Shown here: piece after piece, positions 1 through 64,000 of the stretch | Layout: each line of letters starts with the position of its first letter | Numbering within the stretch: the first letter of the stretch is position 1 | DNA from: an uncultured Spirochaetaceae bacterium | Lineage (GTDB): Bacteria; Spirochaetota; Spirochaetia; Sphaerochaetales; Sphaerochaetaceae | DNA length: 64,000 nucleotides | Direction: 5' to 3' | NCBI GenBank assembly: GCA_944389085.1 | Contig: CALXLB010000059.1 | Span: forward strand, 1-64,000 | The notes under the pieces: generated by a model | The model's database searches: none | What the model was told of the DNA's origin: nothing | What the model saw: the letters and a program-made list of their open reading frames with translations, nothing else | Position numbers and translations under genes: made by a program

Positions 1-47
1 GTACTAGTTCCTAAGACTAGCGTGTATACCAGTTTCACCACTCTCGC
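1..47 (-). tRNA. tRNA-Leu (TAG), partial
   Basis: Reading leftward, the 5' half of a leucine tRNA is visible: acceptor 5' strand GCGAGAG, a D arm of the Leu type, and an anticodon stem-loop with TAG in a CTTAGGA loop. The 3' half lies beyond the window. It is the last gene of the leftward tRNA cluster. Confidence 0.85.
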
Positions 48-54
48 GGTGCTC

Positions 55-127
55 TGAGCCGCAAAGGGATCGAACCTTTGACCCGCAGATTAAGAGTCTG
101 CTGCTCTACCAGCTGAGCTAGCGGCCC
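55..127 (-). tRNA. tRNA-Lys (CTT)
   Basis: Complete 73-nt cloverleaf on the minus strand. The acceptor pairs GGGCCGC with GCGGCTC, with one G-T wobble. The anticodon loop CTCTTAA gives CTT, and the T loop is TTCGATC. No CCA is encoded. It lies 7 nt upstream of the Leu tRNA in the same transcript. Confidence 0.95.
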
Positions 128-132
128 GTTTT

Positions 133-205
133 TGCGCCCTGTAGGACTCGAACCTACAACCTGCGGATTCGAAGTCCGACGCTCTATCCGTTGAGCTAAG
201 AGCGC
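133..205 (-). tRNA. tRNA-Arg (TCG)
   Basis: Complete 73-nt cloverleaf on the minus strand. Acceptor GCGCTCT pairs with AGGGCGC, the anticodon loop CTTCGAA gives TCG, and the T loop is TTCGAGT. It is five bases from the Lys tRNA. A small hairpin (CCTCC..GGAGG) separates it from the His tRNA and may be a processing spacer. Confidence 0.95.
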
Positions 206-228
206 TTTTCCTCCATTGGAGGTAGTAG

Positions 229-301
229 GGTGGAAGAAGGGGATCGAACCCTCGACAAGCAGATCCACAATCTGCCGCTCTACCGCTGAACTACTTCCAC
301 C
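229..301 (-). tRNA. tRNA-His (GTG)
   Basis: Complete minus-strand tRNA with anticodon GTG in the loop ATTGTGG. The acceptor has the extra G(-1) opposite C73 that is characteristic of bacterial tRNA-His. It is the promoter-proximal member of the His-Arg-Lys-Leu cluster. Confidence 0.94.
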
Positions 302-346
302 ATTAAGCGAAAGCGAGGCGTGCACCTAGCAATTTCAACGTCGACA

Positions 347-375
347 ATAATGTCAGAAACAGAAGAAATTGTCAA
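347..375 (-). promoter_or_regulatory. Promoter of the leftward tRNA operon
   Basis: On the minus strand a perfect -35 box TTGACA (370–375) is followed by a 17-bp spacer and a -10 box CATTAT (347–352). Transcription would begin near 340, about 40 nt before tRNA-His. The region between the promoter and the next gene is AT-rich and holds nothing else visible. Confidence 0.7.
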
Positions 376-428
376 CACATTCGCAAAAGATAAATTTATA
401 AATTTTTAATTACTCTCTGCTTAAGGAA

Positions 429-2132
429 TTATTTATCCTTAAACATCTCAATAACATCTCCCCTCTTAACTTTCTTTGTGCTTGTCATCGGAAGCGGCGA
501 GTAAGATACAGTCACTTTAGAGATCCGCTTATACGAAACAAGATCCTTGTTAACTGTATCGACAATGTCGTTCATATGTTTTTCTATCACAGCTCTATCA
601 TTACCAACACTATCCATATAAGCCTTGGAAGGCACGAGTATAATCCTTATGCCCTCTCTCTTCATGGCAGCGTCGGCAATATATCCGATCACGCAGGCCT
701 GCTCGATGTCATTATACAGCTGGAATGGATCTTCAACCTCCTCAGGAAAGACATTCTTTCCACCTTCAGTGACAATCACATTCTTTGCTCTTCCCGTAAG
801 GTAGAGATATCCATCTTTATCCTGATGTCCGACGTCCCCTGTATTGAGCCAGCCATCAGCGGAAAGGACTTCCCTGGTCGCTTCCACATTGTTGTAATAT
901 CCTTTCATGACCATCGGTCCTTTGATATAGATGACACCATTACCATCGCTGTCAGGATCAACAATCTTCACCTCTTCTTCAGGGAACTTCCTGCCAACAG
1001 ATTCTACACGGAAAGCTGCAATAGGATTGAGATGCGTAACAGGCGAAGCTTCAGTAAGTCCGTAGCCTTGGACGAAATCTATTCCCAATTCATTGAACAT
1101 ACGGAATGTTGAAGCAGGAAGAGGGCCTCCTCCACTGATGCAAACTCTCATATTCTCAAATGAAAGCTTGGAAAGCAGAAAACCGAAAATCTTCTTACCG
1201 ATATTCTTTCCTGTGATAAGCTTCACTGTTCCAGAGAATTTCATCAGACCTCTTATCAGAGCATAGACAACAATGCCTTTCTTCCTCACTCCATCCATCA
1301 AAGCAGCAATCATCTTGTTATAAAGCATAGGAACCGACATAAACACAGTAACGTGTCCTTCCTTCAGTTCCCTGAAAATATGACTCATAGCAAGTTTTCT
1401 GCCGAAAACAACAGCTGCACCGGAGCTGATAGCCATATAAACGACTGCCATCATGGTATATGCATGATGCAGAGGAAGAATTGCATAAATCACATCAGTC
1501 GTGAAAAACTCAATCGTAGACTGTGGCAGAAGACAATCAGATACAAGGTTATTATGAGTGAGCATTACACCCTTAGGTGTACCCGTTGTTCCAGAAGTAA
1601 AGAGAATTGCAGCAATATCCTCGCCTTCTCTGGATGAAAAAGAAACTTCCGGCCCATCCATCTGCAGGAGATTGCCTAGAGCATACTTCTTCAACCCCAG
1701 GCGCCCATCTGCATCGATATCAGCAATTCTATCTTCATCTATAAACAGTCCTTTTACTGATCCGAATGTGATGAAATGCTCCATCTCACTGTCTTTCAGC
1801 GTAGGATCCAGAGGTACGATGATTCCGCCCATCCAGAGAACCGCGAAATATGCAAGAGCCCACTGAGCTGAATTATGCCCCGTAACAGCTATCTTATCAC
1901 CGGCTTTGAACCCATCCGCTGTAAGAGCCCTGGCAACAGCTTTTATAGTATTCTCAGCTTCTCTATATGTAAGTTTCAGTTCAGGTTCGAATGCATGAAA
2001 ACAAAGATTGTCAGGAAAACGCATAGCTGTTATATGGAACAGCTCTGGCACAGTCGGCCATTTCCCTTCAAATTCTTTTCCTCTGTAGTCATCAAGAAAG
2101 CGCCAAGCCTCCCTGTACCCTACTGTCTTCAT
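429..2132 (-). CDS. Long-chain fatty acid–CoA ligase (AMP-forming)
   Basis: 567 aa member of the ANL adenylating superfamily. It should activate a fatty acid to acyl-AMP and then acyl-CoA for lipid synthesis or turnover. The P-loop (FTSGTTGTPKG, about residues 178–188), the hinge region with NTGDVGHQD and GRAKNVIVTEGGKNV, and the late catalytic lysine region (STKKVKRG, about 550) are all visible. Length is normal for bacterial FadD/Acs relatives. The start is fixed by a strong GGAGGG 7 nt upstream. The chain length of the substrate cannot be told from sequence, and acyl-ACP ligase activity is an alternative. It is divergent from the helicase gene. Confidence 0.88.
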   Translation of the reverse strand: MKTVGYREAWRFLDDYRGKEFEGKWPTVPELFHITAMRFPDNLCFHAFEPELKLTYREAENTIKAVARALTADGFKAGDKIAVTGHNSAQWALAYFAVLWMGGIIVPLDPTLKDSEMEHFITFGSVKGLFIDEDRIADIDADGRLGLKKYALGNLLQMDGPEVSFSSREGEDIAAILFTSGTTGTPKGVMLTHNNLVSDCLLPQSTIEFFTTDVIYAILPLHHAYTMMAVVYMAISSGAAVVFGRKLAMSHIFRELKEGHVTVFMSVPMLYNKMIAALMDGVRKKGIVVYALIRGLMKFSGTVKLITGKNIGKKIFGFLLSKLSFENMRVCISGGGPLPASTFRMFNELGIDFVQGYGLTEASPVTHLNPIAAFRVESVGRKFPEEEVKIVDPDSDGNGVIYIKGPMVMKGYYNNVEATREVLSADGWLNTGDVGHQDKDGYLYLTGRAKNVIVTEGGKNVFPEEVEDPFQLYNDIEQACVIGYIADAAMKREGIRIILVPSKAYMDSVGNDRAVIEKHMNDIVDTVNKDLVSYKRISKVTVSYSPLPMTSTKKVKRGDVIEMFKDK

Positions 2133-2329
2133 CCCTATCCCTCCTTCAAAACGTCATATGCGTACTTTAGCACGGAGATAAAATCAAAAAAAGATATCTT
2201 TACAGACTCTGAGTTTCACAACTGCTGTTTTCTATATTGCGCATAGCCGGATAAGTGTTTTCTTCCAGAAAGCAGGACACTCCCTGAAAGCTGTTGTTGA
2301 AAATTCTTTTGTTCGTCATAATCCAGAAT

Positions 2330-4165
2330 ATGGCACTGGATGAATTCAGAGAACTAGGACTCGGAGAGGAGTCTATCAGAGCATTGGCAGAAAAAGGCTT
2401 CGAAGAGCCAACTGAAATACAGAAAAGAGCAATCCCTATGCTTCTGCAGAAAGGGACAGAGATTGTAGGACAGGCACAGACAGGAACAGGAAAGACTGCT
2501 GCATTCGCACTTCCCATACTGGAAACAGTCAATCCAGAGATTGATGGTGTACAGGCACTTATTCTCGTTCCGACCCGAGAACTGGCCAGCCAGGTGAGCG
2601 AGGAAATAAGCTCGCTCAGGGGAAGCAGAAGAATCGAGATAGCCGCAATCTATGGTGGAGCCAGCATGGCACAGCAGCTCAAACGGCTCAAAAAAGGTAT
2701 CACCATCGTCGTTGGAACGCCAGGAAGAATCCTTGATCACATAAGAAGAGGTTCTTTGGAATTATCCAGACTGGAATTCCTTGTGCTCGACGAAGCTGAT
2801 GAGATGCTCGATATGGGATTCATCGATGATATTGAAGCTGTTCTGAGAGCCGTTCCTGACACACGCAGAATGCTTTTATTCTCTGCAACTATGCCACCCC
2901 AGATAATGAAACTGGCAGAAAGCTTCATGAAGAATCCTGAGATAATAAGGACCCAGAAAAGAGATACAGCCGCCCTTTCCACTGATCAGATTTACTATGA
3001 AGTACGTGAAGCTGACAAACTTGAAGCACTGACCAGAATCATAGATCGGGAACCGGACTTCTACGGAGTCGTCTTCTGCCGTACAAAGCTCCAATGCGAT
3101 GAAATCGGGCAGAAACTCCATGACAGAGGCTACGATGCAGCATCTCTCCATGGGGATTTATCCCAGAGGGAAAGAGAACAGATTCTGAAAAGAATGAAAG
3201 AGCACCAGCTCTCTATTCTCGTAGCAACCGATGTTGCAGCCAGAGGTCTCGATATCCAGGACCTTACACATGTCATCAACTACTCTATCCCACAGGATCC
3301 TGAAGTCTATATCCACAGAGTGGGCAGGACTGGAAGAGCTGGAAAGAATGGTACGGCTATCACATTCATCACGCCTTCAGAATCGAGGAAATTCAGTTAC
3401 ATACGCAAAGCTTCCCGATCAGAGATACGCAAAGAGGAAATTCCAGGAGCAGAGGAAGTCATTGCAAGGAAGAAAGAGAGAATCAAGAATGAAATCCTCG
3501 ATTACCTTTCCACAGAACCAAAGGAAGAATATCTAGAGATTGCAAGAAGTGTGCTCTCAGGCAGGGTTCCAGAAGAAGCTTTCGCTTCATTGCTTTCATC
3601 CATCTATAAAAATGAGCTCGATGCATCCCGCTATCGTGAAATATCCGCAATAGCTCCAAGACGCGAAAGAGAGAAGAGCAGAAGAGAAAAGAGAGAAGAA
3701 GCCAGGAACAGAGAACGCTATGACAAAATCAAAGCCCCTTCTCTTGATGAAGGAGGGACAACGAGACTTTTCATAGCCAGAGGAAGAAAAGATGGTCTTA
3801 CAAAAGCCATGCTGATCAATATCATAATGGATCAGGCAGGTGTACGGGACGAAGATATCAGGGATGTCGAGATAAACGATACATCATCATTCATCTCTGC
3901 CCCATTCTCCGTTGCAGAGACTATCCTCAAGGCTTATTCAGACAGGACCATGAAAGGAAAGCCCATTGTAATGAGGGCAAAGCCAGAGGGCGGTACAAGG
4001 GATGCCCGCAAGAAAGCCGCAGGCAGGAAAGAAGCCTTCCGCGGAAAAGGCAAACGCAGAAAGAGATGGGAAGATGACTATCAGCCATATGGCCGCGACA
4101 CATCAGATGGCGAAGATGGCAGATACTCCTTCCCTGACAGGAAAAGGAAGAAGCGCAGAAAATAA
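2330..4165 (+). CDS. DEAD-box RNA helicase with C-terminal DbpA-type RNA-binding domain
   Basis: 611 aa if read from the ATG that begins the conserved N-terminus (MALDEFRELGL); an in-frame TTG at 2294 would add 12 residues that do not look conserved. Order: Q motif, motif I AQTGTGKT, PTRELA, DEAD, SAT, and HRVGRTGRAG in the second RecA lobe. A DbpA/CsdA-type RNA-binding domain follows (from TTRLFIARGRKDGLT, about 475–550), then a very basic Arg/Lys/Gly tail. Family knowledge points to ribosome assembly or RNA unwinding (DeaD/CsdA group). No clear Shine-Dalgarno precedes the ATG, so the start is less sure than the identity. Confidence 0.92.
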   Translation: MALDEFRELGLGEESIRALAEKGFEEPTEIQKRAIPMLLQKGTEIVGQAQTGTGKTAAFALPILETVNPEIDGVQALILVPTRELASQVSEEISSLRGSRRIEIAAIYGGASMAQQLKRLKKGITIVVGTPGRILDHIRRGSLELSRLEFLVLDEADEMLDMGFIDDIEAVLRAVPDTRRMLLFSATMPPQIMKLAESFMKNPEIIRTQKRDTAALSTDQIYYEVREADKLEALTRIIDREPDFYGVVFCRTKLQCDEIGQKLHDRGYDAASLHGDLSQREREQILKRMKEHQLSILVATDVAARGLDIQDLTHVINYSIPQDPEVYIHRVGRTGRAGKNGTAITFITPSESRKFSYIRKASRSEIRKEEIPGAEEVIARKKERIKNEILDYLSTEPKEEYLEIARSVLSGRVPEEAFASLLSSIYKNELDASRYREISAIAPRREREKSRREKREEARNRERYDKIKAPSLDEGGTTRLFIARGRKDGLTKAMLINIIMDQAGVRDEDIRDVEINDTSSFISAPFSVAETILKAYSDRTMKGKPIVMRAKPEGGTRDARKKAAGRKEAFRGKGKRRKRWEDDYQPYGRDTSDGEDGRYSFPDRKRKKRRK

Positions 4166-4166
4166 T

Positions 4167-4502
4167 TCAGATATGGATATGGTCGTCGTAACGGCTGGAG
4201 AGAAGACGGTGCATGAAGCCGTCTTCTTTTTTCAGCATCTTCGAACCACGAGTGATCTTACATAACGATAATTTGCGTGCTTCAGCAATCTCGCGCTGAG
4301 GCTTTCCTTTATACAAATCGTCCATCAGCAGCCATCTGGTAATAAGATCCTTGACCTCGGAAGCTGTGAAGAGATCATCGAAAAGAGCCCTCATCTCCTC
4401 TTCATCTGCAGTTGAACAGAAAACGCTTATAATATCATCAAAAGCTTTCTGCTCCTCGCTTGTTCTATTTTCCAATGCATTATTTTTCTTTGAAGTATCC
4501 AT
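4167..4502 (-). CDS. TrpR/YerC-family DNA-binding protein
   Basis: 111 aa, all helical in appearance. The central block (about 36–90: ASEVKDLITRWLLMDDL, then KPQREIAEARKLSLCKITRG) matches the Trp-repressor fold family, in which QREIAE..LSLCKITRGS forms the helix-turn-helix. The C-terminal 20 residues are less conserved. It is probably a small transcription regulator; no trp genes are nearby, so tryptophan as ligand is not supported. Its 3' end nearly touches the convergent helicase gene. Confidence 0.8.
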   Translation of the reverse strand: MDTSKKNNALENRTSEEQKAFDDIISVFCSTADEEEMRALFDDLFTASEVKDLITRWLLMDDLYKGKPQREIAEARKLSLCKITRGSKMLKKEDGFMHRLLSSRYDDHIHI

Positions 4503-4545
4503 ACTTTAGAAAGGTACAGGTCAAAATGCCGCAGGTCAAGGAATA

Positions 4546-6069
4546 TCAGAAAGCAGGAGAGAAGAGACGCAGGAAATATCTGATAAACCTCCGCACAGGG
4601 TTAGTCACAATCACAGATGACATATCGACCTTTTCAGAAAGCTCAAATGTCTTCTCAAAATCTTCCTTTACGGCATTTATGACCGAAGATGAGAGAAAAA
4701 GCACAGATAGCTCGAAATGAAGATAGAATGACCGGTAATCGATATTAGTAGTGCCGACAACAGCCGCTTCATCATCTGCGATAAATGTCTTTGAATGCAT
4801 AAAACCCGGCATATACTCATAAATCTTCACTCCGGCTTTCAGAAGCGGGATATAGTTCGAACGGGAGACCTCAAAGACAGTCTTCTTATCTGGTGTATGA
4901 GGCGTGATAATCCTTACATCAACGCCCGATTCAGCCGCAATCTTCAAGGCTCCCATCATCTGGTCATCAGGAACAAGATACGGCGTGGTAATCCATACAT
5001 AGCGTTTTGCATTGGCTATTATCTGGATATATACATCCTCAGCTGTGCACCTGTCATCGAACGGATTGTCTCCGAACGGCTGGACGAACCCATCAGAAAG
5101 AGCAGTGACAGTCGGTATATAATCTCTCAGGTTATCAGCACTATCGGAAACGCCTGTCCACATCTCAAGGAACATATACGTGAAGTTCCATACAGCCGCT
5201 CCACGGAATTTCACCGCATTATCCTTCCAATAACCGAATCTTATTTCGTCATTGGCATACTCATCTGCGAGATTCAGCCCACCTGTGTAGCAGACATTGC
5301 CATCGATATCGAAAATCTTTCTATGATCCCTGAAATTGAGACGCGGATTAATATGCAGCTTGACGCGATTGAAAGCCACGGCTTTGATGCCATACTCCCT
5401 GAGTGTCCAGTCATATCTGTTAGGAACTGCATTGATGGACCCCATATCGTCATATATTATGCGGACATCAACTCCTTCTGCGACTTTCTTCTTAAGCTCA
5501 TCCAGAATCCTCGACCACCACTTGCCTTCCCCTATGATGAAATATTCGATGAAAATGAATTTCTCTGCGTTCTTTATCTCCGCAATGACATCGTGGAAGA
5601 ATTCCTCATTGTAATAGAAATAAGTACACTCTGTATTTCCCCAGGCAGGAAGTCCTGTTGTATTCGTTATATATCGTGATATATGGCTGTAGCTAGGTTC
5701 AGCCTGTTCCAGAAGCATCTCTGCACTCCGTTCCGGAAATGAAGCCTCATCTGGCAACGACGTAAGAAAACGCTGCATCTTCTTTCTGGAAAAGTAACCC
5801 AGTTTTTTATTTGCCATCAGAATATAAAGAACCCCGCCAAAGACAGGAATGATGCCGATCAGGAACATCCATACCATCTTGTATGCAGGCTTCTCCGATC
5901 TGGTAAACACAGCAAAGAGAGAGATTATCGACAGAGCATAGAAAGCTATGAAATATCCCTTCTCAAAACTTGCCCAGATAACAATATACAAAAGAAGGAC
6001 GAACTGAATGACAATGAAGACAGCAAACCAGAAAAGACGCCGTGTCAGGAGAGAAAGAATCTTACGCAT
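4546..6069 (-). CDS. cls: Cardiolipin synthase (phospholipase D family)
   Basis: 507 aa membrane enzyme that condenses phosphatidylglycerol into cardiolipin. Several hydrophobic helices occupy roughly residues 10–85. Two HKD catalytic motifs follow: HRKIFDID with GGLNLADEY (about H249) and HSKTFIADDE with GTTNIDYRS (about H424). Length and domain order match bacterial ClsA. It overlaps the upstream queH by 8 bp, so the two are probably co-transcribed and translationally coupled. Confidence 0.93.
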   Translation of the reverse strand: MRKILSLLTRRLFWFAVFIVIQFVLLLYIVIWASFEKGYFIAFYALSIISLFAVFTRSEKPAYKMVWMFLIGIIPVFGGVLYILMANKKLGYFSRKKMQRFLTSLPDEASFPERSAEMLLEQAEPSYSHISRYITNTTGLPAWGNTECTYFYYNEEFFHDVIAEIKNAEKFIFIEYFIIGEGKWWSRILDELKKKVAEGVDVRIIYDDMGSINAVPNRYDWTLREYGIKAVAFNRVKLHINPRLNFRDHRKIFDIDGNVCYTGGLNLADEYANDEIRFGYWKDNAVKFRGAAVWNFTYMFLEMWTGVSDSADNLRDYIPTVTALSDGFVQPFGDNPFDDRCTAEDVYIQIIANAKRYVWITTPYLVPDDQMMGALKIAAESGVDVRIITPHTPDKKTVFEVSRSNYIPLLKAGVKIYEYMPGFMHSKTFIADDEAAVVGTTNIDYRSFYLHFELSVLFLSSSVINAVKEDFEKTFELSEKVDMSSVIVTNPVRRFIRYFLRLFSPAF

Positions 6070-6595
6070 GGCTATCCCTCAGGGAGAACTCACATCCGCA
6101 CCATGTCTGACGATACAGTCCCAGCTCCTTGGAAAGCACTATCGAACGATTGAAGCCATCTTTTTTCTTGAAATCAAATTCAGAGAAACCCGGAAAAGCC
6201 TCTCCCTCTGAGAAAATTTTACGGCTAGATTTGAAACGTGACACTGTAAGCGTTGTAGTGAACTCATCAATGCCTAATTCCTTAGCCTTCCTATATGCCC
6301 GTTCCAGATTGAAGCGGAAACAGAGCGAACAGCGCTCGCCATGTTCTTTATCCCCCTCATGGCCTTTTACAGCCTCCAGCCACTCTTCATGATCCCAGCT
6401 GTCAAGTATGACAGGGAGCGAATAATGCTCAGCCACTATCAGGAGATTCTCATAGCGTTTCATGAATTCTTCATATGGAAATATATTGCTGTCAGAGAAA
6501 AACAGCACTATCTCATACCCTTCCTGCAGAAGGCGCTCAATAGAGGCTGTTGAACAAGGTCCGCAGCAAACATGAAGCAATATCCTCTTTCCCAT
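6062..6595 (-). CDS. queH: Epoxyqueuosine reductase QueH
   Basis: 177 aa from the ATG preceding GKRILLHVCCGPCST. A longer in-frame reading exists but would run into the divergent gene and adds only a hydrophobic, unconserved stretch. The CCGPCS motif, the CSLCFRFNL block and the WCGCEFS near the end are the cysteine signatures of the DUF208/QueH iron–sulphur family, which reduces epoxyqueuosine to queuosine in tRNA wobble positions. It is the non-orthologous replacement of QueG. It overlaps cls by 8 bp. Confidence 0.9.
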   Translation of the reverse strand: MGKRILLHVCCGPCSTASIERLLQEGYEIVLFFSDSNIFPYEEFMKRYENLLIVAEHYSLPVILDSWDHEEWLEAVKGHEGDKEHGERCSLCFRFNLERAYRKAKELGIDEFTTTLTVSRFKSSRKIFSEGEAFPGFSEFDFKKKDGFNRSIVLSKELGLYRQTWCGCEFSLRDSHA

Positions 6596-6654
6596 AAGCA
6601 ATGAGGATGCTAGCATAACGGTTAAGCTATCGCAACAAGGAAGGTTCAATATAA

Positions 6655-7716
6655 ATGAAAGGAAAATACAGATACATACCAGGAACAATCCTGCTCTGCC
6701 TCTCTCTTATCGGAATGATCACAGAAGGTGTTCCAGCCTGGCTGTCTTTTGCCCTATTGGTTATTTCCTGCATTCTCATGATCTTTGCAAGCCGGGGCAC
6801 AGGTATTTACAACAAAGCCATAAAACTGGTCAATACCGGGAAAATCGAGGAAGGTACACAGCTGATGAAGAAGGCTCTCAATGCGGGACTCTCTGATTCA
6901 GATTCTGTAGTGGCAGCAGCGATTGTCCTCCAGAACGACGATCCGGAACTGGCGAAGGATACACTGGAAAGACTGACAAAAGCTTCCGATGGCAAAATAG
7001 CAGGAAGTGCGCTTGCATATCTTTCCATGTATTACTGGATACAGAAAGATTACGATAAAGCTATAGAACTCTGCGAAAAAGCAAAGGCAAATGGCTATAC
7101 ATCAAGGACTCTCAATATCAATCTTCTGACATACTATCTTGCAGCGGGAAAAACAAAAGAATTCTCTGCTCTTGTGGATGAAATAGGAACAAGCGGCGCC
7201 TCTGCTCCTGCAATCGTGGATTTTATAGCTGTACGCGAGATGCTTCGCGGCGCATGGCTTCAAGCCGGTACTTATCTGCAGGCATTATGCAATGAAGCCG
7301 TCCCTGCTTTCCCCGATCCGTATGTCCATTTCGCACAGGTTTATCTGCACTATGGAAATCTTGAAAAGGCCAGAAAGGCTCTGGAAAAAGCGGAGATGAA
7401 AGAGTACGCAAGATACTCCGTCTATACGCGTGAGATGGTCTCGGAAATGCTTCGCATCATCTCTGATCCAAAAGAGTGCGTACCATTCACGCAAGCTGCA
7501 AACAGGGACAACAAAGCTATTGTGAAAATTGCAAATGGACGTCTCCCTGAATTTACGCCAGACGATGAGGATTTCACTCTTCCCGTCATTCCTGGCTACC
7601 CTGCTGAACCGGATTTCGCAGAGCTTCTGAACCAGGATGACACACTCGACGAAAGAGAGATTTCCACAGACCTCACAGAAGATGATGAGAAGTGGCTAAA
7701 AAAGCATCACGAATGA
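6655..7716 (+). CDS. Membrane-anchored TPR-like protein of unknown function
   Basis: 353 aa. Two closely spaced hydrophobic helices at about residues 8–45 anchor it to the inner membrane. The rest is helical with tetratricopeptide-like periodicity (for example the ALAYLSMYYWIQKDYDKAIE segment and YLHYGNLEKARKALEKAE). The C-terminal 60 residues are acidic. AAGGAAGG lies about 9 nt before the start. Related proteins are common in spirochaetes; the function is not known. Its stop overlaps the end of the convergent patatin gene. Confidence 0.7.
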   Translation: MKGKYRYIPGTILLCLSLIGMITEGVPAWLSFALLVISCILMIFASRGTGIYNKAIKLVNTGKIEEGTQLMKKALNAGLSDSDSVVAAAIVLQNDDPELAKDTLERLTKASDGKIAGSALAYLSMYYWIQKDYDKAIELCEKAKANGYTSRTLNINLLTYYLAAGKTKEFSALVDEIGTSGASAPAIVDFIAVREMLRGAWLQAGTYLQALCNEAVPAFPDPYVHFAQVYLHYGNLEKARKALEKAEMKEYARYSVYTREMVSEMLRIISDPKECVPFTQAANRDNKAIVKIANGRLPEFTPDDEDFTLPVIPGYPAEPDFAELLNQDDTLDEREISTDLTEDDEKWLKKHHE

Positions 7717-9710
7717 TACTTAAGGGTAATGAGGAATGATGACACGAAGCTATTTGCCAGTGAATCATATCCAAGTCTTATCCTGAGAGGCAGCTTTGTA
7801 AGGCCCAGCATCGAAATTGCAACCTGGGCCTCAGCTCCAGTAGAGACAGAGACTGCAGCATCATGGAAAAGCACATCACAGTAAAGAGAGAGCTCCATAT
7901 CATCAAAAATGAGGAACTCGCTTGCTGTCGGTGTCTGCGGGAAATCATAGCCGGCACTGAAGCTGAGAATTGTATTATGGTAATTGGAAAGACGTGTATA
8001 TCCGCTTCCTGCTCCTAATGCAGTGCTGGAATATCCATCAGAAAGGAACAGAGGAACATCCCCCTTTCCATCAACAGCAACACGTGAGAATACTCCCAGA
8101 TCGGCAAACCACTCCGTTGCAACAGGAACTCTGAAACGAGTAGAGGCTGCTATCTCAAGATAATTATGCATATTCCAGAACGATGTATCATCGGATGTCA
8201 TGAGATAGCCCAGAGTTCCGTAGATGTCGAAATACCAGATTGAATATTCACCATCAAATGCAAGGGAAGCTGCCATTGCTGTATTGTTCTGAGCAAAGCC
8301 CGTATTGAGTTCAAGTGCTTCCTTCAGCCTCAGATCATACAAGCCCTCATCATGAAGGATAACCCAGTCAAAACCTTGTCTGAGATAGATATTGGGTACA
8401 TACCATGGTTCATGGCAAAGGGTAACAGACATATCGAGAGTGAGACGGAGCATATCAAGCGGATAATATCTGAAGAAACCACCCACTAATGGGTAAACAG
8501 CAGCAACGGCATGAGTAGTCAGATCAAAAGCAGCTCCAACTTCAGCCCCTGTCTCAATTCCTCCATTCCTGTACCCATAGCGAAGAGTCAGATCAGCTGT
8601 GTCATTGAGATACTTTCTGTATTCTTTTCCCTGATCGGATTCAAAAGCGAAAGTAAGGCTCTGCTCAGGCGAAGCGGCATCGACGCGGGAGAAATATTCG
8701 AGATCCTTCGTTGCCTCTACCAGCTTATCTCCAAGCATCATTCTTTTCGCAACCAGATTCTCATCCACACCGGAATGAAAAATGTCCTCCAGCTCTTCCT
8801 TATGGACTGCCGCACTCCTGTATCCGATTTCCTTCATCAGCAGGGCTTTGTCGAAATCCATGAAAGAGAAATTCTCTACCGCACAGCGTATCCAGATAAA
8901 ATCCTCATGTTCTTTCAGCGTCTCTGCCGCCTTCTGATTCTTTCCTACATCAAATGAAGTGTTGAGCACTGTAATTGCATTCTTGAGATTCACATCCGCA
9001 GCATTATAGAACGAGGTAGAGACGATTACAGTATCCGTATATTCATAAGCAGCCTCCAGAGGAAGCAATGATATCACACCACCATCAATAAGCAGATGTC
9101 CCTCATATTCCCTGGGAGGGAAGTAGAAAGGCAAAGCAAAGGAAGCGAGAAGAACATCTGTGAAATCCCCGCTTGTAATCCTCACCTCGCGCTTTGTCAC
9201 CAGATCATCGCAGACGACCATTACAGGAATATCAAGGTCCTCCAGTCTGGTATCAGGCCCGATAATCGTCTCTATCATCGTTTCAAATCCAGAAGGCAGG
9301 ATGATTCCACCTTCCAGCGGAAGGGTAAAGCTGAAAAGCGTTGAGAGCTCGGAAGACATCAGAAGTTCGACAATCTGATCCGGAGTCATTCCTGCCGCAT
9401 ATAGCATAGCAATAATAGACCCCATCGAATTGGAAATTATGAAATCCGGCACAATGCCATTCTCTTCCAGATACTCGAGCACCCCCAGATGGGAAAGAGC
9501 TCTTGCTGAACCTCCTGTAAGGACAAGGCCAACGGGATCCCTTTGTCCTTTTGTCTTCTCCAGAATCCTCTCTCTGAAAGCTTCATCACCATAAGTAACG
9601 GGGATATCGGAGACAATAATATCTGAACCAGCTTCCGGCATATCGGAAGCCACAACTGAAAATGTAAGGAGAACTGCGGCAAGAACAACCGTACAAAAGC
9701 GCCTGAGCAT
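7707..9710 (-). CDS. Patatin-like phospholipase with C-terminal outer-membrane barrel region
   Basis: 667 aa from the ATG before a signal peptide (LRRFCTVVLAAVLLTFSVVAS). The patatin fold spans about 40–250: oxyanion strand LVLTGGSARALSHLG, nucleophile elbow SNSMGS, and catalytic DGG in LLIDGGVIS. The second half (about 350–667) is rich in alternating aromatic beta strands, as in the surface-antigen/Omp85-like domain of PlpD-type type V secretion proteins. It is likely a secreted or surface lipase. The elbow reads S-N-S-M-G where the family consensus is G-x-S-x-G. Confidence 0.85.
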   Translation of the reverse strand: MLRRFCTVVLAAVLLTFSVVASDMPEAGSDIIVSDIPVTYGDEAFRERILEKTKGQRDPVGLVLTGGSARALSHLGVLEYLEENGIVPDFIISNSMGSIIAMLYAAGMTPDQIVELLMSSELSTLFSFTLPLEGGIILPSGFETMIETIIGPDTRLEDLDIPVMVVCDDLVTKREVRITSGDFTDVLLASFALPFYFPPREYEGHLLIDGGVISLLPLEAAYEYTDTVIVSTSFYNAADVNLKNAITVLNTSFDVGKNQKAAETLKEHEDFIWIRCAVENFSFMDFDKALLMKEIGYRSAAVHKEELEDIFHSGVDENLVAKRMMLGDKLVEATKDLEYFSRVDAASPEQSLTFAFESDQGKEYRKYLNDTADLTLRYGYRNGGIETGAEVGAAFDLTTHAVAAVYPLVGGFFRYYPLDMLRLTLDMSVTLCHEPWYVPNIYLRQGFDWVILHDEGLYDLRLKEALELNTGFAQNNTAMAASLAFDGEYSIWYFDIYGTLGYLMTSDDTSFWNMHNYLEIAASTRFRVPVATEWFADLGVFSRVAVDGKGDVPLFLSDGYSSTALGAGSGYTRLSNYHNTILSFSAGYDFPQTPTASEFLIFDDMELSLYCDVLFHDAAVSVSTGAEAQVAISMLGLTKLPLRIRLGYDSLANSFVSSFLITLKYHS

Positions 9711-9793
9711 AACTATACAATACTCTGAAGTTGATTTAAAACTCAATATTCTCTTGCGCTTGAATGCATTATTCTGCTAACATCCGAAAGAAC

Positions 9794-9875
9794 GCTGGTA
9801 TGGTGAAATTGGTAGACACAGCAGACTCAAAATCTGCCGGGTTCGCCCTTGCCAGTTCGAGTCTGGCTACCAGCA
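9794..9875 (+). tRNA. tRNA-Leu (CAA)
   Basis: 82-nt class II tRNA. Acceptor GCTGGTA pairs with TACCAGC with discriminator A. The anticodon loop CTCAAAA gives CAA, with a long variable arm and T loop TTCGAGT. No CCA is encoded. Confidence 0.95.
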
Positions 9876-9983
9876 TAGCAGATTTTTACCAAAGCCCAAG
9901 GGGAATAGTAAAAGCTTTCTATTTCTGTATTTTAGTTATAATTCGCTTTTTACTTTCCCCTCACACTCAGCTAGAGTCTGAGC

Positions 9984-10646
9984 ATGGTAACCTGGATTTC
10001 GAAGAACATTACATTGCCGCTTTCTGTCACAAAGGCCGAAGAAAGAGAGAATGCCATCTCTCATTTCATTGGTTTCCTGCTTGCTGCAGCAGGAGTATTG
10101 ATAACCTTTTTCTCCAGACCGGCTTCAGGGCATCCGTTGGCAAAAACAGGCATGATCATCTTTGCTTTCACCAACATGATTCTCTATGCCTCATCAGCAC
10201 TCTATCATTTTCTTAAACCCGGAAATGCAAAGAAACTGTTAAGAGTAATGGATCACTCAAGCATCTACATCCTCATTGCCGGTTCATACACACCAATCCT
10301 GCTTTATATAGGCTCTGATGTCACAAAGCGATATGCCATCGGTATGTGGATAACTGCAATTCTTGGTATTATCCTCACAATCCGATTCTGGGGAAAGTTC
10401 TATGCACTCCATATTGTCCTGTATGTAATCATGGGCTGGTCCGTACTCATCTTTTATAACAGCGTCTTCCCATTCATTCCCGATGGACTTTTCCCATATG
10501 TACTGAGCGGAGGACTGACTTACACAGCAGGGCTGTTCTTCTATGGGATGAAGAAAATCCCCCATCACCATCTTTTCTGGCATATATTCGTCCTTGCAGG
10601 AAGCCTTCTCTTTTTCATTGGTTATTGTCAGACACTGCTTGCCTGA
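9984..10646 (+). CDS. Hemolysin III / PAQR-family membrane protein
   Basis: 220 aa with seven hydrophobic helices. Family signatures are present: ERENAISHFIG near the N-terminus, SALYHF, MDHSSIYILIAGSYTP in the middle, and HHHLFWHIFVLAGS near the C-terminus, whose histidines are the presumed metal ligands. TrhA in E. coli affects membrane energetics; a haemolytic role is historical and not implied. A possible -10 TATAAT lies at 9937–9942. Confidence 0.9.
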   Translation: MVTWISKNITLPLSVTKAEERENAISHFIGFLLAAAGVLITFFSRPASGHPLAKTGMIIFAFTNMILYASSALYHFLKPGNAKKLLRVMDHSSIYILIAGSYTPILLYIGSDVTKRYAIGMWITAILGIILTIRFWGKFYALHIVLYVIMGWSVLIFYNSVFPFIPDGLFPYVLSGGLTYTAGLFFYGMKKIPHHHLFWHIFVLAGSLLFFIGYCQTLLA

Positions 10647-10673
10647 AGTGGCGATATGGAAGAGAATCATGCC

Positions 10674-11138
10674 ATGAAAACAAATGCCATGAGAATTCTG
10701 GAAAGTCTTTCAATCCCCTATACAGTGCACACATATGAGTGGGATGAAGAACACCTGGATGCCATCCATGCCGCAGCATCAGCCGGACTTGATACAGAAC
10801 GCGTCTATAAAACAATCGTAATGATGAACAGCAACAAAGAACTGTTCGTCTTCTGTCTTCCCGCAGAATTCTCCGTATCCCTTAAAAAAGCCAGAGCTGT
10901 GACAGGAAGCAAGGAACTGGACCTTCTGCCGCTTACAGAACTGCAGAAATATACTGGCTATATCCGAGGAGGCTGCTCTCCGCTTGGCATGAAAAAACAT
11001 TATCCGACATTCATATCAGAGCTAGCTGAGCTTGAAGAGACAATCTATGTCAGTGCAGGTCAGAGAGGAATGCAGCTGTCACTGAAACCAGACGATCTGA
11101 TAAAAGCGACCAATGGTTCCTACGAAGACTTCATCTGA
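10674..11138 (+). CDS. ybaK: Cys-tRNA(Pro)/Cys-tRNA(Cys) deacylase YbaK/EbsC
   Basis: 154 aa from the ATG beginning MKTNAMRILES, which aligns with the usual family N-terminus (T.A...L......Y..H.YE); an in-frame ATG at 10656 would add six residues. Landmarks are VYKTIVM, the GGCSPLGMKK loop, and the AGQRGMQL block near the end. The protein edits mischarged cysteinyl-tRNAs in trans. Its stop overlaps the convergent nitroreductase by 8 bp. Confidence 0.9.
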   Translation: MKTNAMRILESLSIPYTVHTYEWDEEHLDAIHAAASAGLDTERVYKTIVMMNSNKELFVFCLPAEFSVSLKKARAVTGSKELDLLPLTELQKYTGYIRGGCSPLGMKKHYPTFISELAELEETIYVSAGQRGMQLSLKPDDLIKATNGSYEDFI

Positions 11139-11652
11139 CAAAGAAGACTCGGCCATCCCTTCTCTCTGATGCCTCTTTTGGCAGATCCAAGGCATAACCG
11201 ATAATGCAGTGTCCAATACCGATATAGCTTCCAGAGATTCCCCAGGAGGCCAGCAAAGCCTTACCTTCCTCTGTCTCGAACTCCTCATATGCTCTGTTGA
11301 TCCAGCAGGAACCAAGCCCTAAAGCATGTGCAGCATTCATCATATTTCCCAGAGCAAGACTGCCATCCTGTACAGCATTTCTATTGCTCCTGTCCCCAAG
11401 AACAACTATAACAGTAGGAGCTCCATAGAAAGGATCGGAATCCGAATGCATGATAGCTGCATTCATTTGCCTGAGCTTCTCTATCTCTTCCTTTTTCTGG
11501 AGAACTACAAAAACAGAACTTTGTCTGTCCATTGCAGATGGTGCGTAAAGAGCAGCTTCCAGAATAGCCTCCAGATCATCATCCTTGATCTGCTGCCCGC
11601 TGAAAGCTCTGGAACTTCTTCTTTCCACGAGATTCTTGATAGCTTCTACCAT
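11131..11652 (-). CDS. Nitroreductase-family FMN oxidoreductase
   Basis: 173 aa from the ATG of MVEAIKNLVERRSSRAF; a longer reading would run through the tRNA-Pro gene and is not credible. The RRSSR.F N-terminal motif, the PSAMDRQSS flavin-binding stretch and LGLGSCWINR fit the short nitroreductase family. Natural substrate unknown. Confidence 0.87.
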   Translation of the reverse strand: MVEAIKNLVERRSSRAFSGQQIKDDDLEAILEAALYAPSAMDRQSSVFVVLQKKEEIEKLRQMNAAIMHSDSDPFYGAPTVIVVLGDRSNRNAVQDGSLALGNMMNAAHALGLGSCWINRAYEEFETEEGKALLASWGISGSYIGIGHCIIGYALDLPKEASERRDGRVFFVR

Positions 11653-11702
11653 ATCTGAATAATAACACACAAAAAAAAGAGAACCCACAGCGGATTCTCC
11701 TA

Positions 11703-11775
11703 TCGGGCAGAGAGGATTTGAACCTCCGACCCCTTGGTCCCGAACCAAGTGCGCTAGCCCCTGCGCTACTACCCG
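11703..11775 (-). tRNA. tRNA-Pro (CGG)
   Basis: Minus-strand cloverleaf of 73 nt. Acceptor CGGGTAG pairs with CTGCCCG, the anticodon loop TTCGGGA gives CGG, and the T loop is TTCAAAT. It sits between the nitroreductase and pseudouridine synthase genes. Confidence 0.93.
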
Positions 11776-11843
11776 GAAACACGGTGATTATAAACACTTG
11801 ATGCATCCTTGTCCACAGCAAGCGGAAATAATATCATTTCTTT

Positions 11844-13085
11844 ATGCTGAGTTTCCTTGAAACAGAAGAAGCAAGAGAGGAAGCGAAGAAGATGGCAGAT
11901 GAGATAATCAGCAGCGCCTCAATCGCTTTTCCTTCCTCTGAGAGCTTCCCATCATCGCTTATTTCACCATCAACGACTTTTGCAGTCCTGATCGCCTTGC
12001 CCCCATCCCAGAAGGAGAAGAAAATCCTCCGGGGTTTTTCAGGAACTCCTGGAGGAAATCTTCTGATTCCAGGATATGTTCCTCCCTGCTTCTCTGCATC
12101 AGAGTGGACGCGCACAGCATTGATAAATGATGAGAGAATCCACTTTCTTACAGATGAGATAATCAATGGGAAAACCGATGGCAAAGAAGAGAGAAAACGT
12201 CTTACAGCGGAAACAATGGCAAAACTCTCTGCCCTTTATAGCTTCTCCACATGGAACGGAGAGAGAATAAAGCTGCCAGAGAATGCACCATGGGGAACAG
12301 GCGATTGTGCTGGAGTGAGAGTAATCAATATGGCACTGCGCCGCGGATGGGAAATACTGTCGCTTGCAGAGTTCCGGATCAAAGAAGGCGGAAAGCTTGA
12401 ATTTCATGTACCATGCAAAGAACGATGCGGTCTTCTGCTTCCCCAGATGCTTGGTCTGGATTATCTCTATGCGGATGAGGATATAGCGGTGATTGATAAA
12501 AAAGAAGGCATGCTCTCTGTACCCGGACGAGGAGAAGAGAAAAAGGATTCCGCTGCATATCGTTTTCACACACTCTTTCCCCGGAGTCCAGCCGAATGCA
12601 CATGCCACCGTCTGGATATGGATACATCAGGCCTTCTTGTCCTGGCTTTCACAAAAGAGGCAAAGAGGACACTATCAATGGCATTCGAGAACCGTGAGGT
12701 GAAAAAAGAATACGAAGCACTGCTGGAAGGTGTCATTACAGAAGACGAAGGAATCATCGACATTCCGATCAGGCTGGACATAGAGAACAGGCCTTATCAG
12801 ATAAGGGATGATGAAAGAGGAAAGAAAGCTGTAACACTCTGGAAGAGGCTCGGAGTGGAAGTAATTGATGGAAGGAAATACACCCGTGTCAGATTCTATC
12901 CGCAAACAGGCAGGACACACCAGCTTAGAGTCCACTCTTCCCTGATAGGCCATCCGATCAAAGGAGACAGGCTCTATGGCACAAGACACGAAGGAGAGCG
13001 TCTGATGCTTCACGCTGCCCGGATTGAATTCACGCACCCGGTAAGCGGAAGAAAAGCCGTGTTCACTTCTCCTGCACCATTCTGA
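11844..13085 (+). CDS. RluA-family rRNA/tRNA pseudouridine synthase with N-terminal extension
   Basis: 413 aa. The catalytic half (about 210–413) has HRLDMDTSGLLVLA with the nucleophilic Asp, and GRTHQLRVH. The first 200 residues are not an S4 domain. They contain a PWGTGDCAGVRVINMA stretch and CFSASEW, as in the long 'Rlu family group 1' proteins. Target uridine unknown. It overlaps the convergent PHP gene by 23 bp. Confidence 0.85.
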   Translation: MLSFLETEEAREEAKKMADEIISSASIAFPSSESFPSSLISPSTTFAVLIALPPSQKEKKILRGFSGTPGGNLLIPGYVPPCFSASEWTRTALINDERIHFLTDEIINGKTDGKEERKRLTAETMAKLSALYSFSTWNGERIKLPENAPWGTGDCAGVRVINMALRRGWEILSLAEFRIKEGGKLEFHVPCKERCGLLLPQMLGLDYLYADEDIAVIDKKEGMLSVPGRGEEKKDSAAYRFHTLFPRSPAECTCHRLDMDTSGLLVLAFTKEAKRTLSMAFENREVKKEYEALLEGVITEDEGIIDIPIRLDIENRPYQIRDDERGKKAVTLWKRLGVEVIDGRKYTRVRFYPQTGRTHQLRVHSSLIGHPIKGDRLYGTRHEGERLMLHAARIEFTHPVSGRKAVFTSPAPF

Positions 13086-13830
13086 ATGACAGCGGATATA
13101 CCGAAGAAGGTTCCAGAAGTCTCACCCCAGTATCTTCTGCGAATGATTTCAGATAGAGAAACGGCCTGGCAAGATCTTTCACCTCGTGAGCGTCGGATGA
13201 GAGCAGGGCTGGAATACCTCTTGCTGCAGCTCTTTGCCAGAATTCCCGAGATGGATATCCACGGCCTTTCAGATAGCCATTGCCATTCATTTCCAGCGGC
13301 ATTGAGAAAGCAGAAGCCGCGTCGAGGATAATCTCAGAGGCACGTTCCGATGTTTTGTCAAATTCATGCGATGAAAGGAAGACATCAGGATGAGCACAGA
13401 AGGAAAACAGACGGGAAGAAATCGCTTCTGCAACCCTGTCGGCATAGCGGAGGATATCATCATCAGTGAGCTTCCTGCCGAAAACAGAAACCATCGTGCC
13501 ATCGGGACGGAAGATGAAATGAGTTGCCCCGATCAGATAATCAACACGATCTTTCAGCCTTTCTATGTAATCCCTCTTTGAGGGAAGATAATCAACCTCA
13601 TACCCAAGAATGACGGGAAAATCCCTCCGAAGCGAACGTACATCCTTTTCATAGACTTCCATCATACTGTACGGCATACGAGACCGTGACAGAAATGCAT
13701 CCGGGAAGGGGCAATGCTCTGAAAAACCCAGCAGGGAGAAATCATTGAGCTCTGCCTCATCCGCATACTCGGAAAGCTTACCGCTGCCATGGCCGCAATA
13801 GAATGAATGTGTATGAAGATTGTATTTCAT
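13063..13830 (-). CDS. PHP-domain phosphatase (histidinol-phosphatase-like)
   Basis: 255 aa. PHP metal ligands are recognisable in order: HTHSFYCGHG, FSEHCPFPD, GYEVDYLPS, GATHF, CAHPDVF and SSDAHEV. This resembles HisJ/HisK-type histidinol-phosphatase. No his genes lie nearby, so the substrate is uncertain. It shares a 4-bp overlap with the upstream coiled-coil gene. Confidence 0.85.
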   Translation of the reverse strand: MKYNLHTHSFYCGHGSGKLSEYADEAELNDFSLLGFSEHCPFPDAFLSRSRMPYSMMEVYEKDVRSLRRDFPVILGYEVDYLPSKRDYIERLKDRVDYLIGATHFIFRPDGTMVSVFGRKLTDDDILRYADRVAEAISSRLFSFCAHPDVFLSSHEFDKTSERASEIILDAASAFSMPLEMNGNGYLKGRGYPSREFWQRAAARGIPALLSSDAHEVKDLARPFLYLKSFAEDTGVRLLEPSSVYPLSFRMVQEK

Positions 13831-14858
13831 AATCCAAGCCTTTCAATCCTGACTTTCAGAGAATCAATTTCTTTCTTTATCTGGGCAATCTCCCTGTCTA
13901 TACGTTCCTTCTCCTTCTCCAGGACAAGAATCTTCCCCTCCTCGCTTTCTATCAAAGCCCTGTAATCATCTGCTCTGGCTTCACGTTCTATTCTCTCTTT
14001 TTCCTTGCTGAGAGCTTCCTGCTCGCGGCTGATATCAAGCAATTGCTCGAGAATATCAAGAAGAGATGCCGGCGTATCCTTATCTATCCAGCTATGCCCT
14101 TTATCAAAAAGATAGCTGCCATAGCTGACAAAAGCATCCTCCTCTGTCTTCTTCAGGCTCCGTATCCTATCAGCATGAAAAGAAATTGAACGCTCAGCCG
14201 CCTTTCCTCTTTCCCTCTCGCTCTGAAGCTTTTCAAGTAAAGCCTTCTTTTCCTCCTCATGCCCGCTTTTCTCCGCATGAGCATCCTTGAGAGATGAAAG
14301 AAGAGCTACCGAATTCTCTCCCGCAAGAGGAGCAGGAGAATCGAGGGCTATAAGTGCATATGACACAAACCGTGATTCCTCTCCCATCTTTCTCATCTTA
14401 GCCTTTCCAGATCCCAGCAGGCGCTGAAAGAAAGGAGCATCTTCCGCTGTCTCAAGTTTTCTATCCTCTTCGATATCATCATAGACGATACGGTAGGTTT
14501 CTTTATCTAGAAGGGAGAAAGAGCATTGTTCATAGATCATCGCCCCAAGTCTGATAGATAAACTACGGATCTTATCTGTATCATTCTTCAGATTCTCCAT
14601 GATTTTGCCAAGCTTTTCTTCATCGCAACGCCAAAGTGAAAGCATTTTTTCAGCCTCTTCCGCTTCCTTCTCAGCTTCAGCAACACCCGTAGATGCAGCA
14701 AGTGCCTCCTCCAGCAATTTCCCGCCAAGGGGGATGGAAAGCACAGCATGATCTCTGGCCGCTTCAAGTCCAAGTTTCAGCTCTAAACAGCGCTTGCTCT
14801 CCTGCAGTGCCTCCTCGCGTTCGGCAATATCATTCAAAAGCTCTTCTGCACCATTCAT
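13827..14858 (-). CDS. Coiled-coil protein of unknown function
   Basis: 343 aa with no signal peptide or membrane segment. Long charged heptad-rich stretches lie at about 1–110 and 200–343, with a more globular part (about 110–180) between. No enzyme motif is seen. It overlaps the downstream PHP-domain gene by 4 bp, so the two are probably translated together. Confidence 0.65.
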   Translation of the reverse strand: MNGAEELLNDIAEREEALQESKRCLELKLGLEAARDHAVLSIPLGGKLLEEALAASTGVAEAEKEAEEAEKMLSLWRCDEEKLGKIMENLKNDTDKIRSLSIRLGAMIYEQCSFSLLDKETYRIVYDDIEEDRKLETAEDAPFFQRLLGSGKAKMRKMGEESRFVSYALIALDSPAPLAGENSVALLSSLKDAHAEKSGHEEEKKALLEKLQSERERGKAAERSISFHADRIRSLKKTEEDAFVSYGSYLFDKGHSWIDKDTPASLLDILEQLLDISREQEALSKEKERIEREARADDYRALIESEEGKILVLEKEKERIDREIAQIKKEIDSLKVRIERLGL

Positions 14859-15015
14859 ATTCCCAGTTTAACAGTTTCCTCTTGGTTGACAAAGAGAGTT
14901 GCAGAATCTATCCTTTCCCTGACTATGTCAGTCCGCTTGTTAATATCGGAAACTGCATGGATGTGCCCAGACGGGCATATTTTCACGCCTTGTATCAGGC
15001 AATTTGGAGCAGATA

Positions 15016-15555
15016 ATGGAAGAAAAAACCAGCACCCCGCTTTCCGGGGATGCAATGGAAAGGAAGATTGATGAACTTCTCCAGGCAGTGAGAAGCGCAA
15101 ATCCGGCAGAGCTCGAGAACATCAAGAGTCTCATCAGAAAAAAAGTAAGATTCTTCGACAGAATGTCTCTGGCTGCCATGCTGCTGAAAACTGCAACAGA
15201 AGGAAAGAAGAGAGACGAGAGACAGGAAAGAAAGCCACGTCCTGAGAAAAAGCCTTCACAGGCCGTATCATCAGAGAAGGAAGAGCAGAAAGAGAAGCCC
15301 GAGAAAGTTTTCCCGGAAGGTGCAAGAACACTCTACCTCAACATCGGCAAGATGAAGCATCTCTATGCAAAAGATCTCTCAAAGCTCCTGCAGACTGAGC
15401 TGGGCATTACACGTGACGACATCTATCAGATCCGTGTACATGACAAATATTCATTCGTTACAATGAGCGAAGAGAACTGCCAGAAAGCCATCGACAAGCT
15501 GAACAATCAGTCAATCAATGGCAGGAATGCAAAAGTCACATACTCAGAGAAATGA
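15016..15555 (+). CDS. Protein with a stand-alone DbpA-type RNA-binding domain
   Basis: 179 aa from an ATG preceded by GGAG at 7 nt. N-terminal helices (about 1–60) are followed by a low-complexity Lys/Glu/Pro linker (about 60–100). The C-terminal 75 residues (from ARTLYLNIGKMKHLYAKDL) resemble the RNA-binding domain at the end of DbpA/CsdA helicases, including the helicase at 2330, but no helicase core is attached. It probably binds rRNA or mRNA. It is translationally coupled to the next gene (4-bp overlap). Confidence 0.7.
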   Translation: MEEKTSTPLSGDAMERKIDELLQAVRSANPAELENIKSLIRKKVRFFDRMSLAAMLLKTATEGKKRDERQERKPRPEKKPSQAVSSEKEEQKEKPEKVFPEGARTLYLNIGKMKHLYAKDLSKLLQTELGITRDDIYQIRVHDKYSFVTMSEENCQKAIDKLNNQSINGRNAKVTYSEK

Positions 15556-16196
15556 GAATACAGCCTTTTGTTCTAGGCCCATATGGCACATCGTGTTATA
15601 CAGTCTATGGCTATAATGGAAATGAGTGCGTTTTCATCGATGCACCATTTCCATTCTCAAAAGCCCTGTCTTTTGCCAGATCAGAAGGCCTCTCCCCTAA
15701 AGCTGTTTATCTTACACATGGCCATTTCGATCATATTTTTGGCTTAGGAGAAATACGGAAAGCTTTCCCTGAAATCCCGATTTATGCAGGAAAAGAAGAT
15801 CTGATATTCTTTGAAAACGGTTACGAGAAGACATTGGAACTTCTCTCTTCCTTCGATCCGCTCTTTCTTTCACGCTACGCCGAGCCTGTAATAAAGGAAA
15901 TGCCAGAGGACGTGAAAGCATATGGGCTTGAAGCCTCCCCGTTTACTGTAATTCCCACACCCGGACACACCCCAGGCTCAGTCTCCCTTTATTCTGAAGC
16001 TGAAAGCATATTATTCTCGGGAGACACCCTCTTCGCAGGAAGCGTTGGCAGAACCGATTTATCAGGGGACAGTGCAGCTTTGCTGCAATCCCTAAAAAAA
16101 CTGAAGGCTCTTCCGGAGAATACGGCTGTCTTCCCCGGACATGGAATGATAACAAAAATAGGGACGGAGAAAACCTCCAATCCCTATATGCGTTAG
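15552..16196 (+). CDS. Metallo-beta-lactamase-fold hydrolase (glyoxalase II-like)
   Basis: 214 aa. Zinc ligands are visible as THGHFDH (HxHxDH), PTPGHTPGSV, SGDTLFAGSVGRTD and PGHG. Size and motifs match the short YcbL/glyoxalase II-like group. Substrate not deducible. The stop overlaps the convergent DksA-like gene by 4 bp. Confidence 0.88.
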   Translation: MRIQPFVLGPYGTSCYTVYGYNGNECVFIDAPFPFSKALSFARSEGLSPKAVYLTHGHFDHIFGLGEIRKAFPEIPIYAGKEDLIFFENGYEKTLELLSSFDPLFLSRYAEPVIKEMPEDVKAYGLEASPFTVIPTPGHTPGSVSLYSEAESILFSGDTLFAGSVGRTDLSGDSAALLQSLKKLKALPENTAVFPGHGMITKIGTEKTSNPYMR

Positions 16197-16549
16197 AATC
16201 CGTTTCTCTCGTTCTGAGACTTGCAGTCCACACAGAGGACAGACTCAGGAATCGCCCTCAGCCTTCCCTCTGGAATTTTCTTGCCGCACTGCAAGCAATA
16301 GCCATATTTCCCGTCATTGATTCTCTTGAGTGCATTTTCAATAGCTTTGAGCTTCTTTGCATCCATTGCGTTCAAAGCTTCCATCTTGCGATACACACCT
16401 TCATCAGAAGCCAAGTCTGACGAATCACCACGGCCGGATGAAGCCTGGGCTTCATTACGGAAATCATCCCCCTCTGAATTCAGCTTCCTCATCAGCTCAT
16501 CACGGGCTGCAAGAAGCTTTTCCTGCATTTCTCTGGTGAAATCATCCAT
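16193..16549 (-). CDS. DksA/TraR-type C4 zinc-finger protein
   Basis: 118 aa: an N-terminal coiled coil (about 1–75) ending in the family's DSSDLASDE-type turn, then a four-cysteine finger (CLQCGKKIP ... CVDC). It is shorter than E. coli DksA and of the kind common in spirochaetes. It is expected to bind the RNA polymerase secondary channel. GAGGGG lies 8 nt before the ATG. Confidence 0.87.
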   Translation of the reverse strand: MDDFTREMQEKLLAARDELMRKLNSEGDDFRNEAQASSGRGDSSDLASDEGVYRKMEALNAMDAKKLKAIENALKRINDGKYGYCLQCGKKIPEGRLRAIPESVLCVDCKSQNERNGF

Positions 16550-16641
16550 TTCAACACCCCTCTCTTTCTAGTAGAGTCGCCCTTAATCTGCACAAAGTAC
16601 AGTACGAAGTCAATAGAGAAATGCATAATTCATGTGTAGAT

Positions 16642-16839
16642 TTATTTTTCAAGCGTATCCAGAAAACGTTTTGAGAAACGGAGAGTCATTGCAGTGACGA
16701 ACAGATAAACAAGAAAAACAACAACTTTAACCCAAACAGGCCCTGAATATACAAGACTCAACAGCAAGAAGCCAACAGTCATGCCGCTGATAAGCATGAC
16801 TATTGAAACTATGAATCCGGTCCGCCCTTTCCTAGCCAT
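16642..16839 (-). CDS. Small two-helix membrane protein
   Basis: 65 aa with two predicted transmembrane helices (about 9–31 and 36–52) and basic ends. It overlaps the upstream thrH by 8 bp, which supports it being a real gene. Function unknown. Confidence 0.6.
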   Translation of the reverse strand: MARKGRTGFIVSIVMLISGMTVGFLLLSLVYSGPVWVKVVVFLVYLFVTAMTLRFSKRFLDTLEK

Positions 16840-17437
16840 TGATAAAAGCCTTTATTTTCTCAAGAAGCTCATTGTATTCAGTCACAAGAGAGAGATCTTT
16901 CTCGCTTTCAAGAATATTCTCGGGGGCCCTGAAAAGACAGCCGCAGTCAGCTGCACGGATCATTGCCAGATCGTTATAGCTGTCACCTGAGGCAAAAACA
17001 CGGAACCCGATTGCCCTGAGTGCTTCAACTGCTTTCTTCTTGCCATTCTCCGTCCTCATCCTGATATCACTAAGCATTCCATCCTTATCAATCACAAGAC
17101 TGTTGCAGAAGATTGTAGGATAACCGAGCTGTCTCATCAGCGGGAGTGCAAATTCGGAAAAAGTATCAGAAAGAATGATAACCTGAGTAAGTTCTCTGAG
17201 TTCATCGAGAAACCTTCTGGCGCCATCCAGAGGCTTTATAGTGGAAATAACGTCCTGGATATCGCTGAGCTTCAGTCCATGTTCGCGGAGAATATCCATC
17301 CTGAATTGCATCAGACGATGGTAGTCAGGTTCATCCCTGGTAGTGCGCTTCAAAGCCTCAATACCTGTTTTCTCCGCAAAGGCAATCCAAATCTCCGGTA
17401 CAAGAACCCCCTCAAGATCCAGTGTAACTATCTCCAT
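16832..17437 (-). CDS. thrH: ThrH-type phosphoserine phosphatase / homoserine phosphotransferase
   Basis: 201 aa HAD-superfamily protein. Motif I is DLEGVLVPEIW, with the E in place of the usual second Asp as in ThrH. Motif II is LSDTF, a lysine lies in the TENGKKKAV stretch, and motif IV is SGDSYNDLAM. ThrH hydrolyses phosphoserine and can transfer phosphate to homoserine. Length agrees with the Pseudomonas enzyme. Confidence 0.9.
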   Translation of the reverse strand: MEIVTLDLEGVLVPEIWIAFAEKTGIEALKRTTRDEPDYHRLMQFRMDILREHGLKLSDIQDVISTIKPLDGARRFLDELRELTQVIILSDTFSEFALPLMRQLGYPTIFCNSLVIDKDGMLSDIRMRTENGKKKAVEALRAIGFRVFASGDSYNDLAMIRAADCGCLFRAPENILESEKDLSLVTEYNELLEKIKAFING

Positions 17438-17462
17438 ACAAGTCTCCTAAAAGAATGATTTC

Positions 17463-18626
17463 TCAGATTTCATCGTGCATTTCAGGCATCTCGATATCAT
17501 CATGCTCTTCGATTTCCATATGACGTTTACGACGTTTGGACTTCTCAAATCTCCTGCGGTAGTCACGTCCTTCAGAGAGCATTATCGCAACAGGCTTCAA
17601 CGCTGGAACATTCGCAGAGATTATCTGGATAATTGATGTCAGTGGAACAGAAAGGAACATTCCTGCAAGGCCCCAGATATATCCCCAGATAGCCAATGAT
17701 ACGAGAATCACGAATGGAGAGATGTTGAGCTGTACTCCCTGTAGACGTGGATCAATGATATTTCCCAATACCATCTCAATGGAAATCATCAGAATTGAGA
17801 TATAAATCACATATCCCCAGTCCGGTGAGAACTGTATGATGGCCATGATGATTGTGCCTGCTGTACAGACAATTGAACCAATAGTAGGAATAAAATTAAG
17901 AATCACAGCCAGAACGCCCCATACAAGAGCGAAATCAAGTCCGGTGATTACAGAAACAAAATAGAAGAGAATACCTGTGGCAATGCTTATCACGACCTTG
18001 ATAAGCAGATACTTGGACATCTGGTGATTCATCCTTGCAACCATCTGACCTGCCCTCTGTGCCTTTCCTCTCGGGAAAGCTTCCAGAAGCTTCGGGAAAA
18101 CTGTCTTTCTTTCCAGAATTATGAAAAGAAGATAGACATAAACAAGAAGCGCATCGGAAAGAATACTGATGAATTTACCGGATATCGAGGTAAGGGAAGC
18201 CATCAGAATCCCATACCAGTCTATATTCAGATAGCTGAGAAGCGAGAAAGATTGCGGATCGACATCCATATATCTGGCAAGCATGCTTGAGAGATACCTG
18301 TCAAAAGCCTGCACACGCGGAGCATATGCGGGAATACCACCAGGCTGAATAAGCATGTTAACCATCAGGAAAAAAACATATACGAAAAGCACAAAGACAA
18401 CCAATACAAGCACCATGACTATCACAAGGGAGAGAATACGCGGCACATGCATCCGGTCGAGACGCGACAATATCGGACTGACGAGAACAAAGATGAAAAA
18501 AGCTATGACAATCGGCAGTATGAAATCAGAGCAAACCTTAAGAAGAAACAGGAATAACACTCCGGCTAGAAAAGCCAGAATATTCCTTATCTGTTTTTTA
18601 AGACTATCCTGAGGCCCTGGATTCAT
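17463..18626 (-). CDS. AI-2E family transporter
   Basis: 387 aa from the ATG of MNPGPQDSLKKQ; further upstream in-frame codons would overlap the divergent trmJ gene. Eight hydrophobic helices follow the AI-2E exporter (PF01594) pattern, with a long extracytoplasmic segment after the third and the signature GNIIDPRLQG. A polar tail of Arg/Lys then Glu/Asp ends the protein. Substrate unknown; family members export autoinducer or exchange sodium/protons. Confidence 0.85.
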   Translation of the reverse strand: MNPGPQDSLKKQIRNILAFLAGVLFLFLLKVCSDFILPIVIAFFIFVLVSPILSRLDRMHVPRILSLVIVMVLVLVVFVLFVYVFFLMVNMLIQPGGIPAYAPRVQAFDRYLSSMLARYMDVDPQSFSLLSYLNIDWYGILMASLTSISGKFISILSDALLVYVYLLFIILERKTVFPKLLEAFPRGKAQRAGQMVARMNHQMSKYLLIKVVISIATGILFYFVSVITGLDFALVWGVLAVILNFIPTIGSIVCTAGTIIMAIIQFSPDWGYVIYISILMISIEMVLGNIIDPRLQGVQLNISPFVILVSLAIWGYIWGLAGMFLSVPLTSIIQIISANVPALKPVAIMLSEGRDYRRRFEKSKRRKRHMEIEEHDDIEMPEMHDEI

Positions 18627-18645
18627 GGAGAGATTGTACTCCACT

Positions 18646-18673
18646 ATGGCAAAAACAGGCAATATGCTATACT
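18646..18673 (+). promoter_or_regulatory. Putative promoter placing trmJ on a leaderless transcript
   Basis: A -10 hexamer TATACT (18668–18673) sits 7 bp before the ATG of trmJ. A weak -35 ATGGCA (18646–18651) lies 16 bp farther up. The start of transcription would coincide with the start codon, and no Shine-Dalgarno is present before the ATG. Confidence 0.45.
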
Positions 18674-18680
18674 CTCCTCT

Positions 18681-19415
18681 ATGGAAACTGCTGGCTATCT
18701 TGAACGTATCAGAATCGTTCTCGTAGACACACAGGACGGAGCAAACATCGGTTCTGTGTGCCGCGCCATGAAAACAATGGGCATCACAGATCTCGCAATT
18801 GTCGGAGATCGGGAATATGACGAAGACAGAGTAAGAACGCTTGCCCTCCATGCAAGTGACATATGGGAAAAGGCAAAGCGTTTTGGAACGCTTTCAGAAG
18901 CACTCGCTGACAGTATCTTCACTGTAGGTGCAACCAGGCGGCGGGGCAAATTCAGAAAACTGAGCGCATACTCACCAGAACAGCTTTCCGAGAAGATATC
19001 AACACTCCCGGATGGCAGGATCTCAATAGTATTCGGAAGAGAATCCGATGGGCTGAGAGATGACGAAGTAGCTCAATGCTCATCAATTGTCACAATCCCC
19101 ACATCAGATGCATTCCCCTCCCTCAACCTTTCACAAGCCGTACAGATTATCTGCTATGTACTTTTCAATGGAGCACTTGTCTATAAACAAGGCATGACAG
19201 CTGTCTCCCATGAAAAAGCAAGAGAAAGTGCTGCTGGAATTTCAGAGCATCTGGAAAAGATGGGTTACTATAAACTTGCCGATGAGGAAAAATGGACACG
19301 CCAGCTTATCGCGGACATCATAGAGCGGGCAGCTCTCTCTGGAGAAGAACTCCGGCGCTTCGAGAAGATATTCCGCAAAGCAGAACTTATCGCAATGCAC
19401 AAGAGGGATATCTGA
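18681..19415 (+). CDS. trmJ: tRNA (cytidine/uridine-2'-O-)-methyltransferase TrmJ
   Basis: 244 aa SPOUT methyltransferase. The N-terminal VLVDTQDGANIGSVCRAM block and the knot residues VFGRESDGL, VTIPTSDAFPSLNLSQAV are typical of TrmJ, which methylates the ribose at position 32 of tRNAs. A helical C-terminal extension (about 165–244) matches the family. Its TGA overlaps the ATG of the following phosphodiesterase gene. Confidence 0.92.
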   Translation: METAGYLERIRIVLVDTQDGANIGSVCRAMKTMGITDLAIVGDREYDEDRVRTLALHASDIWEKAKRFGTLSEALADSIFTVGATRRRGKFRKLSAYSPEQLSEKISTLPDGRISIVFGRESDGLRDDEVAQCSSIVTIPTSDAFPSLNLSQAVQIICYVLFNGALVYKQGMTAVSHEKARESAAGISEHLEKMGYYKLADEEKWTRQLIADIIERAALSGEELRRFEKIFRKAELIAMHKRDI

Positions 19416-20215
19416 TGGAACACTCATTTCTCAATCCGCTGCCACGGATAGTTGCACATCGGGGAGATTCAAAATATTTTCCGGAAAACACGCTTCCGGC
19501 TTTTGTCTCAGCAGCAGAACTCGGTGTTGATGTAATTGAGACAGACGTCCATCTTACAAAAGATGGAGAGATTGTCATCTGGCATGATCCGACATTGGAG
19601 AGAAACACCAATGGAAGAGGTACGCTGGAAAGCCATACGCTTGCAGAGCTGAAAGAGCTGGATGCTGGTTACAACTTCACCCAGGATGATGGCAAAAGCT
19701 ATCCATTCAGGGGAAAAGGCGTACAGCTTGCTACTCTCGATGAGGCTCTCAAAGCTCTTCCTGACACAAGGTTCAATATCGATCTGAAGAGCCAGGAAAA
19801 AGAAATTGTTGAACAATATATCAGCGTCATAAGGAAAAATAAAGCAGAAGAAAGAGTCTGCACAGCCTCATTCCATCTAGAGAATCTTCTATCTCTCAGA
19901 TCACTGGCTCCGGATCTGCTGACTTCAATATCCACAAAAGAGGTCGTACCCCTTGTGATAAAACAGAAACTGCATATACTGCCCAGACAATTCAAGAAGA
20001 GAATCATTTTCCAGATTCCTGTAAAACAGTATGGACTCAAGATAGTCACTCCATCTTTCGTGCGTGACATGCATGAGCGCAATGCTGTTGTAATGGTCTG
20101 GACAATCAATGAGAAAAAAGAGATGGAATATCTTTATTCCATCGGTGTAGACACGATAATGACAGATGACCCTAGGCTTCTGCTTGAAACGGCAGAAGAA
20201 ATGGGAATCAGATAA
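19415..20215 (+). CDS. Glycerophosphodiester phosphodiesterase
   Basis: 266 aa cytoplasmic GDPD-family TIM barrel. The HRGDSKYFPENTLPAF motif carries the general-acid His and Arg, ETDVH supplies metal ligands, and WHD completes the first active-site part. It releases glycerol-3-phosphate from deacylated phospholipid. The start is the ATG that overlaps the trmJ stop (ATGA), preceded by AAGAGGG. Later motifs (FNIDLK, VWTIN) are also present. Confidence 0.92.
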   Translation: MEHSFLNPLPRIVAHRGDSKYFPENTLPAFVSAAELGVDVIETDVHLTKDGEIVIWHDPTLERNTNGRGTLESHTLAELKELDAGYNFTQDDGKSYPFRGKGVQLATLDEALKALPDTRFNIDLKSQEKEIVEQYISVIRKNKAEERVCTASFHLENLLSLRSLAPDLLTSISTKEVVPLVIKQKLHILPRQFKKRIIFQIPVKQYGLKIVTPSFVRDMHERNAVVMVWTINEKKEMEYLYSIGVDTIMTDDPRLLLETAEEMGIR

Positions 20216-20225
20216 TGAGGTAGCT

Positions 20226-21329
20226 ATGGCAAGTGATGTTTTCTTCACAGATCTGAGAACAGGTTTCAACAACTCCCTTCTCGACAAACTGAGAAGGGTC
20301 ATGGAAAGAGCAGGTATTGGCAATATTGATTTCCAGGACCACTTCGCAGCAATCAAGATTCATTTCGGCGAACCTGGAAACCTTGCATTCCTCCGTCCGA
20401 ACTGGGCAAAAGCTGTTGCAGATGCCGTAAAGGAAAAAGGTGGCAAGCCTTTCCTCACAGACTGCAACACATTATATGTCGGAGGGAGAAAGAATGCTCT
20501 CGACCATATGGATACTGCCATGCTCAATGGTTTCTCTCCGCTCTCAACTGGTTGCCAGATAATCATAGCAGATGGATTGAAGGGAACCGATGATGTGGAA
20601 GTACCTGTTGATGGCAAATATGTGCATGAAGCAAAAATAGGCAGAGCAATCATGGATGCAGATATCATCATCTCCCTTTCCCATTTCAAAGGCCATGAAG
20701 CAACAGGGTTCGGAGGGGCTCTGAAGAATATCGGAATGGGTTCTGGTTCCAGAAGAGGAAAGATGGAAATGCATGCAGCCGGGAAGCCTAATGTCGCCGC
20801 AGACAAATGCGTCTCATGCCACCGCTGTGAAAAAATATGCGCTCATGGTGCTCCTGATTTCACTACAGGCAAATGCGTGATCAATCATGAAAAATGCGTA
20901 GGCTGCGGCCGCTGCATGGGAATATGCCCGAAAGATGCTATTGTGGAAGGAACAAGCAATTCCAATGAAATTCTCAACTGCAGAATGATGGAATATGCCA
21001 AAGCCGTACTACAGGACAGACCATCATTCCATATTTCCATTGCAATCGACATCTCTCCAAACTGTGACTGCCATGCCGAGAATGATGCTCCTATTGTCCC
21101 GAATATCGGAATCTTCGCTTCCTTTGATCCTGTAGCACTCGACCAGGCTGCCGCAGATGCTGTAAACAGAATGCCTGTGAATCCTGGAACAATGCTAAGC
21201 GAAGCTGAGCATTCCCATCATGATCATTTTGATGATGTCCATCCAGATACGAACTGGAAGCAGGGTCTTGAATATGCCGAGTCAATCGGACTGGGAACAA
21301 GAGATTATAATCTTATCGTTGTAAAATGA
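20226..21329 (+). CDS. DUF362 protein with two 4Fe-4S ferredoxin clusters
   Basis: 367 aa. The N-terminal DUF362 domain (about 1–190) is followed by two CxxCxxC clusters (CVSCHRCEKIC ... and CVGCGRCMGICP, about 198–240), then a second DUF362 part ending in a His/Asp-rich loop (SHHDHFDD). The family is an iron–sulphur redox protein of uncertain reaction. Start chosen at the ATG after GAGGT. It was convergent with nagB before prophage insertion. Confidence 0.85.
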   Translation: MASDVFFTDLRTGFNNSLLDKLRRVMERAGIGNIDFQDHFAAIKIHFGEPGNLAFLRPNWAKAVADAVKEKGGKPFLTDCNTLYVGGRKNALDHMDTAMLNGFSPLSTGCQIIIADGLKGTDDVEVPVDGKYVHEAKIGRAIMDADIIISLSHFKGHEATGFGGALKNIGMGSGSRRGKMEMHAAGKPNVAADKCVSCHRCEKICAHGAPDFTTGKCVINHEKCVGCGRCMGICPKDAIVEGTSNSNEILNCRMMEYAKAVLQDRPSFHISIAIDISPNCDCHAENDAPIVPNIGIFASFDPVALDQAAADAVNRMPVNPGTMLSEAEHSHHDHFDDVHPDTNWKQGLEYAESIGLGTRDYNLIVVK

Positions 21330-21334
21330 GACAG

Positions 21335-21364
21335 CAAAGCCCACGCAGAACTTGACGTGGGCTT
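21335..21364 (+). terminator. Rho-independent terminator after the DUF362 gene
   Basis: A 10-bp perfect stem (AAAGCCCACG / CGTGGGCTTT) with a 10-nt loop is followed by AATTTTTATTT on the plus strand. It may also have served the original nagB in the opposite direction. Confidence 0.8.
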
Positions 21365-21370
21365 TAATTT

Positions 21371-21418
21371 TTATTTCAGAGTGTTTGGATCGAGATTAGC
21401 CTGTTCAATATCCTTGAA
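21371..21418 (-). pseudogene. Displaced 3' end of nagB (original chromosomal tail)
   Basis: Read on the minus strand this stretch encodes [15 protein letters not shown] and a TAA stop. That is the C-terminus of NagB with one more Lys than the current nagB, whose tail ends ...NPNTL-type NTL. Codons before the FKDIEQ segment do not match NagB. The simplest reading is that phage integration replaced the end of nagB and left this remnant at the left junction. Confidence 0.85.
21393..21418. repeat. attL core
   Basis: 26-bp sequence matching 58298–58323 with one mismatch (position 21404, T versus C); the match extends 6 bp to the left with one more difference. It lies inside nagB coding sequence and marks the left end of the prophage. 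Confidence 0.88.
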
Positions 21419-21423
21419 GCAAG

Positions 21424-21590
21424 GTATGAAGAAGTAAATATTGTTCTTTATCGTTCGTAATTGTTTTATACAATTATTTGCGTACAAAGAAATTATAAAT
21501 TATACCTAGTTCATTTTCGTTTTTACTTGTTCTTTATTGTTTTCTATTGTTCTTCAGATTTCCGTGGACAAATCGTGGACAATTTTTACT
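21424..21590. other. Non-coding left prophage arm with repeats (attP arm region)
   Basis: AT-rich and without a gene. It contains a direct repeat CGTGGACAA at 21563–21571 and 21574–21582 (11-bp period). A second repeat, TTGTTCTTTAT(C/T)GTT, lies at 21441–21455 and 21527–21541, with a partial copy at 21547. The right arm has a matching CGTGGGCAA pair. These are plausible integrase/excisionase arm sites. Confidence 0.5.
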
Positions 21591-21618
21591 AAAAAATCCC
21601 CTGGCTTACAGGCCAGGG
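21591..21618 (-). terminator. Terminator of the prophage late operon
   Basis: On the minus strand a 7-bp GC-rich stem (CCCTGGC / GCCAGGG) with a short loop is followed by GATTTTTT. It lies 34 bp after the stop of the last prophage gene, as expected for the end of the late transcript. Confidence 0.8.
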
Positions 21619-21651
21619 AAAATGGAGAATATATAATTCTACAAACCAGAA

Positions 21652-22326
21652 TCAGAGGTTCACTAAATCTGTCTCAATGCCATTTATGGTAATAGTGCCG
21701 GTCTTTGGCATCTCAAAGCTTGAAACAGATACATCAGCAACTCCAGCCGCCTTACCGTCAGACATGACGATAGTCACAGGAGAAAGCGTTGTACCGTCCT
21801 TCGATATGAAACGGCCACCAAGTTCTGACGCAGCGATAGTCATATCATCAAACTCAAGAGCAATGTACTTCGATGTATCGCACTGAAGCGTAATAGCTAT
21901 ATCAGTTACCTTATATGAATCAGCAACAAAGCCAGTACCCTCTGCATTCATAGTTCCATGGAGCGTAAGAGTCAGAGTGCCTGTGACAGTCCTTGTGTAG
22001 AGCCATGGCGTCGGGTCCTCTGGGTTCCTGTGACCGTCATAGTCATACTTTGTGAGGGTGAGAGGAATCACGATAGAATCCTTCCCTACTGTCACCGTAT
22101 CAGCGACCATAGACTGCACAGTAGCTCCTGGCTCATCATCTACCTTCTCGCCTTTGAGAACGTGGTCCAGATCTCCGAGAACACGTACATGGCCAAAAGC
22201 ACCAATGTAGTTCTGGAAGGTCTTCACCTCATCCTCTGTAAGCGCCGGAAGATTCCCTTCTGGCTTACAAGCCACGATACCTACAAGCATTGCTGCTATA
22301 ATCAATACAACAAAAATCTTCTTCAT
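21652..22326 (-). CDS. Prophage-encoded lipoprotein
   Basis: 224 aa from the ATG behind a good Shine-Dalgarno (TAGGAGATATCTC). A signal sequence (KKIFVVLIIAAMLVGIVAC) ends in a plausible lipobox cysteine at about 20. The mature part is beta-rich, without a recognised domain. It is the last gene of the late operon, in a position often used for lysis accessory genes or lysogenic-conversion cargo. The role is open. Confidence 0.65.
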   Translation of the reverse strand: MKKIFVVLIIAAMLVGIVACKPEGNLPALTEDEVKTFQNYIGAFGHVRVLGDLDHVLKGEKVDDEPGATVQSMVADTVTVGKDSIVIPLTLTKYDYDGHRNPEDPTPWLYTRTVTGTLTLTLHGTMNAEGTGFVADSYKVTDIAITLQCDTSKYIALEFDDMTIAASELGGRFISKDGTTLSPVTIVMSDGKAAGVADVSVSSFEMPKTGTITINGIETDLVNL

Positions 22327-22363
22327 GAGATATCTCCTATGGCGGGAAGATCCCGCCTTATAA

Positions 22364-22960
22364 TCAGAACATCCAGCCAATACCAGCACGGAAAGTGAAA
22401 TCCTCAATGCTGAAATCCATCAGCTCAGTAAGGTTTCCTCCGAGCATATAATCAGCTCCGAGCTCAAGCATCAAAGAATTTCCTAGCCGCGTGCCCACAG
22501 TGAGGCCGAGTCCATAGCTTGGATAGCCTTCATAAAACCCGATTATGCCGTCAAGCATCAGATAGGCTTTCGTCCCTGTCTCATCCTTCAGCTTAGCGTT
22601 CTCTGCTGAGAGATCATCTATGGTGGAATCCTTCGCCTTAGAGGTCTCTTCCAAAGCTGCATAATCACCTTTGGCAGCATCAAGCTCTGCAAGAATTGCA
22701 GCCACTTCATCATTAGTCAGCCTCTTCCCCGCTTCCGCCTTCTCTGCAGCTTCCTGCACTACGAAGGATATCTGCGGCTCTGTCGAGATGGTTCCTTCCT
22801 GATTCCCAGAGTCTATCTTCTGCTCTTCTGCTGGGACTTCCAGATCCGAGATAACGATAGTTTCTGTCTCCTGTAAGCTTGTCACACGCCCTGGAAAGGC
22901 CCAGAGCGAGAAGGAGGCCGCCAACAGCACCAATAAGAATATCAATGACTTTCTGCACAT
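22364..22960 (-). CDS. Secreted coiled-coil protein with outer-membrane-like C-terminus
   Basis: 198 aa. A signal peptide (CRKSLIFLLVLLAASFSLWA) is followed by an acidic linker and a coiled coil (about 60–125). The final 70 residues have alternating aromatic/glycine strands ending in ...GIGWMF. A terminal phenylalanine is typical of outer-membrane barrel strands. GGAGGG precedes the ATG, which overlaps the previous stop by one base. Function unknown; it could span periplasm and outer membrane during lysis or alter the lysogen surface. Confidence 0.6.
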   Translation of the reverse strand: MCRKSLIFLLVLLAASFSLWAFPGRVTSLQETETIVISDLEVPAEEQKIDSGNQEGTISTEPQISFVVQEAAEKAEAGKRLTNDEVAAILAELDAAKGDYAALEETSKAKDSTIDDLSAENAKLKDETGTKAYLMLDGIIGFYEGYPSYGLGLTVGTRLGNSLMLELGADYMLGGNLTELMDFSIEDFTFRAGIGWMF

Positions 22961-23517
22961 TATTTCCCTCCAGTTATTTTCCTGATGTAATCACGGCCTT
23001 TCCTGGCCTCTTCAATCTTTCCTGCCTTAAGGGCTTCCTCTACTGTCAGAGCCTGTCCATCAACTTTAAGTGTCAATGGTTTATCCAGGTTCGGAGAATT
23101 ACCCAGCTTATCATCAACAAGCTGATAACGGAGAGTTGATTCCAGGCTATTCCTGGTTCTCACTTCAGCAACAGCTTTGCAGAAACGTGTTCCTACTGCC
23201 ATGAGAATCCCGATGCACATTACAGAGAGCCAGAGAGTTGTCCAGCCCCAGGAGGATGAAAGAATTCCACCAAGCCAGCCACCGCATGCAAGAAGCATGT
23301 AGATTGTGATCTGCCACATTTCCGGAGCGTAATCCTTGAGATAAATATGATAGACAAGTCTAGCGAGTGTTGTTCCGACTCCACCGAAAAGAATTCCCCA
23401 GAAGATGGAATAAGCAAGACAAGAACTAAAGACCAGACCGGCAAGAAGCGCTGCAATAATGCAGCAGAGCACTCCAGGAATGCCATAAATCAGCAATTTC
23501 TTCTGATATGTTTTCAT
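22960..23517 (-). CDS. Prophage membrane protein, four helices
   Basis: 185 aa with about four transmembrane helices between residues 8 and 115, then a soluble tail of 70 residues. It overlaps the holin-like gene upstream (4 bp) and the next gene (1 bp). Family not recognised. Its neighbours suggest a role in lysis. Confidence 0.55.
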   Translation of the reverse strand: MKTYQKKLLIYGIPGVLCCIIAALLAGLVFSSCLAYSIFWGILFGGVGTTLARLVYHIYLKDYAPEMWQITIYMLLACGGWLGGILSSSWGWTTLWLSVMCIGILMAVGTRFCKAVAEVRTRNSLESTLRYQLVDDKLGNSPNLDKPLTLKVDGQALTVEEALKAGKIEEARKGRDYIRKITGGK

Positions 23518-23864
23518 GCGGCCTCCTTCTCGGCCTTCTTTGCGTTGTGCCTTTTGATGATTCCATGACCGATGTCGTAGACGATAAACGAAAACCCCGT
23601 GTAAACGATTCCGTTCCCGATGCCGTAAAGCAGTACGCGCTCTACTCCCTTCCAGCTTGTCACCTCATACTGAAGCCAGCCGAACACAAGGCCGACAGTC
23701 AGATAAAGAATGAGAAGAATGACAGGAAGAGGCGGACACCACTTAGGCAGATTGCTTCTCTTCAGCCAATATCCGGCTATCATGACAACTGCAATCCAGA
23801 CGGCCATGATAGGATCCAGATAAGAAGCAAAAAGCTTAATGATGGAGAATACAGGTGCACCCAT
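23514..23864 (-). CDS. Holin-like small membrane protein
   Basis: 116 aa from the ATG of MGAPVFSIIKLF, which has an excellent ribosome site (GGAGGGGATAAAT). Three hydrophobic helices lie between about 5 and 95, with a charged C-terminus (KRHNAKKAEKEAA). This fits a phage holin. An upstream in-frame ATG (23981) would add 39 residues including a weak hydrophobic segment, so a dual-start holin/antiholin pair is possible, but no ribosome site is seen there. Confidence 0.6.
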   Translation of the reverse strand: MGAPVFSIIKLFASYLDPIMAVWIAVVMIAGYWLKRSNLPKWCPPLPVILLILYLTVGLVFGWLQYEVTSWKGVERVLLYGIGNGIVYTGFSFIVYDIGHGIIKRHNAKKAEKEAA

Positions 23865-24019
23865 ATTTATCCCCTCCTCAATGATGATCCGGATGAATCC
23901 GACAGCAGCAGAGAGACACGAAACGACAGGGGCTGTAAGTCCCTTGCGCGCATTGTCTGTTTCGTTCCTCTCTGTAGCCATGCAATCAGGATATAAACGG
24001 GTTATATACAAAGAAAGCC

Positions 24020-24048
24020 AACCTGCCCTGAGATGGTACAGGTTGATG
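24020..24048 (-). terminator. Possible terminator after the tail-collar genes
   Basis: An inverted repeat CAACCTG/CAGGTTG with a 12–15 nt loop is followed on the minus strand by GCTTTCTTTG. It lies between the last collar gene and the holin block and may reduce read-through; the T-tract is weak. Confidence 0.35.
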
Positions 24049-24053
24049 GAAAG

Positions 24054-24687
24054 TTACGCTGTTCTCCTCCAGATGTTCACTGCGATGTAGGGAGGCAGGT
24101 TGTTATGAGCCGCACCGGAACCGGCAGAGCCGACAGTGATGGAATGAGTATGAGCACTTTTGTTTGACGTTGTAAGGCTCTGCGCGGCACTGCCTGTCGT
24201 GAATTCAACCTCAAAATAATCCCAGTAGTGCTGACCCATGTTTCCTATTGTATTGCTTGCAAATTGTGTCGCTGTACATCCTGAGCTTTCGTTAGGAGAA
24301 TTTTTTGAATCATCATCAACACCCACCATGCCGTTTATTGTAACGGTCTTCCTGCTTGATGGTACTGTTACTGTATGAGTATGGCTTCCAGCAGAATCAC
24401 TGGAACCTGAATGACTATGGCTCGGCATCTCATTCGTTGTCAGCTTGTGCGTAGCCTCTCCGCCTTTGGCTCCTACTGCATACCCGTCTCCTGCCGCCAT
24501 CAGGAACCTGCCTGACTCCAGCTTCTCCCATGTTCCGCCTCCAAGAATCTCAGATGGGTTCCTGGAATCAGATGTGAAGTAATAGCTTCCTACGGGATAT
24601 GATACAATACCCCCCCCCAACTGTTTCAGCCACGATTTTCTTTATAAGCTTCTCAAGGGCCTCTCTGCCCATTCCGCTTGATTGCAT
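24054..24687 (-). CDS. Tail-collar/receptor-binding protein 1, poly-G frameshifted (OFF)
   Basis: The collar part (about 185 aa, from IVSYPVGSYYF to ...IWRRTA) is out of frame with an N-terminal segment that begins at 24687 behind GGAGATAAGA (MQSSGMGREALEKLIKKIVA...). A G9 run (24610–24618) separates the two. With nine G the N-terminal frame runs into YCIISRRKLL; with eight or eleven it would join smoothly as V-GGG-IVSYP. The collar domain has the LGGGTWEKLESGRFLMA and EMPSHSHS motifs of phage tail-collar proteins and His-rich repeats. Paralogue of the two upstream genes; probable adsorption protein, currently OFF by phase variation. Confidence 0.8.
24610..24618 (-). repeat. Poly-G tract (G9 on coding strand), switch 1
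   Basis: Nine C on the plus strand, G9 in the sense of transcription, inside the collar gene between codons for its N-terminal helix and collar domain. In-frame joining requires 8 or 11 residues. Confidence 0.85.
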
Positions 24688-24699
24688 TCTTATCTCCTC

Positions 24700-25378
24700 T
24701 CATGCCGTCCTCTTCCACATATATACGGAAAGATACGGCTGCATAAGGCTCATAGCTGAGCCGCCGCCTTTGTTCCCGACTGAGACTGATACGTCTGATA
24801 AGGAATGGGAATGGGTGCCTGTGCTTTCTGTCTCGCCTGTCCAGCCATCAGAGGCATCGAATTTGATTCCAACAGGTCTTGAAGCATTAGAACCGGTTGC
24901 TGAATTCTGCGACTTATTAAATGATTTTGAGATGACACTCAACGCTCCGGATTGCTCCATCTCGGACGATAAGCCGGGGAAGATCTCAAAATTAATGTCG
25001 TTTCTTTGCATTGAACCAGTAATGTTCATAGTTCCTCTGCCATGCTTATGCGACCCCGCACTTCCCATGCTTCCAGAAAGAGAACCAGAATGGTTGTGAG
25101 AAGGCATCTCGTTCACTGTGATGCTGTGATTCTCGCTTCCGCCTGTCTCTCCTGCTGGATGAGATGAGCCTGCACCGATCAGTACCCTTCCATCATCAAG
25201 ACGCTCCCATGTCCCTCCGCCTAACACCTCAGCCGGATTGACCTCTATCACGCTCATGTAGATAGAGCCTATAGGGTAAGCATTAATACCCCCCCCCGTG
25301 CTGGGCGAAGGCATTCTCAATCTGCTTGTTCACCCATGCTTTCAGGGCTTCATTCCCGAATCCGCTAGATGATGGCAT
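24700..25378 (-). CDS. Tail-collar/receptor-binding protein 2, poly-G frameshifted (OFF)
   Basis: Start at 25378 behind GGAGGTGTAA, giving MPSSSGFGNEALKAWVNKQI... then H followed by G9 (25289–25297). In this frame Tyr and a TAA stop come straight after the run. The collar part continues in another frame as INAYPIGSIYMS... to ...YMWKRTA. Eight or eleven G would restore one protein of about 225 aa. Motifs VLGGGTWERLDDGRVLIGA and NEMPSHNHSG match the neighbouring paralogues. It overlaps the previous gene's stop by adjacency (TAA then ATG). Confidence 0.82.
25289..25297 (-). repeat. Poly-G tract (G9 on coding strand), switch 2
   Basis: Nine consecutive C on the plus strand at the same place in the gene as switch 1. 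The sequence after both runs starts TATT, so the required lengths for in-frame reading (8 or 11) are the same. Confidence 0.85.
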
Positions 25379-25933
25379 TTACACCTCCTCCGATGAAGAC
25401 AGATTGAGCGATGCTACCTGTGCCTCAGTTGCGTTTATCGTTTCTCTTGCTTCCTCTCTCTTCGTGAGGGTATCGGGATACTCCTCATTGAACTCCGCAA
25501 GAAGCTCCGGATTCTCCTTTATCTTCCTGTCGATGAATTTGAGGATTCTGTAGTCAGTTGAGCAAAGATATCCTTCAGCCTCGTTTATCTCATTCTGGAG
25601 CCTCTGAGCCTCAAGCTCCTCTTCTGTCGGTTCCGGCTCTGCTGGCTTAGGAGGATTCATCCTCGCATCCTGTGCCTCTTTCAGATCATGGGCCTTGGCA
25701 AGAAGGGCCTTTGCATAGTTCTCTGCATCAATATCCTCCGGAGTCATCCTCTTTCCGTTGAGCATGGCATGATCTGTGTCCCAGCATCTGTCAAGCTCGT
25801 TGATATAATCCGGGACAGGAGAGCCATAGTCTGTTTCAAAGTTCTCCAGAGAATCATCATAGACATCATTCCTTCCTTGGACGATGATTCCGTCACGTGA
25901 GCGTGAGATAAGCACGATTTCCTGATTCTGCAT
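25379..25933 (-). CDS. Tail-fibre assembly-like protein
   Basis: 184 aa from the ATG behind AAGGAGGAGAATT. It is acidic and helical. The C-terminal stretch (EAEGYLCSTDYRILKFIDRKI ... Y..TLTKREEARETIN) follows the pattern of phage tail-fibre assembly/DUF4376-type proteins, with TDY then an R..AR..IN ending. It lies between collar paralogues 3 and 2, where a fibre chaperone would be expected. Confidence 0.55.
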   Translation of the reverse strand: MQNQEIVLISRSRDGIIVQGRNDVYDDSLENFETDYGSPVPDYINELDRCWDTDHAMLNGKRMTPEDIDAENYAKALLAKAHDLKEAQDARMNPPKPAEPEPTEEELEAQRLQNEINEAEGYLCSTDYRILKFIDRKIKENPELLAEFNEEYPDTLTKREEARETINATEAQVASLNLSSSEEV

Positions 25934-25947
25934 AATTCTCCTCCTTG

Positions 25948-26640
25948 TTATGCTGTGCGTTTCCACATATAGACTGACAGGTATGGCTGCATGTTGTTAT
26001 GAGAGCCGCCAGAACCTGTATTTCCTACTGTTGTTGAGTGTGTATGGCTTCCGGCTGAGCCGCAGTCGGCATCTAGAGTGTGGCTGTGGGAGCCTGCAGA
26101 GGACGTGTTACCACTCCATTCCTGAGAGGCTTTAAACTCAACCATACCGCTAGCCCTATTGTTCCTACTGGCACCTGTCCATTCATCATTAGAGCCTTTG
26201 ACAATATTAAAAGCACCTCTACTATCAGAAAAGTCAGAATATGCAGCACAATCATAAACAAATCCACCTTCAATATCCATTGTCCCTCTGTTGTGGGTAT
26301 GAGCACCTGTATTATTAGTGTTACCTGAAATAGAGTGGCTATGTGACCCCGCTGATGTAATACTGACTGTATGCTTATGCGAAGGCATCTCAGAGGAAGT
26401 GAGAGTGTGCTTCTCCTCTCCTCCGGTCTCTCCTGCCGGGTGTGCGGAATTAGCCCCGATGAGGACTCGCCCATCATCCAGAGCTTCCCACGTACCGCCT
26501 AGGAATGTGGCAGGGGAAACGTTGTTCACTGACATATAGATTGAGCCTACCGGATACACCTTGCTCAATGCTGATTCTTTTATGGTCTTCTGGATAAGCT
26601 CTTTCAGCTCCTCTATTCCTATTCCGTTCTGTGCTGGCAT
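25948..26640 (-). CDS. Tail-collar/receptor-binding protein 3, continuous frame
   Basis: 230 aa. The N-terminal helix (MPAQNGIGIEELKELIQKT...) corresponds to the segments before the poly-G runs of the two paralogues, but here it joins the collar domain directly through SALSKVYPVGSIYMS, with no G run. It contains LGGTWEALDDGRVLIGANS, EMPSHKHTV and several AGSHTH-type repeats, ending YMWKRTA. It is the only collar gene of the three that is intact as sequenced. Confidence 0.8.
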   Translation of the reverse strand: MPAQNGIGIEELKELIQKTIKESALSKVYPVGSIYMSVNNVSPATFLGGTWEALDDGRVLIGANSAHPAGETGGEEKHTLTSSEMPSHKHTVSITSAGSHSHSISGNTNNTGAHTHNRGTMDIEGGFVYDCAAYSDFSDSRGAFNIVKGSNDEWTGASRNNRASGMVEFKASQEWSGNTSSAGSHSHTLDADCGSAGSHTHSTTVGNTGSGGSHNNMQPYLSVYMWKRTA

Positions 26641-26649
26641 AAATCCTCC

Positions 26650-27765
26650 TTATGAAGCCATCCTCACCGGCAGGATGCATATCGATATCCCATTGGCGGC
26701 AGGAGCCTCTGAGAACGTGACTTTGACGCTGTTGTTATCAATGGTGTCTACATTCCATTCAGGGATAGTCGCACCTGTTCCTGCCCATAGATTGACTGAC
26801 AGATTCTGCGTACCGAGATTGTGTGTGACGGTGAATTCCAGAGCTGAGCCATTGCCGATAGAGGCTACGTAACCGTAGAAGGTTTTTACTAGGGTCTCAA
26901 GCTGGCCTATCTTGATATTCAATTGCTGTACCACATCGATGTTCGCCGCAACCGGATCTGTTACTCCTTCAGGACGTGAATAGCCGATATTCCCGGTAAT
27001 CCTCGTCCTTCCAGCAGTCGTCTCTGAAGCAAGAGGCGAGTTAGCAGCGGCGGCAGCCTCCTGAGCGGACTGTTCGGCCGCGGCAGCTGAATCGGCGGCT
27101 GCTTTTACTTTTGCATCTATTGCTGCATTTGCCTGTGTTACCTTTGTATCAAAAGCGCTGCTTGCCTCCGCAATAGCTGCAGAAAGCGAATTGAATTTCT
27201 CCACAATCGCAGTAATAGCATCCCCTCTCGCTCCATCATTATCCGTTTGTCCTATCTGTGAAAGAGCAGAATTAAGAGCATTGGCTATAGCTTCCAGAGC
27301 TGCCTTCCTTACGCCCTCATTGTCATTCTGGCCTATTGTGGCAAGTGCATTCTGAAGAGCTTCTGCAATTTGGGATAGTGCATTTCCCCTGGCTCCTGAA
27401 GAATCATTTTCTCCGATAGCTATCAAAGCTGCGCTCATTGCAGAGTTTATCGCAGTGACAGCCTGCCCTCTGAGGCCTGTAGTGTCACTGTTTCCGATTG
27501 CTGCTAAAGCCTCTTCACAGATAGCTTTTGCAGCTTCTGCAGCTTCCTTTGCAGAAATTGCACCTGCTTCTGCATCAGTTGCTATCTTTCCAAGAGCATC
27601 CAATAAGGTCTGGATCTTGTACCATCCCTGACTGCCCTTCTCTGGCTTCCCATCTGCCCCTACTTTGAAAACAAAGAGAGAATGTTCTTTTGATGGTGTC
27701 TGGCTCTGAGCCATCGAGAAGGTGGAATCAATTACGACTTTGGATGTATCTATTGTATCTGGCAT
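26650..27765 (-). CDS. Alanine-rich tail-fibre shaft protein
   Basis: 371 aa from the ATG of MPDTIDTSK behind AAGGGGATAGAT. An N-terminal domain of about 70 residues probably docks to the tail tip. Then come four 27-residue repeats (about 87–194) with the motif IG..D..G.RG.A...I, an Ala-rich coiled coil (about 195–245), and a beta-rich tip (about 250–371). The layout is that of a trimeric side or central fibre. Confidence 0.75.
   Translation of the reverse strand: MPDTIDTSKVVIDSTFSMAQSQTPSKEHSLFVFKVGADGKPEKGSQGWYKIQTLLDALGKIATDAEAGAISAKEAAEAAKAICEEALAAIGNSDTTGLRGQAVTAINSAMSAALIAIGENDSSGARGNALSQIAEALQNALATIGQNDNEGVRKAALEAIANALNSALSQIGQTDNDGARGDAITAIVEKFNSLSAAIAEASSAFDTKVTQANAAIDAKVKAAADSAAAAEQSAQEAAAAANSPLASETTAGRTRITGNIGYSRPEGVTDPVAANIDVVQQLNIKIGQLETLVKTFYGYVASIGNGSALEFTVTHNLGTQNLSVNLWAGTGATIPEWNVDTIDNNSVKVTFSEAPAANGISICILPVRMAS
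27184..27507 (-). repeat. Four tandem 81-bp coding repeats in the fibre gene
   Basis: Four 27-residue units: LAAIGNSDTTGLRG..., LIAIGENDSSGARG..., LATIGQNDNEGVRK..., LSQIGQTDNDGARG.... They are diverged at DNA level but regular in length, so copy number could change by recombination. Confidence 0.75.
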
Positions 27766-27775
27766 ATCTATCCCC

Positions 27776-30700
27776 TTATGCATTGATTTTCAAAGTTCCA
27801 TTAGAGGTACGATAAACCTGAAATGGAAGAAGATCTGACCCATCTTCAGATAATGGAATAGCAAGTTTGAGAATCGAAGATGGATACACGGTAATCGTTA
27901 TAGAAGTCGGTGAACTCAAACTCACAGAAGGTCTGGGAAAAACGCCTCCCCAAGAATGAGTATTGTAATCAATCGAAAACTTACCTGAAGAAACTGTTGT
28001 TGGATTATAGCTTGATCCAGAATACTCTTTGAGTTTGATTCCAACCGATTGAAGCTGAATCGGGTTACGATTTGAATCACAGAATGTACATGCTCCTGAA
28101 GAAAATGACCCACTTTTTTCAAATTCATCTATCAAGAGGAACGCAATCGAAGAATATCCCGAAACTGTAACTGGATAATACTGTCCAGCAACTGCGCCAA
28201 GAGCTGCATCAAGGTCTTCAAGAAATGAAGCGTCGCTTACTGCTCCAGAAAAGACGTTAGAATTGTTTTTATCGCCAGGCTGGGTGGTAATAGATGAAGC
28301 CTCAAGAATTCCATAGAAAACAGAATCACCGGAGATAGTGATATCCTTCATTTCACCGCTTGTAGCAGTTATTTTTCCTGATATATCAACACCAGTCGCA
28401 TGAAGATATCCGTTCTGATCAATATAGAATCTAGACCGGCTCGGTCCCCGAATTTCTCCAGAAGAAGCATCATACATGAATCCACGAATGATAGCTGTCG
28501 GGTTGTCAATGTTGTTCACCTGACCAAAGAAAACATTGCCAGTTGCTGGATTTATCTGAAAGACACTTTTTTCTTTATACAAGCATCTGACTACAGGAGA
28601 AACTTTCTCTCCATTCTGATAATCAAAGACCTCAAAGCTGAAATCCGACCCATCTCCAACAAACAGGCTCCTAACTTTCAGATAGAATATAAAAGCCTTA
28701 TATACCGCCAGATTTGCCACATGCTGATTCGTAACGCTCTGGCTGTCTATCGTCCCCGGAGCCTGGAGCGCATCAAAGAGTGTCTCTTCTGCAATCTTCC
28801 AGGCAACGTTTACAGGAGTATTCCCATCAGAAAGAACCCATTCAGTTCCGTTCCAGTAGAACGGAGAGCGTCTGCCATCTGATTCTTCAACAAGCACGCA
28901 GTCTCCAATCGCAAGAGGGCCCTCAGTAGTCTTTTCAGGAAAAGGCTCATTCCACATGATGACACCCATGTACATAGTTTCAGCCTTCCCTTCCTGGATT
29001 CCTGAGATAACAAAATCCTTGGATGTATTGATATCCGCAATGGAGCAATGAACAGTTATTGCAGGAAGAGCTACCATCGGATTGATGATAATGACTATCT
29101 CACTATCATCTGCCTCATTAACTCTTACCCAAGAGAAGCATTTGTCAGGCTCTGGCACATCAGCTGTGACATCCCAGGAAACCGGAGCTGTAGTATTGAG
29201 TTTCTGACAACGGATATTGATTCGCTGGCATTTATCATTGTTCTCAGTACTCTCCTTTGTCACATTCCTGGATGTCAGCTTATATGTCTGCGGATTGACA
29301 ATGAGATTGAAATCCATTGCAGGAGAACCTGTAGTGCAGAAGTAATCCCATCGGTCTTCCTGATAGTTCCAGTATTTCACCCAGAGATAGTTAAGACCGA
29401 ATGGCTTATCAGGAACAAGTGTTTCCCAGCGTCCTGAATCCAGGACAAAAGCCATGACTTCACCATCGATTTCCCAGGTGATTGCCATGTCACCCCATGT
29501 AAGAATATCCACACCTTCATCTGGGGCGATAGTCGATGTTGCCGCCCACTGGAAGAATACGACAGGATTCCCTCCATCCTCAGCAGTCATCTTCATGACA
29601 ATCCATTCACCAGAAGAGGATGTTCTGAATCGCATCCAGATAACCTGCCCTTCTGTCGGAGCCGGCTGGGCATCCTGCCAGACCGTAGAGCTATCAGGGC
29701 TAGATCCAGAAGGAAGTGCCGCAAACTGCATCTGGACATCTATATCAAGGGATATATACTTTATCGTTTTCTCGACAAAATATGTTTCCCCGTCATATTC
29801 TGCTTCACAGCGCAGCTTATTCGCACCGTTAGCCAGCATGGATTTCGAAAACTGGATAATCAGCTCCGTAAATCCATTCATAATGACTCCATTAAGATAC
29901 CAGACAGGCTTTGCTCCGTATTTAGAGAATATAGATCCCCATGCCTCTGCTTTAAGCGGGGTATTGTCTTCCTCTTCTGGGAGAACATTATCATCTGATA
30001 CCTGCATCAGAAAGAAATCCGGTTCAGTCTGAGGTGCATCGACATCAGAATCCTTGTCTATCGAGACCTTGCTGAATGATGTCTTTCCATAGCCTTCTGC
30101 TTCGTATTTATATAAGCCATACTCATCTGACTGAGTTCGCTTTGTGATTCTGACTACTGTTTCTACCTTGGCTACATCCAGTTCCTGAAGAGTGATGACA
30201 GTACCAGGAAGAATCTTCTCAGTACTTTCAAACGAATAAGAGAAAGAACCGAATGAAGCACGATTCCGGATTGCATTCGCAAGAGAAAGAGCATAGGAAA
30301 GCGATTCAATATATTGCGCCGTATATTCCTCTGCATTATCTCCAGCAAACCCGACAGATTTGCTCTCAGCTTTCAGATAAGTTACATCTGCATAAACCTT
30401 GATTGTGAAGCTGACTCTGCCTCCAAGTCCTCCTGCCGCTCCGATATCATAAGAAATATGGCCTTTTGTATCATCGCATTCACCGAGAGTTACAGTTCCC
30501 CATGTGCCAGCAAGCCAAACTGATGTGTTCTTGCCTTCTACCCAGAAGTTCGAAAGCATTATCTCCTTTCCGGAATCATTATTTATCTGGGAGAGGTCCC
30601 ATATTATTTCCTTATTCGTAGCGGACTGCCATCCTGTCTGTACGTCTACAAAGGGAGATATACCCCAGAGCTCGTCTGTATACAGACAGATATTCTTCAA

Positions 30701-31504
30701 GGATTTGAATTTATCATATCTTACAATTGCACCGCTTTTTGTTTCATCCGTTGCCTCAGCTCTGTTTATCGTAAGAGAATTACGGAATACAGAAACCGTC
30801 TTTGTATTCGGCAGATCATGCTCTACATTCGATTCGGAACCTTCACTATCTGTAGATGGTTCAAGAATCAATCCGGACTGGAAGATATGCATCTTCCCTT
30901 CCTCATCAAAGCGATAATCGTAAACGTATTCATAAAGAAGCGTTGAAAGGATGTCATCAAGATATTTCCCTTCCTCAAGGGTAAAACGATGAAGAGTCAC
31001 GTTTATGGAAGGAGCCTCAGCTATAGTGATTCCACCAAGCTCACATATCTGATGGACTATTGAGTGCTCTGTATCCGAAGGATTGCAGACTGAATATCCA
31101 TCCCAGTTCTTCTCATATATGACCCCTTCTTCCTCATCAGATTCACTATCTACAGCAGTGAATACCTTCTTGTGCAGCTTCTCTGTATAATCAAGGATCT
31201 CAAGCTGCAGATTGCCAAGATACTGCTGAGAAGCCGTAATGGAGGCATACGGCCTGATTACGCCCGTGAAAACGGTTGTCCCAGCATCATCTTCAAGTCT
31301 GGCTTCAAGAAGCTCTGTTGCATACATGATGTAGAAAAGAACTTCTGCGCCACGTGTGGAAATACTGCATGATGATGTTGCATGCTTGCCATCAGCACCT
31401 GCAGTGAGAACAAGAGAAAAGCCATCACGGAGAACAGGATAAGTCCTTTCTCCTGCGGCTGTATTGATAATCAGACGATAAGGAGTATCAACTGCAACAG
31501 CCAT
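27776..31504 (-). CDS. Large phage tail-tip / host-specificity protein
   Basis: 1242 aa from the ATG of MAVAVDTPYRLI, whose start overlaps the tape-measure stop. The N-terminal 450 residues look like a baseplate hub-type domain (repeated beta segments, LDYTEKLHKKVF). The C-terminal half is beta-rich with a region (about 1000–1100) similar in style to central-tail-fibre insertions (GDSVFYGILEASSITT). Position directly after the tape measure and size suggest the gpJ-like receptor-contact complex. Exact family not recognised. Confidence 0.7.
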   Translation of the reverse strand: MAVAVDTPYRLIINTAAGERTYPVLRDGFSLVLTAGADGKHATSSCSISTRGAEVLFYIMYATELLEARLEDDAGTTVFTGVIRPYASITASQQYLGNLQLEILDYTEKLHKKVFTAVDSESDEEEGVIYEKNWDGYSVCNPSDTEHSIVHQICELGGITIAEAPSINVTLHRFTLEEGKYLDDILSTLLYEYVYDYRFDEEGKMHIFQSGLILEPSTDSEGSESNVEHDLPNTKTVSVFRNSLTINRAEATDETKSGAIVRYDKFKSLKNICLYTDELWGISPFVDVQTGWQSATNKEIIWDLSQINNDSGKEIMLSNFWVEGKNTSVWLAGTWGTVTLGECDDTKGHISYDIGAAGGLGGRVSFTIKVYADVTYLKAESKSVGFAGDNAEEYTAQYIESLSYALSLANAIRNRASFGSFSYSFESTEKILPGTVITLQELDVAKVETVVRITKRTQSDEYGLYKYEAEGYGKTSFSKVSIDKDSDVDAPQTEPDFFLMQVSDDNVLPEEEDNTPLKAEAWGSIFSKYGAKPVWYLNGVIMNGFTELIIQFSKSMLANGANKLRCEAEYDGETYFVEKTIKYISLDIDVQMQFAALPSGSSPDSSTVWQDAQPAPTEGQVIWMRFRTSSSGEWIVMKMTAEDGGNPVVFFQWAATSTIAPDEGVDILTWGDMAITWEIDGEVMAFVLDSGRWETLVPDKPFGLNYLWVKYWNYQEDRWDYFCTTGSPAMDFNLIVNPQTYKLTSRNVTKESTENNDKCQRINIRCQKLNTTAPVSWDVTADVPEPDKCFSWVRVNEADDSEIVIIINPMVALPAITVHCSIADINTSKDFVISGIQEGKAETMYMGVIMWNEPFPEKTTEGPLAIGDCVLVEESDGRRSPFYWNGTEWVLSDGNTPVNVAWKIAEETLFDALQAPGTIDSQSVTNQHVANLAVYKAFIFYLKVRSLFVGDGSDFSFEVFDYQNGEKVSPVVRCLYKEKSVFQINPATGNVFFGQVNNIDNPTAIIRGFMYDASSGEIRGPSRSRFYIDQNGYLHATGVDISGKITATSGEMKDITISGDSVFYGILEASSITTQPGDKNNSNVFSGAVSDASFLEDLDAALGAVAGQYYPVTVSGYSSIAFLLIDEFEKSGSFSSGACTFCDSNRNPIQLQSVGIKLKEYSGSSYNPTTVSSGKFSIDYNTHSWGGVFPRPSVSLSSPTSITITVYPSSILKLAIPLSEDGSDLLPFQVYRTSNGTLKINA

Positions 31505-33801
31505 TATGCATACCTCCATTTCGGCAGAGCACCTGTTCGCTGTGCTCTTTCTATTCCTCTGAAAATCTCTTCAGCAAGATTCTCTTTTGAATAGACCTCT
31601 CCTATAGATATGTTTATGTTGATTACCCCGCTCTCTCCGCTAAGTCCGAAACGATTCATATTCCCTTCATTCAGAGGAAGGATTGCTTCCGGCGAACCGC
31701 CTTCACCGATAAGAGCACGAGTCGGAGATGTGACAATACCGCCAGCCGCCATAGGCGTATACTGCTGAGATGAGATTGTCGCCATCTCTGCAGCTGTTGC
31801 AGCCGCTGAAATGCCTGTAAGAACTCCAGCTAATGCAGGATTTGAGCCATATTTAGCCCAGATATCCGTAATGGATAGAGCGGCATTTATAGCAGCTTCA
31901 GCAAAGGCATTCACCTGCCTTATCCTGAAAGCCGTCTCGGCATCCCGATTGGCTTTCTCTTCTTCTGCCTGTTTTTCTGAAGCAGCCTGTTCTTCAGCCT
32001 TAGCTCTCTCATCATCCAGCTGATTCATAGAATCAATGTAATCTTCATAGGAAATATTCCCTGAGATAAGCTGTGCATTGAGAGATTCAGCCTGCCTCTC
32101 CTGATCTCTGTCAAGCTTCTCGAAATACTCATCCCATTTCTTTTCGATCTCTTCCAGAGAAGCAGCAGAGGATTCCGCCATGTTATCAAAGACAGAGGCT
32201 ATCTGATCTGATACAGAGATAATACCCCTGAGCATGTCAGGAAATGTTTCCTCCGCGAAATTATCTTTCCAGTCTTCAGCGGCATCTCCGGCTTCTTCAA
32301 GTGCCTCTTTCTGGTCATAGAGCGCTGCATTGATTTCCTCAAGCTGCTTCTTCGTATTGTCATCCAGCCCTGGCATAGCCATGAACTGCTGAGAGGCTCT
32401 TATCGCATCATCGATTGCTGATATCTGACGAGTATCAGAAAGGGAACCATATTTTGAGAGGAATTTTGAAAGCGGAGATTCTCTCTGAGGTTCTGGAGAG
32501 TCTTCTTCTGGTTGTTCTATTACAAAGCCTTCATCAGACCAAGTACGATACAAATCATTTAAAGCTGAAGCTGGGTTTATCCCCAATGATAACTTATCAA
32601 AGTTTGGAATATTTATCAGAGAAGAGAAATCCTGAACAGGAGAGATAAGCAAAGAAGATGATACAGCAGCATTGGCAGAACTATTTACAGCTTTGGCTTT
32701 CTCTATCCTTTCTTGTTTTTCCTGTTCTTCCTGTTGGCGTAAATCTTCAACCCACCAGCCTACCTCTGAACCTTCGGCTCCTCTTCGTTCAAGCTCTGCT
32801 GTTATATTTTTAACAGCACGCTGATAATTTGCAATCTCTTTATCATCTGCAAACCAATTATCTTCCCATTTCTCTAACCAATTATTTGCGCTATCCCTAG
32901 CTTGTCTTAATGCTTCACTGGAATATTCTGAAAGGTTACTGTCATATCCTTTTGCAGCTTCAAGGGCATTGGCTCCATTAATCCAATCAGAGATAGCACA
33001 AAGCTGGCTGTAGATAGTATTCAATGCTGGAGAAATTGCGTTGAGAAGTCCTTCCCCCAGCCCCTCCTTGATATCAGTCCAGACATCTCCTATCTTCTGA
33101 AGCTTCCCTGTATCTGTATCAGCAATGGCTCTTGCCATATCGCCATATGTAGCGGCTATCTCATCCAGGATTATCTGCTGGGCTGAGTATATTCCATTCT
33201 GCTCCTGAACAGCCTTTACATTCTCAGCCTGCTTCTCTGTAAGCTGAATACCAGCTTCCTTAAGGCTTTCTATCTCTCCTGCAGGATCTGCAAGAGCCTG
33301 TGCAAGACGTTCTGCCGCCTGCGTAGCATCCTCTCCGGTTGCAGCAGCCATATTGAGAACGGCTCTCGTAGCTTCCGGCATGACATCACGGCCTATTTTC
33401 CTGGTAGCTGCAAGGATGCCTTCAACCGCAATAATCTCCTGATCTGAATATGCCGTTACCTTCTGAAGGGATTCAGCAAGGTCAAGAAGCTCAGATGCCG
33501 ACATACCGACTGCATTCTGGGTAGCTTTAAGAGTAGTCTGCAGACGTATTTCAGCCTGTTCCTGAGCCGCATAAGCCGAGACACATGCAGAGGCTGCTTC
33601 TGCAACCTTCTGAACAACAGATGAGACAGCTGTGAAAATGCTGATTGCACCTTGAACTCCTGCAGAAAGTCTCAGGAATTTCGAAGAAGCTGTATCAGTC
33701 GCCTTCTGCAGCTGGTCAAGCTTCTGATTCACAGAATTTATGCCATTTACTGCATTCTGGGCATTAGCCGCAATCTGAATAGTAATCTCGTTTTTAGCCA
33801 T
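31504..33801 (-). CDS. Phage tail tape-measure protein
   Basis: 765 aa from the ATG of MAKNEITIQIAANAQN. The first 300 residues have the tape-measure hallmarks (LQKVTAYSDQEIIAVEGILAATRK, AAATGEDATQAAERLAQAL). Long coiled-coil stretches follow (about 540–660), and the C-terminus has AAGGIVTSPTRALIGEGGSPEAILPL, a common tape-measure ending. It sets tail length; about 765 residues predict a tail near 110 nm by the usual 1.5 Å per residue rule (inference). Confidence 0.9.
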   Translation of the reverse strand: MAKNEITIQIAANAQNAVNGINSVNQKLDQLQKATDTASSKFLRLSAGVQGAISIFTAVSSVVQKVAEAASACVSAYAAQEQAEIRLQTTLKATQNAVGMSASELLDLAESLQKVTAYSDQEIIAVEGILAATRKIGRDVMPEATRAVLNMAAATGEDATQAAERLAQALADPAGEIESLKEAGIQLTEKQAENVKAVQEQNGIYSAQQIILDEIAATYGDMARAIADTDTGKLQKIGDVWTDIKEGLGEGLLNAISPALNTIYSQLCAISDWINGANALEAAKGYDSNLSEYSSEALRQARDSANNWLEKWEDNWFADDKEIANYQRAVKNITAELERRGAEGSEVGWWVEDLRQQEEQEKQERIEKAKAVNSSANAAVSSSLLISPVQDFSSLINIPNFDKLSLGINPASALNDLYRTWSDEGFVIEQPEEDSPEPQRESPLSKFLSKYGSLSDTRQISAIDDAIRASQQFMAMPGLDDNTKKQLEEINAALYDQKEALEEAGDAAEDWKDNFAEETFPDMLRGIISVSDQIASVFDNMAESSAASLEEIEKKWDEYFEKLDRDQERQAESLNAQLISGNISYEDYIDSMNQLDDERAKAEEQAASEKQAEEEKANRDAETAFRIRQVNAFAEAAINAALSITDIWAKYGSNPALAGVLTGISAAATAAEMATISSQQYTPMAAGGIVTSPTRALIGEGGSPEAILPLNEGNMNRFGLSGESGVININISIGEVYSKENLAEEIFRGIERAQRTGALPKWRYA

Positions 33802-33827
33802 TCCAGTCCACAATGGCTAGAAGAACA

Positions 33828-33947
33828 TCACAGGAACAAACTGAAAATGAGGAATATAATAAAAGCTGCAGGAATACCGATAATGATACCAATCATTATC
33901 TTCATGCCTTTCCAGAAAGATTTATTATTCCTTTCATACCATTCCAT
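33828..33947 (-). CDS. Small single-helix membrane protein (39 aa)
   Basis: Between the tail chaperone and tape measure a 39-codon frame reads MEWYERNNKSFWKGMKI followed by one hydrophobic helix (MIGIIIGIPAAFIIFLIFSLFL). It fills an otherwise empty 150-bp gap in a tightly packed operon, which is the main argument. The ribosome site is weak. Confidence 0.4.
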   Translation of the reverse strand: MEWYERNNKSFWKGMKIMIGIIIGIPAAFIIFLIFSLFL

Positions 33948-33978
33948 GGCTTTATGTTACTGTGCATTCTCCTCGCCG

Positions 33979-34266
33979 TCAAATCTTCAAGCCGGGATGA
34001 TAGAACCTATCAAGAGGTTCCAATGCATCCACGACTTCCACAAGTTTTTCAGGATTCAGTGCCCATGAACCATAAGGCATCCCCATCCTCTTGTATCTCT
34101 GATAGAAGCTGATTGCAGAGAGTGCTTCAGAATCAGTGATTGCAGGGACTATATCCACTGCCTTCACCCACACCTCTGTCTTCAGCATCACCATTCTTTC
34201 TTCATCAAACGCTTCATAATCCGCCGTGTATCCTTCACAAAGAAGCGAATACGCGGCAGTTATCAG
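33979..34266 (-). CDS. Tail assembly chaperone, frameshift extension (gpT-like)
   Basis: This frame has no good start of its own. It is open from the slippery site at 34266–34272 and adds 95 residues (LITAAYSLLCEGYTADYEAF... to ...FYHPGLKI) to the 100-aa protein encoded at 34263–34565. By analogy with lambda gpG/gpGT, the fused product of about 195 aa would bind the tape-measure and tube proteins. Presumably a minority of ribosomes make it. Confidence 0.75.
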   Translation of the reverse strand: MITAAYSLLCEGYTADYEAFDEERMVMLKTEVWVKAVDIVPAITDSEALSAISFYQRYKRMGMPYGSWALNPEKLVEVVDALEPLDRFYHPGLKI

Positions 34267-34565
34267 TTTTTTTCTTTCTCTGTCAGAAAAGCCGACTGCA
34301 CTATCTGCTGAGCTATTGTATTAACAAGCGGGTATGTTCCAGGAGAAGCCAGAGTTTCCTCTGCACTTATCCCATCCTGCCATCCTGATATCTCTGCAGA
34401 TTTCACTGAAGTGACAAAAGCTTTGATGAGATCTGAATCCTTAAGGTCTTTTGCACCTCTTATAGTTGTTTCGACTTCTTCCGCAGTGGGAACATTGAAG
34501 GTAACTTCCACCTCAACGCCCATAAAGGCAACCGTTATCGTTTTTGTCCTGGATAAAGTTATCAT
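34263..34565 (-). CDS. Tail assembly chaperone (gpG-like)
   Basis: 100 aa. It starts MITLSRTKTITVAFMGVEV and ends ...FLTEKEKN at the slippery site. Size, helical C-terminus and position directly after the tube gene match the first tail chaperone of siphoviruses. No enzyme motif. The stop is bypassed by -1 frameshifting to give the longer form. Confidence 0.8.
   Translation of the reverse strand: MITLSRTKTITVAFMGVEVEVTFNVPTAEEVETTIRGAKDLKDSDLIKAFVTSVKSAEISGWQDGISAEETLASPGTYPLVNTIAQQIVQSAFLTEKEKN
34266..34272 (-). other. Programmed -1 frameshift slippery heptamer A AAA AAC
   Basis: The last sense codons of the upstream frame are GAA AAA AAC then TGA, giving the canonical heptamer A-AAA-AAC immediately before the stop. 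A -1 slip continues as CTG ATA ACT in an open frame for 95 codons. Location between tail tube and tape measure is where phages place this signal. Confidence 0.85.
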
Positions 34566-34573
34566 TCATCACC

Positions 34574-34969
34574 TCATGTGGAGCTCTTCACAGCAAGCTC
34601 ACCTGTTCCCTGGAAATTGATGGAAACAGCAACCTTATCAGCAAAAGAACCAGTGATGCTTACTGATGTAATGAAGAAATCACCCGTTACCGTCAACGCT
34701 GGCCCGATCTTGAATTCTCCAGTCATTGCTGTATCAGTCGGAGTAAGAAGCTCATCCACGACAGCTTTCTGAGCAGGATCCGCATAATCCAGCGTTCCTG
34801 AAAGCGATCCAGACCAATCAGAACATGTAGCAATGTAATCTCTCCACTGCTTTCCTATCTGCGAAGTCTCCGCGCTGCCGAGATTCACGTTTATCGAGAA
34901 GTTATCAATGTAACCTACTTTGTTTTCACCGATTTTTATCTCACCATTTTTTCCTGCCATTACAGCCAT
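34574..34969 (-). CDS. Major tail tube protein
   Basis: 131 aa behind AGGAGGAATGAACC. The sequence (GKNGEIKIGENKVGYIDNFSINVN ... WSGSLSGTLDYAD) fits the phage tail-tube family of the TP901-1/phi13 type, rich in beta strands, with a TGEFKIG hairpin and GTGEL near the end. It polymerises into the tail tube. Confidence 0.85.
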   Translation of the reverse strand: MAVMAGKNGEIKIGENKVGYIDNFSINVNLGSAETSQIGKQWRDYIATCSDWSGSLSGTLDYADPAQKAVVDELLTPTDTAMTGEFKIGPALTVTGDFFITSVSITGSFADKVAVSINFQGTGELAVKSST

Positions 34970-34972
34970 GGT

Positions 34973-35626
34973 TCATTCCTCCTTATCCTCTAACTGTATA
35001 GAGGTTTCTTCTGTGCCGATTCCTTCTTCTCCGGCATCATCAGCATCCCGCAATGCGGGCAGAACACCGTCTCCTTCTCCATCGGATACGGCCCCTTCAC
35101 TTCCAGACACTTCGGGCATCGGAAGAATCGCTCCCTTTCCTTCTGTGTCTTTATCGGTTTCTGCATCTGCATACACAAACCCTCCTATATCTACCTGACA
35201 AGCAAGCTGAACCTGGATGAGATACACGTTGTTTACACTGTCTGTCTGAAAATTGGCTCCAATATCCGTATCAAGACAGGCCCCTCCAAGAGACCAATCA
35301 GACCTTATTGAGTCTTCCAGGATGTCCTCCCAGAGCTGACCAAGCTGATCAAGATAATCAGGAGAGTCAGCAGTGATCCCTATTCCTATGACAAGGCTGA
35401 ACTCAGTGGTATATGGGTCTTTGAGAGTCCGGCCATTGATAAAGACAATACAGCCAGGATAATGCGATAGACCTGAAAGAACCCCGCTGTAGCCATACTG
35501 CCATAGAGCTATATCAGGAAGATGGATATCAGGATTCTCCTCATTGATAGCTTTCACTCTTTCCGTAAAAGCTTTCTGAAGATATTCCTGAACAGCTTTG
35601 AGGAATCTATCAATGCTATTTCTCAT
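34973..35626 (-). CDS. Tail terminator/minor tail protein
   Basis: 217 aa. The first 150 residues are alpha/beta, as in tail-completion proteins located between the gp10-like gene and the tube gene. The last 60 residues are low complexity and acidic (Gly, Asp, Glu). It overlaps the previous gene by 11 bp. Identification rests mostly on gene order. Confidence 0.6.
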   Translation of the reverse strand: MRNSIDRFLKAVQEYLQKAFTERVKAINEENPDIHLPDIALWQYGYSGVLSGLSHYPGCIVFINGRTLKDPYTTEFSLVIGIGITADSPDYLDQLGQLWEDILEDSIRSDWSLGGACLDTDIGANFQTDSVNNVYLIQVQLACQVDIGGFVYADAETDKDTEGKGAILPMPEVSGSEGAVSDGEGDGVLPALRDADDAGEEGIGTEETSIQLEDKEE

Positions 35627-36047
35627 TCTCCACCTTCCTCAGCTGACGGCTGATATTCTCCTCAACCGATCTTGCTATCTGAGACTCTCCACCGAATGCA
35701 TCAAAAGCAGGTCGCATGAATTCATGTCTTGTCCCTGTCCAGCGTTCCAGATAGTTCTGAAGACCATCTATCCCTTTTCCTGGGCGGATAACAAAAACAC
35801 TCTGTCTCTTACCTCTCAGCTTCTTCTGCATCCATGCACCGACATGGCTTCTTGTTTCTCCTGTAATGACATTGAGCTTCTGCCCTGATAGGAAATTGGA
35901 CCGAACGTAATCTACAAACGTGTCCGATTCTTCTCCTAATGACCATCGTACCCAAGCCATGAGCCTGGCTTCTCCGATAGCCTCAAGCTTATCTGAGACA
36001 ACCTTAATAGTTCCTTTGTCAGTAATAGAAAGAAACTCATCGCTCAT
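35616..36047 (-). CDS. HK97 gp10-like head–tail protein
   Basis: 143 aa, basic. It has the small-tail-protein layout: an N-terminal helix, the central RSNFLSGQKLNVITGETRSHV block, which is typical of the gp10/'minor capsid' family (FxSxxxLxxxTGxLxxS pattern), and a helical C-terminus. It overlaps its upstream neighbour by 4 bp (ATGA). Confidence 0.65.
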   Translation of the reverse strand: MSDEFLSITDKGTIKVVSDKLEAIGEARLMAWVRWSLGEESDTFVDYVRSNFLSGQKLNVITGETRSHVGAWMQKKLRGKRQSVFVIRPGKGIDGLQNYLERWTGTRHEFMRPAFDAFGGESQIARSVEENISRQLRKVENEK

Positions 36048-36559
36048 AGCGCCTTGTTCCTCTTGAACCGTTCAAGCATCTTCTGGACAGCCAGCGGCGG
36101 AGTTAACTGCTCAATAGTCTCAGTTCCGCCTTCTGTGTTGCGTGAATTTATTCCAAGCAGCTTGCCACCCTGAAGCTTTGCTAGATGCTGCACAGTGAAT
36201 GCAATAGCCAATTTGATGGTTTCCGGAACAGAGCCTTCAGCCCATCCACAGCTATAAGAGATCACAACATCGGAATCTGAGGATGATGACAAAGCCACAT
36301 AGTTTGCCCGCTTCTCATACCGATATTGGACCTCCTCCCCATTCACCTTGACGCTCTTTATCTCAAGCACTGGCGTATAAGTAAGGACATATCCGGTATC
36401 TCCACCTGCAAAATGCTCTTCAATATCCCCCTGCTCAATTTCAGCCAATGCAAGAACCTCCTCCTCAGCAGTCCCAAGAAGAGCCATATAAGACTCTTCC
36501 TGGGAAGAAGGAAAGGAAAATTCGTATTTTGTTCTAAGATCTTCAAGCGTCAGCAGCAT
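36044..36559 (-). CDS. Head–tail connector (gp6-like)
   Basis: 171 aa starting MLLTLEDLRTKYEF behind AGGAGT. The N-terminal helices (EESYMALLGTAEEEVLALAEI) and the later Y.CGWAEGSVPETIKLAIAFTVQHLAKL stretch are characteristic of the phage gp6/DNA-packaging connector family. It sits directly after the capsid gene, as in HK97-type phages. Confidence 0.75.
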   Translation of the reverse strand: MLLTLEDLRTKYEFSFPSSQEESYMALLGTAEEEVLALAEIEQGDIEEHFAGGDTGYVLTYTPVLEIKSVKVNGEEVQYRYEKRANYVALSSSSDSDVVISYSCGWAEGSVPETIKLAIAFTVQHLAKLQGGKLLGINSRNTEGGTETIEQLTPPLAVQKMLERFKRNKAL

Positions 36560-36573
36560 CCGCAGAACTCCTA

Positions 36574-37713
36574 TCAGGCATTTGCCTTGAGCTTCAGAAC
36601 AGCAAAAGCATCTTTGAGTGCAACATCACCATCGATTCTTTCCTGACCTCTTACACCAACCTGACCGGTTGCTGCATAAAGTTCATTCAGCGTTCTCATC
36701 TCGATGCTCAAGCGATCACAGATATGGTAATAGCTGAAATCACCGACAATCATTGCAACAGCTCCTGCAGCAAGCGCCGGGCACTCATCCGATACAACTA
36801 CAGGGATTCCCATAATCTGCTTAATCTCATCCTGCTGTGGGAACATGTATGTATCGCCATCCTTGAACTCGTGGATGATATCGAGAAGCGTCTGAGAGCA
36901 GACAATATGAGCAGAACCTCTATAAGCCTTAAGCTTCTGGATTGTATTTTTGATTTCTGTCCATGTAACTGTAGTCTGAGAAGCTGCTGTTACAGTATTT
37001 GCTGAAGCAACATTAGTTGCGATTCCGCGGATTTTCGTCTTTGAAGAAGATGTTCCTGTACCAAAGAGAATCTCCTTGTCTTCTTTTTTTGCAAATGCCT
37101 TGGCGAATTTGTCCTCAATATACCCCATGACATCTACTCCAAGGTCAGCGATATACTCTTCAGAGACCTTGGTCAGCGCACCAAGCTTAAGAGCCTGAAG
37201 ACCGATGGGTGTGATAGAGGGCGTCGTCTCACCGAATGTACCAGCTTCATCAATGTAATCCACGACTACATCATCGCCTTCTACCATCACCGTATATTCT
37301 CCGCTCGCCTGATGGACTGTACAGAGACCACGGATGCGTGCAATCTTCTCCTTCTTCATCTGGATATTCTGAGCACACTCTCTCGGAAGAAGACCAGAAA
37401 ATGTAGTTCCTTTCGCAACGGCCTCAACCAGCTTAAGACCAAACTGAGCTCTCTCAGACAGCGCTTCAGGATTCTTTGTCTTATCCTTCTGGATCCCTTC
37501 AGGGACTCCACCTGCATCAAGCGTCTCCTTCTCTTCCAAGGCTTCGATGTTATCAAGCTCCTCTTGAAGGTCATCAGCCTGCTTCTTCAGCATCTCATAT
37601 TTCTTGACATCCTCATCAGATGATGTTTCCAGCATTCTCTCGAATGTCTCTTCAACTTTCTTCTCGATGGCTTCAAGCCTCTTCTGGATCTGCTCCTTCT
37701 TCTTTACGAACAT
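36574..37713 (-). CDS. Major capsid protein, HK97 fold, with N-terminal scaffold domain
   Basis: 379 aa. Residues 1 to about 85 form a charged coiled coil (delta/scaffold domain, removed by the protease in this family). The capsid domain follows, with landmark regions LKLGALTKVSEEYIADLGVD, ILFGTGTSS, MGIPVVVSDECPALA and a C-terminal FAVLKLKA. AAGGAG precedes the ATG. Self-assembles into the procapsid. Confidence 0.92.
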   Translation of the reverse strand: MFVKKKEQIQKRLEAIEKKVEETFERMLETSSDEDVKKYEMLKKQADDLQEELDNIEALEEKETLDAGGVPEGIQKDKTKNPEALSERAQFGLKLVEAVAKGTTFSGLLPRECAQNIQMKKEKIARIRGLCTVHQASGEYTVMVEGDDVVVDYIDEAGTFGETTPSITPIGLQALKLGALTKVSEEYIADLGVDVMGYIEDKFAKAFAKKEDKEILFGTGTSSSKTKIRGIATNVASANTVTAASQTTVTWTEIKNTIQKLKAYRGSAHIVCSQTLLDIIHEFKDGDTYMFPQQDEIKQIMGIPVVVSDECPALAAGAVAMIVGDFSYYHICDRLSIEMRTLNELYAATGQVGVRGQERIDGDVALKDAFAVLKLKANA

Positions 37714-37718
37714 AGTCC

Positions 37719-38336
37719 TTATCTCCTTATCAGAAACTTTGCGAGATCCTTCGCAACCTTTGACCGCCTTTCAGCCATCGCCTCGTCAGCCCCTGTCTTG
37801 ACCACTGTCTCCACAGAGCGTCTCTGGCGCTGTGTCCTCGCCTTTTCACCCATTTTCATGTAGACCTCTCCTGCAGGCATAGTGACAAAGTCCAGATAAC
37901 GGACAAGTTCATAACTCTCGGGAATTATGATTCCGGAAACCGGATCCTGTTCCCCATATCCGACAGAAGAGACTCCTATCTGGATGTCTTTCTCTATCAG
38001 TTCTACAAGAAGGGCTTCATAGGCTTTATCTACAAACTCGATGTCCACAACAAGCTGCATCTCCTCAATCCGCGGATTGGAGCATACGGCTTTAGCTATC
38101 CCATATTCCTCGCCGGAAACCCAGTTAACATCATGGCCATCATAAGACAGAGTCGACCGCCCCTCTGCGACAAGCCTTTCAGCAAGAGGCAGGCTGTAGA
38201 TTCGGCCATTGAGGTTCATCTCACCAAGCTTCCAGACAGGAGCAGACCACTTTGCCCTGCTCTCCCCTTCTGATTCCTTCATCACAGCAGTTTTCTTCAG
38301 ATATCCACCTGATTCAATCAGCAATTTTCTTTCCAT
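37719..38336 (-). CDS. Prohead maturation protease
   Basis: 205 aa from the ATG behind GGAGGAATTT. The LGEMNLNGRIYSLPLAERLV block, a His in YDGHDV and a Ser in IGVSSVGYG agree with S80-type prohead serine proteases (as in T4 gp21 relatives). It lies between portal and capsid genes, the expected place. The basic C-terminal tail may be self-cleaved. Confidence 0.75.
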   Translation of the reverse strand: MERKLLIESGGYLKKTAVMKESEGESRAKWSAPVWKLGEMNLNGRIYSLPLAERLVAEGRSTLSYDGHDVNWVSGEEYGIAKAVCSNPRIEEMQLVVDIEFVDKAYEALLVELIEKDIQIGVSSVGYGEQDPVSGIIIPESYELVRYLDFVTMPAGEVYMKMGEKARTQRQRRSVETVVKTGADEAMAERRSKVAKDLAKFLIRR

Positions 38337-38346
38337 AAATTCCTCC

Positions 38347-40314
38347 TCATTCACCTGGAGCCACAGAGCATCTGCAATGTGAATGGAATGGCGGATGCCT
38401 GTAGTTCTTATCGATATGGCGGACCCCGCCTTCTCCTGTATCCACATCAGAACCTTTCTGAAGGACATAGCCTTCAACAGAAGCCACCTTGCCATCGATC
38501 GCCCCGCAGAAACTGCAGCTGTTTGAAGCAGCGACTATGTGATAGACAGTCACGCCAAGCTGGGAGAAAAGAAAAAGCGAGAAAGCATTGCTAGATCTGT
38601 TGGTTTCCTCTTCACTCTGCTCTATCGGATAATCCTGCTCAAGCCTGTCCATATCATCATCGAAGTGCTCGGTTCCCACAGAACCTTCAGCTGTATGTCC
38701 TGCCGTTCCGGCAACACGCAATGCCATATCGTCTGCATAAGAGCCGGCATATGCATCAAGCTTCGAATCATTGACATTGCTATCATTCCCTATTTCTCCC
38801 TGGATTACCGGGACCATCTTCTCAAGCACATCAAGGTAAATCGTCTTGTACTGAGGAGCCATATCCTTTGCATGTCGTTCCAGCCATGACCTGAAGTCAG
38901 CAATCACACTATCTGCAGGGGCGCCTGTAGCAATAAGCCGCCGCAATTCTTCAATGGAAACCTTCAGCTGTTCCCTGATAAGCTTCTCAAGTTTCGCTCT
39001 ATTGCTCTTCGCAGGCTTCTGAGCCTCTTCAACGAAAAGAAGATCATGAGCCCGCTTCTCAGCTTTCATCCTCTTTCTGGATTCCTCTATGCTCTCTTTC
39101 CCGCTATCCAGCCTGTAGCCTTCTGATGCAGGGATATTCCATAACGAGCCCATGCCATTGGACCCACCAGCATACTTCCCTGCCACGACATCAGAGAGAT
39201 TGCCGTAATTCATCGGGAAGAAATGCACGTCACCATCCGGGCCGATGCCTGGCATCTCCTCCTTCTGGCGAACCTCATTGATGGAATACCAGCCATCCAT
39301 GATAGCGTTATGATAGAAAGCGGCTCTTGTAGCATGGTCTCCGCGGAGGAGCCCTTCCAGAGAGAACTTGATGTATTCACGCTCCCGGCAGAGTGCATTA
39401 TTGAGTGCAGCTTCCCACGCTGCAATCCTTGGCTGAAGACAGTAGATGACCATCTGAAGGCCCTGCTGCTCTGAGTTATTGTATGTTCCTGTCGTGTCTC
39501 CAATAAAGAAAGGAGGCACATTGAAGCGTCTTGCTACTTCAGTCGCAGACCACTTCTGAGCTTCGCTGAGTTTGGCGATATCAGCATTCTGTACCTGGAT
39601 AGGCGTTATTTTCACACGCTCATCCATGACATAATTACGGAAGCCTCGCGCAGCATCGAACATCTTCTTCAGCTCATCTCTCTTTTCTTTGTCAAAGCTT
39701 GCTGGCACACTGATGTTATTTCCAACAATGGACGCTCCATCATAATATTCCGCCTGCATGTCCTTGCATTTCTGAGCTAGTTCTATATCATTCCTGGCAT
39801 ATCGCATCGGGTCCAGAACAGAACCGGCTCCGTATCCAACAGGCGTATTCCGCAGAAGCAGAATATCAGAGGCGCTGAACGTCTCTCCCGTAAGAGCATA
39901 GGTATACTTGAGAATATCGCCATCAGCAGAAGCCACAATGGAAGAAGGAGATACAGGCCAGAGCGCAATCGGAAATCCTGCTCTGGAACGCCTTATGATA
40001 GCAACAGCCTCACCCCGCATCTCGAAGTTGAAACCCATGACAAAACGGAAATCATACGATGTCATGTATGCATTCGGTTTTTTCAGGAGCTCTGAAAGAA
40101 TGGTCTTCTCTTCCGTGGATCTATTGCCATTGCCATCAATCTTATAGGCATGCCAAGGAAGAGTCGCATAAAGCCTGGAAAGATTCACTACACAAGACCA
40201 GAGAGCCGAATTGTAAAGATCATTCGGCGGATTGGTTATTCTTCTTCCTGAGCCATATGCTATGGTTGATGCTATCGATTCTGTCTTCTTCTTGAAGAAA
40301 TCTATGAGGCCCAT
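38347..40314 (-). CDS. Portal protein fused to a Mu gpF-like C-terminal domain
   Basis: 655 aa. The HK97-type portal covers about 1–400 (PWHAYKIDGNG, VARRFNVPPFFIGD..., the QGLQMVIYCLQPRIAAWE helix). After a linker, the C-terminus ends in a MuF-type minor-head motif: CSFCGAIDGKV then HPPFHSHCRCSV (about 595–650). In many phages these are two neighbouring genes. The portal forms the DNA channel; the MuF part may be ejected or bind the head interior. Confidence 0.85.
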   Translation of the reverse strand: MGLIDFFKKKTESIASTIAYGSGRRITNPPNDLYNSALWSCVVNLSRLYATLPWHAYKIDGNGNRSTEEKTILSELLKKPNAYMTSYDFRFVMGFNFEMRGEAVAIIRRSRAGFPIALWPVSPSSIVASADGDILKYTYALTGETFSASDILLLRNTPVGYGAGSVLDPMRYARNDIELAQKCKDMQAEYYDGASIVGNNISVPASFDKEKRDELKKMFDAARGFRNYVMDERVKITPIQVQNADIAKLSEAQKWSATEVARRFNVPPFFIGDTTGTYNNSEQQGLQMVIYCLQPRIAAWEAALNNALCREREYIKFSLEGLLRGDHATRAAFYHNAIMDGWYSINEVRQKEEMPGIGPDGDVHFFPMNYGNLSDVVAGKYAGGSNGMGSLWNIPASEGYRLDSGKESIEESRKRMKAEKRAHDLLFVEEAQKPAKSNRAKLEKLIREQLKVSIEELRRLIATGAPADSVIADFRSWLERHAKDMAPQYKTIYLDVLEKMVPVIQGEIGNDSNVNDSKLDAYAGSYADDMALRVAGTAGHTAEGSVGTEHFDDDMDRLEQDYPIEQSEEETNRSSNAFSLFLFSQLGVTVYHIVAASNSCSFCGAIDGKVASVEGYVLQKGSDVDTGEGGVRHIDKNYRHPPFHSHCRCSVAPGE

Positions 40315-40319
40315 TCATA

Positions 40320-42026
40320 TCACCATGCTGTAAGCATGTCCTCCACACTGCCTGAAAAGGCAGCCATATCATTGGTTTTCGCATTTGATAAAGCCATCAC
40401 AGAGGTGATGACCCCGTCTATTCTGGCTTCTGTCCTTTTCTTAGGTTTCACAAGCTTCACGTTCCCTGTCGTATCCTGGAAAGTTTCTGCACAGCTCATC
40501 ATCCAGTCCACAACCTCATTCCCGTTATCAGTAACATTGCCTTCCAGATATGCGCGCTCAAAATCCATGATAGTCGGGCTCATAGTCTTCATGCCCTGAG
40601 AGAATTCATAAGCCACATCCGTGAACCATGGAGGCATGAGCTTCACAAGCTCCTCAATCTTCCAGCGGTCTGCTGCTATGTAATGGATCTGATAGCGGCT
40701 GTAGGCTTCCGTGAGATAATCCCTGACATAATCATAATCAATGACATCACCAGGTGTCGCAGTTACCCATCCAAGTTCTATCCATTTCCTAAGCGGAATA
40801 CGGCACTGTCTGGAGATAGCAGTCACCATGCTTTCAGCAATCCAGAAATGAGTAATCTGGACATGCCGGCCGTCATCCATCGGGAAATCCAGAGTGAAGG
40901 CTGTGAAATCGGACACAGCAGAAAGGTCAAGGCCACCATAAGCCATGCGGCCTGCAAGGCTCTCCTCATCGACAGTCCATCTGCATCGCTCCATCCAGAT
41001 AGGCATATTTGCCCACTTATGGAGACTGTGACACCACATATTCAGGTTCTTTGTCTTGAAATCAATGATGTCATCTTCCGATGCCCTGGCATATTCATAG
41101 TGGCTCTCGAATGTCTCAGGGTCCACGGAAACACCCCAATTTGGATTTGCTTTAGGCCAGACCGATGGATCATCTACGCTGTCCTTCTCATCAAGCTCAT
41201 AGATAGAGATGAAATAACGCGGTATCTCCAGCTCTCCGCTAAGAACACGCTTGCACTTCTTGTATTCCTCATGGCACACCCCGCCAAGCGATACGCCAGC
41301 GGTAGTTATCCTTATCAGCATGGCCTGCTGCTCGGAAATGTTGCCTGAAGCTATAGAGTTCAAGAGCCCATTATCCTTATGCTGATGGTACTCATCTATG
41401 ACAGCTGCATACGAAAGCTTGCCATCCTTCGGTTCTGCAGCTATGGCTGTTATCTCACTGTCTTTAAACTTGATCTGCTTGTTGTTCTTGCTATCGGAGA
41501 CTATGACCTTATCGCCCTTCCGGAGTTTCAGGGAATCAGCGGCTCTCCTGAATGTCTCTCCTGCCTGGTCAAGTGATGTGGCGCCGATATAGCAGCTAAC
41601 TCCATCGACTTCCCCGAACGCGAGATAGTCAAGTAGAGCTCCCACATAGGTGCTCTTGCCATTCTTCCTAGCAACCTCTATGAAGGCATCTGTGAATCTC
41701 CGGACCTTTGGATTGTCTCTCTTCACCCAGCCGAAGAGGACTATGGTGTCCCATGCCTGCCAGTCGGAAAGCATCATAGGCTGGCCTCTTTTGCCGCCCT
41801 TCGGGAAAGCCAGATTGATAGCAATCCATAACAGAGGTCTCAGTCCTGCTTCCATATCAAAGCGGAATCCAGGGACACCATTCTTCAGGTCAGCTTCCTG
41901 CCTCTGTACCTTAGCCTTCTCAGCCTTGGAAGCTGCACGGGTCCCATACAGAACCGCAAAGCGATAATGCTGATACGCTTCTGAATAATGATCCGTGAGC
42001 CTTGTAACGATTTCACTTCTTGTCAT
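40320..42026 (-). CDS. Terminase large subunit
   Basis: 568 aa from the ATG of MTRSEIVTRL. The ATPase domain has the Walker A-like VARKNGKST and Walker B AAVIDEYHQH. The nuclease domain follows with MAYGGLDLSAVSDFTAF (first acidic ligand), YIAADRW and later Asp residues. It belongs to the Terminase_1/HK97-like group. It drives DNA packaging and cuts concatemers. It overlaps the small subunit gene by 14 bp. Confidence 0.93.
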   Translation of the reverse strand: MTRSEIVTRLTDHYSEAYQHYRFAVLYGTRAASKAEKAKVQRQEADLKNGVPGFRFDMEAGLRPLLWIAINLAFPKGGKRGQPMMLSDWQAWDTIVLFGWVKRDNPKVRRFTDAFIEVARKNGKSTYVGALLDYLAFGEVDGVSCYIGATSLDQAGETFRRAADSLKLRKGDKVIVSDSKNNKQIKFKDSEITAIAAEPKDGKLSYAAVIDEYHQHKDNGLLNSIASGNISEQQAMLIRITTAGVSLGGVCHEEYKKCKRVLSGELEIPRYFISIYELDEKDSVDDPSVWPKANPNWGVSVDPETFESHYEYARASEDDIIDFKTKNLNMWCHSLHKWANMPIWMERCRWTVDEESLAGRMAYGGLDLSAVSDFTAFTLDFPMDDGRHVQITHFWIAESMVTAISRQCRIPLRKWIELGWVTATPGDVIDYDYVRDYLTEAYSRYQIHYIAADRWKIEELVKLMPPWFTDVAYEFSQGMKTMSPTIMDFERAYLEGNVTDNGNEVVDWMMSCAETFQDTTGNVKLVKPKKRTEARIDGVITSVMALSNAKTNDMAAFSGSVEDMLTAW

Positions 42027-42363
42027 CGAACAGGCCTCCGAATGTAGGGTCAGCTTCCTGACTTCCGGCTTCCTTAGAAATAGAAAGCGTCTTCCTTGCT
42101 TTGTAAGTGACACCAAACGCGGACATGATTGAGATATAAGAAGCCAGCGCAGACTTCCTGTCAGAAAGTTTCTCTGTCCTGTCCCTGAAGATTGAGTACA
42201 GTTCGCATGCCGCTTCAAGTACAGGAACATCTACAACACAGACTACCTCGTCCTTGATGAGAAGCGGAACAATGTATTTGAAATGTTCTTTCGCGATTTC
42301 TGAGAGCCATGAAGCAGGTTCTGGAGTTCTCTGAAGGACCGCGTTCTCTATCGCCCTAGGCAT
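42013..42363 (-). CDS. Terminase small subunit (P27 family)
   Basis: 116 aa from the ATG of MPRAIENAVLQRTPEPASW, which overlaps the HNH stop. The helical core WLSEIAKEHFKYIVPLLIKDEV...DVPVLEAACELYSIF matches the P27-type small subunit that recognises packaging DNA. It is followed directly by the large subunit. Confidence 0.82.
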   Translation of the reverse strand: MPRAIENAVLQRTPEPASWLSEIAKEHFKYIVPLLIKDEVVCVVDVPVLEAACELYSIFRDRTEKLSDRKSALASYISIMSAFGVTYKARKTLSISKEAGSQEADPTFGGLFDDKK

Positions 42364-42860
42364 CAGCAATCACCTCCGTGTGTGGGAACGTCTCCACCGA
42401 ACGCGGTCGTGGCGGGGTCATGATTTTTCTCATCCCTCCCCTCGGGGTGCTGCGATAATGCTGCAAGATCTCTTTGATATGCTGCTCTCATCGCCCGGTC
42501 TTCCCTCGTGCCTTTCCTTGCATTACAGGAACGGCAGAGCGCCTGATAATGAGATGGGTCATAATCAAAGCCGCCATAGGCATCAACCATCATGTCTGCA
42601 GTCATATCCTTGTGATCCAGACATGCTGCAGGAGCTCCGCATATCTCACAGATAGGATGAAGACGCAGGAAGTCAGATGAGAACTTCCTCCACTTCCAGC
42701 TGCTGTATTCCTTTCTGGCTGGAGCTGTAGGCTTCTCATCATCCTCTATGTGCGGATGATTCGCTCTGTATTTAGCCGTACATTCATCACAATAGCCTGA
42801 AGCATTGTGATGAAGATTAGGGCATCCATATGTCTTGCATTTCTTGCGGAGGCTTCCCAT
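42363..42860 (-). CDS. HNH endonuclease (packaging-associated)
   Basis: 165 aa. N-terminal zinc-like cysteines (CKTYGCPN...CDEC), then CEICGAPAACLDHKDM and the HYQALCRSCNARKGTRED HNH core (about 78–130). HNH genes next to the terminase are typical of HK97-type phages and are needed for cos/pac processing. The C-terminus is Asp/His/Gly-rich. Confidence 0.88.
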   Translation of the reverse strand: MGSLRKKCKTYGCPNLHHNASGYCDECTAKYRANHPHIEDDEKPTAPARKEYSSWKWRKFSSDFLRLHPICEICGAPAACLDHKDMTADMMVDAYGGFDYDPSHYQALCRSCNARKGTREDRAMRAAYQRDLAALSQHPEGRDEKNHDPATTAFGGDVPTHGGDC

Positions 42861-42928
42861 ATCTTACAGTCTTTAACCCGCTGGCTGGAAGATGGAAGCG
42901 CACTTGTCCTGAATGCGAACAGGTCAAG

Positions 42929-43135
42929 TCAATTGTCAGAAGCTGGCACAACAGCTTCCTCGACAAAGATAATCGGTCTGGTATTGGGAATCCAGCCATC
43001 AGGATCCCTGAGACCACGCAGGATGCTTTTCCTAGATAAACCAGTCATCCGCGCAGCCTCAGAGACTGATGAATAGAACTCAGTCTTATGAGGCCTTTGA
43101 TAGATAAGGACGATAGGTGTCTTTGAGCCTTGCAT
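42929..43135 (-). CDS. Small NUMOD1-like DNA-binding protein
   Basis: 68 aa behind GAGGTAGA. The central SVSEAARMTGLSRKSILRGLRD is a short helix-turn-helix resembling NUMOD1 domains attached to intron-type HNH nucleases. Here it stands alone, 68 bp upstream of an HNH gene. Function inferred only as DNA binding. Confidence 0.5.
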   Translation of the reverse strand: MQGSKTPIVLIYQRPHKTEFYSSVSEAARMTGLSRKSILRGLRDPDGWIPNTRPIIFVEEAVVPASDN

Positions 43136-43136
43136 T

Positions 43137-43328
43137 CTACCTCACCAGCGAATAGTTCTCATCTGTATCAAAGAAGCGGACTCCCATACCAGCAAAGCCA
43201 TGAGGAAAGGCTACAACAACCCTTTTACCCTTCTCATCATGCTGTATTTCCTCAACTTTATAGGTTCTGTAATCCTTTGACCGGATAATATCACCCTTGA
43301 AGAATCTTGCCTTCTTTATGCTTTTCAT
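43137..43328 (-). CDS. Small phage protein, unknown
   Basis: 63 aa from ATG behind AGGAGGTTTTG. It is basic and beta-rich (FFKGDIIRSKDYRTYKVEEI). It overlaps the upstream gene by 38 bp. No family recognised. Confidence 0.55.
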   Translation of the reverse strand: MKSIKKARFFKGDIIRSKDYRTYKVEEIQHDEKGKRVVVAFPHGFAGMGVRFFDTDENYSLVR

Positions 43329-43608
43329 CAAAACCTCCTAATCGTATTTCTGGGATATCTGGCTTTCTGCAGCCATCTCCTAAAAGCATTCTCGGAACTT
43401 CCGCGTCGTCCCCCCATTCCGCACTGAACTGTGCAGAACGAAGAACCACAGACGCACCGCTTATGATGCTTCCTGCAACAAGGCTCATTGCCTTGGCCCT
43501 CTCAATCTCTCTTTTCAGTCCTTCAGGAGAAAGTCTTTCATTATCAAGCCTTTCCATTTCTGCAAAGAGATAATCATTGAGATCCAGAAGAGTATTCCTA
43601 AGACCCAT
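43291..43608 (-). CDS. Phage protein, unknown (helical N-terminus)
   Basis: 105 aa from the ATG of MGLRNTLLDLNDYLF. The pattern LFAEMERLDNERLSPEGLKREIERAKA...VAGSII resembles small phage proteins of unknown function found beside HNH genes. Its ends overlap both neighbours. Confidence 0.55.
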   Translation of the reverse strand: MGLRNTLLDLNDYLFAEMERLDNERLSPEGLKREIERAKAMSLVAGSIISGASVVLRSAQFSAEWGDDAEVPRMLLGDGCRKPDIPEIRLGGFDEKHKEGKILQG

Positions 43609-44149
43609 ATCTTTTATCCTTCTCAAGATTCCGAATCTTCATCCTTAACCTGAAATAATTGACAGCGGTCCTCGCCAGTTCTCTGTTTCCGCTCCTCAGT
43701 TCTGGCACATGGTAATAAAGCGGTCTGATCTCGCTTCTTTTCACAAGCATGAGATTATCCAGGGAACAATTCATATGATTACCATCAAGGAAAATCATGA
43801 GCATACCTTCTGGGATTGGACCGAAAGATTCTTCCCAGACAATATGATTCAGCCTTTTCCATATGCCAGGTTCCTGAATCTTCCTGTAGATATCACCGCC
43901 CCAGATTGTTTCAGAGCCAACAGGAAGATGATTCGCAGAAGGCTTTCCCTTCATCCAGGGAATCTGGCCTTTCAGAAATCTTCCATCAACCCTATTCTTC
44001 AGCCTGAGCAGCTTGCAACGATCTTTAACCTGCTGTCTGGTAAACGATGTTTTAAACTCAGCATTAACCATATCAGCCAGAACTCTATACGGTGTATCTG
44101 CAACATAACTTTTCAGAAAAGAATCCATTTCAGGTGTAAAGATTCTCAT
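43598..44149 (-). CDS. HNH homing-type endonuclease
   Basis: 183 aa. N-terminal helix-turn-helix-like region (about 1–60), a KGQIPWMKGKPSANHLPVGSE linker typical of this family, then HIVWEESFGPIPEGMLMIFLD and NCSLDNLMLV containing the HNH residues. Likely a free-standing homing endonuclease inserted among early genes. It overlaps its upstream neighbour by 4 bp. Confidence 0.83.
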   Translation of the reverse strand: MRIFTPEMDSFLKSYVADTPYRVLADMVNAEFKTSFTRQQVKDRCKLLRLKNRVDGRFLKGQIPWMKGKPSANHLPVGSETIWGGDIYRKIQEPGIWKRLNHIVWEESFGPIPEGMLMIFLDGNHMNCSLDNLMLVKRSEIRPLYYHVPELRSGNRELARTAVNYFRLRMKIRNLEKDKRYGS

Positions 44150-44433
44150 CGGGCTCTCAATCTCCTTCTGTAATCACGGATTCTTGTCCGTCTCTTGTTC
44201 TCAAAAACCTTAAAGAACCGACCATAATCAATTTCTATTGCTTCACAGAGCTCTTTACAGAATCCTCTATGAGCAAAGGAGGCGGCAGATCTGGAGGCCC
44301 GGGATTCCGTTCCATCCTTGTCCATCTTACCTGCGTCCTCTATTGCGGTATTCAGAATTGCTGAATAGAAGGAAAGCCAAGCTTTCTCAATACTCATACC
44401 TATCCCTCGTGGAATGGCTGCAATCGTTGTCAT
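44146..44433 (-). CDS. Phage protein, unknown
   Basis: 95 aa behind GGAGGAGGAAGC. The middle is helical and the last 15 residues very basic (RRTRIRDYRRRLRAR), suggesting nucleic-acid contact. No family recognised. Confidence 0.5.
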   Translation of the reverse strand: MTTIAAIPRGIGMSIEKAWLSFYSAILNTAIEDAGKMDKDGTESRASRSAASFAHRGFCKELCEAIEIDYGRFFKVFENKRRTRIRDYRRRLRAR

Positions 44434-44627
44434 GCTTCCTCCTCCGTTAGATTCATGAGGACCTTAGAGAGATTCACTATCGCCTCCCTGTACAGATTCT
44501 TATGGTTCATTACCTTTTCCAGTGCGTGCTTGTACGTATCACGCTCTATTTCAAGCTGAACATTCTTGTCCCTATATTCATCGAGAAGCTTCTGAAGCTC
44601 CTCTTTGGTCATTTCTTCTGTGTACAC
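44430..44627 (-). CDS. Small coiled-coil phage protein
   Basis: 65 aa from a GTG with AGGAGG 9 nt upstream. Nearly all residues fall in one charged helix. It overlaps the next gene by 4 bp. Function unknown. Confidence 0.5.
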   Translation of the reverse strand: MYTEEMTKEELQKLLDEYRDKNVQLEIERDTYKHALEKVMNHKNLYREAIVNLSKVLMNLTEEEA

Positions 44628-44648
44628 GGGTTCATTCCTCCTTATTTG

Positions 44649-45176
44649 CTACTCAGCAATGGCATTGAGCTTCGGCACGTTTATCGGCAGCGGTGCATCT
44701 GAATAGAGGTACGTTGCTCCCATACCTCCCCATTCAACGGCTGTACCTTCTGCTGTGAAAAAGCGGATGCCGTAATTCAGGGTGCCATATGTACCATCGA
44801 TATCCATAACCTCCTTATCGTGATAGCCAACAGAAGAAGACCTATCCATCGTTGTTTCCGGAACTAGATAGCTCTGTATCGATGCAGGCTTTCCATTGCA
44901 GACATAATAACCAAGAATGTTTCCATAACTGATGAGATAAACATAGGTAACAACTGATGGCTTATCCCATCTCTTTGACCATTCCGCAATGGTTTTGCGT
45001 TCATTGAAATATGACACCTCCGGAATGGGAACAACTCTAAGTGCTTTTGACTCTGAATCAGTCATAGCTTCAGAAGTAACTCTGCTATTCTTCCTCTGAT
45101 CTGATTCCTCGATGCCGCCTGCGAAAAGCACTGCAGCCATTGCGATAATCAGAACGATTGATACGACTCTCTTCAT
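44649..45176 (-). CDS. Exported phage protein, unknown
   Basis: 175 aa behind GGAGGTGGAAAT. A signal peptide (KRVVSIVLIIAMAAVLFAGG) without a lipobox cysteine is followed by a mature domain with a central hydrophobic strand block (VVTYVYLISYGNILGYYVC). An exported protein in the early region suggests a lysogen- or infection-stage envelope role such as exclusion. No family recognised. Confidence 0.5.
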   Translation of the reverse strand: MKRVVSIVLIIAMAAVLFAGGIEESDQRKNSRVTSEAMTDSESKALRVVPIPEVSYFNERKTIAEWSKRWDKPSVVTYVYLISYGNILGYYVCNGKPASIQSYLVPETTMDRSSSVGYHDKEVMDIDGTYGTLNYGIRFFTAEGTAVEWGGMGATYLYSDAPLPINVPKLNAIAE

Positions 45177-45544
45177 ATTTCCACCTCCATCTCTATCTGG
45201 TAAGGAAGGTCGGTTGGCATCCACTGTGCTCTTGTATGCTCCTTCCTTGCCATTGCGTTGTATTCTGCGATCATTGAAGCCAACACCATCTGGATACCTG
45301 CTTCCTCTTCTGTTCCCTTTGCTATCCGGGCTTTCAGTTCTGTTGCCTGTATCTGCTCATACTGGTCATAGAACCATTCGTAGGTAGACACCCTAGTTCT
45401 GGCGTCCTGGATGATATACTCCTGTTCGATATCTCCCTGAACCCTTGCATCTACTCTGGCGACAGCCGGAGCAAACGCATAATAAGCCACAACAATCAGC
45501 ACGATGATGAGTGCTGCAATAATCCCGATAAGAACGTTTCTCAT
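45173..45544 (-). CDS. Membrane-anchored phage protein, unknown
   Basis: 123 aa. One N-terminal transmembrane helix (about 3–28) is followed by a soluble helical domain with VQGDIEQEYIIQDARTRV and STYEWFYDQYEQIQA. Similar anchored proteins occur in many phage early regions without known role. It overlaps both neighbours by 4 bp. Confidence 0.55.
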   Translation of the reverse strand: MRNVLIGIIAALIIVLIVVAYYAFAPAVARVDARVQGDIEQEYIIQDARTRVSTYEWFYDQYEQIQATELKARIAKGTEEEAGIQMVLASMIAEYNAMARKEHTRAQWMPTDLPYQIEMEVEI

Positions 45545-46149
45545 CTTTCTCCTCCTTCAAGCTGCGGTACCCATGAGCCATCCGGAAGCTGCTTTGTCTT
45601 ATCCTCAAGCTGGAGCGGTTCTATAACGCCTTCCTTCTCAGCTTCCTTGAATATGTCTAGCTGACCGTCTTCCTTTCTCTTCCCTTCCCTGGCATAGAGA
45701 TAAGCTTCTTCAAGCACCTTCTCGCATCGGTCTATCTCATCGTCCGTAAGCGCCCAGAGATAATCCTCTGGTTCATGACGCTGGAATCCATACTGGTCCT
45801 CCTCATCGAAGAAGCCATCTGCAGGCACGGTAAGAGTTGATGATTTTACCTTCAGATCCGTATGCGTTCCTGGACAATGTATGATTGCCGATATCACAAA
45901 GCCATAGCTGTCTTTTGTATCCTTTTTCTTCAGCCCTGTGACGATGCAGCGTCCGTCTAATTCCGGAAGTTCCATATGATCCAGGAATATATCCCTCAGA
46001 CCTGTAAGCGCATTCACGAAATCCTGATGAGGCTTATCAGTAGCATCCAGCGTTTCAGTCTCACCGTTAGCCGTATCCCATAACTCAACGGTCATAACCC
46101 TGCCGTCATATTCAGCTCTCATAGCTTCAAGCTCTCTTTCCTCGCCCAT
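45541..46149 (-). CDS. Phage early protein, unknown
   Basis: 202 aa from the ATG behind AGGAGAAGTGAT. Acidic, with a beta-rich middle (YGFVISAIIHCPGTHTDLKVKSSTLTV). The EDYLWALTDDEIDRCEKVLEEAYLYAREGKR stretch near the C-terminus recalls phage proteins encoded near replication nucleases. Function not known. Confidence 0.55.
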   Translation of the reverse strand: MGEERELEAMRAEYDGRVMTVELWDTANGETETLDATDKPHQDFVNALTGLRDIFLDHMELPELDGRCIVTGLKKKDTKDSYGFVISAIIHCPGTHTDLKVKSSTLTVPADGFFDEEDQYGFQRHEPEDYLWALTDDEIDRCEKVLEEAYLYAREGKRKEDGQLDIFKEAEKEGVIEPLQLEDKTKQLPDGSWVPQLEGGER

Positions 46150-46150
46150 A

Positions 46151-46246
46151 TCACTTCTCCTTCCAGTCGTGTTTCCATGCACCGATAATCAATGCAATAC
46201 CTATTGCTGCTACTGCGATAATGCAGCAGACTCCAAATGCGCTCAT
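46151..46246 (-). CDS. 31-aa single-helix membrane peptide
   Basis: Start overlaps the VRR-NUC stop (ATGA) and has AGGAGGAAAGC directly upstream. It reads MSAFG then one hydrophobic helix (VCCIIAVAAIGIALIIGAW) and a charged end KHDWKEK. It neatly fills the gap to the next ribosome site, supporting a real small gene. Role unknown. Confidence 0.55.
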   Translation of the reverse strand: MSAFGVCCIIAVAAIGIALIIGAWKHDWKEK

Positions 46247-46584
46247 GCTTTCCTCCTATGCCACTCTATAAGTGCTTCTACTTCCGCTACTGAATGAGCC
46301 AGGTCATAGCTCACTCCGTACTCCTTGCATTTGCCCTCGAAGAGCATCTGTTCCTTTGACTGTTTTCCGCCGGGCCTCTTCATCTCCAGATACCCGATAC
46401 CATCCGGCCACCAGACAATGAGATCAGCCACACCTTTTCTCAAGCCAAGAGCTATGAGCTGGGTGGTCCTTATCATGTCTGTGCCAGCTCCCTCATTAGG
46501 CACGCTATGGCAGAAGATTCTTTCCTTCTGCAGCAGCTGCACAACCTCAGCCTGAATCTGGGCTTCAGTCGTATGGTGCTTCAT
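46243..46584 (-). CDS. VRR-NUC domain nuclease
   Basis: 113 aa from the ATG behind AGGAGGTGGAAAAC. The complete small VRR-NUC fold is visible: TEAQIQAEVVQLLQKE, PNEGAGTD, KGVADLIVW (catalytic Asp), YLEMKRPGGKQSKEQ (E-x-K). Stand-alone VRR-NUC proteins are common beside phage primase-helicases and are expected to resolve branched DNA. Confidence 0.88.
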   Translation of the reverse strand: MKHHTTEAQIQAEVVQLLQKERIFCHSVPNEGAGTDMIRTTQLIALGLRKGVADLIVWWPDGIGYLEMKRPGGKQSKEQMLFEGKCKEYGVSYDLAHSVAEVEALIEWHRRKA

Positions 46585-46624
46585 TGTTTTCCACCTCCTA
46601 TTCCTCTGCACCTTTTCTGCCCGT

Positions 46625-46760
46625 GCACCCATTGGCACCATAGGGGTACACTCTCTAAGAGAGAGTGTGTACCACCCATGTGGTGCCAGTTTGAGTGCAG
46701 TAGCACCAGTGGCACCATAGGTGCTATATGGTGCCTGTATGGTGCTCATGGTGCTTACCC
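46625..46760. repeat. GGCACCA/TGGTGCC repeat cluster with hairpin
   Basis: Between the VRR-NUC start and the end of the primase gene the motif TGGTGC(C) or its complement occurs about seven times in both orientations (for example at 46634, 46681, 46711, 46728, 46739, 46748). GGCACCATAGG appears twice. A strong hairpin (CACTCTCT / AGAGAGTG extended by GGTA/TACC) lies at 46645–46673. It could be an origin iteron array or a regulatory leader for VRR-NUC. Confidence 0.5.
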
Positions 46761-48712
46761 TCTTTTTCGAGCAGAAAACAGGCCGTTATATCAGCTCTGT
46801 TCACGATGAAGATCTGCTCTTCTTCAACCGTTATCCTGCAGCTCTCCTGCAGCTTTCTCAGATAGCGATATTGGCTATCCGTATAGAACGCTCTCTTGAT
46901 CTGCCCTCTGCCCCATTTCAGTTCCTCCTTCATATATGCCCTGAGCTCTCCCTTTGTCAGAGCGGGGTATCCTTCTTTGATTCCGCATCCGGACCACAGC
47001 CAGGCATCGGTGAGGATCGTCATCTCCTCGCCTGCAGGAAGTGTCTCCGGGATATCACGTTCAGATTCTTCAATGCTCTCAACAACAGCGCTCCTCACTG
47101 GCTCTCCATCCTCATCGAACCAGCCCTTAATCGTGGCTCCCCTCAGATGGACCTGGAGAGGAGGAAGCTTCTCGATATCGCGCTGCTTAGTCTGATTGAG
47201 CGTCAGATAGCCATCTTCATTGGTTACGCAGATTGCCGTCTCTATGGCTGCATTGAGGGATGATGAGCCCCTTGCCCTGCCTTCTGCGTCCTTTGAAACC
47301 CCTGTGTGATGGATGATGATCACAGTCGAGTGATAGCGTTCCTGTAGAGCTGTGCAGCTCTCGATGAAACCGCCCATTTCCTCCGCATCGTTCTCATTGC
47401 CGGAGAAGTGCCTGTTGAGCGTATCGATGACAATCACGTCAGGATTCATTCCCGACAGGTCTATCTGCTGGCAGGCGTATTCCAGATCCGATTGCTCATT
47501 GAGCCTCTTAGGCCCCTTGGAGACCTTGAAATTACCCGTTGTTGACCCTTTATGTTCCTGAACCCATACCGCTACACGCCCTCTGAGTCCCGCACGGCCC
47601 TCACCGCATAGATAAAGGCAGTTCGCTTTCTTGGCTCTGAAGCCCTGCCAGGAACCAAGATCTGTAGACATGGTGAGAAGCATATCAAGGGCAATGAAGC
47701 TCTTTCCGGCATTGCTGGCTCCATAGAGCATCACTAGGGCTTCTTCAGGAATCCAGTTCTTGATCCACCACTTCATCGGCTGAGGGGATTTCAGATATTC
47801 ATCGCCATCCTCTATCCATTCGGATGCTGACGGGCAGAGAAGCTCCTTCAGAGCGTCCGCTCCGTGCTTCTGTGCATAATCATTGGCATCCATCCCTGCT
47901 TCAGGAATCAGTACGTAATAAAGCCCCGTTTCCTTCGCGCATTCCAGTCCTGGATTGGCTCCGGATTCCTTCTCATCGTTATCGGCAACGGCTATCAGCT
48001 TCACTCTGTCCCTCAGTGCGTCCGCAACTGGCTTCAGATTGTGGCAGTCGAATGCGATAACAACAGGTATTCCCGTGGATTCATAGATGCTGGCTCCGGT
48101 GGCATAACCCTCGCAGAGGAAGGCTTTATCCTCCAGATCTCCGATAACGCAGTAACAGCCCTTCTTCTCTCCTCCCTGCATGAAGCGCTTCTTTCCGTCC
48201 GGATAGATACGCTCCAGGCTTCTTATCTCTCCTGAAGAGTTAAAGAGCGGCGCAGCGATATATGAGCCAAGATAATCCCCCTCTTCGTTGTATCGGAGAA
48301 TCCCATCATGGTTCTTGATGCCTTTCCTCATCAGATAGGGAAAATCATCGGAAGCAGCGGGGAGAGCTGCATAGAGCTCAGTGGAAGCGTCCGCTACCCT
48401 GTTCTGCTCTGCCCTTATCTCCTCATCCCTTCTTTTTCTGGATTCCTCTACCTCACGGCGGATTTCCGGCGTTATCTCTTTCTTATCCTTGTTGACCCAT
48501 TCATATCTCTGTCCGGAGATCCATGAACCATAGAGAGCGACAACGCAGTGCTCATTGACGTAGTAGACGCACCAGCCAGCCTTATCTCCTTTCTTCTTCA
48601 CGTCGAAGCGGATGAATGAGCCAGGAGTATCAGGAATCGTGACAAGGACGCCCATGTCGCTCTGGATGGAACGCTCTATATCACTTACCGAGTATTCGTT
48701 TCCTGTGCTCAT
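46724..48712 (-). CDS. Bifunctional TOPRIM primase / RecA-type helicase
   Basis: 662 aa. An N-terminal region of about 130 residues is followed by a TOPRIM-like domain (FLCEGYATGASIYESTG, VVIAFDCHN, IAVADNDE; about 195–265) and an AAA_25/RepA-type ATPase (Walker A MLYGASNAGKS, Walker B DVIVIDTLNRH, sensor IIIHHTG). A C-terminal winged-helix-like end follows. It acts as the phage replication primase-helicase. AAGGAGGAGGCTG precedes the ATG; it overlaps the helicase gene upstream by 32 bp. The last codons run into the repeat cluster. Confidence 0.87.
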   Translation of the reverse strand: MSTGNEYSVSDIERSIQSDMGVLVTIPDTPGSFIRFDVKKKGDKAGWCVYYVNEHCVVALYGSWISGQRYEWVNKDKKEITPEIRREVEESRKRRDEEIRAEQNRVADASTELYAALPAASDDFPYLMRKGIKNHDGILRYNEEGDYLGSYIAAPLFNSSGEIRSLERIYPDGKKRFMQGGEKKGCYCVIGDLEDKAFLCEGYATGASIYESTGIPVVIAFDCHNLKPVADALRDRVKLIAVADNDEKESGANPGLECAKETGLYYVLIPEAGMDANDYAQKHGADALKELLCPSASEWIEDGDEYLKSPQPMKWWIKNWIPEEALVMLYGASNAGKSFIALDMLLTMSTDLGSWQGFRAKKANCLYLCGEGRAGLRGRVAVWVQEHKGSTTGNFKVSKGPKRLNEQSDLEYACQQIDLSGMNPDVIVIDTLNRHFSGNENDAEEMGGFIESCTALQERYHSTVIIIHHTGVSKDAEGRARGSSSLNAAIETAICVTNEDGYLTLNQTKQRDIEKLPPLQVHLRGATIKGWFDEDGEPVRSAVVESIEESERDIPETLPAGEEMTILTDAWLWSGCGIKEGYPALTKGELRAYMKEELKWGRGQIKRAFYTDSQYRYLRKLQESCRITVEEEQIFIVNRADITACFLLEKEGKHHEHHTGTI

Positions 48713-50345
48713 CAGCCTCCTCCTTAAGCTTCCTTGCCCGCTCTTCTATCCTCTTTACATCCTCTTCCCAGAATTCCCTGACTACGTTCTCGTAGCGGTG
48801 GAGCTTCTTATCCTTCTGCGTGACGATGATCGAAGGGCATGGACAGGCAGAAATCCGGCCTACAAGAGCCTGCCAGTCCTCATCCGGATTGGCTGTGAGC
48901 CTCAGTTTCCGCATCAGCTCAGTAATCCCTTGCCTGCCCTTCTGCCCTGCCCATCCTTCGTTCCATACCTGATAGAACTTCCTGGAAATCTTTCCATCCA
49001 TCGTCCTGTATTCGCATACAATCTGAGGCATGCCGGTCTTCCTGGACGGGACTATGGACCAGAGCCATGTGAAGCAGCGGTGAGCTGTGAGTCCATCACC
49101 ATTGACATCCCCATCAAAGAGAATCCATGTCATGTCATTCTTCGGGAACTCATATCCGCATGAAGGGCAGACGGAAGCTGAAGCAGGAACTATCTCCAGG
49201 CATTCAGGGCATTCCTTGCATGGCGCTACCCCGCCTCTTCCTTCGCTCTTCTTCGATGGCGGTGCTACATATGCAAGTGGCCCATGTCTCTGCACGTTTC
49301 CTGCAAAGTCCAGGACAAGGCAGTCCTTGTTATTTCCGGTTTTGAGCCTCAGGCCTCTTCCGAGCTCCTGACTGTAGAGGCCCGGCGACATCGTAGGCCG
49401 GAGCATGCAGATCATGTCGATATCCGGATAGTCAAAGCCTGTTGTCAGGAGCTGGGTATTGGTGAGTGCAGTTATCATCCCGTGCGTGAACTGATAGAGG
49501 ATATCCTCACGGTCCTCTGTGCTCATCGAACCGTTGATATCCTTAGCTTTCATACCTTTTCCGGAAATAATCTCTGCAATATGCTTTGCATGTTCAATAC
49601 CGCTGCAGAAGATGAGGATATGCTCTCTGCCATAATATTCAGCAGATCTGATTATCTCCTCCGCTATGGCTTCATTCGTGGAGTACACATCAAGCTTCTC
49701 CTGCATCTCTGATTCAATGAATTCTCCTCCGCGGAGATGGAGTTCTGAGCAATCAAGCTTTGTGAATGTCCCCTTGCTCCTGAGCTTTGCAAGGTATCCC
49801 ATGTTCTGAAGGTCAAGGATAGATACCTCTGATATAAGCCCTGAGAAAAGCCCGTCACCATCAGTAAGATACCCTTGCCCCATGCGGTAAGGAGTCGCAG
49901 TGAATCCGATGACACGGCGGCAGCTGTTCTTCAGGAACGTGCGGTACATCCCCTGGTTATCATTGTTGATGAGATGGCACTCATCTACCAGTATCACATT
50001 CCATCGGAGACCTGTCTTTTTATAGATTGACTGGATAGAAGCAAATGTCACAGGCTCATCCAGTTCCTTACTCTTAAGAGAAGCTGCATAGATTCCGATG
50101 GATACATCAGGAAGAAGTCTATGCAGCTGTCTTGCATCCTGTTCTATAAGCTCTTTCTGATGGGTAAGGACAAGAATCCTTGTATCAGGCCATAATTCAA
50201 GCGTCTGCTGGATGAATCCAGCGATAACAAGGGATTTACCTGCACCTGTCGGGAGGACCACGCATGGATTGCCCTGGTTCTTCTCCATCCAGCTAAAAAG
50301 AGATGTTATTGTCTTCTTCTGATAGCCTCTTAATTCCAGCGGCAC
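48681..50345 (-). CDS. DEAD/DEAH (SF2) helicase
   Basis: 554 aa from a GTG with AGGAGGGG 7 nt upstream. Motifs: LRGYQKKTI, Walker A LPTGAGKS, DECH, TATP, then helicase C QELGRGLRLK. A four-cysteine zinc ribbon (CKECPECLEI...CPSCGYEF, about 375–400) precedes a charged C-terminus. Typical of UvsW-like phage recombination/replication helicases. It overlaps the nuclease gene by 53 bp. Confidence 0.9.
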   Translation of the reverse strand: MPLELRGYQKKTITSLFSWMEKNQGNPCVVLPTGAGKSLVIAGFIQQTLELWPDTRILVLTHQKELIEQDARQLHRLLPDVSIGIYAASLKSKELDEPVTFASIQSIYKKTGLRWNVILVDECHLINNDNQGMYRTFLKNSCRRVIGFTATPYRMGQGYLTDGDGLFSGLISEVSILDLQNMGYLAKLRSKGTFTKLDCSELHLRGGEFIESEMQEKLDVYSTNEAIAEEIIRSAEYYGREHILIFCSGIEHAKHIAEIISGKGMKAKDINGSMSTEDREDILYQFTHGMITALTNTQLLTTGFDYPDIDMICMLRPTMSPGLYSQELGRGLRLKTGNNKDCLVLDFAGNVQRHGPLAYVAPPSKKSEGRGGVAPCKECPECLEIVPASASVCPSCGYEFPKNDMTWILFDGDVNGDGLTAHRCFTWLWSIVPSRKTGMPQIVCEYRTMDGKISRKFYQVWNEGWAGQKGRQGITELMRKLRLTANPDEDWQALVGRISACPCPSIIVTQKDKKLHRYENVVREFWEEDVKRIEERARKLKEEADEHRKRILGK

Positions 50346-51369
50346 TTGCAGCCCCTCCTTTTATCGCGTCTATGATTTCCCTGGATGAATATCCGCCTGC
50401 CCCGTTGAGCACTATGTCATCTCCCAGCTGAGGAATCGAATAAGCCATGCTTGTCTCTGTGCTGAGCTTTGTTGCCTGTGCCCAGTCCGGCACCATGTCT
50501 GGATGGAACACGTGGCAATACTGTTCTTTGAGCTGGGCTTCTGCAGGAATCTCCGCATTATCGAAAAGCGCACAGCGGCATTTCCCATCCTTGTCTGCCG
50601 TGAAATGGCAGCATGTCCTGCAGTTGATTTCAGGGAGCGTCCGGTTCTCTATGCTTCCGTGGCAGAAGTCATGGAAGAAGCAGAGCTTGCACTGGTACCA
50701 ATCCGGCTTGGATGAAAGTCTCAGCGGGATATAATCATCAGTGGCAATATCCTGGCCACGCTTGATGATCTCCAGGGCCTTCCCTTCATCGAGCCTTACT
50801 CTTTCGAAGTAATACTCATCCGTATTCTTGTTGATAGCCACATAAAGAGCGCGGTTCACCTGATGGCCAAAGAGCCTGGTAGCTCCGATCATCCCGCACT
50901 GCATCTGTGCCCAGTGCATCGGCTTGGCTTCCTTCACGCCAAGCTTCAGAAGCTCATGGAAGCTGTCATCGTTGTGTGTCTTGAACTCTGCGATATGCTC
51001 AGTCTTCGGAGTTTCCGGAACCCCGCTCTTTATGAAGCCATCAGGATGGCCGATGACATGGCAGCCGAAATCGAATGTAAGCTGATCATCAAGAACGTGC
51101 TCTATGACTATCCCTGCATCTCTGAGGTCCTCAACGATTGTCTCCTCTTCCCTCTTGCCCCTTCTGAAGAGACGGAGCATGCGGCCATCAAAGAGCTCAA
51201 ATCCGAACCAGCGGAAACTGAGCCAGAGATAGCGTGCACAAGGATGCCCGATGATGGAAGCTCCAAGATATGTTCTCGGCCTGCCATCCTGCAGCTTCCA
51301 GAAGGCAGCTTCATCAACTGCCCTCTGGAGAGTAATGGAGATATTCGGATTGATATCGACCTTAGCCAT
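50293..51369 (-). CDS. PD-(D/E)XK (RecB/Cas4-like) nuclease
   Basis: 358 aa. Nuclease residues appear as GHPDGFI and AEFKTHN, followed by HWAQMQCGM (the Q motif). Several later cysteines (CKLCFFHDFC, CRTCCHF) suggest an Fe–S or zinc-bound C-terminal part as in Cas4/AddB relatives. Next to the Sak4-like and DUF669 genes it is probably the exonuclease of the phage recombination system. Confidence 0.78.
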   Translation of the reverse strand: MAKVDINPNISITLQRAVDEAAFWKLQDGRPRTYLGASIIGHPCARYLWLSFRWFGFELFDGRMLRLFRRGKREEETIVEDLRDAGIVIEHVLDDQLTFDFGCHVIGHPDGFIKSGVPETPKTEHIAEFKTHNDDSFHELLKLGVKEAKPMHWAQMQCGMIGATRLFGHQVNRALYVAINKNTDEYYFERVRLDEGKALEIIKRGQDIATDDYIPLRLSSKPDWYQCKLCFFHDFCHGSIENRTLPEINCRTCCHFTADKDGKCRCALFDNAEIPAEAQLKEQYCHVFHPDMVPDWAQATKLSTETSMAYSIPQLGDDIVLNGAGGYSSREIIDAIKGGAASAAGIKRLSEEDNNISF

Positions 51370-51896
51370 CAGAAAGGCCTCTTTAACGGTTCCTTCGGAG
51401 CAGCTGCAGGTTCTGCCGCAGAAGCTGACATCTGTGGAGTCCCTGATGGAAGAGGTCCCTTGCCAGGAACACGTCCATCAGGATAAAGATATGCCGTGAC
51501 ATCATTCCTCTTGTTCGGATGGTCAGGAGTTCCGTCTGAGACCTTTACCTTCACGCCGAGAATCCTGTTCTTCAGCATGTCAGTGTCATTGAATCCATTC
51601 GTGAATCCGAATATCTCACAGAGGTCCATGATCTGGGCCCTGCCGATATCAACGGCCTTCTGTGATGGGTTTGAGACAGTTATATTCGCAAATACCTTTC
51701 TGCCGTTGTAATCAGGATTTGCATTCCTGATTACAGAAAGCTCCAGCTGGATATACTGCCCATCAAGATTCTTGGTGGTCTTCAGGTCTGCATCCACAAC
51801 CTGGACTTCATATGTTCCTGCTGGAATCGGTTCAAGCAGTCTCTCTGACGAACAGGGATACTGTCCCGGATAAAAGGTCTGGTCCAACCTTGCCAT
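51369..51896 (-). CDS. DUF669 single-strand-binding-type protein
   Basis: 175 aa. A beta-rich OB-like core (PAGTYEVQVVDADLKTTKN..GQYIQLELSVI..GRKVFANITV) and FNDTDMLKNRILGVKVKV match DUF669, which accompanies phage recombinases. The C-terminal 30 residues are Pro/Ala-rich and end in basic LKRPF rather than the acidic SSB tip. Confidence 0.75.
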   Translation of the reverse strand: MARLDQTFYPGQYPCSSERLLEPIPAGTYEVQVVDADLKTTKNLDGQYIQLELSVIRNANPDYNGRKVFANITVSNPSQKAVDIGRAQIMDLCEIFGFTNGFNDTDMLKNRILGVKVKVSDGTPDHPNKRNDVTAYLYPDGRVPGKGPLPSGTPQMSASAAEPAAAPKEPLKRPF

Positions 51897-51899
51897 ATA

Positions 51900-52343
51900 T
51901 TATTCCTCCTTGCCCTCAGTCATGAGTGGCTTTATCTCGATAGCCGTCTTGGCTCTCTTTGTAGTCATTGAGTCCTGGATAACACGCTGGTCTTCCGGAC
52001 TGAGCATCTTGAAAAGCGTGGCTGAATAGTCATATTTCACATTGAAGAAAGACTCAGGACTCTCTCCCCTTTCCCTGAGGATCTCGTCAGCCTTCTCCTT
52101 GTCTATCTTCCTTGTAAGCTTGTAGACGAAGCCGACCTGGAACCTGTCTGATTTCATCGATTCGGTTCCCTCAAAGTCTGAAGTAGGTTCAACAGCGGAG
52201 CAGAGCTCCATAAGCTCCTTTTCTCTGGCTTTCATGTAGTTCTGACATGCAGCTATGTGAAACTTTGTTTCCTGTATGTCCTGGACTATCTCATTGAATC
52301 GGGTCAGCTTATCCTGGCTTATTTCCTGAATCGGCTTAGCCAT
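51900..52343 (-). CDS. Phage recombination-module protein (DUF7173-like)
   Basis: 147 aa from the ATG of MAKPIQEISQD behind AGGAGGGAT; upstream in-frame codons belong to the neighbour. The protein begins with a long helix (about 10–55), then a beta-containing part with VGFVYKLTRKIDKEKADEIL and a C-terminal ...TKRAKTAIEIKPL. Known only as a conserved companion of Sak4-type genes; function unknown. Confidence 0.55.
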   Translation of the reverse strand: MAKPIQEISQDKLTRFNEIVQDIQETKFHIAACQNYMKAREKELMELCSAVEPTSDFEGTESMKSDRFQVGFVYKLTRKIDKEKADEILRERGESPESFFNVKYDYSATLFKMLSPEDQRVIQDSMTTKRAKTAIEIKPLMTEGKEE

Positions 52344-53019
52344 GCATCCCTCCTGCAATCTTCTGGATGATTGCCCCAAGGTCTGGAGACTCATAAAGGA
52401 AGAGAGAACCTGACCTGTCCTTGGCTTCATATGAGCTGTCGCCTGTTGTCTGGAGCTTCCTGACGACATTCCCTTCTTTGTCCTTCTCAGCAAGAAGCAC
52501 GAACTCTTCATCAAAGAAGTAGCCAATGCCCTGAGTGAGAGTCTTTCCTGGAAGTGACGGACGGAACATAGCCACCCCATCAGCGCCCTTGTCGAATTCC
52601 ATCTTTGCGGAGAAGTAGACGTTCTTCCCCGGGATATCCCTGAAGCAGCGGAGAAGCGAATTCATGCGCTCATTGAGATTTCCGTAAGCCTGCCTGCCAT
52701 CCTTGGAAACATTGCGCTCATTAGCCAGCACCTGCTCTGCTATCTCTGATACAGAGTCCAGACAGATGGTGTCGTACTTCGCCATGTCCTCAGAGCCAGT
52801 GCAGAAGGCATAGGCCTCATAGAGATCATCGATAGTCGAAATCGGTATGTAATCGAGATTCGAATCCCTTACCGAGAGAAGACCTGATTCTGCAGAGAGG
52901 ATGACAGGATTCGGCGCTGTTGCGCAGAGTCTTGTCTTGCCCGCTCCCGGAGCCCCATAAACGAGAATCTTGATGCCGTTGGCAGCATAGTTCTTAGTGT
53001 TCAGAATCTTTATTGCCAT
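52336..53019 (-). CDS. Sak4-like RecA-fold recombinase/ATPase
   Basis: 227 aa. Walker A VYGAPGAGKT (about 21–30), Walker B region YDTICLDSVSE, and the short RecA-like core are those of phage nucleotide-binding proteins of the Sak4/AAA_24 group. These promote single-strand annealing together with an SSB. It overlaps neighbours at both ends, indicating coupled translation. Confidence 0.83.
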   Translation of the reverse strand: MAIKILNTKNYAANGIKILVYGAPGAGKTRLCATAPNPVILSAESGLLSVRDSNLDYIPISTIDDLYEAYAFCTGSEDMAKYDTICLDSVSEIAEQVLANERNVSKDGRQAYGNLNERMNSLLRCFRDIPGKNVYFSAKMEFDKGADGVAMFRPSLPGKTLTQGIGYFFDEEFVLLAEKDKEGNVVRKLQTTGDSSYEAKDRSGSLFLYESPDLGAIIQKIAGGMHG

Positions 53020-53204
53020 CACTCCTCCTCTGTCTCGATGACTGCGTCCTTCTCGAACGAGAAAACGGCCTTGGTCTCGAATGACGGTGTCTTCTTGAAT
53101 GTTGCCGTGAAGACTACCCCGCTGATTTCCTTCTTCGATGATGTCCTGATAAGCGCATCCAGAAGCTGGTCTGCAGCTATATCCCTGAGTTCGTGTACAT
53201 TCAT
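53019..53204 (-). CDS. Small phage early protein, unknown
   Basis: 61 aa from the ATG of MNVHELRDIAADQLL behind AGGAGGAAAGGATC; an in-frame ATG at 53240 is possible but would lie within the upstream gene. No family recognised. Confidence 0.5.
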   Translation of the reverse strand: MNVHELRDIAADQLLDALIRTSSKKEISGVVFTATFKKTPSFETKAVFSFEKDAVIETEEE

Positions 53205-53401
53205 ACGATCCTTTCCTCCTTCTTGACGAATGACTGACATACCTTTACTAAGCCTGATTCACTGATGAACGATGGTGCCGCCCATGGCTTATAGCCCTGT
53301 GCAATAAGCTGATGGGCCTTCTCTTCAGCCTCCTCTGGCGTTCCTATGACTATCCTGTAATCTGTGATGATGTTCTCTATGCGCTTTCGGGAATATGGCA
53401 T
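53201..53401 (-). CDS. DUF1737-like small protein
   Basis: 66 aa. The YRIVIGTPEEAEEKAHQLIAQGYKPWAAPSF pattern is that of DUF1737-type small alpha/beta proteins. It overlaps the next gene by 4 bp. Function unknown. Confidence 0.5.
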   Translation of the reverse strand: MPYSRKRIENIITDYRIVIGTPEEAEEKAHQLIAQGYKPWAAPSFISESGLVKVCQSFVKKEERIV

Positions 53402-53402
53402 A

Positions 53403-53591
53403 TCACACCTCCTCTATGTATTCGCCGCCGATAAGGCCGGAGATGCCTGATGTAATGAGCCAGACGCGGCCATCCGCATCTGCCTGTCCAAATAATGATT
53501 TCATGTGTTTTCTTTCGGCCCTCCAGTTGATGAAGGCCTGTCTGCCGATGATTGCAAAGGTTACTGCTGTTGCGAAGTAAACTTGCTCCAT
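53403..53591 (-). CDS. Small phage early protein, unknown
   Basis: 62 aa. A hydrophobic N-terminal stretch (VYFATAVTFAIIGRQAFI) may be a membrane helix. It lies 2 bp after its downstream neighbour's start region. No family recognised. Confidence 0.45.
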   Translation of the reverse strand: MEQVYFATAVTFAIIGRQAFINWRAERKHMKSLFGQADADGRVWLITSGISGLIGGEYIEEV

Positions 53592-53650
53592 TTCTCTTCC
53601 TTTGCTATACTTATGATTGTGTTGTGAGAGTATAGCTTCTCAGTTTTGTG

Positions 53651-53674
53651 GCGCCTTTACCGAGGCGCTTTTTC
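53651..53674 (+). terminator. Possible plus-strand terminator
   Basis: GCGCCT...AGGCGC with a 6-nt loop followed by TTTTT on the plus strand, overlapping the 3' end of the excisionase-like gene. It would end transcription running against the early operon; none of the annotated genes needs it. Confidence 0.35.
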
Positions 53675-53881
53675 TATGGCGATATCCTTAACGTTGTAAG
53701 GATCCGATAAATCCTTTCCTTCTGATTCTTTGAGAAAACGCTCTATTTCCTCTGCTCGTACTTTCAGCGATCCAAGCTTCAGGCATCTCAGAAGTCCGGC
53801 ATTATGAAGCTTGTAGACATCGCCCCTGCAGACATGAAGAAGCTTTGCGGTTTCTGCCATTGTATAAAGCGGCTTATCCAT
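53657..53881 (-). CDS. Excisionase-type helix-turn-helix protein
   Basis: 74 aa from the ATG behind AAGGAGAGCATCT. YTMAETAKLLHVCRGDVYKLHNAGLL...LGSLKVRAEEIERFL is the MerR-like HTH_17 pattern of excisionases and phage regulators. It is a candidate Xis for this prophage, although it lies far from int. A plus-strand hairpin with a T-run overlaps its stop. Confidence 0.75.
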   Translation of the reverse strand: MDKPLYTMAETAKLLHVCRGDVYKLHNAGLLRCLKLGSLKVRAEEIERFLKESEGKDLSDPYNVKDIAIEKAPR

Positions 53882-54158
53882 AGATGCTCTCCTTACCTTC
53901 AAAGAGGTCGAAGAAGAAAGCGCTGTCATCAAAGCCAAGCTCTGGCTCTTCCGTGAGGAGAAGTAATGCAATTTCATCCAGAACCTCACCCTGCTCATAC
54001 AGCTTCTTCCTGTTCTCTGCATTCAGTGTCCTGGCATCCTTATCAAGCCGCTTCTTGAGATTCCTAAGATAGCCAGCCAGATCCACCCTAGCCTGCTCCA
54101 GCCTGATTCGATACATATCAAGTGCAAGCCTTAATCTCTGTTCCTGAGTCTGTGTCAT
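53874..54158 (-). CDS. Phage early protein, helical, unknown
   Basis: 94 aa. A basic helical N-terminus (about 5–55) is followed by an acidic C-terminus (LTEEPELGFDDSAFFFDLFEG). It overlaps the excisionase-like gene by 8 bp. A perfect operator-like palindrome lies just upstream (54181–54199), suggesting repressor control of this operon segment. Confidence 0.5.
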   Translation of the reverse strand: MTQTQEQRLRLALDMYRIRLEQARVDLAGYLRNLKKRLDKDARTLNAENRKKLYEQGEVLDEIALLLLTEEPELGFDDSAFFFDLFEGKESIYG

Positions 54159-54180
54159 ATAGTGCTCCTTAGTTTTGCTT

Positions 54181-54199
54181 ACTTGCTAAATTAGCAAGT
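54181..54199. promoter_or_regulatory. Perfect 19-bp operator palindrome between early genes
   Basis: ACTTGCTAAATTAGCAAGT, a perfect palindrome with a central A, lies just after the Cro-like gene and before the next early gene. It shares the TTGCTAA half-site with the divergent control region and is probably a distal CI/Cro operator. Confidence 0.6.
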
Positions 54200-54201
54200 G
54201 G

Positions 54202-54402
54202 TTAGGCAAAAAAATATTTATAAATTTCTGATTTATCAATTTGCAATACATCACAAATTGCTCTTACTTCAGGAACAGTCCAATCAACTTTTCCATTTAG
54301 TCTACAAGAAAGACTTGAGGATGAAAGATTTATTTCTTTTGCCAGATCAGATTCAGATAAGCCCTTCTCTTTTATTAAGCCCCGTAGTTTGGAGTATATC
54401 AT
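54202..54402 (-). CDS. Cro-like helix-turn-helix repressor
   Basis: 66 aa, one XRE-type HTH (KLRGLIKEKGLSESDLAKEINLSS ... VDWTVPEVRAICDVLQI). GGAGGTGACATA precedes the ATG. It is the first gene of the leftward early operon, opposite the CI gene, so Cro is the obvious role. Confidence 0.82.
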   Translation of the reverse strand: MIYSKLRGLIKEKGLSESDLAKEINLSSSSLSCRLNGKVDWTVPEVRAICDVLQIDKSEIYKYFFA

Positions 54403-54416
54403 TATGTCACCTCCTT

Positions 54417-54465
54417 ACTTGCTAATTTCACAAGTAGTATAGAAACGAGGATTTTCTTCTGTCAA
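54417..54465 (-). promoter_or_regulatory. Leftward early promoter with overlapping operator
   Basis: On the minus strand TTGACA (54460–54465) and TATACT (54436–54441) are separated by 18 bp, a strong sigma-70 promoter. An imperfect palindrome ACTTGCTAATTTCACAAGT (54417–54435) abuts the -10 and covers the likely start site. A TTGCTAA half-site at 54474–54480 lies beside the -35. Confidence 0.75.
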
Positions 54466-54473
54466 GCATATTT

Positions 54474-54542
54474 TTGCTAAATTATCCAAAAAATTTGCTA
54501 AATACAAAAAATATTGCGTAAAACAAAATTAGCCTATATTAT
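54474..54542 (+). promoter_or_regulatory. Repressor promoter and operator half-sites
   Basis: For the CI gene, TTGCGT (54514–54519) and TATTAT (54537–54542) are spaced by 17 bp. TTGCTAA half-sites occur at 54474 and 54495, and a reversed one (ATTAGCC) within the spacer. The arrangement fits autoregulation by CI. Confidence 0.65.
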
Positions 54543-54565
54543 GTGTTTACATAGTTGGTGACTGT

Positions 54566-55237
54566 ATGAAAGATGAATATAACGAAAATAAAGTAGCAAT
54601 AAGATTACGGAATGCTTTGGCACACAGCAACATGACACAATCGGAACTTGCTGAGAAAACAGGTATCAATTTTAGTACTATTAGTTCCTATGTATCAGGC
54701 AGATTTGAGCCTAAAAGAACACCACTAATGAAACTTGCAAAAGCTCTTGATGTTTCTCCTACCTGGCTTGCTGGTTTTGATGTTCCAATGGACGCAGAGA
54801 CTCCTTACTACAATGCTGAAACAGGCATCCTCACAATTCCTTTCATTACTCAGAAGATCTCTGCAGGGCTTGGTGAGGAAGAGCTCCCAGAGGACTGTCT
54901 TGAGGTTAGAAGCATAGATATCCTGGCATCAATGGCGAAAGGCATCAGCAAGAAGATTCTCACTGCAGCCGAAGTCAAAGGTGATTCAATGATAGAAGCC
55001 AACATTTATCCTGGCGATATCGTAATCTTTGCCAGAGGACGGATTGAAGGCGATGGAATCTACGTTCTGGCTCTCGGTGGAGACATCCTTGTAAAGCGTC
55101 TTCAATTCGATGCCCTTTCAAATGAGCTTGAGATCATAAGCATGAACAAAAACTACAAGCCAAGGACAGTAGCAGCTGATGCGGATGGCTTGAGAATATT
55201 AGGTAAGGTTGTGGGCTGGTTCCATAACGAGATATAA
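54566..55237 (+). CDS. CI-type repressor with S24 (LexA-like) peptidase domain
   Basis: 223 aa. XRE HTH at about 10–65 (MTQSELAEKTGINFSTISSY). Cleavage site Ala100-Gly101 in KISAGLGE, catalytic Ser141 in KGDSMIE and Lys177 in DILVKRLQ. It should keep the lysogen silent and self-cleave on RecA activation, so induction by DNA damage is predicted. It starts a rightward operon with the membrane protein downstream (12-bp gap). Confidence 0.92.
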   Translation: MKDEYNENKVAIRLRNALAHSNMTQSELAEKTGINFSTISSYVSGRFEPKRTPLMKLAKALDVSPTWLAGFDVPMDAETPYYNAETGILTIPFITQKISAGLGEEELPEDCLEVRSIDILASMAKGISKKILTAAEVKGDSMIEANIYPGDIVIFARGRIEGDGIYVLALGGDILVKRLQFDALSNELEIISMNKNYKPRTVAADADGLRILGKVVGWFHNEI

Positions 55238-55249
55238 GGAGAGGGGAAT

Positions 55250-56290
55250 ATGGACAAAGAAATCACAACTCTTGATGAATTAGAGTCAGCCATATATGAA
55301 ATATTAAATGATCCAACAAAAGCTAGTATGGAAGATCTTGAAAGATTCAAGATGAATCTTCAACCCATTAGTATTCATATAGAAGACAAAGATCATCCAT
55401 CTGCTATAAGTGCAGAAATGCTATATACATTCACAAGCTATCAGGATCTTATTTACAGAGCTGTTAAGATTGCAAAGTATGGTTATACATCTAAACATTT
55501 AAGCGATGAAGATAAAAACGGTTTTACGTTATATGTTACATTCAGACAAGGAAGTCTATTCTCTGATATTGATCTGCAATCTATAATGGAATCAGCGGTA
55601 GAGAAGATGAACGGATGGCAGCTTTTTGGTGGATTTACATTTGCAGTTCTTGTTTGGGGAATAGTAAAATGTTTTGGTATCTATTCCAATAATGAGCGCA
55701 TCACAAAACAGGATTTCAACAGATCACAAGAAAGGCTGGCAGAAATTCAAGCAAATAAAGACATAGCAGAAGCACAGATCAAATCAATAGGGGACATTGC
55801 AAAATTAGCTGAGGGAATAACAATTGCTTCTTCTAATGCGCTTGAAACACTTGCCAAGGTTAATGGTTCTATTTCAATTAATGGAAAACAATATCAGCGA
55901 GGAGAGCTGATGGAGATGGCAAAAACAAACAGAGATGATTTTTATGGAAATGGATCGGAAGAAATTGACTCAGAGCCTGAAATAAAACAAAAATTCATCT
56001 CTGGCAATTTTCTAACCAGCAGAATTGATCTGAAAGTTGATAGTTCTGGAAAAACAATCGATAAGCGTTGCATTAATCTTATAAATGTTGATACCGGAGA
56101 AACTCTGAAAGGAATCGAAATTTCAGGAAAGAATATGACAGCTGAACAGCGTGATATGATCCTCAATGCTGTAGATGGAAAACCCCTTGAATTAAAGATG
56201 ACGATTGCATATAGGGATCCAGAAACGATTGATAGTATCTACATATTGGAATGCAATGGTAAATCCTTCGAGCAACCAGAATTATTTTGA
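55250..56290 (+). CDS. Unknown lysogeny-module protein with a membrane segment
   Basis: 346 aa behind GGAGAGGGGAAT, 12 bp after the repressor. An N-terminal alpha/beta part (about 1–115) leads to one hydrophobic helix (LFGGFTFAVLVWGIVKCFGIY, about 124–144). A charged coiled coil (about 150–185) follows, then a beta-rich C-terminal domain (about 200–346). Codon use is more AT-rich than in the late genes. Being co-transcribed with CI it should be made in the lysogen. Superinfection exclusion or anti-phage defence is a reasonable guess but no family is recognised. Confidence 0.6.
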   Translation: MDKEITTLDELESAIYEILNDPTKASMEDLERFKMNLQPISIHIEDKDHPSAISAEMLYTFTSYQDLIYRAVKIAKYGYTSKHLSDEDKNGFTLYVTFRQGSLFSDIDLQSIMESAVEKMNGWQLFGGFTFAVLVWGIVKCFGIYSNNERITKQDFNRSQERLAEIQANKDIAEAQIKSIGDIAKLAEGITIASSNALETLAKVNGSISINGKQYQRGELMEMAKTNRDDFYGNGSEEIDSEPEIKQKFISGNFLTSRIDLKVDSSGKTIDKRCINLINVDTGETLKGIEISGKNMTAEQRDMILNAVDGKPLELKMTIAYRDPETIDSIYILECNGKSFEQPELF

Positions 56291-56298
56291 TTGAATAG

Positions 56299-56328
56299 TT
56301 GACTATAAAATCATTAATATGCTACTAT
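56299..56328 (+). promoter_or_regulatory. Promoter of the micropeptide operon
   Basis: TTGACT (56299–56304), 18-bp spacer and TACTAT (56323–56328) with an extended TGC just before the -10. The start site would be near 56335, giving a very short leader to the first micropeptide. Confidence 0.6.
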
Positions 56329-56350
56329 ATAACCATGAAGGAGGTAGCAT

Positions 56351-56440
56351 ATGGATGAAAAACAAAAAGACCGGCTGGCAATAGCTTCGTTCGTAGTCGC
56401 AGTTATCCAGACGGTCATCGCAATCCTCGCCCTCTTATAG
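56351..56440 (+). CDS. Membrane micropeptide 1 (29 aa)
   Basis: Start behind AAGGAGGTAGCAT, an excellent ribosome site. Eight polar residues (MDEKQKDR) are followed by one hydrophobic helix ending AILALL. Size and layout recall type I toxin or holin-like toxin peptides (inference). No homologue recognised by eye. Confidence 0.65.
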   Translation: MDEKQKDRLAIASFVVAVIQTVIAILALL

Positions 56441-56454
56441 AGCGGGTACAAATC

Positions 56455-56476
56455 GGAGGGAGTTACAGCTCCCTCC
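56455..56476 (+). other. Strong hairpin between the two micropeptides
   Basis: An 8-bp perfect stem (GGAGGGAG / CTCCCTCC) with a 6-nt loop and no T-run after it. The left arm resembles a Shine-Dalgarno, so the structure could sequester it, or act as a regulatory or processing element. Confidence 0.5.
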
Positions 56477-56512
56477 CCTATAGATTATCCCCTTAACGGA
56501 AAGGAGTCAAAT

Positions 56513-56593
56513 ATGAGGGACAAGATGCAGATCGCTACATTGGCTCTCCAGATACTCAACTGCGTGCTTCTTATTGCACTGCTCCTGGAGTAA
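56513..56593 (+). CDS. Membrane micropeptide 2 (26 aa)
   Basis: Start behind AAAGGAGTCAAAT. MRDKMQI then one hydrophobic helix ending LLIALLLE. It has the same layout as the first peptide but is unrelated in sequence. It is followed after 3 nt by the RHH gene. Confidence 0.62.
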   Translation: MRDKMQIATLALQILNCVLLIALLLE

Positions 56594-56596
56594 CCG

Positions 56597-56794
56597 ATGG
56601 CTGAAGAGAAGAAAGATACCCGGGGTGGAAAACGCCCCGGTGCCGGAAGACCCAAAGGCATAAACAAACCATATAAGGCATTCTCTGTGAAGCTTCCTGT
56701 TGAATATATCGATAAAATAAAAAATACCGCGGATAAGCACGGATTATCAGTCAGCAAGTTCATCCAGGAGGCTGTTGACAGTTTCGAAGAATAA
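56597..56794 (+). CDS. Ribbon-helix-helix DNA-binding protein
   Basis: 65 aa. A basic AT-hook-like segment (GGKRPGAGRPKG) is followed by a classic RHH (FSVKLPVEYIDKIKNTADKHGLSVSKFIQEAV). It may repress its own operon, the micropeptides or int. Placed immediately after micropeptide 2 in the same transcript. Confidence 0.75.
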   Translation: MAEEKKDTRGGKRPGAGRPKGINKPYKAFSVKLPVEYIDKIKNTADKHGLSVSKFIQEAVDSFEE

Positions 56795-56905
56795 ATAAAG
56801 AGCCGCACCCTCTCCGCCAAGATCGTGTACGGCTCATCGACAAAACCATAAGAGGCATTGCTCTGTCAGTATAGCACAAGCCTTGCCTCTGTTTAAGGAG
56901 GAAGT

Positions 56906-58207
56906 ATGGCAGAAGTAACAGCCAGAAAACGTGGCTCAAAGTGGGAATACCGCTTTGAGATGGCGTCCATAGATGGAAAGAGAAAACAGTACTCAAAATC
57001 TGGATTTGCCACAAAAAAAGAAGCTATGAAAGCTGGCACAGAGGCATTTGCAAAGTACAATAAAACTGGTTTGTCTTTCGAGCCATCAGATATCAGTGTG
57101 GCTGATTATCTAGATTATTTCTTTGAGCAATATTGCAAGACCAACCTCAAATATAACTCACAGGTTTCATACAGATATCATATAACAGCTCATTTAAAAC
57201 CAGCATTTGGAGCTTACAAGCTGAAAAACCTGCAGCCATCTGTCATAACATCCTGGCTCAATTCTCTAGTTCTGAAAGGATATTCTTTCAACACTATAAA
57301 GCACGCCAAAAACTGTCTTTCTAAAGCCCTGAAATATGCTGTATATCCATGCCAGTTTATAGAACACAGTCCTATGGTTTATGTTGAGATGCCCAAAACT
57401 ACTAAAAAGGCAAAAGAGACAAAACCTGTCAGCTATGAGGATTTCAACAGAATACTTGGACGGTTTCCAGAAGGGCATCGTTATCACATTGCATTGATGC
57501 TTGGCTGGAATCTAGGGGTAAGGATAGCCGAGGCTATGGCTATTACATGGGATGATATAAATTTCTTTTCAAATTCAGTAGCACTGGCTAATCAAGCGAT
57601 AAACAGGAATTATGGGAATGATGTACTGAAAGGGAAAACAAAGAAATGGAATTTCGTTAAGCCAGGAGTCATAGCTGAATGGGCACTGCAGCCTCTCAAA
57701 ACAGAATCATCAGTCAGGACAATCCCCTTCGGCCCCACTCTAAGGGATTTTCTTCTCAGAGAACGAAAGAGACAGGAAGATAACGAGAGAGAATATGGCG
57801 AGTTCTTCTTTGTCCAATATCTAGAAGAAGCACTGGATGAAAAGAACAATCATTTTATGATGATAAGACAATGCCAGAAAAAAGACTTGCCGCAGGATGC
57901 GGAAAGAATTTTCCTTATCAACATAGCTGGAAATGGTTGCTGGACTACACCTTCATCTATACGGCATTGCATGTACCTTATACACCATCGCCTGGACATT
58001 CCTGATTTCGACTTTCATACTCTCCGTCATACCCATGCAACCAATATGATTGAGAACAATGCAGAACTGAAGGCAGTCCAACTTCGAATGGGACATAAGG
58101 ATATCCAGACAACCTATCAGATCTATGTTCATTGCACCAAGGCAATGGAAGAACAAAACATTGAAATCTTGGAACAGATAAATGAAAAGCTTGCCCACGA
58201 GAAATAA
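56906..58207 (+). CDS. int: Tyrosine integrase
   Basis: 433 aa behind TAAGGAGGAAG. An AP2-like arm-binding N-terminus (about 8–45), SAM-like core-binding domain (about 60–160), and catalytic domain with R206 (GVRIAEA), H371xxR374 (HTLRH), H397 (MGHKD) and nucleophile Y407 in QIYVH. It lies 90 bp from attR, as expected for a nagB-targeting integrase. The last codons form an inverted repeat with the first CGTGGGCAA downstream. Confidence 0.95.
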
Positions 58208-58231
58208 AAAGCGTGGGCAAAGCGTGGGCAA
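58191..58231. repeat. Right arm-site repeats (CGTGGGCAA pair) and inverted copy
   Basis: CGTGGGCAA occurs at 58212–58220 and 58223–58231 (11-bp period), with an inverted copy at 58191–58199 inside the end of int. The left prophage end has the similar CGTGGACAA pair with the same period. The inverted pair can also form an int terminator hairpin. Confidence 0.55.
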
Positions 58232-58278
58232 AACCTTATTTTTAAGGCATTTTCAGATGATTCTAAAATGCTAATTCC

Positions 58279-59088
58279 TTACAGCGTATTAGGATCAAGA
58301 TTAGCCTGCTCAATATCCTTGAAATATCTGTAGGTAGCGACCTTGAGTTCATCACATGCACTCTCATCGCATACGATAATCGCCCTGCGATGCATCTGAA
58401 TTGCTGAACATGTCCAAGCCTGCGAAACACCATCTTCAACTGTATGTTTGAGTGCTCTGGCCTTATTATGCCCATTCACAAGAATGATTACTTCTCTGGC
58501 ATCCATAACAGTCTGAACACCAACTGTAAGCGCTGTGGACGGAACGGCGGAGATGTTGCCACCGAAGAAGCGGGAATTCATAACTTTCGTATCATAAGTA
58601 AGAGTCTTAACGCGGGTGCGCGATGAAAGGGAACTGAATGGTTCATTGAAAGCAATATGGCCATCAGCACCGATTCCTCCGAGGAAGAGGTCTATACCTC
58701 CGTATGAAGCAATCTTCTCCTCATACCTCTGGCACTCAGCTTCTGGATCCTCTGCATTACCATTCAGGATATTCGTATTTTCCGGAAGAATATCTATATG
58801 ATCAAAGAAGTTTGTATGCATGAACGTGTAATAGCTCTGTTCATGATCCCTTGGCAGTCCGACATATTCATCCATATTGAACGTCACGACATTCTTGAAT
58901 GATATATATCCTGATTTGTTGAGCCGGATCAGCTCTTTATATGTCCCCAAAGGCGATGAACCTGTAGGCAACCCCAGCACGAAAGGCCTTTTCTCCCCCT
59001 TTCTCTCATGATCCTTTATTCTTGCGGCAATATACCTTGCGGCCCACTGCGAAAGCTTTTCGTAGTCGCTCTCAATAATAACTCTCAT
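58279..59088 (-). CDS. nagB: Glucosamine-6-phosphate deaminase
   Basis: 269 aa. It converts glucosamine-6-phosphate to fructose-6-phosphate plus ammonia in amino-sugar use. Conserved [29 protein letters not shown] (catalytic Asp) and [13 protein letters not shown] (His/Glu) blocks are complete. The final 15 codons or so lie across the attR core, so the C-terminus (...DPNTL) was supplied by the phage, ending one residue earlier than the remnant on the left (...DPNTLK). Confidence 0.95.
58298..58323. repeat. attR core
   Basis: 26-bp counterpart of attL (21393–21418) with one mismatch, lying within the 3' coding end of nagB. Integration leaves nagB in frame on this side. Confidence 0.88.
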
Positions 59089-59185
59089 ACATCCTCCTTT
59101 TCAGAGGATACCATTCATTGTCTTAGTTCGCAAATATGATTCATCTTATTTTAATTAACAAGATATTTATTCCATATACGGATTA

Positions 59186-60244
59186 TTAATATATAATACC
59201 AGATGCAACTACGACATCACCATCATAGACAACAGCACTCTGTCCTGGAGCTGCACCTCTCACAAAATCAGAGAAAGCAACGGAAAAACCATCAGTATTT
59301 CTTTCTACATGGGCAGCAGCAGGTTGCGCCATGCTGCGGATTTTCACACTGTAAGTCTTTTCCGGATCAAAATCCTCGCAGGCCCCGAATACAACATCTC
59401 TGGCAGAAATCTTTTTATTATGTGTACTCATCTCCGTTCCTACAATCACTCTATTCTCTGCAGGATCCAGAGAAAGCACGTATAATGGTTCACTATAAGC
59501 GATCCCCAGACCTTTACGCTGTCCTATCGTGTAATGCCAGAAACCTTTGTGATGGCCAAGTACCCTGCCATCCTCCATTACAATCTCTCCTTCCCAATCC
59601 TCAGCCTCAAGCAAGTCTGAATAATCACCACCATAGAAATCCTGACTCTCACGCTCTCCTTTCTCGTGGAACCCCATTGCTTCATCGATTTCCCTTATCT
59701 CGCTTTTCAGATACCCGCCCAATGGGAACAGCACTGAAGAAAGCTGTGCCTGAGAAAGGCGGGAAAGAAAGTAACTCTGGTCCTTCTTCCCGTCCTTTGC
59801 TTTCATCACGGCGTATCTACCATTTTCCAGTTTCATGACTCTGGCATAATGTCCTGTCGCGAAATAATCGAAGTCAAGGATTGAATGGGCATAATCGACC
59901 ATGGCACCGAATTTCACTTTCTGATTGCACCAGATACAAGGATTAGGAGTGTGGCCAGACATATATTCATTGCGGAAATTCTCCAGCACAGCACTTTCAA
60001 ACAAATCAGAACAATCAACGATATGATGCTCGATACCGATTATCTCTGATACTTCCTTTATCTTCTCCAGATCTTTGGATTTATCAGGACTATAACAGCT
60101 TCCAGGAGAGGCAGGTACCGGATATGGCGAATCGCTTTTCCAGATAAGCATCGTAATACCGCAGACATCATACCCTTCCTTTTTCAGAAGATAAGCAGCA
60201 ACAGAGGAATCTATACCTCCAGACATTCCGACAAGAACTTTCAC
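59186..60244 (-). CDS. mnmA: tRNA-specific 2-thiouridylase MnmA
   Basis: 352 aa. PP-loop GMSGGIDSS at the N-terminus, ATGHYARV, and TPNPCIWCN carrying the active-site cysteine region as CxxC. It makes s2U34 in Lys, Glu and Gln tRNAs. Where E. coli has a second catalytic Cys (GICFIG type), this protein reads ESQDFYGG, with no cysteine. That agrees with variants proposed to use an Fe–S-linked mechanism. Confidence 0.9.
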   Translation of the reverse strand: MKVLVGMSGGIDSSVAAYLLKKEGYDVCGITMLIWKSDSPYPVPASPGSCYSPDKSKDLEKIKEVSEIIGIEHHIVDCSDLFESAVLENFRNEYMSGHTPNPCIWCNQKVKFGAMVDYAHSILDFDYFATGHYARVMKLENGRYAVMKAKDGKKDQSYFLSRLSQAQLSSVLFPLGGYLKSEIREIDEAMGFHEKGERESQDFYGGDYSDLLEAEDWEGEIVMEDGRVLGHHKGFWHYTIGQRKGLGIAYSEPLYVLSLDPAENRVIVGTEMSTHNKKISARDVVFGACEDFDPEKTYSVKIRSMAQPAAAHVERNTDGFSVAFSDFVRGAAPGQSAVVYDGDVVVASGIIY

Positions 60245-60305
60245 AAAGCGATACTAGCACACAAAAGCGGAAAAAACAAAAAACAGTAAATTCTTTTCCA
60301 AAGTG

Positions 60306-60335
60306 GTTAGCAAAGGCTAACTAATATGTTATAAT
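60306..60335 (+). promoter_or_regulatory. Promoter with overlapping metal-regulator-type operator
   Basis: GTTAGC-AAAG-GCTAAC (60306–60321), a perfect inverted repeat, overlaps a -35 like TTAGCA (60307–60312). A perfect -10 TATAAT lies at 60330–60335, 17 bp downstream. A repressor bound here would block transcription of the DUF3793–flavodoxin operon. Confidence 0.7.
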
Positions 60336-60341
60336 CCCTCT

Positions 60342-60438
60342 GGAGACGGCAGAGCCGGGCACCTCAGTCCTTCTCTCAGCTCGGCTCTGATTCTCTCTTC
60401 CGCTACTCATGGTTAGCGGAAGCTAACTAAGGTGATTT
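60342..60438 (+). promoter_or_regulatory. Structured leader with second operator
   Basis: The ~97-nt leader holds an 11-bp hairpin (60350–60360 with 60379–60389, one G-U) and a 9-bp hairpin CTTCCGCTA/TAGCGGAAG (60397–60405 with 60414–60422). The latter overlaps a second GTTAGC-N4-GCTAAC repeat (60412–60427), so the two structures exclude each other. AAGGTG follows at 60429. Confidence 0.55.
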
Positions 60439-60975
60439 ATGGATATAGAAACACTGCTTGTATTGCATGCCTCCCCAACGCTGGCCAACATGAAAGCGTC
60501 ATCGCTTATCTGTCTCAAAGGACTGACAGAAGAAAACACAGCAATAAAGGAAGGCTTGGGGAAAAAGGGCTTAAGCTTTCATATCTTCACAAACCGGAAA
60601 GGCTGCAAGCTGCTCTTTGTCTATCGAGAGAAGAAACTGAAAGAGACACTGTCATCCCCCACCGCAATGAGAATACTGGAGGAAAATGGATATGACACTT
60701 CTTCTCTTCCTCTCATGCTGGACCGGCTGGAACAAAGATTTCTTACAGAAGACTGTCCGCATGAGGTTGGCTTATTTCTGGATTATCCTCCCAGAGATGT
60801 CTGCCTTTTCATCAAAAACAAAGGCCGGAATGCTATCTCGTCGGGTCTATGGAAGATCTACTCGGATAAGGATGAGGCTGAAAGGATATCTGCAAAATGG
60901 ACAAAGTGCAGAAAGAAATACATCGAATGCTTTCAAAATGGAGCGGAATTATCAAGGCTGTGCGTCACAGCCTAA
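60439..60975 (+). CDS. DUF3793 protein
   Basis: 178 aa. Matches the DUF3793 family by the block HEVGLFLDYPPRDVCLFIKNKG and its cysteine-containing C-terminus. These proteins are often beside iron-transport or flavodoxin genes; function unknown. It starts just after AAGGTG. The 10-bp gap to the flavodoxin gene and shared operators support one operon. Confidence 0.8.
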   Translation: MDIETLLVLHASPTLANMKASSLICLKGLTEENTAIKEGLGKKGLSFHIFTNRKGCKLLFVYREKKLKETLSSPTAMRILEENGYDTSSLPLMLDRLEQRFLTEDCPHEVGLFLDYPPRDVCLFIKNKGRNAISSGLWKIYSDKDEAERISAKWTKCRKKYIECFQNGAELSRLCVTA

Positions 60976-60985
60976 GGAGGAATAT

Positions 60986-61405
60986 ATGAAAATAGCAATG
61001 GTCTGGTATTCCGGTACCGGAAACACAGAAGCAATGGCCGATGTCATTGCTGATGAACTCGGCGGAAAAGCTGAAGTTGAAACCATCGATCCATCAGCAT
61101 TCGGACCTGATGACATGAATTCATTCGACGCGTTTGCTTTCGGCTGCCCTGCGATGGGAGCAGAAGTTCTTGAAGAAGATATTTTCGAACCGATGTTCGC
61201 CTCAATCGAGAATAGTCTTTCTGGCAAGAAAATCATTCTGTTCGGCTCATATGGATGGGGAGATGGAGAGTGGATGCGGAACTGGGAGGACAGGTGCAGG
61301 GCAAATGGAGCCATACTCATGGCAGATCCTGTAATCGCAAATGAAGCCCCAGATGATGAGGCCAGAGAAAGGCTGAAGGAGGCTGCCAGAGATCTTATAA
61401 AATAA
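60986..61405 (+). CDS. Flavodoxin
   Basis: 139 aa behind AAGGAGG. Phosphate-binding loop YSGTGNTEAMA, FGCPAMGAEVLE around the flavin, and LFGSYGWGDGEWM near the C-terminal half: a short-chain flavodoxin. It would replace ferredoxin as electron carrier when iron is scarce, in line with the operators upstream. Confidence 0.92.
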   Translation: MKIAMVWYSGTGNTEAMADVIADELGGKAEVETIDPSAFGPDDMNSFDAFAFGCPAMGAEVLEEDIFEPMFASIENSLSGKKIILFGSYGWGDGEWMRNWEDRCRANGAILMADPVIANEAPDDEARERLKEAARDLIK

Positions 61406-61428
61406 GTAATACAACGCTCCTGAATTCA

Positions 61429-61450
61429 GACCGGCTTGCAATAGCCGGTC
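61429..61450. terminator. Bidirectional terminator between flavodoxin and kinase genes
   Basis: GACCGGCT/AGCCGGTC, an 8-bp perfect stem with a 6-nt loop, lies between the convergent genes and touches the kinase stop codon. The T-tracts are short. Confidence 0.6.
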
Positions 61451-62783
61451 ATTCCTGTCTCAGAGGGATTTCCACCGTGAAAACACTTCCCTCTCCTTCA
61501 ATGCTATCCACTTTGATTCTTCCTTTATGAAGAGCAACAAGTTCCTTAGCTATTGGAAGACCAAGGCCTGCACCGGCCTCATCTCCTGTTCTAGATGAAT
61601 CCACCTGATAGAATCTGTCCCAGATTCTGCCGATATCAGAGGCACTGATACCGATTCCGTTATCCTCAACAGCAAATTCAGCATTCTCACCATTGCAACT
61701 GATACGAAGAACGACCATTCCTCCATCACGACCATAATTGACCGCATTAGCTATTAAATTGATCATGATACGGGTTATCATTCCCTGATCAGCCTGAACG
61801 ATAACGCCTGGTTCAGCTTTAAGGTAAAGTTTTATATCTTTTCCAGCAGCCTTCTCCTCGAATGTCTGCAGCACCATCTCTCCCAGTTCAGAGAGATTGA
61901 AATCCTCGAATTCAGGAGTGAGCGTACCTTTATCAGAACGGGCAAGAGACAGCAGTTCTGAAACCAGGCGTGACATCTTCCCCGCCTGCCTTGAAATTAC
62001 GCAAAGAGCCTCTGAAACCTTTTCTTCTTCTGCAGTATGGCTTGAAGCGTAATCGGCTTCAGCAAGGATTACGGAAATCGGAGTACGAAGCTCATGCGAA
62101 GCATCCGATGTGAACTGCTGTTCTTTGACAAAAGCATTCTCAATACAATCGAGCATTCTGTCAAAATCTGAAGCCATCTGATGTATCTCATCATCGCCAT
62201 CCCCTAGTGCAATACGTTTAGACAGATTATCAGATCCTGCAATCTGCTCAGCTGTTGCAACAATGGTTTCTGCCGGCTTTAGAGAACGTCTGACAATATA
62301 ATATCCACCCAGTGCAGCCAGAATCACCATCAGAGGGAGAGCAATCAGCATGAAAGCCCCTATTGATGAAGAAAACAATGCCGCATCGTACGCTCTGACA
62401 GTCCCTCGTATGAAGTAATCCTCATCTATAGAGAAATCAAGGATGAACCAAGTCCCCTCAAGCCAATCAACCTCCCTGATGCTGTCTCCAGAGAAAATCT
62501 CCTCTGGCATCTCGGAGGGATAACGTCCTCTAACCAATGTATTTCCCTGCCAGATGGAAAGATAAATTCCATCATCAATATAATCAATATCATCATCAAC
62601 TATAATCCTGCCGTCTCTTGTCCAGATATCTTCCGAGGCATCGTAAACAGCTTCTTCCAGCTCAGAAATCGTCTCATGCCGGATCATCGCGCCCCCTGCA
62701 CTGAGCAAAACAACAAAAGCAATTACAACAAGAACAGCCATCCAGATGGTATACCAGATAACAATACGCTGCTTTATGGTCAC
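61449..62783 (-). CDS. Sensor histidine kinase
   Basis: 444 aa. Two transmembrane helices (about 10–32 and 142–165) enclose an acidic extracytoplasmic domain of about 110 residues. A HAMP-like segment follows, then HisKA with the phospho-acceptor His in SDASHELRTP and a HATPase with NLIANAVNYG, DNGIGIS and GAGLGLPIAK. It is the partner of the response regulator upstream, whose stop it overlaps by 4 bp. The sensor domain is very Asp/Glu/Ile-rich, compatible with cation or envelope sensing (inference). Confidence 0.92.
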   Translation of the reverse strand: MTIKQRIVIWYTIWMAVLVVIAFVVLLSAGGAMIRHETISELEEAVYDASEDIWTRDGRIIVDDDIDYIDDGIYLSIWQGNTLVRGRYPSEMPEEIFSGDSIREVDWLEGTWFILDFSIDEDYFIRGTVRAYDAALFSSSIGAFMLIALPLMVILAALGGYYIVRRSLKPAETIVATAEQIAGSDNLSKRIALGDGDDEIHQMASDFDRMLDCIENAFVKEQQFTSDASHELRTPISVILAEADYASSHTAEEEKVSEALCVISRQAGKMSRLVSELLSLARSDKGTLTPEFEDFNLSELGEMVLQTFEEKAAGKDIKLYLKAEPGVIVQADQGMITRIMINLIANAVNYGRDGGMVVLRISCNGENAEFAVEDNGIGISASDIGRIWDRFYQVDSSRTGDEAGAGLGLPIAKELVALHKGRIKVDSIEGEGSVFTVEIPLRQE

Positions 62784-63457
62784 ACATTCCTCCTGCCAAT
62801 CAAATAGCCAGAACCACGGATGGTATGTATCAGCTTCTCATCAAAACCATCATCAATCTTCTTCCTCAGATACCGGATATACACATCAATGACATTGGAT
62901 TCACCATCATAGTCCCACGACCAGGCATGCTCTCTGATGCTTTCTCTGCTGAGAACAATATCCGCATTACGCATGAGATACTCAAGAATCGTGAACTCTC
63001 TGGAACTGAGCTCTATGTTCTTTCCAGCCCTTGAGGCTTTATGCGAAGCCACATCAAGCGTCAAGTCACTCACCTGCAAAACAGATGAGCGAAGCCCTGG
63101 CGTCCGGCGGACAAGAACACGCATACGGGCAAGAAGTTCCTGAAACGAAAACGGTTTGACGAGATAATCATCAGCCCCTCCGTCAAGCCCTCTTACCCGG
63201 TCAGAGACAGCATCGCGTGCAGTAAGGAAGAGAACAGGTGAAGAACCGCCTTCCTCTCTGTATTTCCTCAGGACCTCAAATCCATCAAGACCAGGCATCA
63301 TGACATCAAGAAGAACCACATCATAATCCGTTGTTCTCATGTATTCCAACGCACTGCGACCATCATATACAGAATCAGTAGCATAATCCTCATCTGCCAA
63401 TCGCTTGGCAATAACAGCATTCAGTTCCTTTTCATCTTCAGCAATCAGAACTCTCAT
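62780..63457 (-). CDS. OmpR-family response regulator
   Basis: 225 aa from the ATG of MRVLIAEDEKELNAVI. The receiver has the phospho-Asp in VVLLDVMMPGLDGF and the Lys in YLVKPF. The winged-helix output domain follows (SSREFTILEYLMRNAD ... VDVYIRYLRKKID ... TIRGSGYLI). It forms a two-gene operon with the kinase. Confidence 0.94.
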   Translation of the reverse strand: MRVLIAEDEKELNAVIAKRLADEDYATDSVYDGRSALEYMRTTDYDVVLLDVMMPGLDGFEVLRKYREEGGSSPVLFLTARDAVSDRVRGLDGGADDYLVKPFSFQELLARMRVLVRRTPGLRSSVLQVSDLTLDVASHKASRAGKNIELSSREFTILEYLMRNADIVLSRESIREHAWSWDYDGESNVIDVYIRYLRKKIDDGFDEKLIHTIRGSGYLIGRRNV

Positions 63458-63506
63458 ATATCCTATTATTATTAGAAAAACATTAGAGCTATACAATTCT
63501 TTCCAA

Positions 63507-63512
63507 TATAAT
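63507..63512 (+). promoter_or_regulatory. -10 box directly before the PARG-like gene
   Basis: TATAAT lies 6 bp before the ATG at 63519, which would make the message leaderless. No convincing -35 was found at the normal distance. Confidence 0.35.
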
Positions 63513-63518
63513 CGAGCT

Positions 63519-64000
63519 ATGAACACATTCGCATTAAACCGCAATGAACTAAGAGCTTCTAACATACATGTTTTCAGAGATACTATGGAGAAAATAAAGA
63601 CAACACCATATCTCTGGCAAAGAGTCGAAGAGAACAGGGAAAACACAGTTTTCTTTCCCGTGGGTATGCCGATAGAACTTCCGCAGCCGCACATTCATGA
63701 ACAGCCAAGCGTCATTGTATCAGGAAAAAGAACAGCAGAAGCGGCCTCCGGATATTCTGGCAAGCATATTGCTCTTCTCAATTTCGCCTCTGCTTGGAAT
63801 CCTGGAGGCGGCGTTGTTTCCGGCAGCAGTGCACAGGAGGAAAGCCTCTGCAGAATCTCAACGCTCTACCTGGCCCTGCAGGGAAACCCAGCTTCCGCTC
63901 CATTCTATGACTATCATCATTCCATTGAGTCATATGACTATTCAGATGCGGCACTCCTCACACCAGATGTCCTGTTCTTCAAAAGCGATGAGACCATTCC
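63519..64000 (+). CDS. PARG-like macrodomain protein (TIGR02452 family), partial
   Basis: Open to the window end (160 codons seen). The sequence reads MNTFALNRNELRASNIHVFRDT... with NFASAWNPGGGVVSGSSAQEESLCR, the GGG...QEE signature of bacterial poly(ADP-ribose) glycohydrolase-type macrodomains. Homologues remove ADP-ribose modifications. It is divergent from the response regulator. Confidence 0.85.
   Translation, partial: MNTFALNRNELRASNIHVFRDTMEKIKTTPYLWQRVEENRENTVFFPVGMPIELPQPHIHEQPSVIVSGKRTAEAASGYSGKHIALLNFASAWNPGGGVVSGSSAQEESLCRISTLYLALQGNPASAPFYDYHHSIESYDYSDAALLTPDVLFFKSDETI

Follow-up and report, generated by a model that had tools for sequence, protein, structure and literature searches.

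When a phage gene is split by a run of nine guanines that breaks its reading frame, is it damaged, misassembled or only switched off? Two neighbouring tail-collar genes of a spirochaete prophage raise this question. They are located on the minus strand at 24054..24687 (gene 1) and 24700..25378 (gene 2) of a 64-kb stretch of DNA, which was analysed as a whole and is called the window below. It is one contig of a 2.27-Mb draft genome (G000; 112 contigs, 86.7% complete). With a probability of roughly 85%, we consider genes 1 and 2 to be phase-variable tail-tip genes, probably encoding receptor-binding proteins (RBPs), of a temperate spirochaete phage, which would be switched by slippage on their G runs.

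Each gene is composed of a start segment, a tract of nine G (G9) and a Gp10_C collar, and each is OFF in the assembly. Gene 1 starts with the ATG at 24687, continues with MQSSGMGREALEKLIKKIVAETV and reaches its G9 at 24610..24618 (minus strand); gene 2 starts with the ATG at 25378, continues with MPSSSGFGNEALKAWVNKQIENAFAQH and reaches its G9 at 25289..25297 (minus strand). The start segments of 23-27 codons run in frame 0 as far as the G run, and the collar frames begin one base past it: IVSYPVGSYYF... with 184 codons and a stop at 24054 in gene 1, and INAYPIGSIYMS... with 195 codons and a stop at 24700 in gene 2. The two parts are joined only if n+1 is a multiple of three, i.e. for n = 8 or 11, and n = 9 is out of frame. 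A first-pass annotation had described two adjacent collar genes with nine G each and these joining lengths, and the sequence confirms it. Translation at n = 9 gives short peptides that end in ...HGGGY-stop (gene 1) and ...VGGGYCIISRRKLLLHI-stop (gene 2). In the in-frame register, the sequence also encodes a Gly-Gly-Gly hinge, and both tracts lie within this hinge. Shine-Dalgarno-like motifs could be read directly in front of both genes on the minus strand: GAGGAG at 24694..24699 for gene 1, directly next to the gene 2 stop (24700-24702), and AGGAGG at 25384..25389 for gene 2, whose ATG is abutted by the stop (25379-25381) of the gene before it. As the genes are so tightly packed, with stops abutting the next ATG or Shine-Dalgarno motif, gene 1 could be expressed less when gene 2 is OFF. 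The earlier description of both genes as OFF is correct for the assembled consensus; it does not hold as a statement about the population, since it gives the state of one consensus only.

The collar of gene 1 matches the Pfam family Gp10_C (PF21939) with an E-value of 1.9e-20 and that of gene 2 with 2e-25, and both also match several PHROG tail families. With 74.7, 90.7 and 93.7 bits at a curated cut-off of 27, the three collars of the window are members of Gp10_C, and the domain family suggests that they bind receptors. In profile comparisons, the start of the collar matched the C-terminal domain of the T4 baseplate protein gp10 (2fkk, 5hx2; E 3.6e-7), and most of the tip matched the long tail fibre in 8kec (E 3.4e-5). 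In contrast to the genes described here, T4 gp10 and the 8kec fibre have no poly-G hinge and no known switching. The AlphaFold model of the intact protein of a relative had a pLDDT of 45.9, which was too poor for a fold search, and contained a weak helix at residues 7-22 and a linker or loop at 23-33. The placement of the hinge is thus based on the sequence together with this weakly predicted helix and linker.

Integrase, repressor, terminase, portal, head and tail genes are found together in the window and identify a temperate prophage of ~36 kb, from about 21.6 to 58.2 kb, which also carries replication genes. Its temperate character is marked by the integrase (56906..58207, plus strand; phrog_1, E 1.1e-67) and by a CI-like repressor with HTH and S24 peptidase (54566..55237, plus strand). 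The minus strand encodes the terminase large subunit (40320..42230; phrog_9, E 2.1e-124), the portal protein (38347..40314; PF04860, E 9.2e-68), the major head protein (36574..37713; phrog_10, E 2.3e-64), the tape measure protein (31504..33813; PF06791 and PHROGs), a probable tail-tip protein of 1247 aa (27776..31519; weak PHROG match to "tail protein and host specificity") and a probable tail protein (26650..27783; weak PHROG matches, one of them to a minor tail protein). No DNA similarity between the window and known phages was found.

The array continues from the tail-tip genes to a constant collar gene, a gene for a ~184-aa protein, gene 2, gene 1 and small genes, which may be the lysis region. 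A third paralogue had been said to be intact without any G run, and it was indeed found as a 230-aa ORF free of such a tract, with a helix-like N-terminus, upstream of genes 1 and 2 (25948..26640, minus strand; PF21939, E 2.6e-26). The ~184-aa protein gene between the constant and the switchable collars (25379..25933, minus strand; an alternative upstream GTG would start the ORF at 25966) had no match in Pfam or PHROG, and an IMG/VR scan with this neighbour yielded no further relatives of the cassette. From its place and size, the protein is possibly a tail-fibre assembly chaperone, by analogy to gp27 of phage V22 (PMC7289586).

The two G9 tracts are the only runs of G or C longer than six in the window. 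Thirteen of its C runs are 5 long, one is 6 long and two are 9 long, with nothing at 7-8, and its G runs have a maximum length of 5. Markov models of order 2-4 predict 0.01-0.07 G/C runs of at least nine in 64 kb, whereas two were seen, at homologous positions. A dinucleotide shuffle with an 8-mer pattern and overlapping hits, which is a weaker test, gave an expectation of 1.0 against four seen, a number that was reached in 3 of 100 shuffles. The tracts have a property of contingency loci: they are repeats in a coding region near the 5' end, and their length decides whether the frame is joined or broken.

The collar cassette was found as a strong match in just two further genomes, G064 and G044, out of 139 of the family; both belong to the same genus. 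G064 has a tract-free constant paralogue, a G10 gene that is ON and a G9 gene that is ON; G044 has a tract-free constant paralogue and a G10 gene that is ON; the cassette of the window has the constant gene and two G9 genes that are OFF. In both G064 and G044, the tract-free paralogue comes first, and an orthologue of the ~184-aa gene is found at the same place. Since G044 also shares the downstream genes with the window, its prophage is of the same kind. The in-frame joints of the relatives read ...SQISM-GGG-YAYPVGSIYMS, ...VGTAVQ-GGG-LSAYPVGAIYMS and ...NQISM-GGG-YAYPVGSIYMS, and every joined product has GGG where the helix meets the collar. The orthologous tract therefore occurs in both states, ON three times (G064, G044) and OFF twice (window), across related species and not within one strain; with five tracts in three genomes, these numbers say little about rates. 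The first-pass annotation had named a uniform nine G, with no other length in any relative, as evidence against switching; the search of related prophages yielded G10 tracts and an in-frame G9. A programmed frameshift or transcriptional-slippage gene, with the frame broken in all members, was considered as a class and rejected, as the tracts of the relatives are in frame. The tip of the G9 gene of G064 matches that of the G10 gene of G044 (L105, 3551-5489; L106, 3684-4358), and the sequences suggest that tip segments are exchanged between tract paralogues of different species' prophages by recombination among tail-tip cassettes.

The same layout is present in unrelated phages. L170 (IMG/VR, IMGVR_UViG_2513237344_000001) carries five tandem tail-tip genes with tracts of G9, G8, G9, G7 and G9, of which only G7 is in frame (one ON, four OFF). 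The starts of these genes are related (QPIS..NLKA), e.g. MPISDDQPVSIGNLKAIFAKDS or MSINSDQPISAGNLKAALDGL, the tips differ after the tract, and the first tip is a collar. An IMG/VR scan with one L170 tip gave no further relatives of that cassette. In L129 (IMG/VR, IMGVR_UViG_2936222045_000001), MANVINF-G8-MNPYPVG is in frame and MPTIIRC-G9-IPVSDYES is out of frame, and a middle paralogue, MSTIIKT-GGA GGC GGA-VPVQDYEA, has the same three glycines without a run. These paralogues indicate that the hinge is a feature of the protein that is written as a mutable tract in some copies only. When 145 collar-bearing or related loci were scanned, G8 or longer near the collar was found in only four (L001, L005, L165 and L170), so most collar phages are without such tracts; L129 was found by pattern search and is outside this count. 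The pattern of poly-G followed by YPVG had 36 matches in IMG/VR, and only L129 is a tail collar, while the others look like chance. In collar-relative phages of the gut bacteria Blautia, Faecalimonas, Dorea and Faecalibacterium, no G run of at least 7 was found near the collar. L165 has a G9 shortly upstream of a ribosome site at 2830 and 3976, once directly before a collar gene, and this is perhaps a promoter-type or transcriptional switch of the same protein family.

An IMG/VR search for a start followed by poly-G also gave other candidates; many of the matches listed are chance hits, and the search gives no rate or prevalence. Among the matches listed, a small phage protein family, MNHLEFIEKNVRE(I/Q)LIKQGFSSSVA-polyG-WQAIDLYKRMSQASKKG..., occurs on at least eight IMG/VR contigs (L254, L260, L288, L308, L317, L321, L346 and L350), with G8 in frame and G9 or G10 out of frame in different phages; it is probably another phage contingency gene, judging from these frames. 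Likewise among the matches listed are probable phage DNA methyltransferase genes with coding G8-G11, some in frame and some not (L181, L182, L330, L338, L359, L398 and L401 in IMG/VR; assigned by eye from motifs), and phase-variable phage methylation is possible for these predicted genes. Two further IMG/VR loci among the matches listed, L366 (near 11784 and 12238) and L335 (near 3022 and 3744), have tandem paralogues with poly-G past the start segment; in each pair, the frame is joined in one gene and broken in the other.

Genes 1 and 2 could be decaying pseudogenes of a defective prophage, with the frameshifts as their first lesions, and it would fit this that one prophage has both genes broken next to an intact constant copy. 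However, no further stop or frameshift was found in the 184 and 195 codons past the tract. Third codon positions are near saturation between most paralogues, with 29-40 differences per 57 codons, and positions 1 and 2 differ much less: gene 2 has 11/9/35 differences at codon positions 1/2/3 to the G10 gene of G064, and gene 1 has 16/16/39 to its G044 counterpart. As the frames have stayed open and the third-position bias is kept, the OFF genes are not decaying. The terminase, portal, head, tape measure, repressor and integrase genes are also all long open frames, and the relatives hold intact tract copies, so that we give pseudogenes hardly any credence. Only 15.5% of the glycine codons in the window are GGG, and yet GGG is used for all glycine codons that lie wholly within the five tracts. 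Because pure G has persisted despite near-saturated third positions and low GGG usage, we conclude that the run is maintained as DNA. That the tract exceeds the length expected by chance and persists where synonymous codons would be free to vary is a further mark of a contingency locus.

It could also be argued that both G9 runs are errors of assembly or sequencing and that the true genes are in frame, given that the genome is a draft and that the two runs miss the joining length by an identical single base. On the other hand, there is no excess of homopolymers elsewhere in the window, and a tract of the same purity at the same place is found again in the independent assemblies G064, G044, L170 and L129. 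We thus judge such errors to be very unlikely, and due to this recurrence, a wrong length would only overturn the OFF call and leave the contingency locus standing. A different proposal accepts the tracts as real: some full-length protein would be made at any genomic length, through slippage of transcription or frameshifting of the ribosome at the G run, and the tract would serve as a dosage device instead of a heritable switch. Long G runs can cause slippage of RNA polymerase, and all five coding tracts have been kept as pure G, which is compatible with such a device. Still, the three tracts of the relatives are exactly in frame, which would be needless for a mechanism that is indifferent to frame, and both states occur among the relatives. 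We therefore consider this proposal unlikely, but such leakage could accompany genomic switching.

Slipped-strand mispairing alters the length of poly-G tracts, and phase variation by this process is the best explanation for the tracts of genes 1 and 2. In this model, collar proteins 1 and 2 would be located in the virion, where the short N-terminal helix probably attaches them to the tail. It would be followed by the hinge of three glycines, nearly all of it in GGG codons, and by the collar domain, whose tip is variable and rich in histidine. Slippage during replication would shift the length of the G run within the population; one register would give the whole protein, and the others would stop soon past the run. 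The tract-free upstream paralogue would always be made, so that particles remain functional while the extra tips vary. If the two switches worked independently, as the first-pass annotation proposed, up to four adsorption states would result.

Poly-G tracts are also found outside the prophage and are common, at differing lengths, in the genus, which favours switching. G000 has about 33 G runs of at least 8. Of 48 genomes of the genus, 32 carry promoter-like tracts of the form TTGACA-N(5-14)-G9 to G12-TA, often several in each; the reversed pattern, used as a control, was found in none of the 48. These tracts look like a genus-wide system of promoter phase variation. In G000 they are located on contigs C15, C37, C51, C54, C66, C90 and C101 (L086, L088, L090, L092, L093, L096 and L098). 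Some are found upstream of lipoprotein-like genes (MKKSILIGVLAALMLFAFTAC...), and one repeat of G000 comes both with G9 and with G11. Coding tracts past start segments or signal peptides are found in several genomes of the genus, both in and out of frame. In G000, a G9 at the start of a lipoprotein-like ORF (C69 near 55018; L094, 5119) is followed by 755 codons in frame, and beyond another G9 (C71 near 25589; L095), a lipoprotein-like ORF of >362 codons does not share the frame of the start segment before it; from their sequences, both are probable cellular translational switches. As G000 encodes MutS and MutL, lower slippage rates are to be expected, which counts against switching.

Variation of the host-binding tip is known from other phages: the G segment of phage Mu and the C segment of P1 switch tail fibres by an invertase, and BPP-1 uses a diversity-generating retroelement. 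In contrast to such inversion or templated mutagenesis by dedicated enzymes, the tracts of the window need no dedicated enzyme and would turn each gene on or off. The closest parallel is found in Campylobacter phages. According to PMC8713573 and a 2025 review (PMC11868660), Fletchervirus phages have up to four RBPs, two of which are phase-variable (Sorensen et al. 2021, Cell Rep 35:109214, as cited there, with a title that gives poly-G tracts as the means), and their switching is described there as experimentally shown, whereas in the window prophage we infer it. We examined the sequence of NCTC12673 directly and found only two G runs of at least 7, in two genes that look like RBP genes: a G11 after MINYGNSNIKEIIDGSVKILTESKTYTVG, in frame, and a G9 after MLEYGSSSIKDIIDNSTKLLTSNLEWTVGT, out of frame and annotated as two ORFs. 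These are presumably the published RBP genes. As in Fletchervirus, the window prophage has several RBP or tail-tip genes, at least one of them constant and two switchable, and as in NCTC12673, the coding poly-G follows a short N-terminal segment (~27-30 residues), so that the protein is cut off ahead of the binding domain when the length is out of frame. Unlike the T4-like Fletchervirus phages of Campylobacter, the phage of the window is a temperate spirochaete phage with Gp10_C collars around a presumed chaperone gene. Homology to Fletchervirus RBPs was not found when the intact collar protein of a relative was compared with gp116 of NCTC12673 (BLASTP, E 55). In a spirochaete, poly-G tracts of 7-11 are known from the tpr and tp0126 promoters of Treponema pallidum, where the length varies within isolates (PMC7864442). 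However, these tracts act on the -35/-10 spacing or near the transcription start and concern cellular outer-membrane proteins, whereas those of the window act on the reading frame of phage proteins.

The first-pass annotation had proposed two poly-G switches next to one constant protein, and this proposal is supported by the two cassettes of the same genus, with all tracts in frame, by coding selection in the OFF genes, by the independent phages and by the Campylobacter precedent. Poly-G switching of phage receptor-binding proteins as such is not new and has been reported for Fletchervirus; what is new is its setting in a temperate spirochaete phage and in unrelated proteins, and its recurrence across phages. 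Whether the triple-glycine hinge encoded by poly-G is a recurrent, convergently evolved module, with arrays of switchable tips beside a constant one, appears to us an evenly balanced question. If so, its hosts would span spirochaetes, Campylobacter and the hosts of L170 and L129, and one phage population would hold many adsorption states without a dedicated diversification enzyme. The combination of anchor, poly-G and tip provides a simple sequence signature by which such switches could be counted. Predictions of phage host range from one consensus genome would then mislead, as genes that look broken may need only a single slippage event to be expressed. For the prophage studied here, it is likely that it varies which bacterial surfaces its particles grip, and the design of a short anchor, a GGG hinge that is also the mutable tract, an exchangeable tip and a constant paralogue extends to further phages, including one with an array of five genes.
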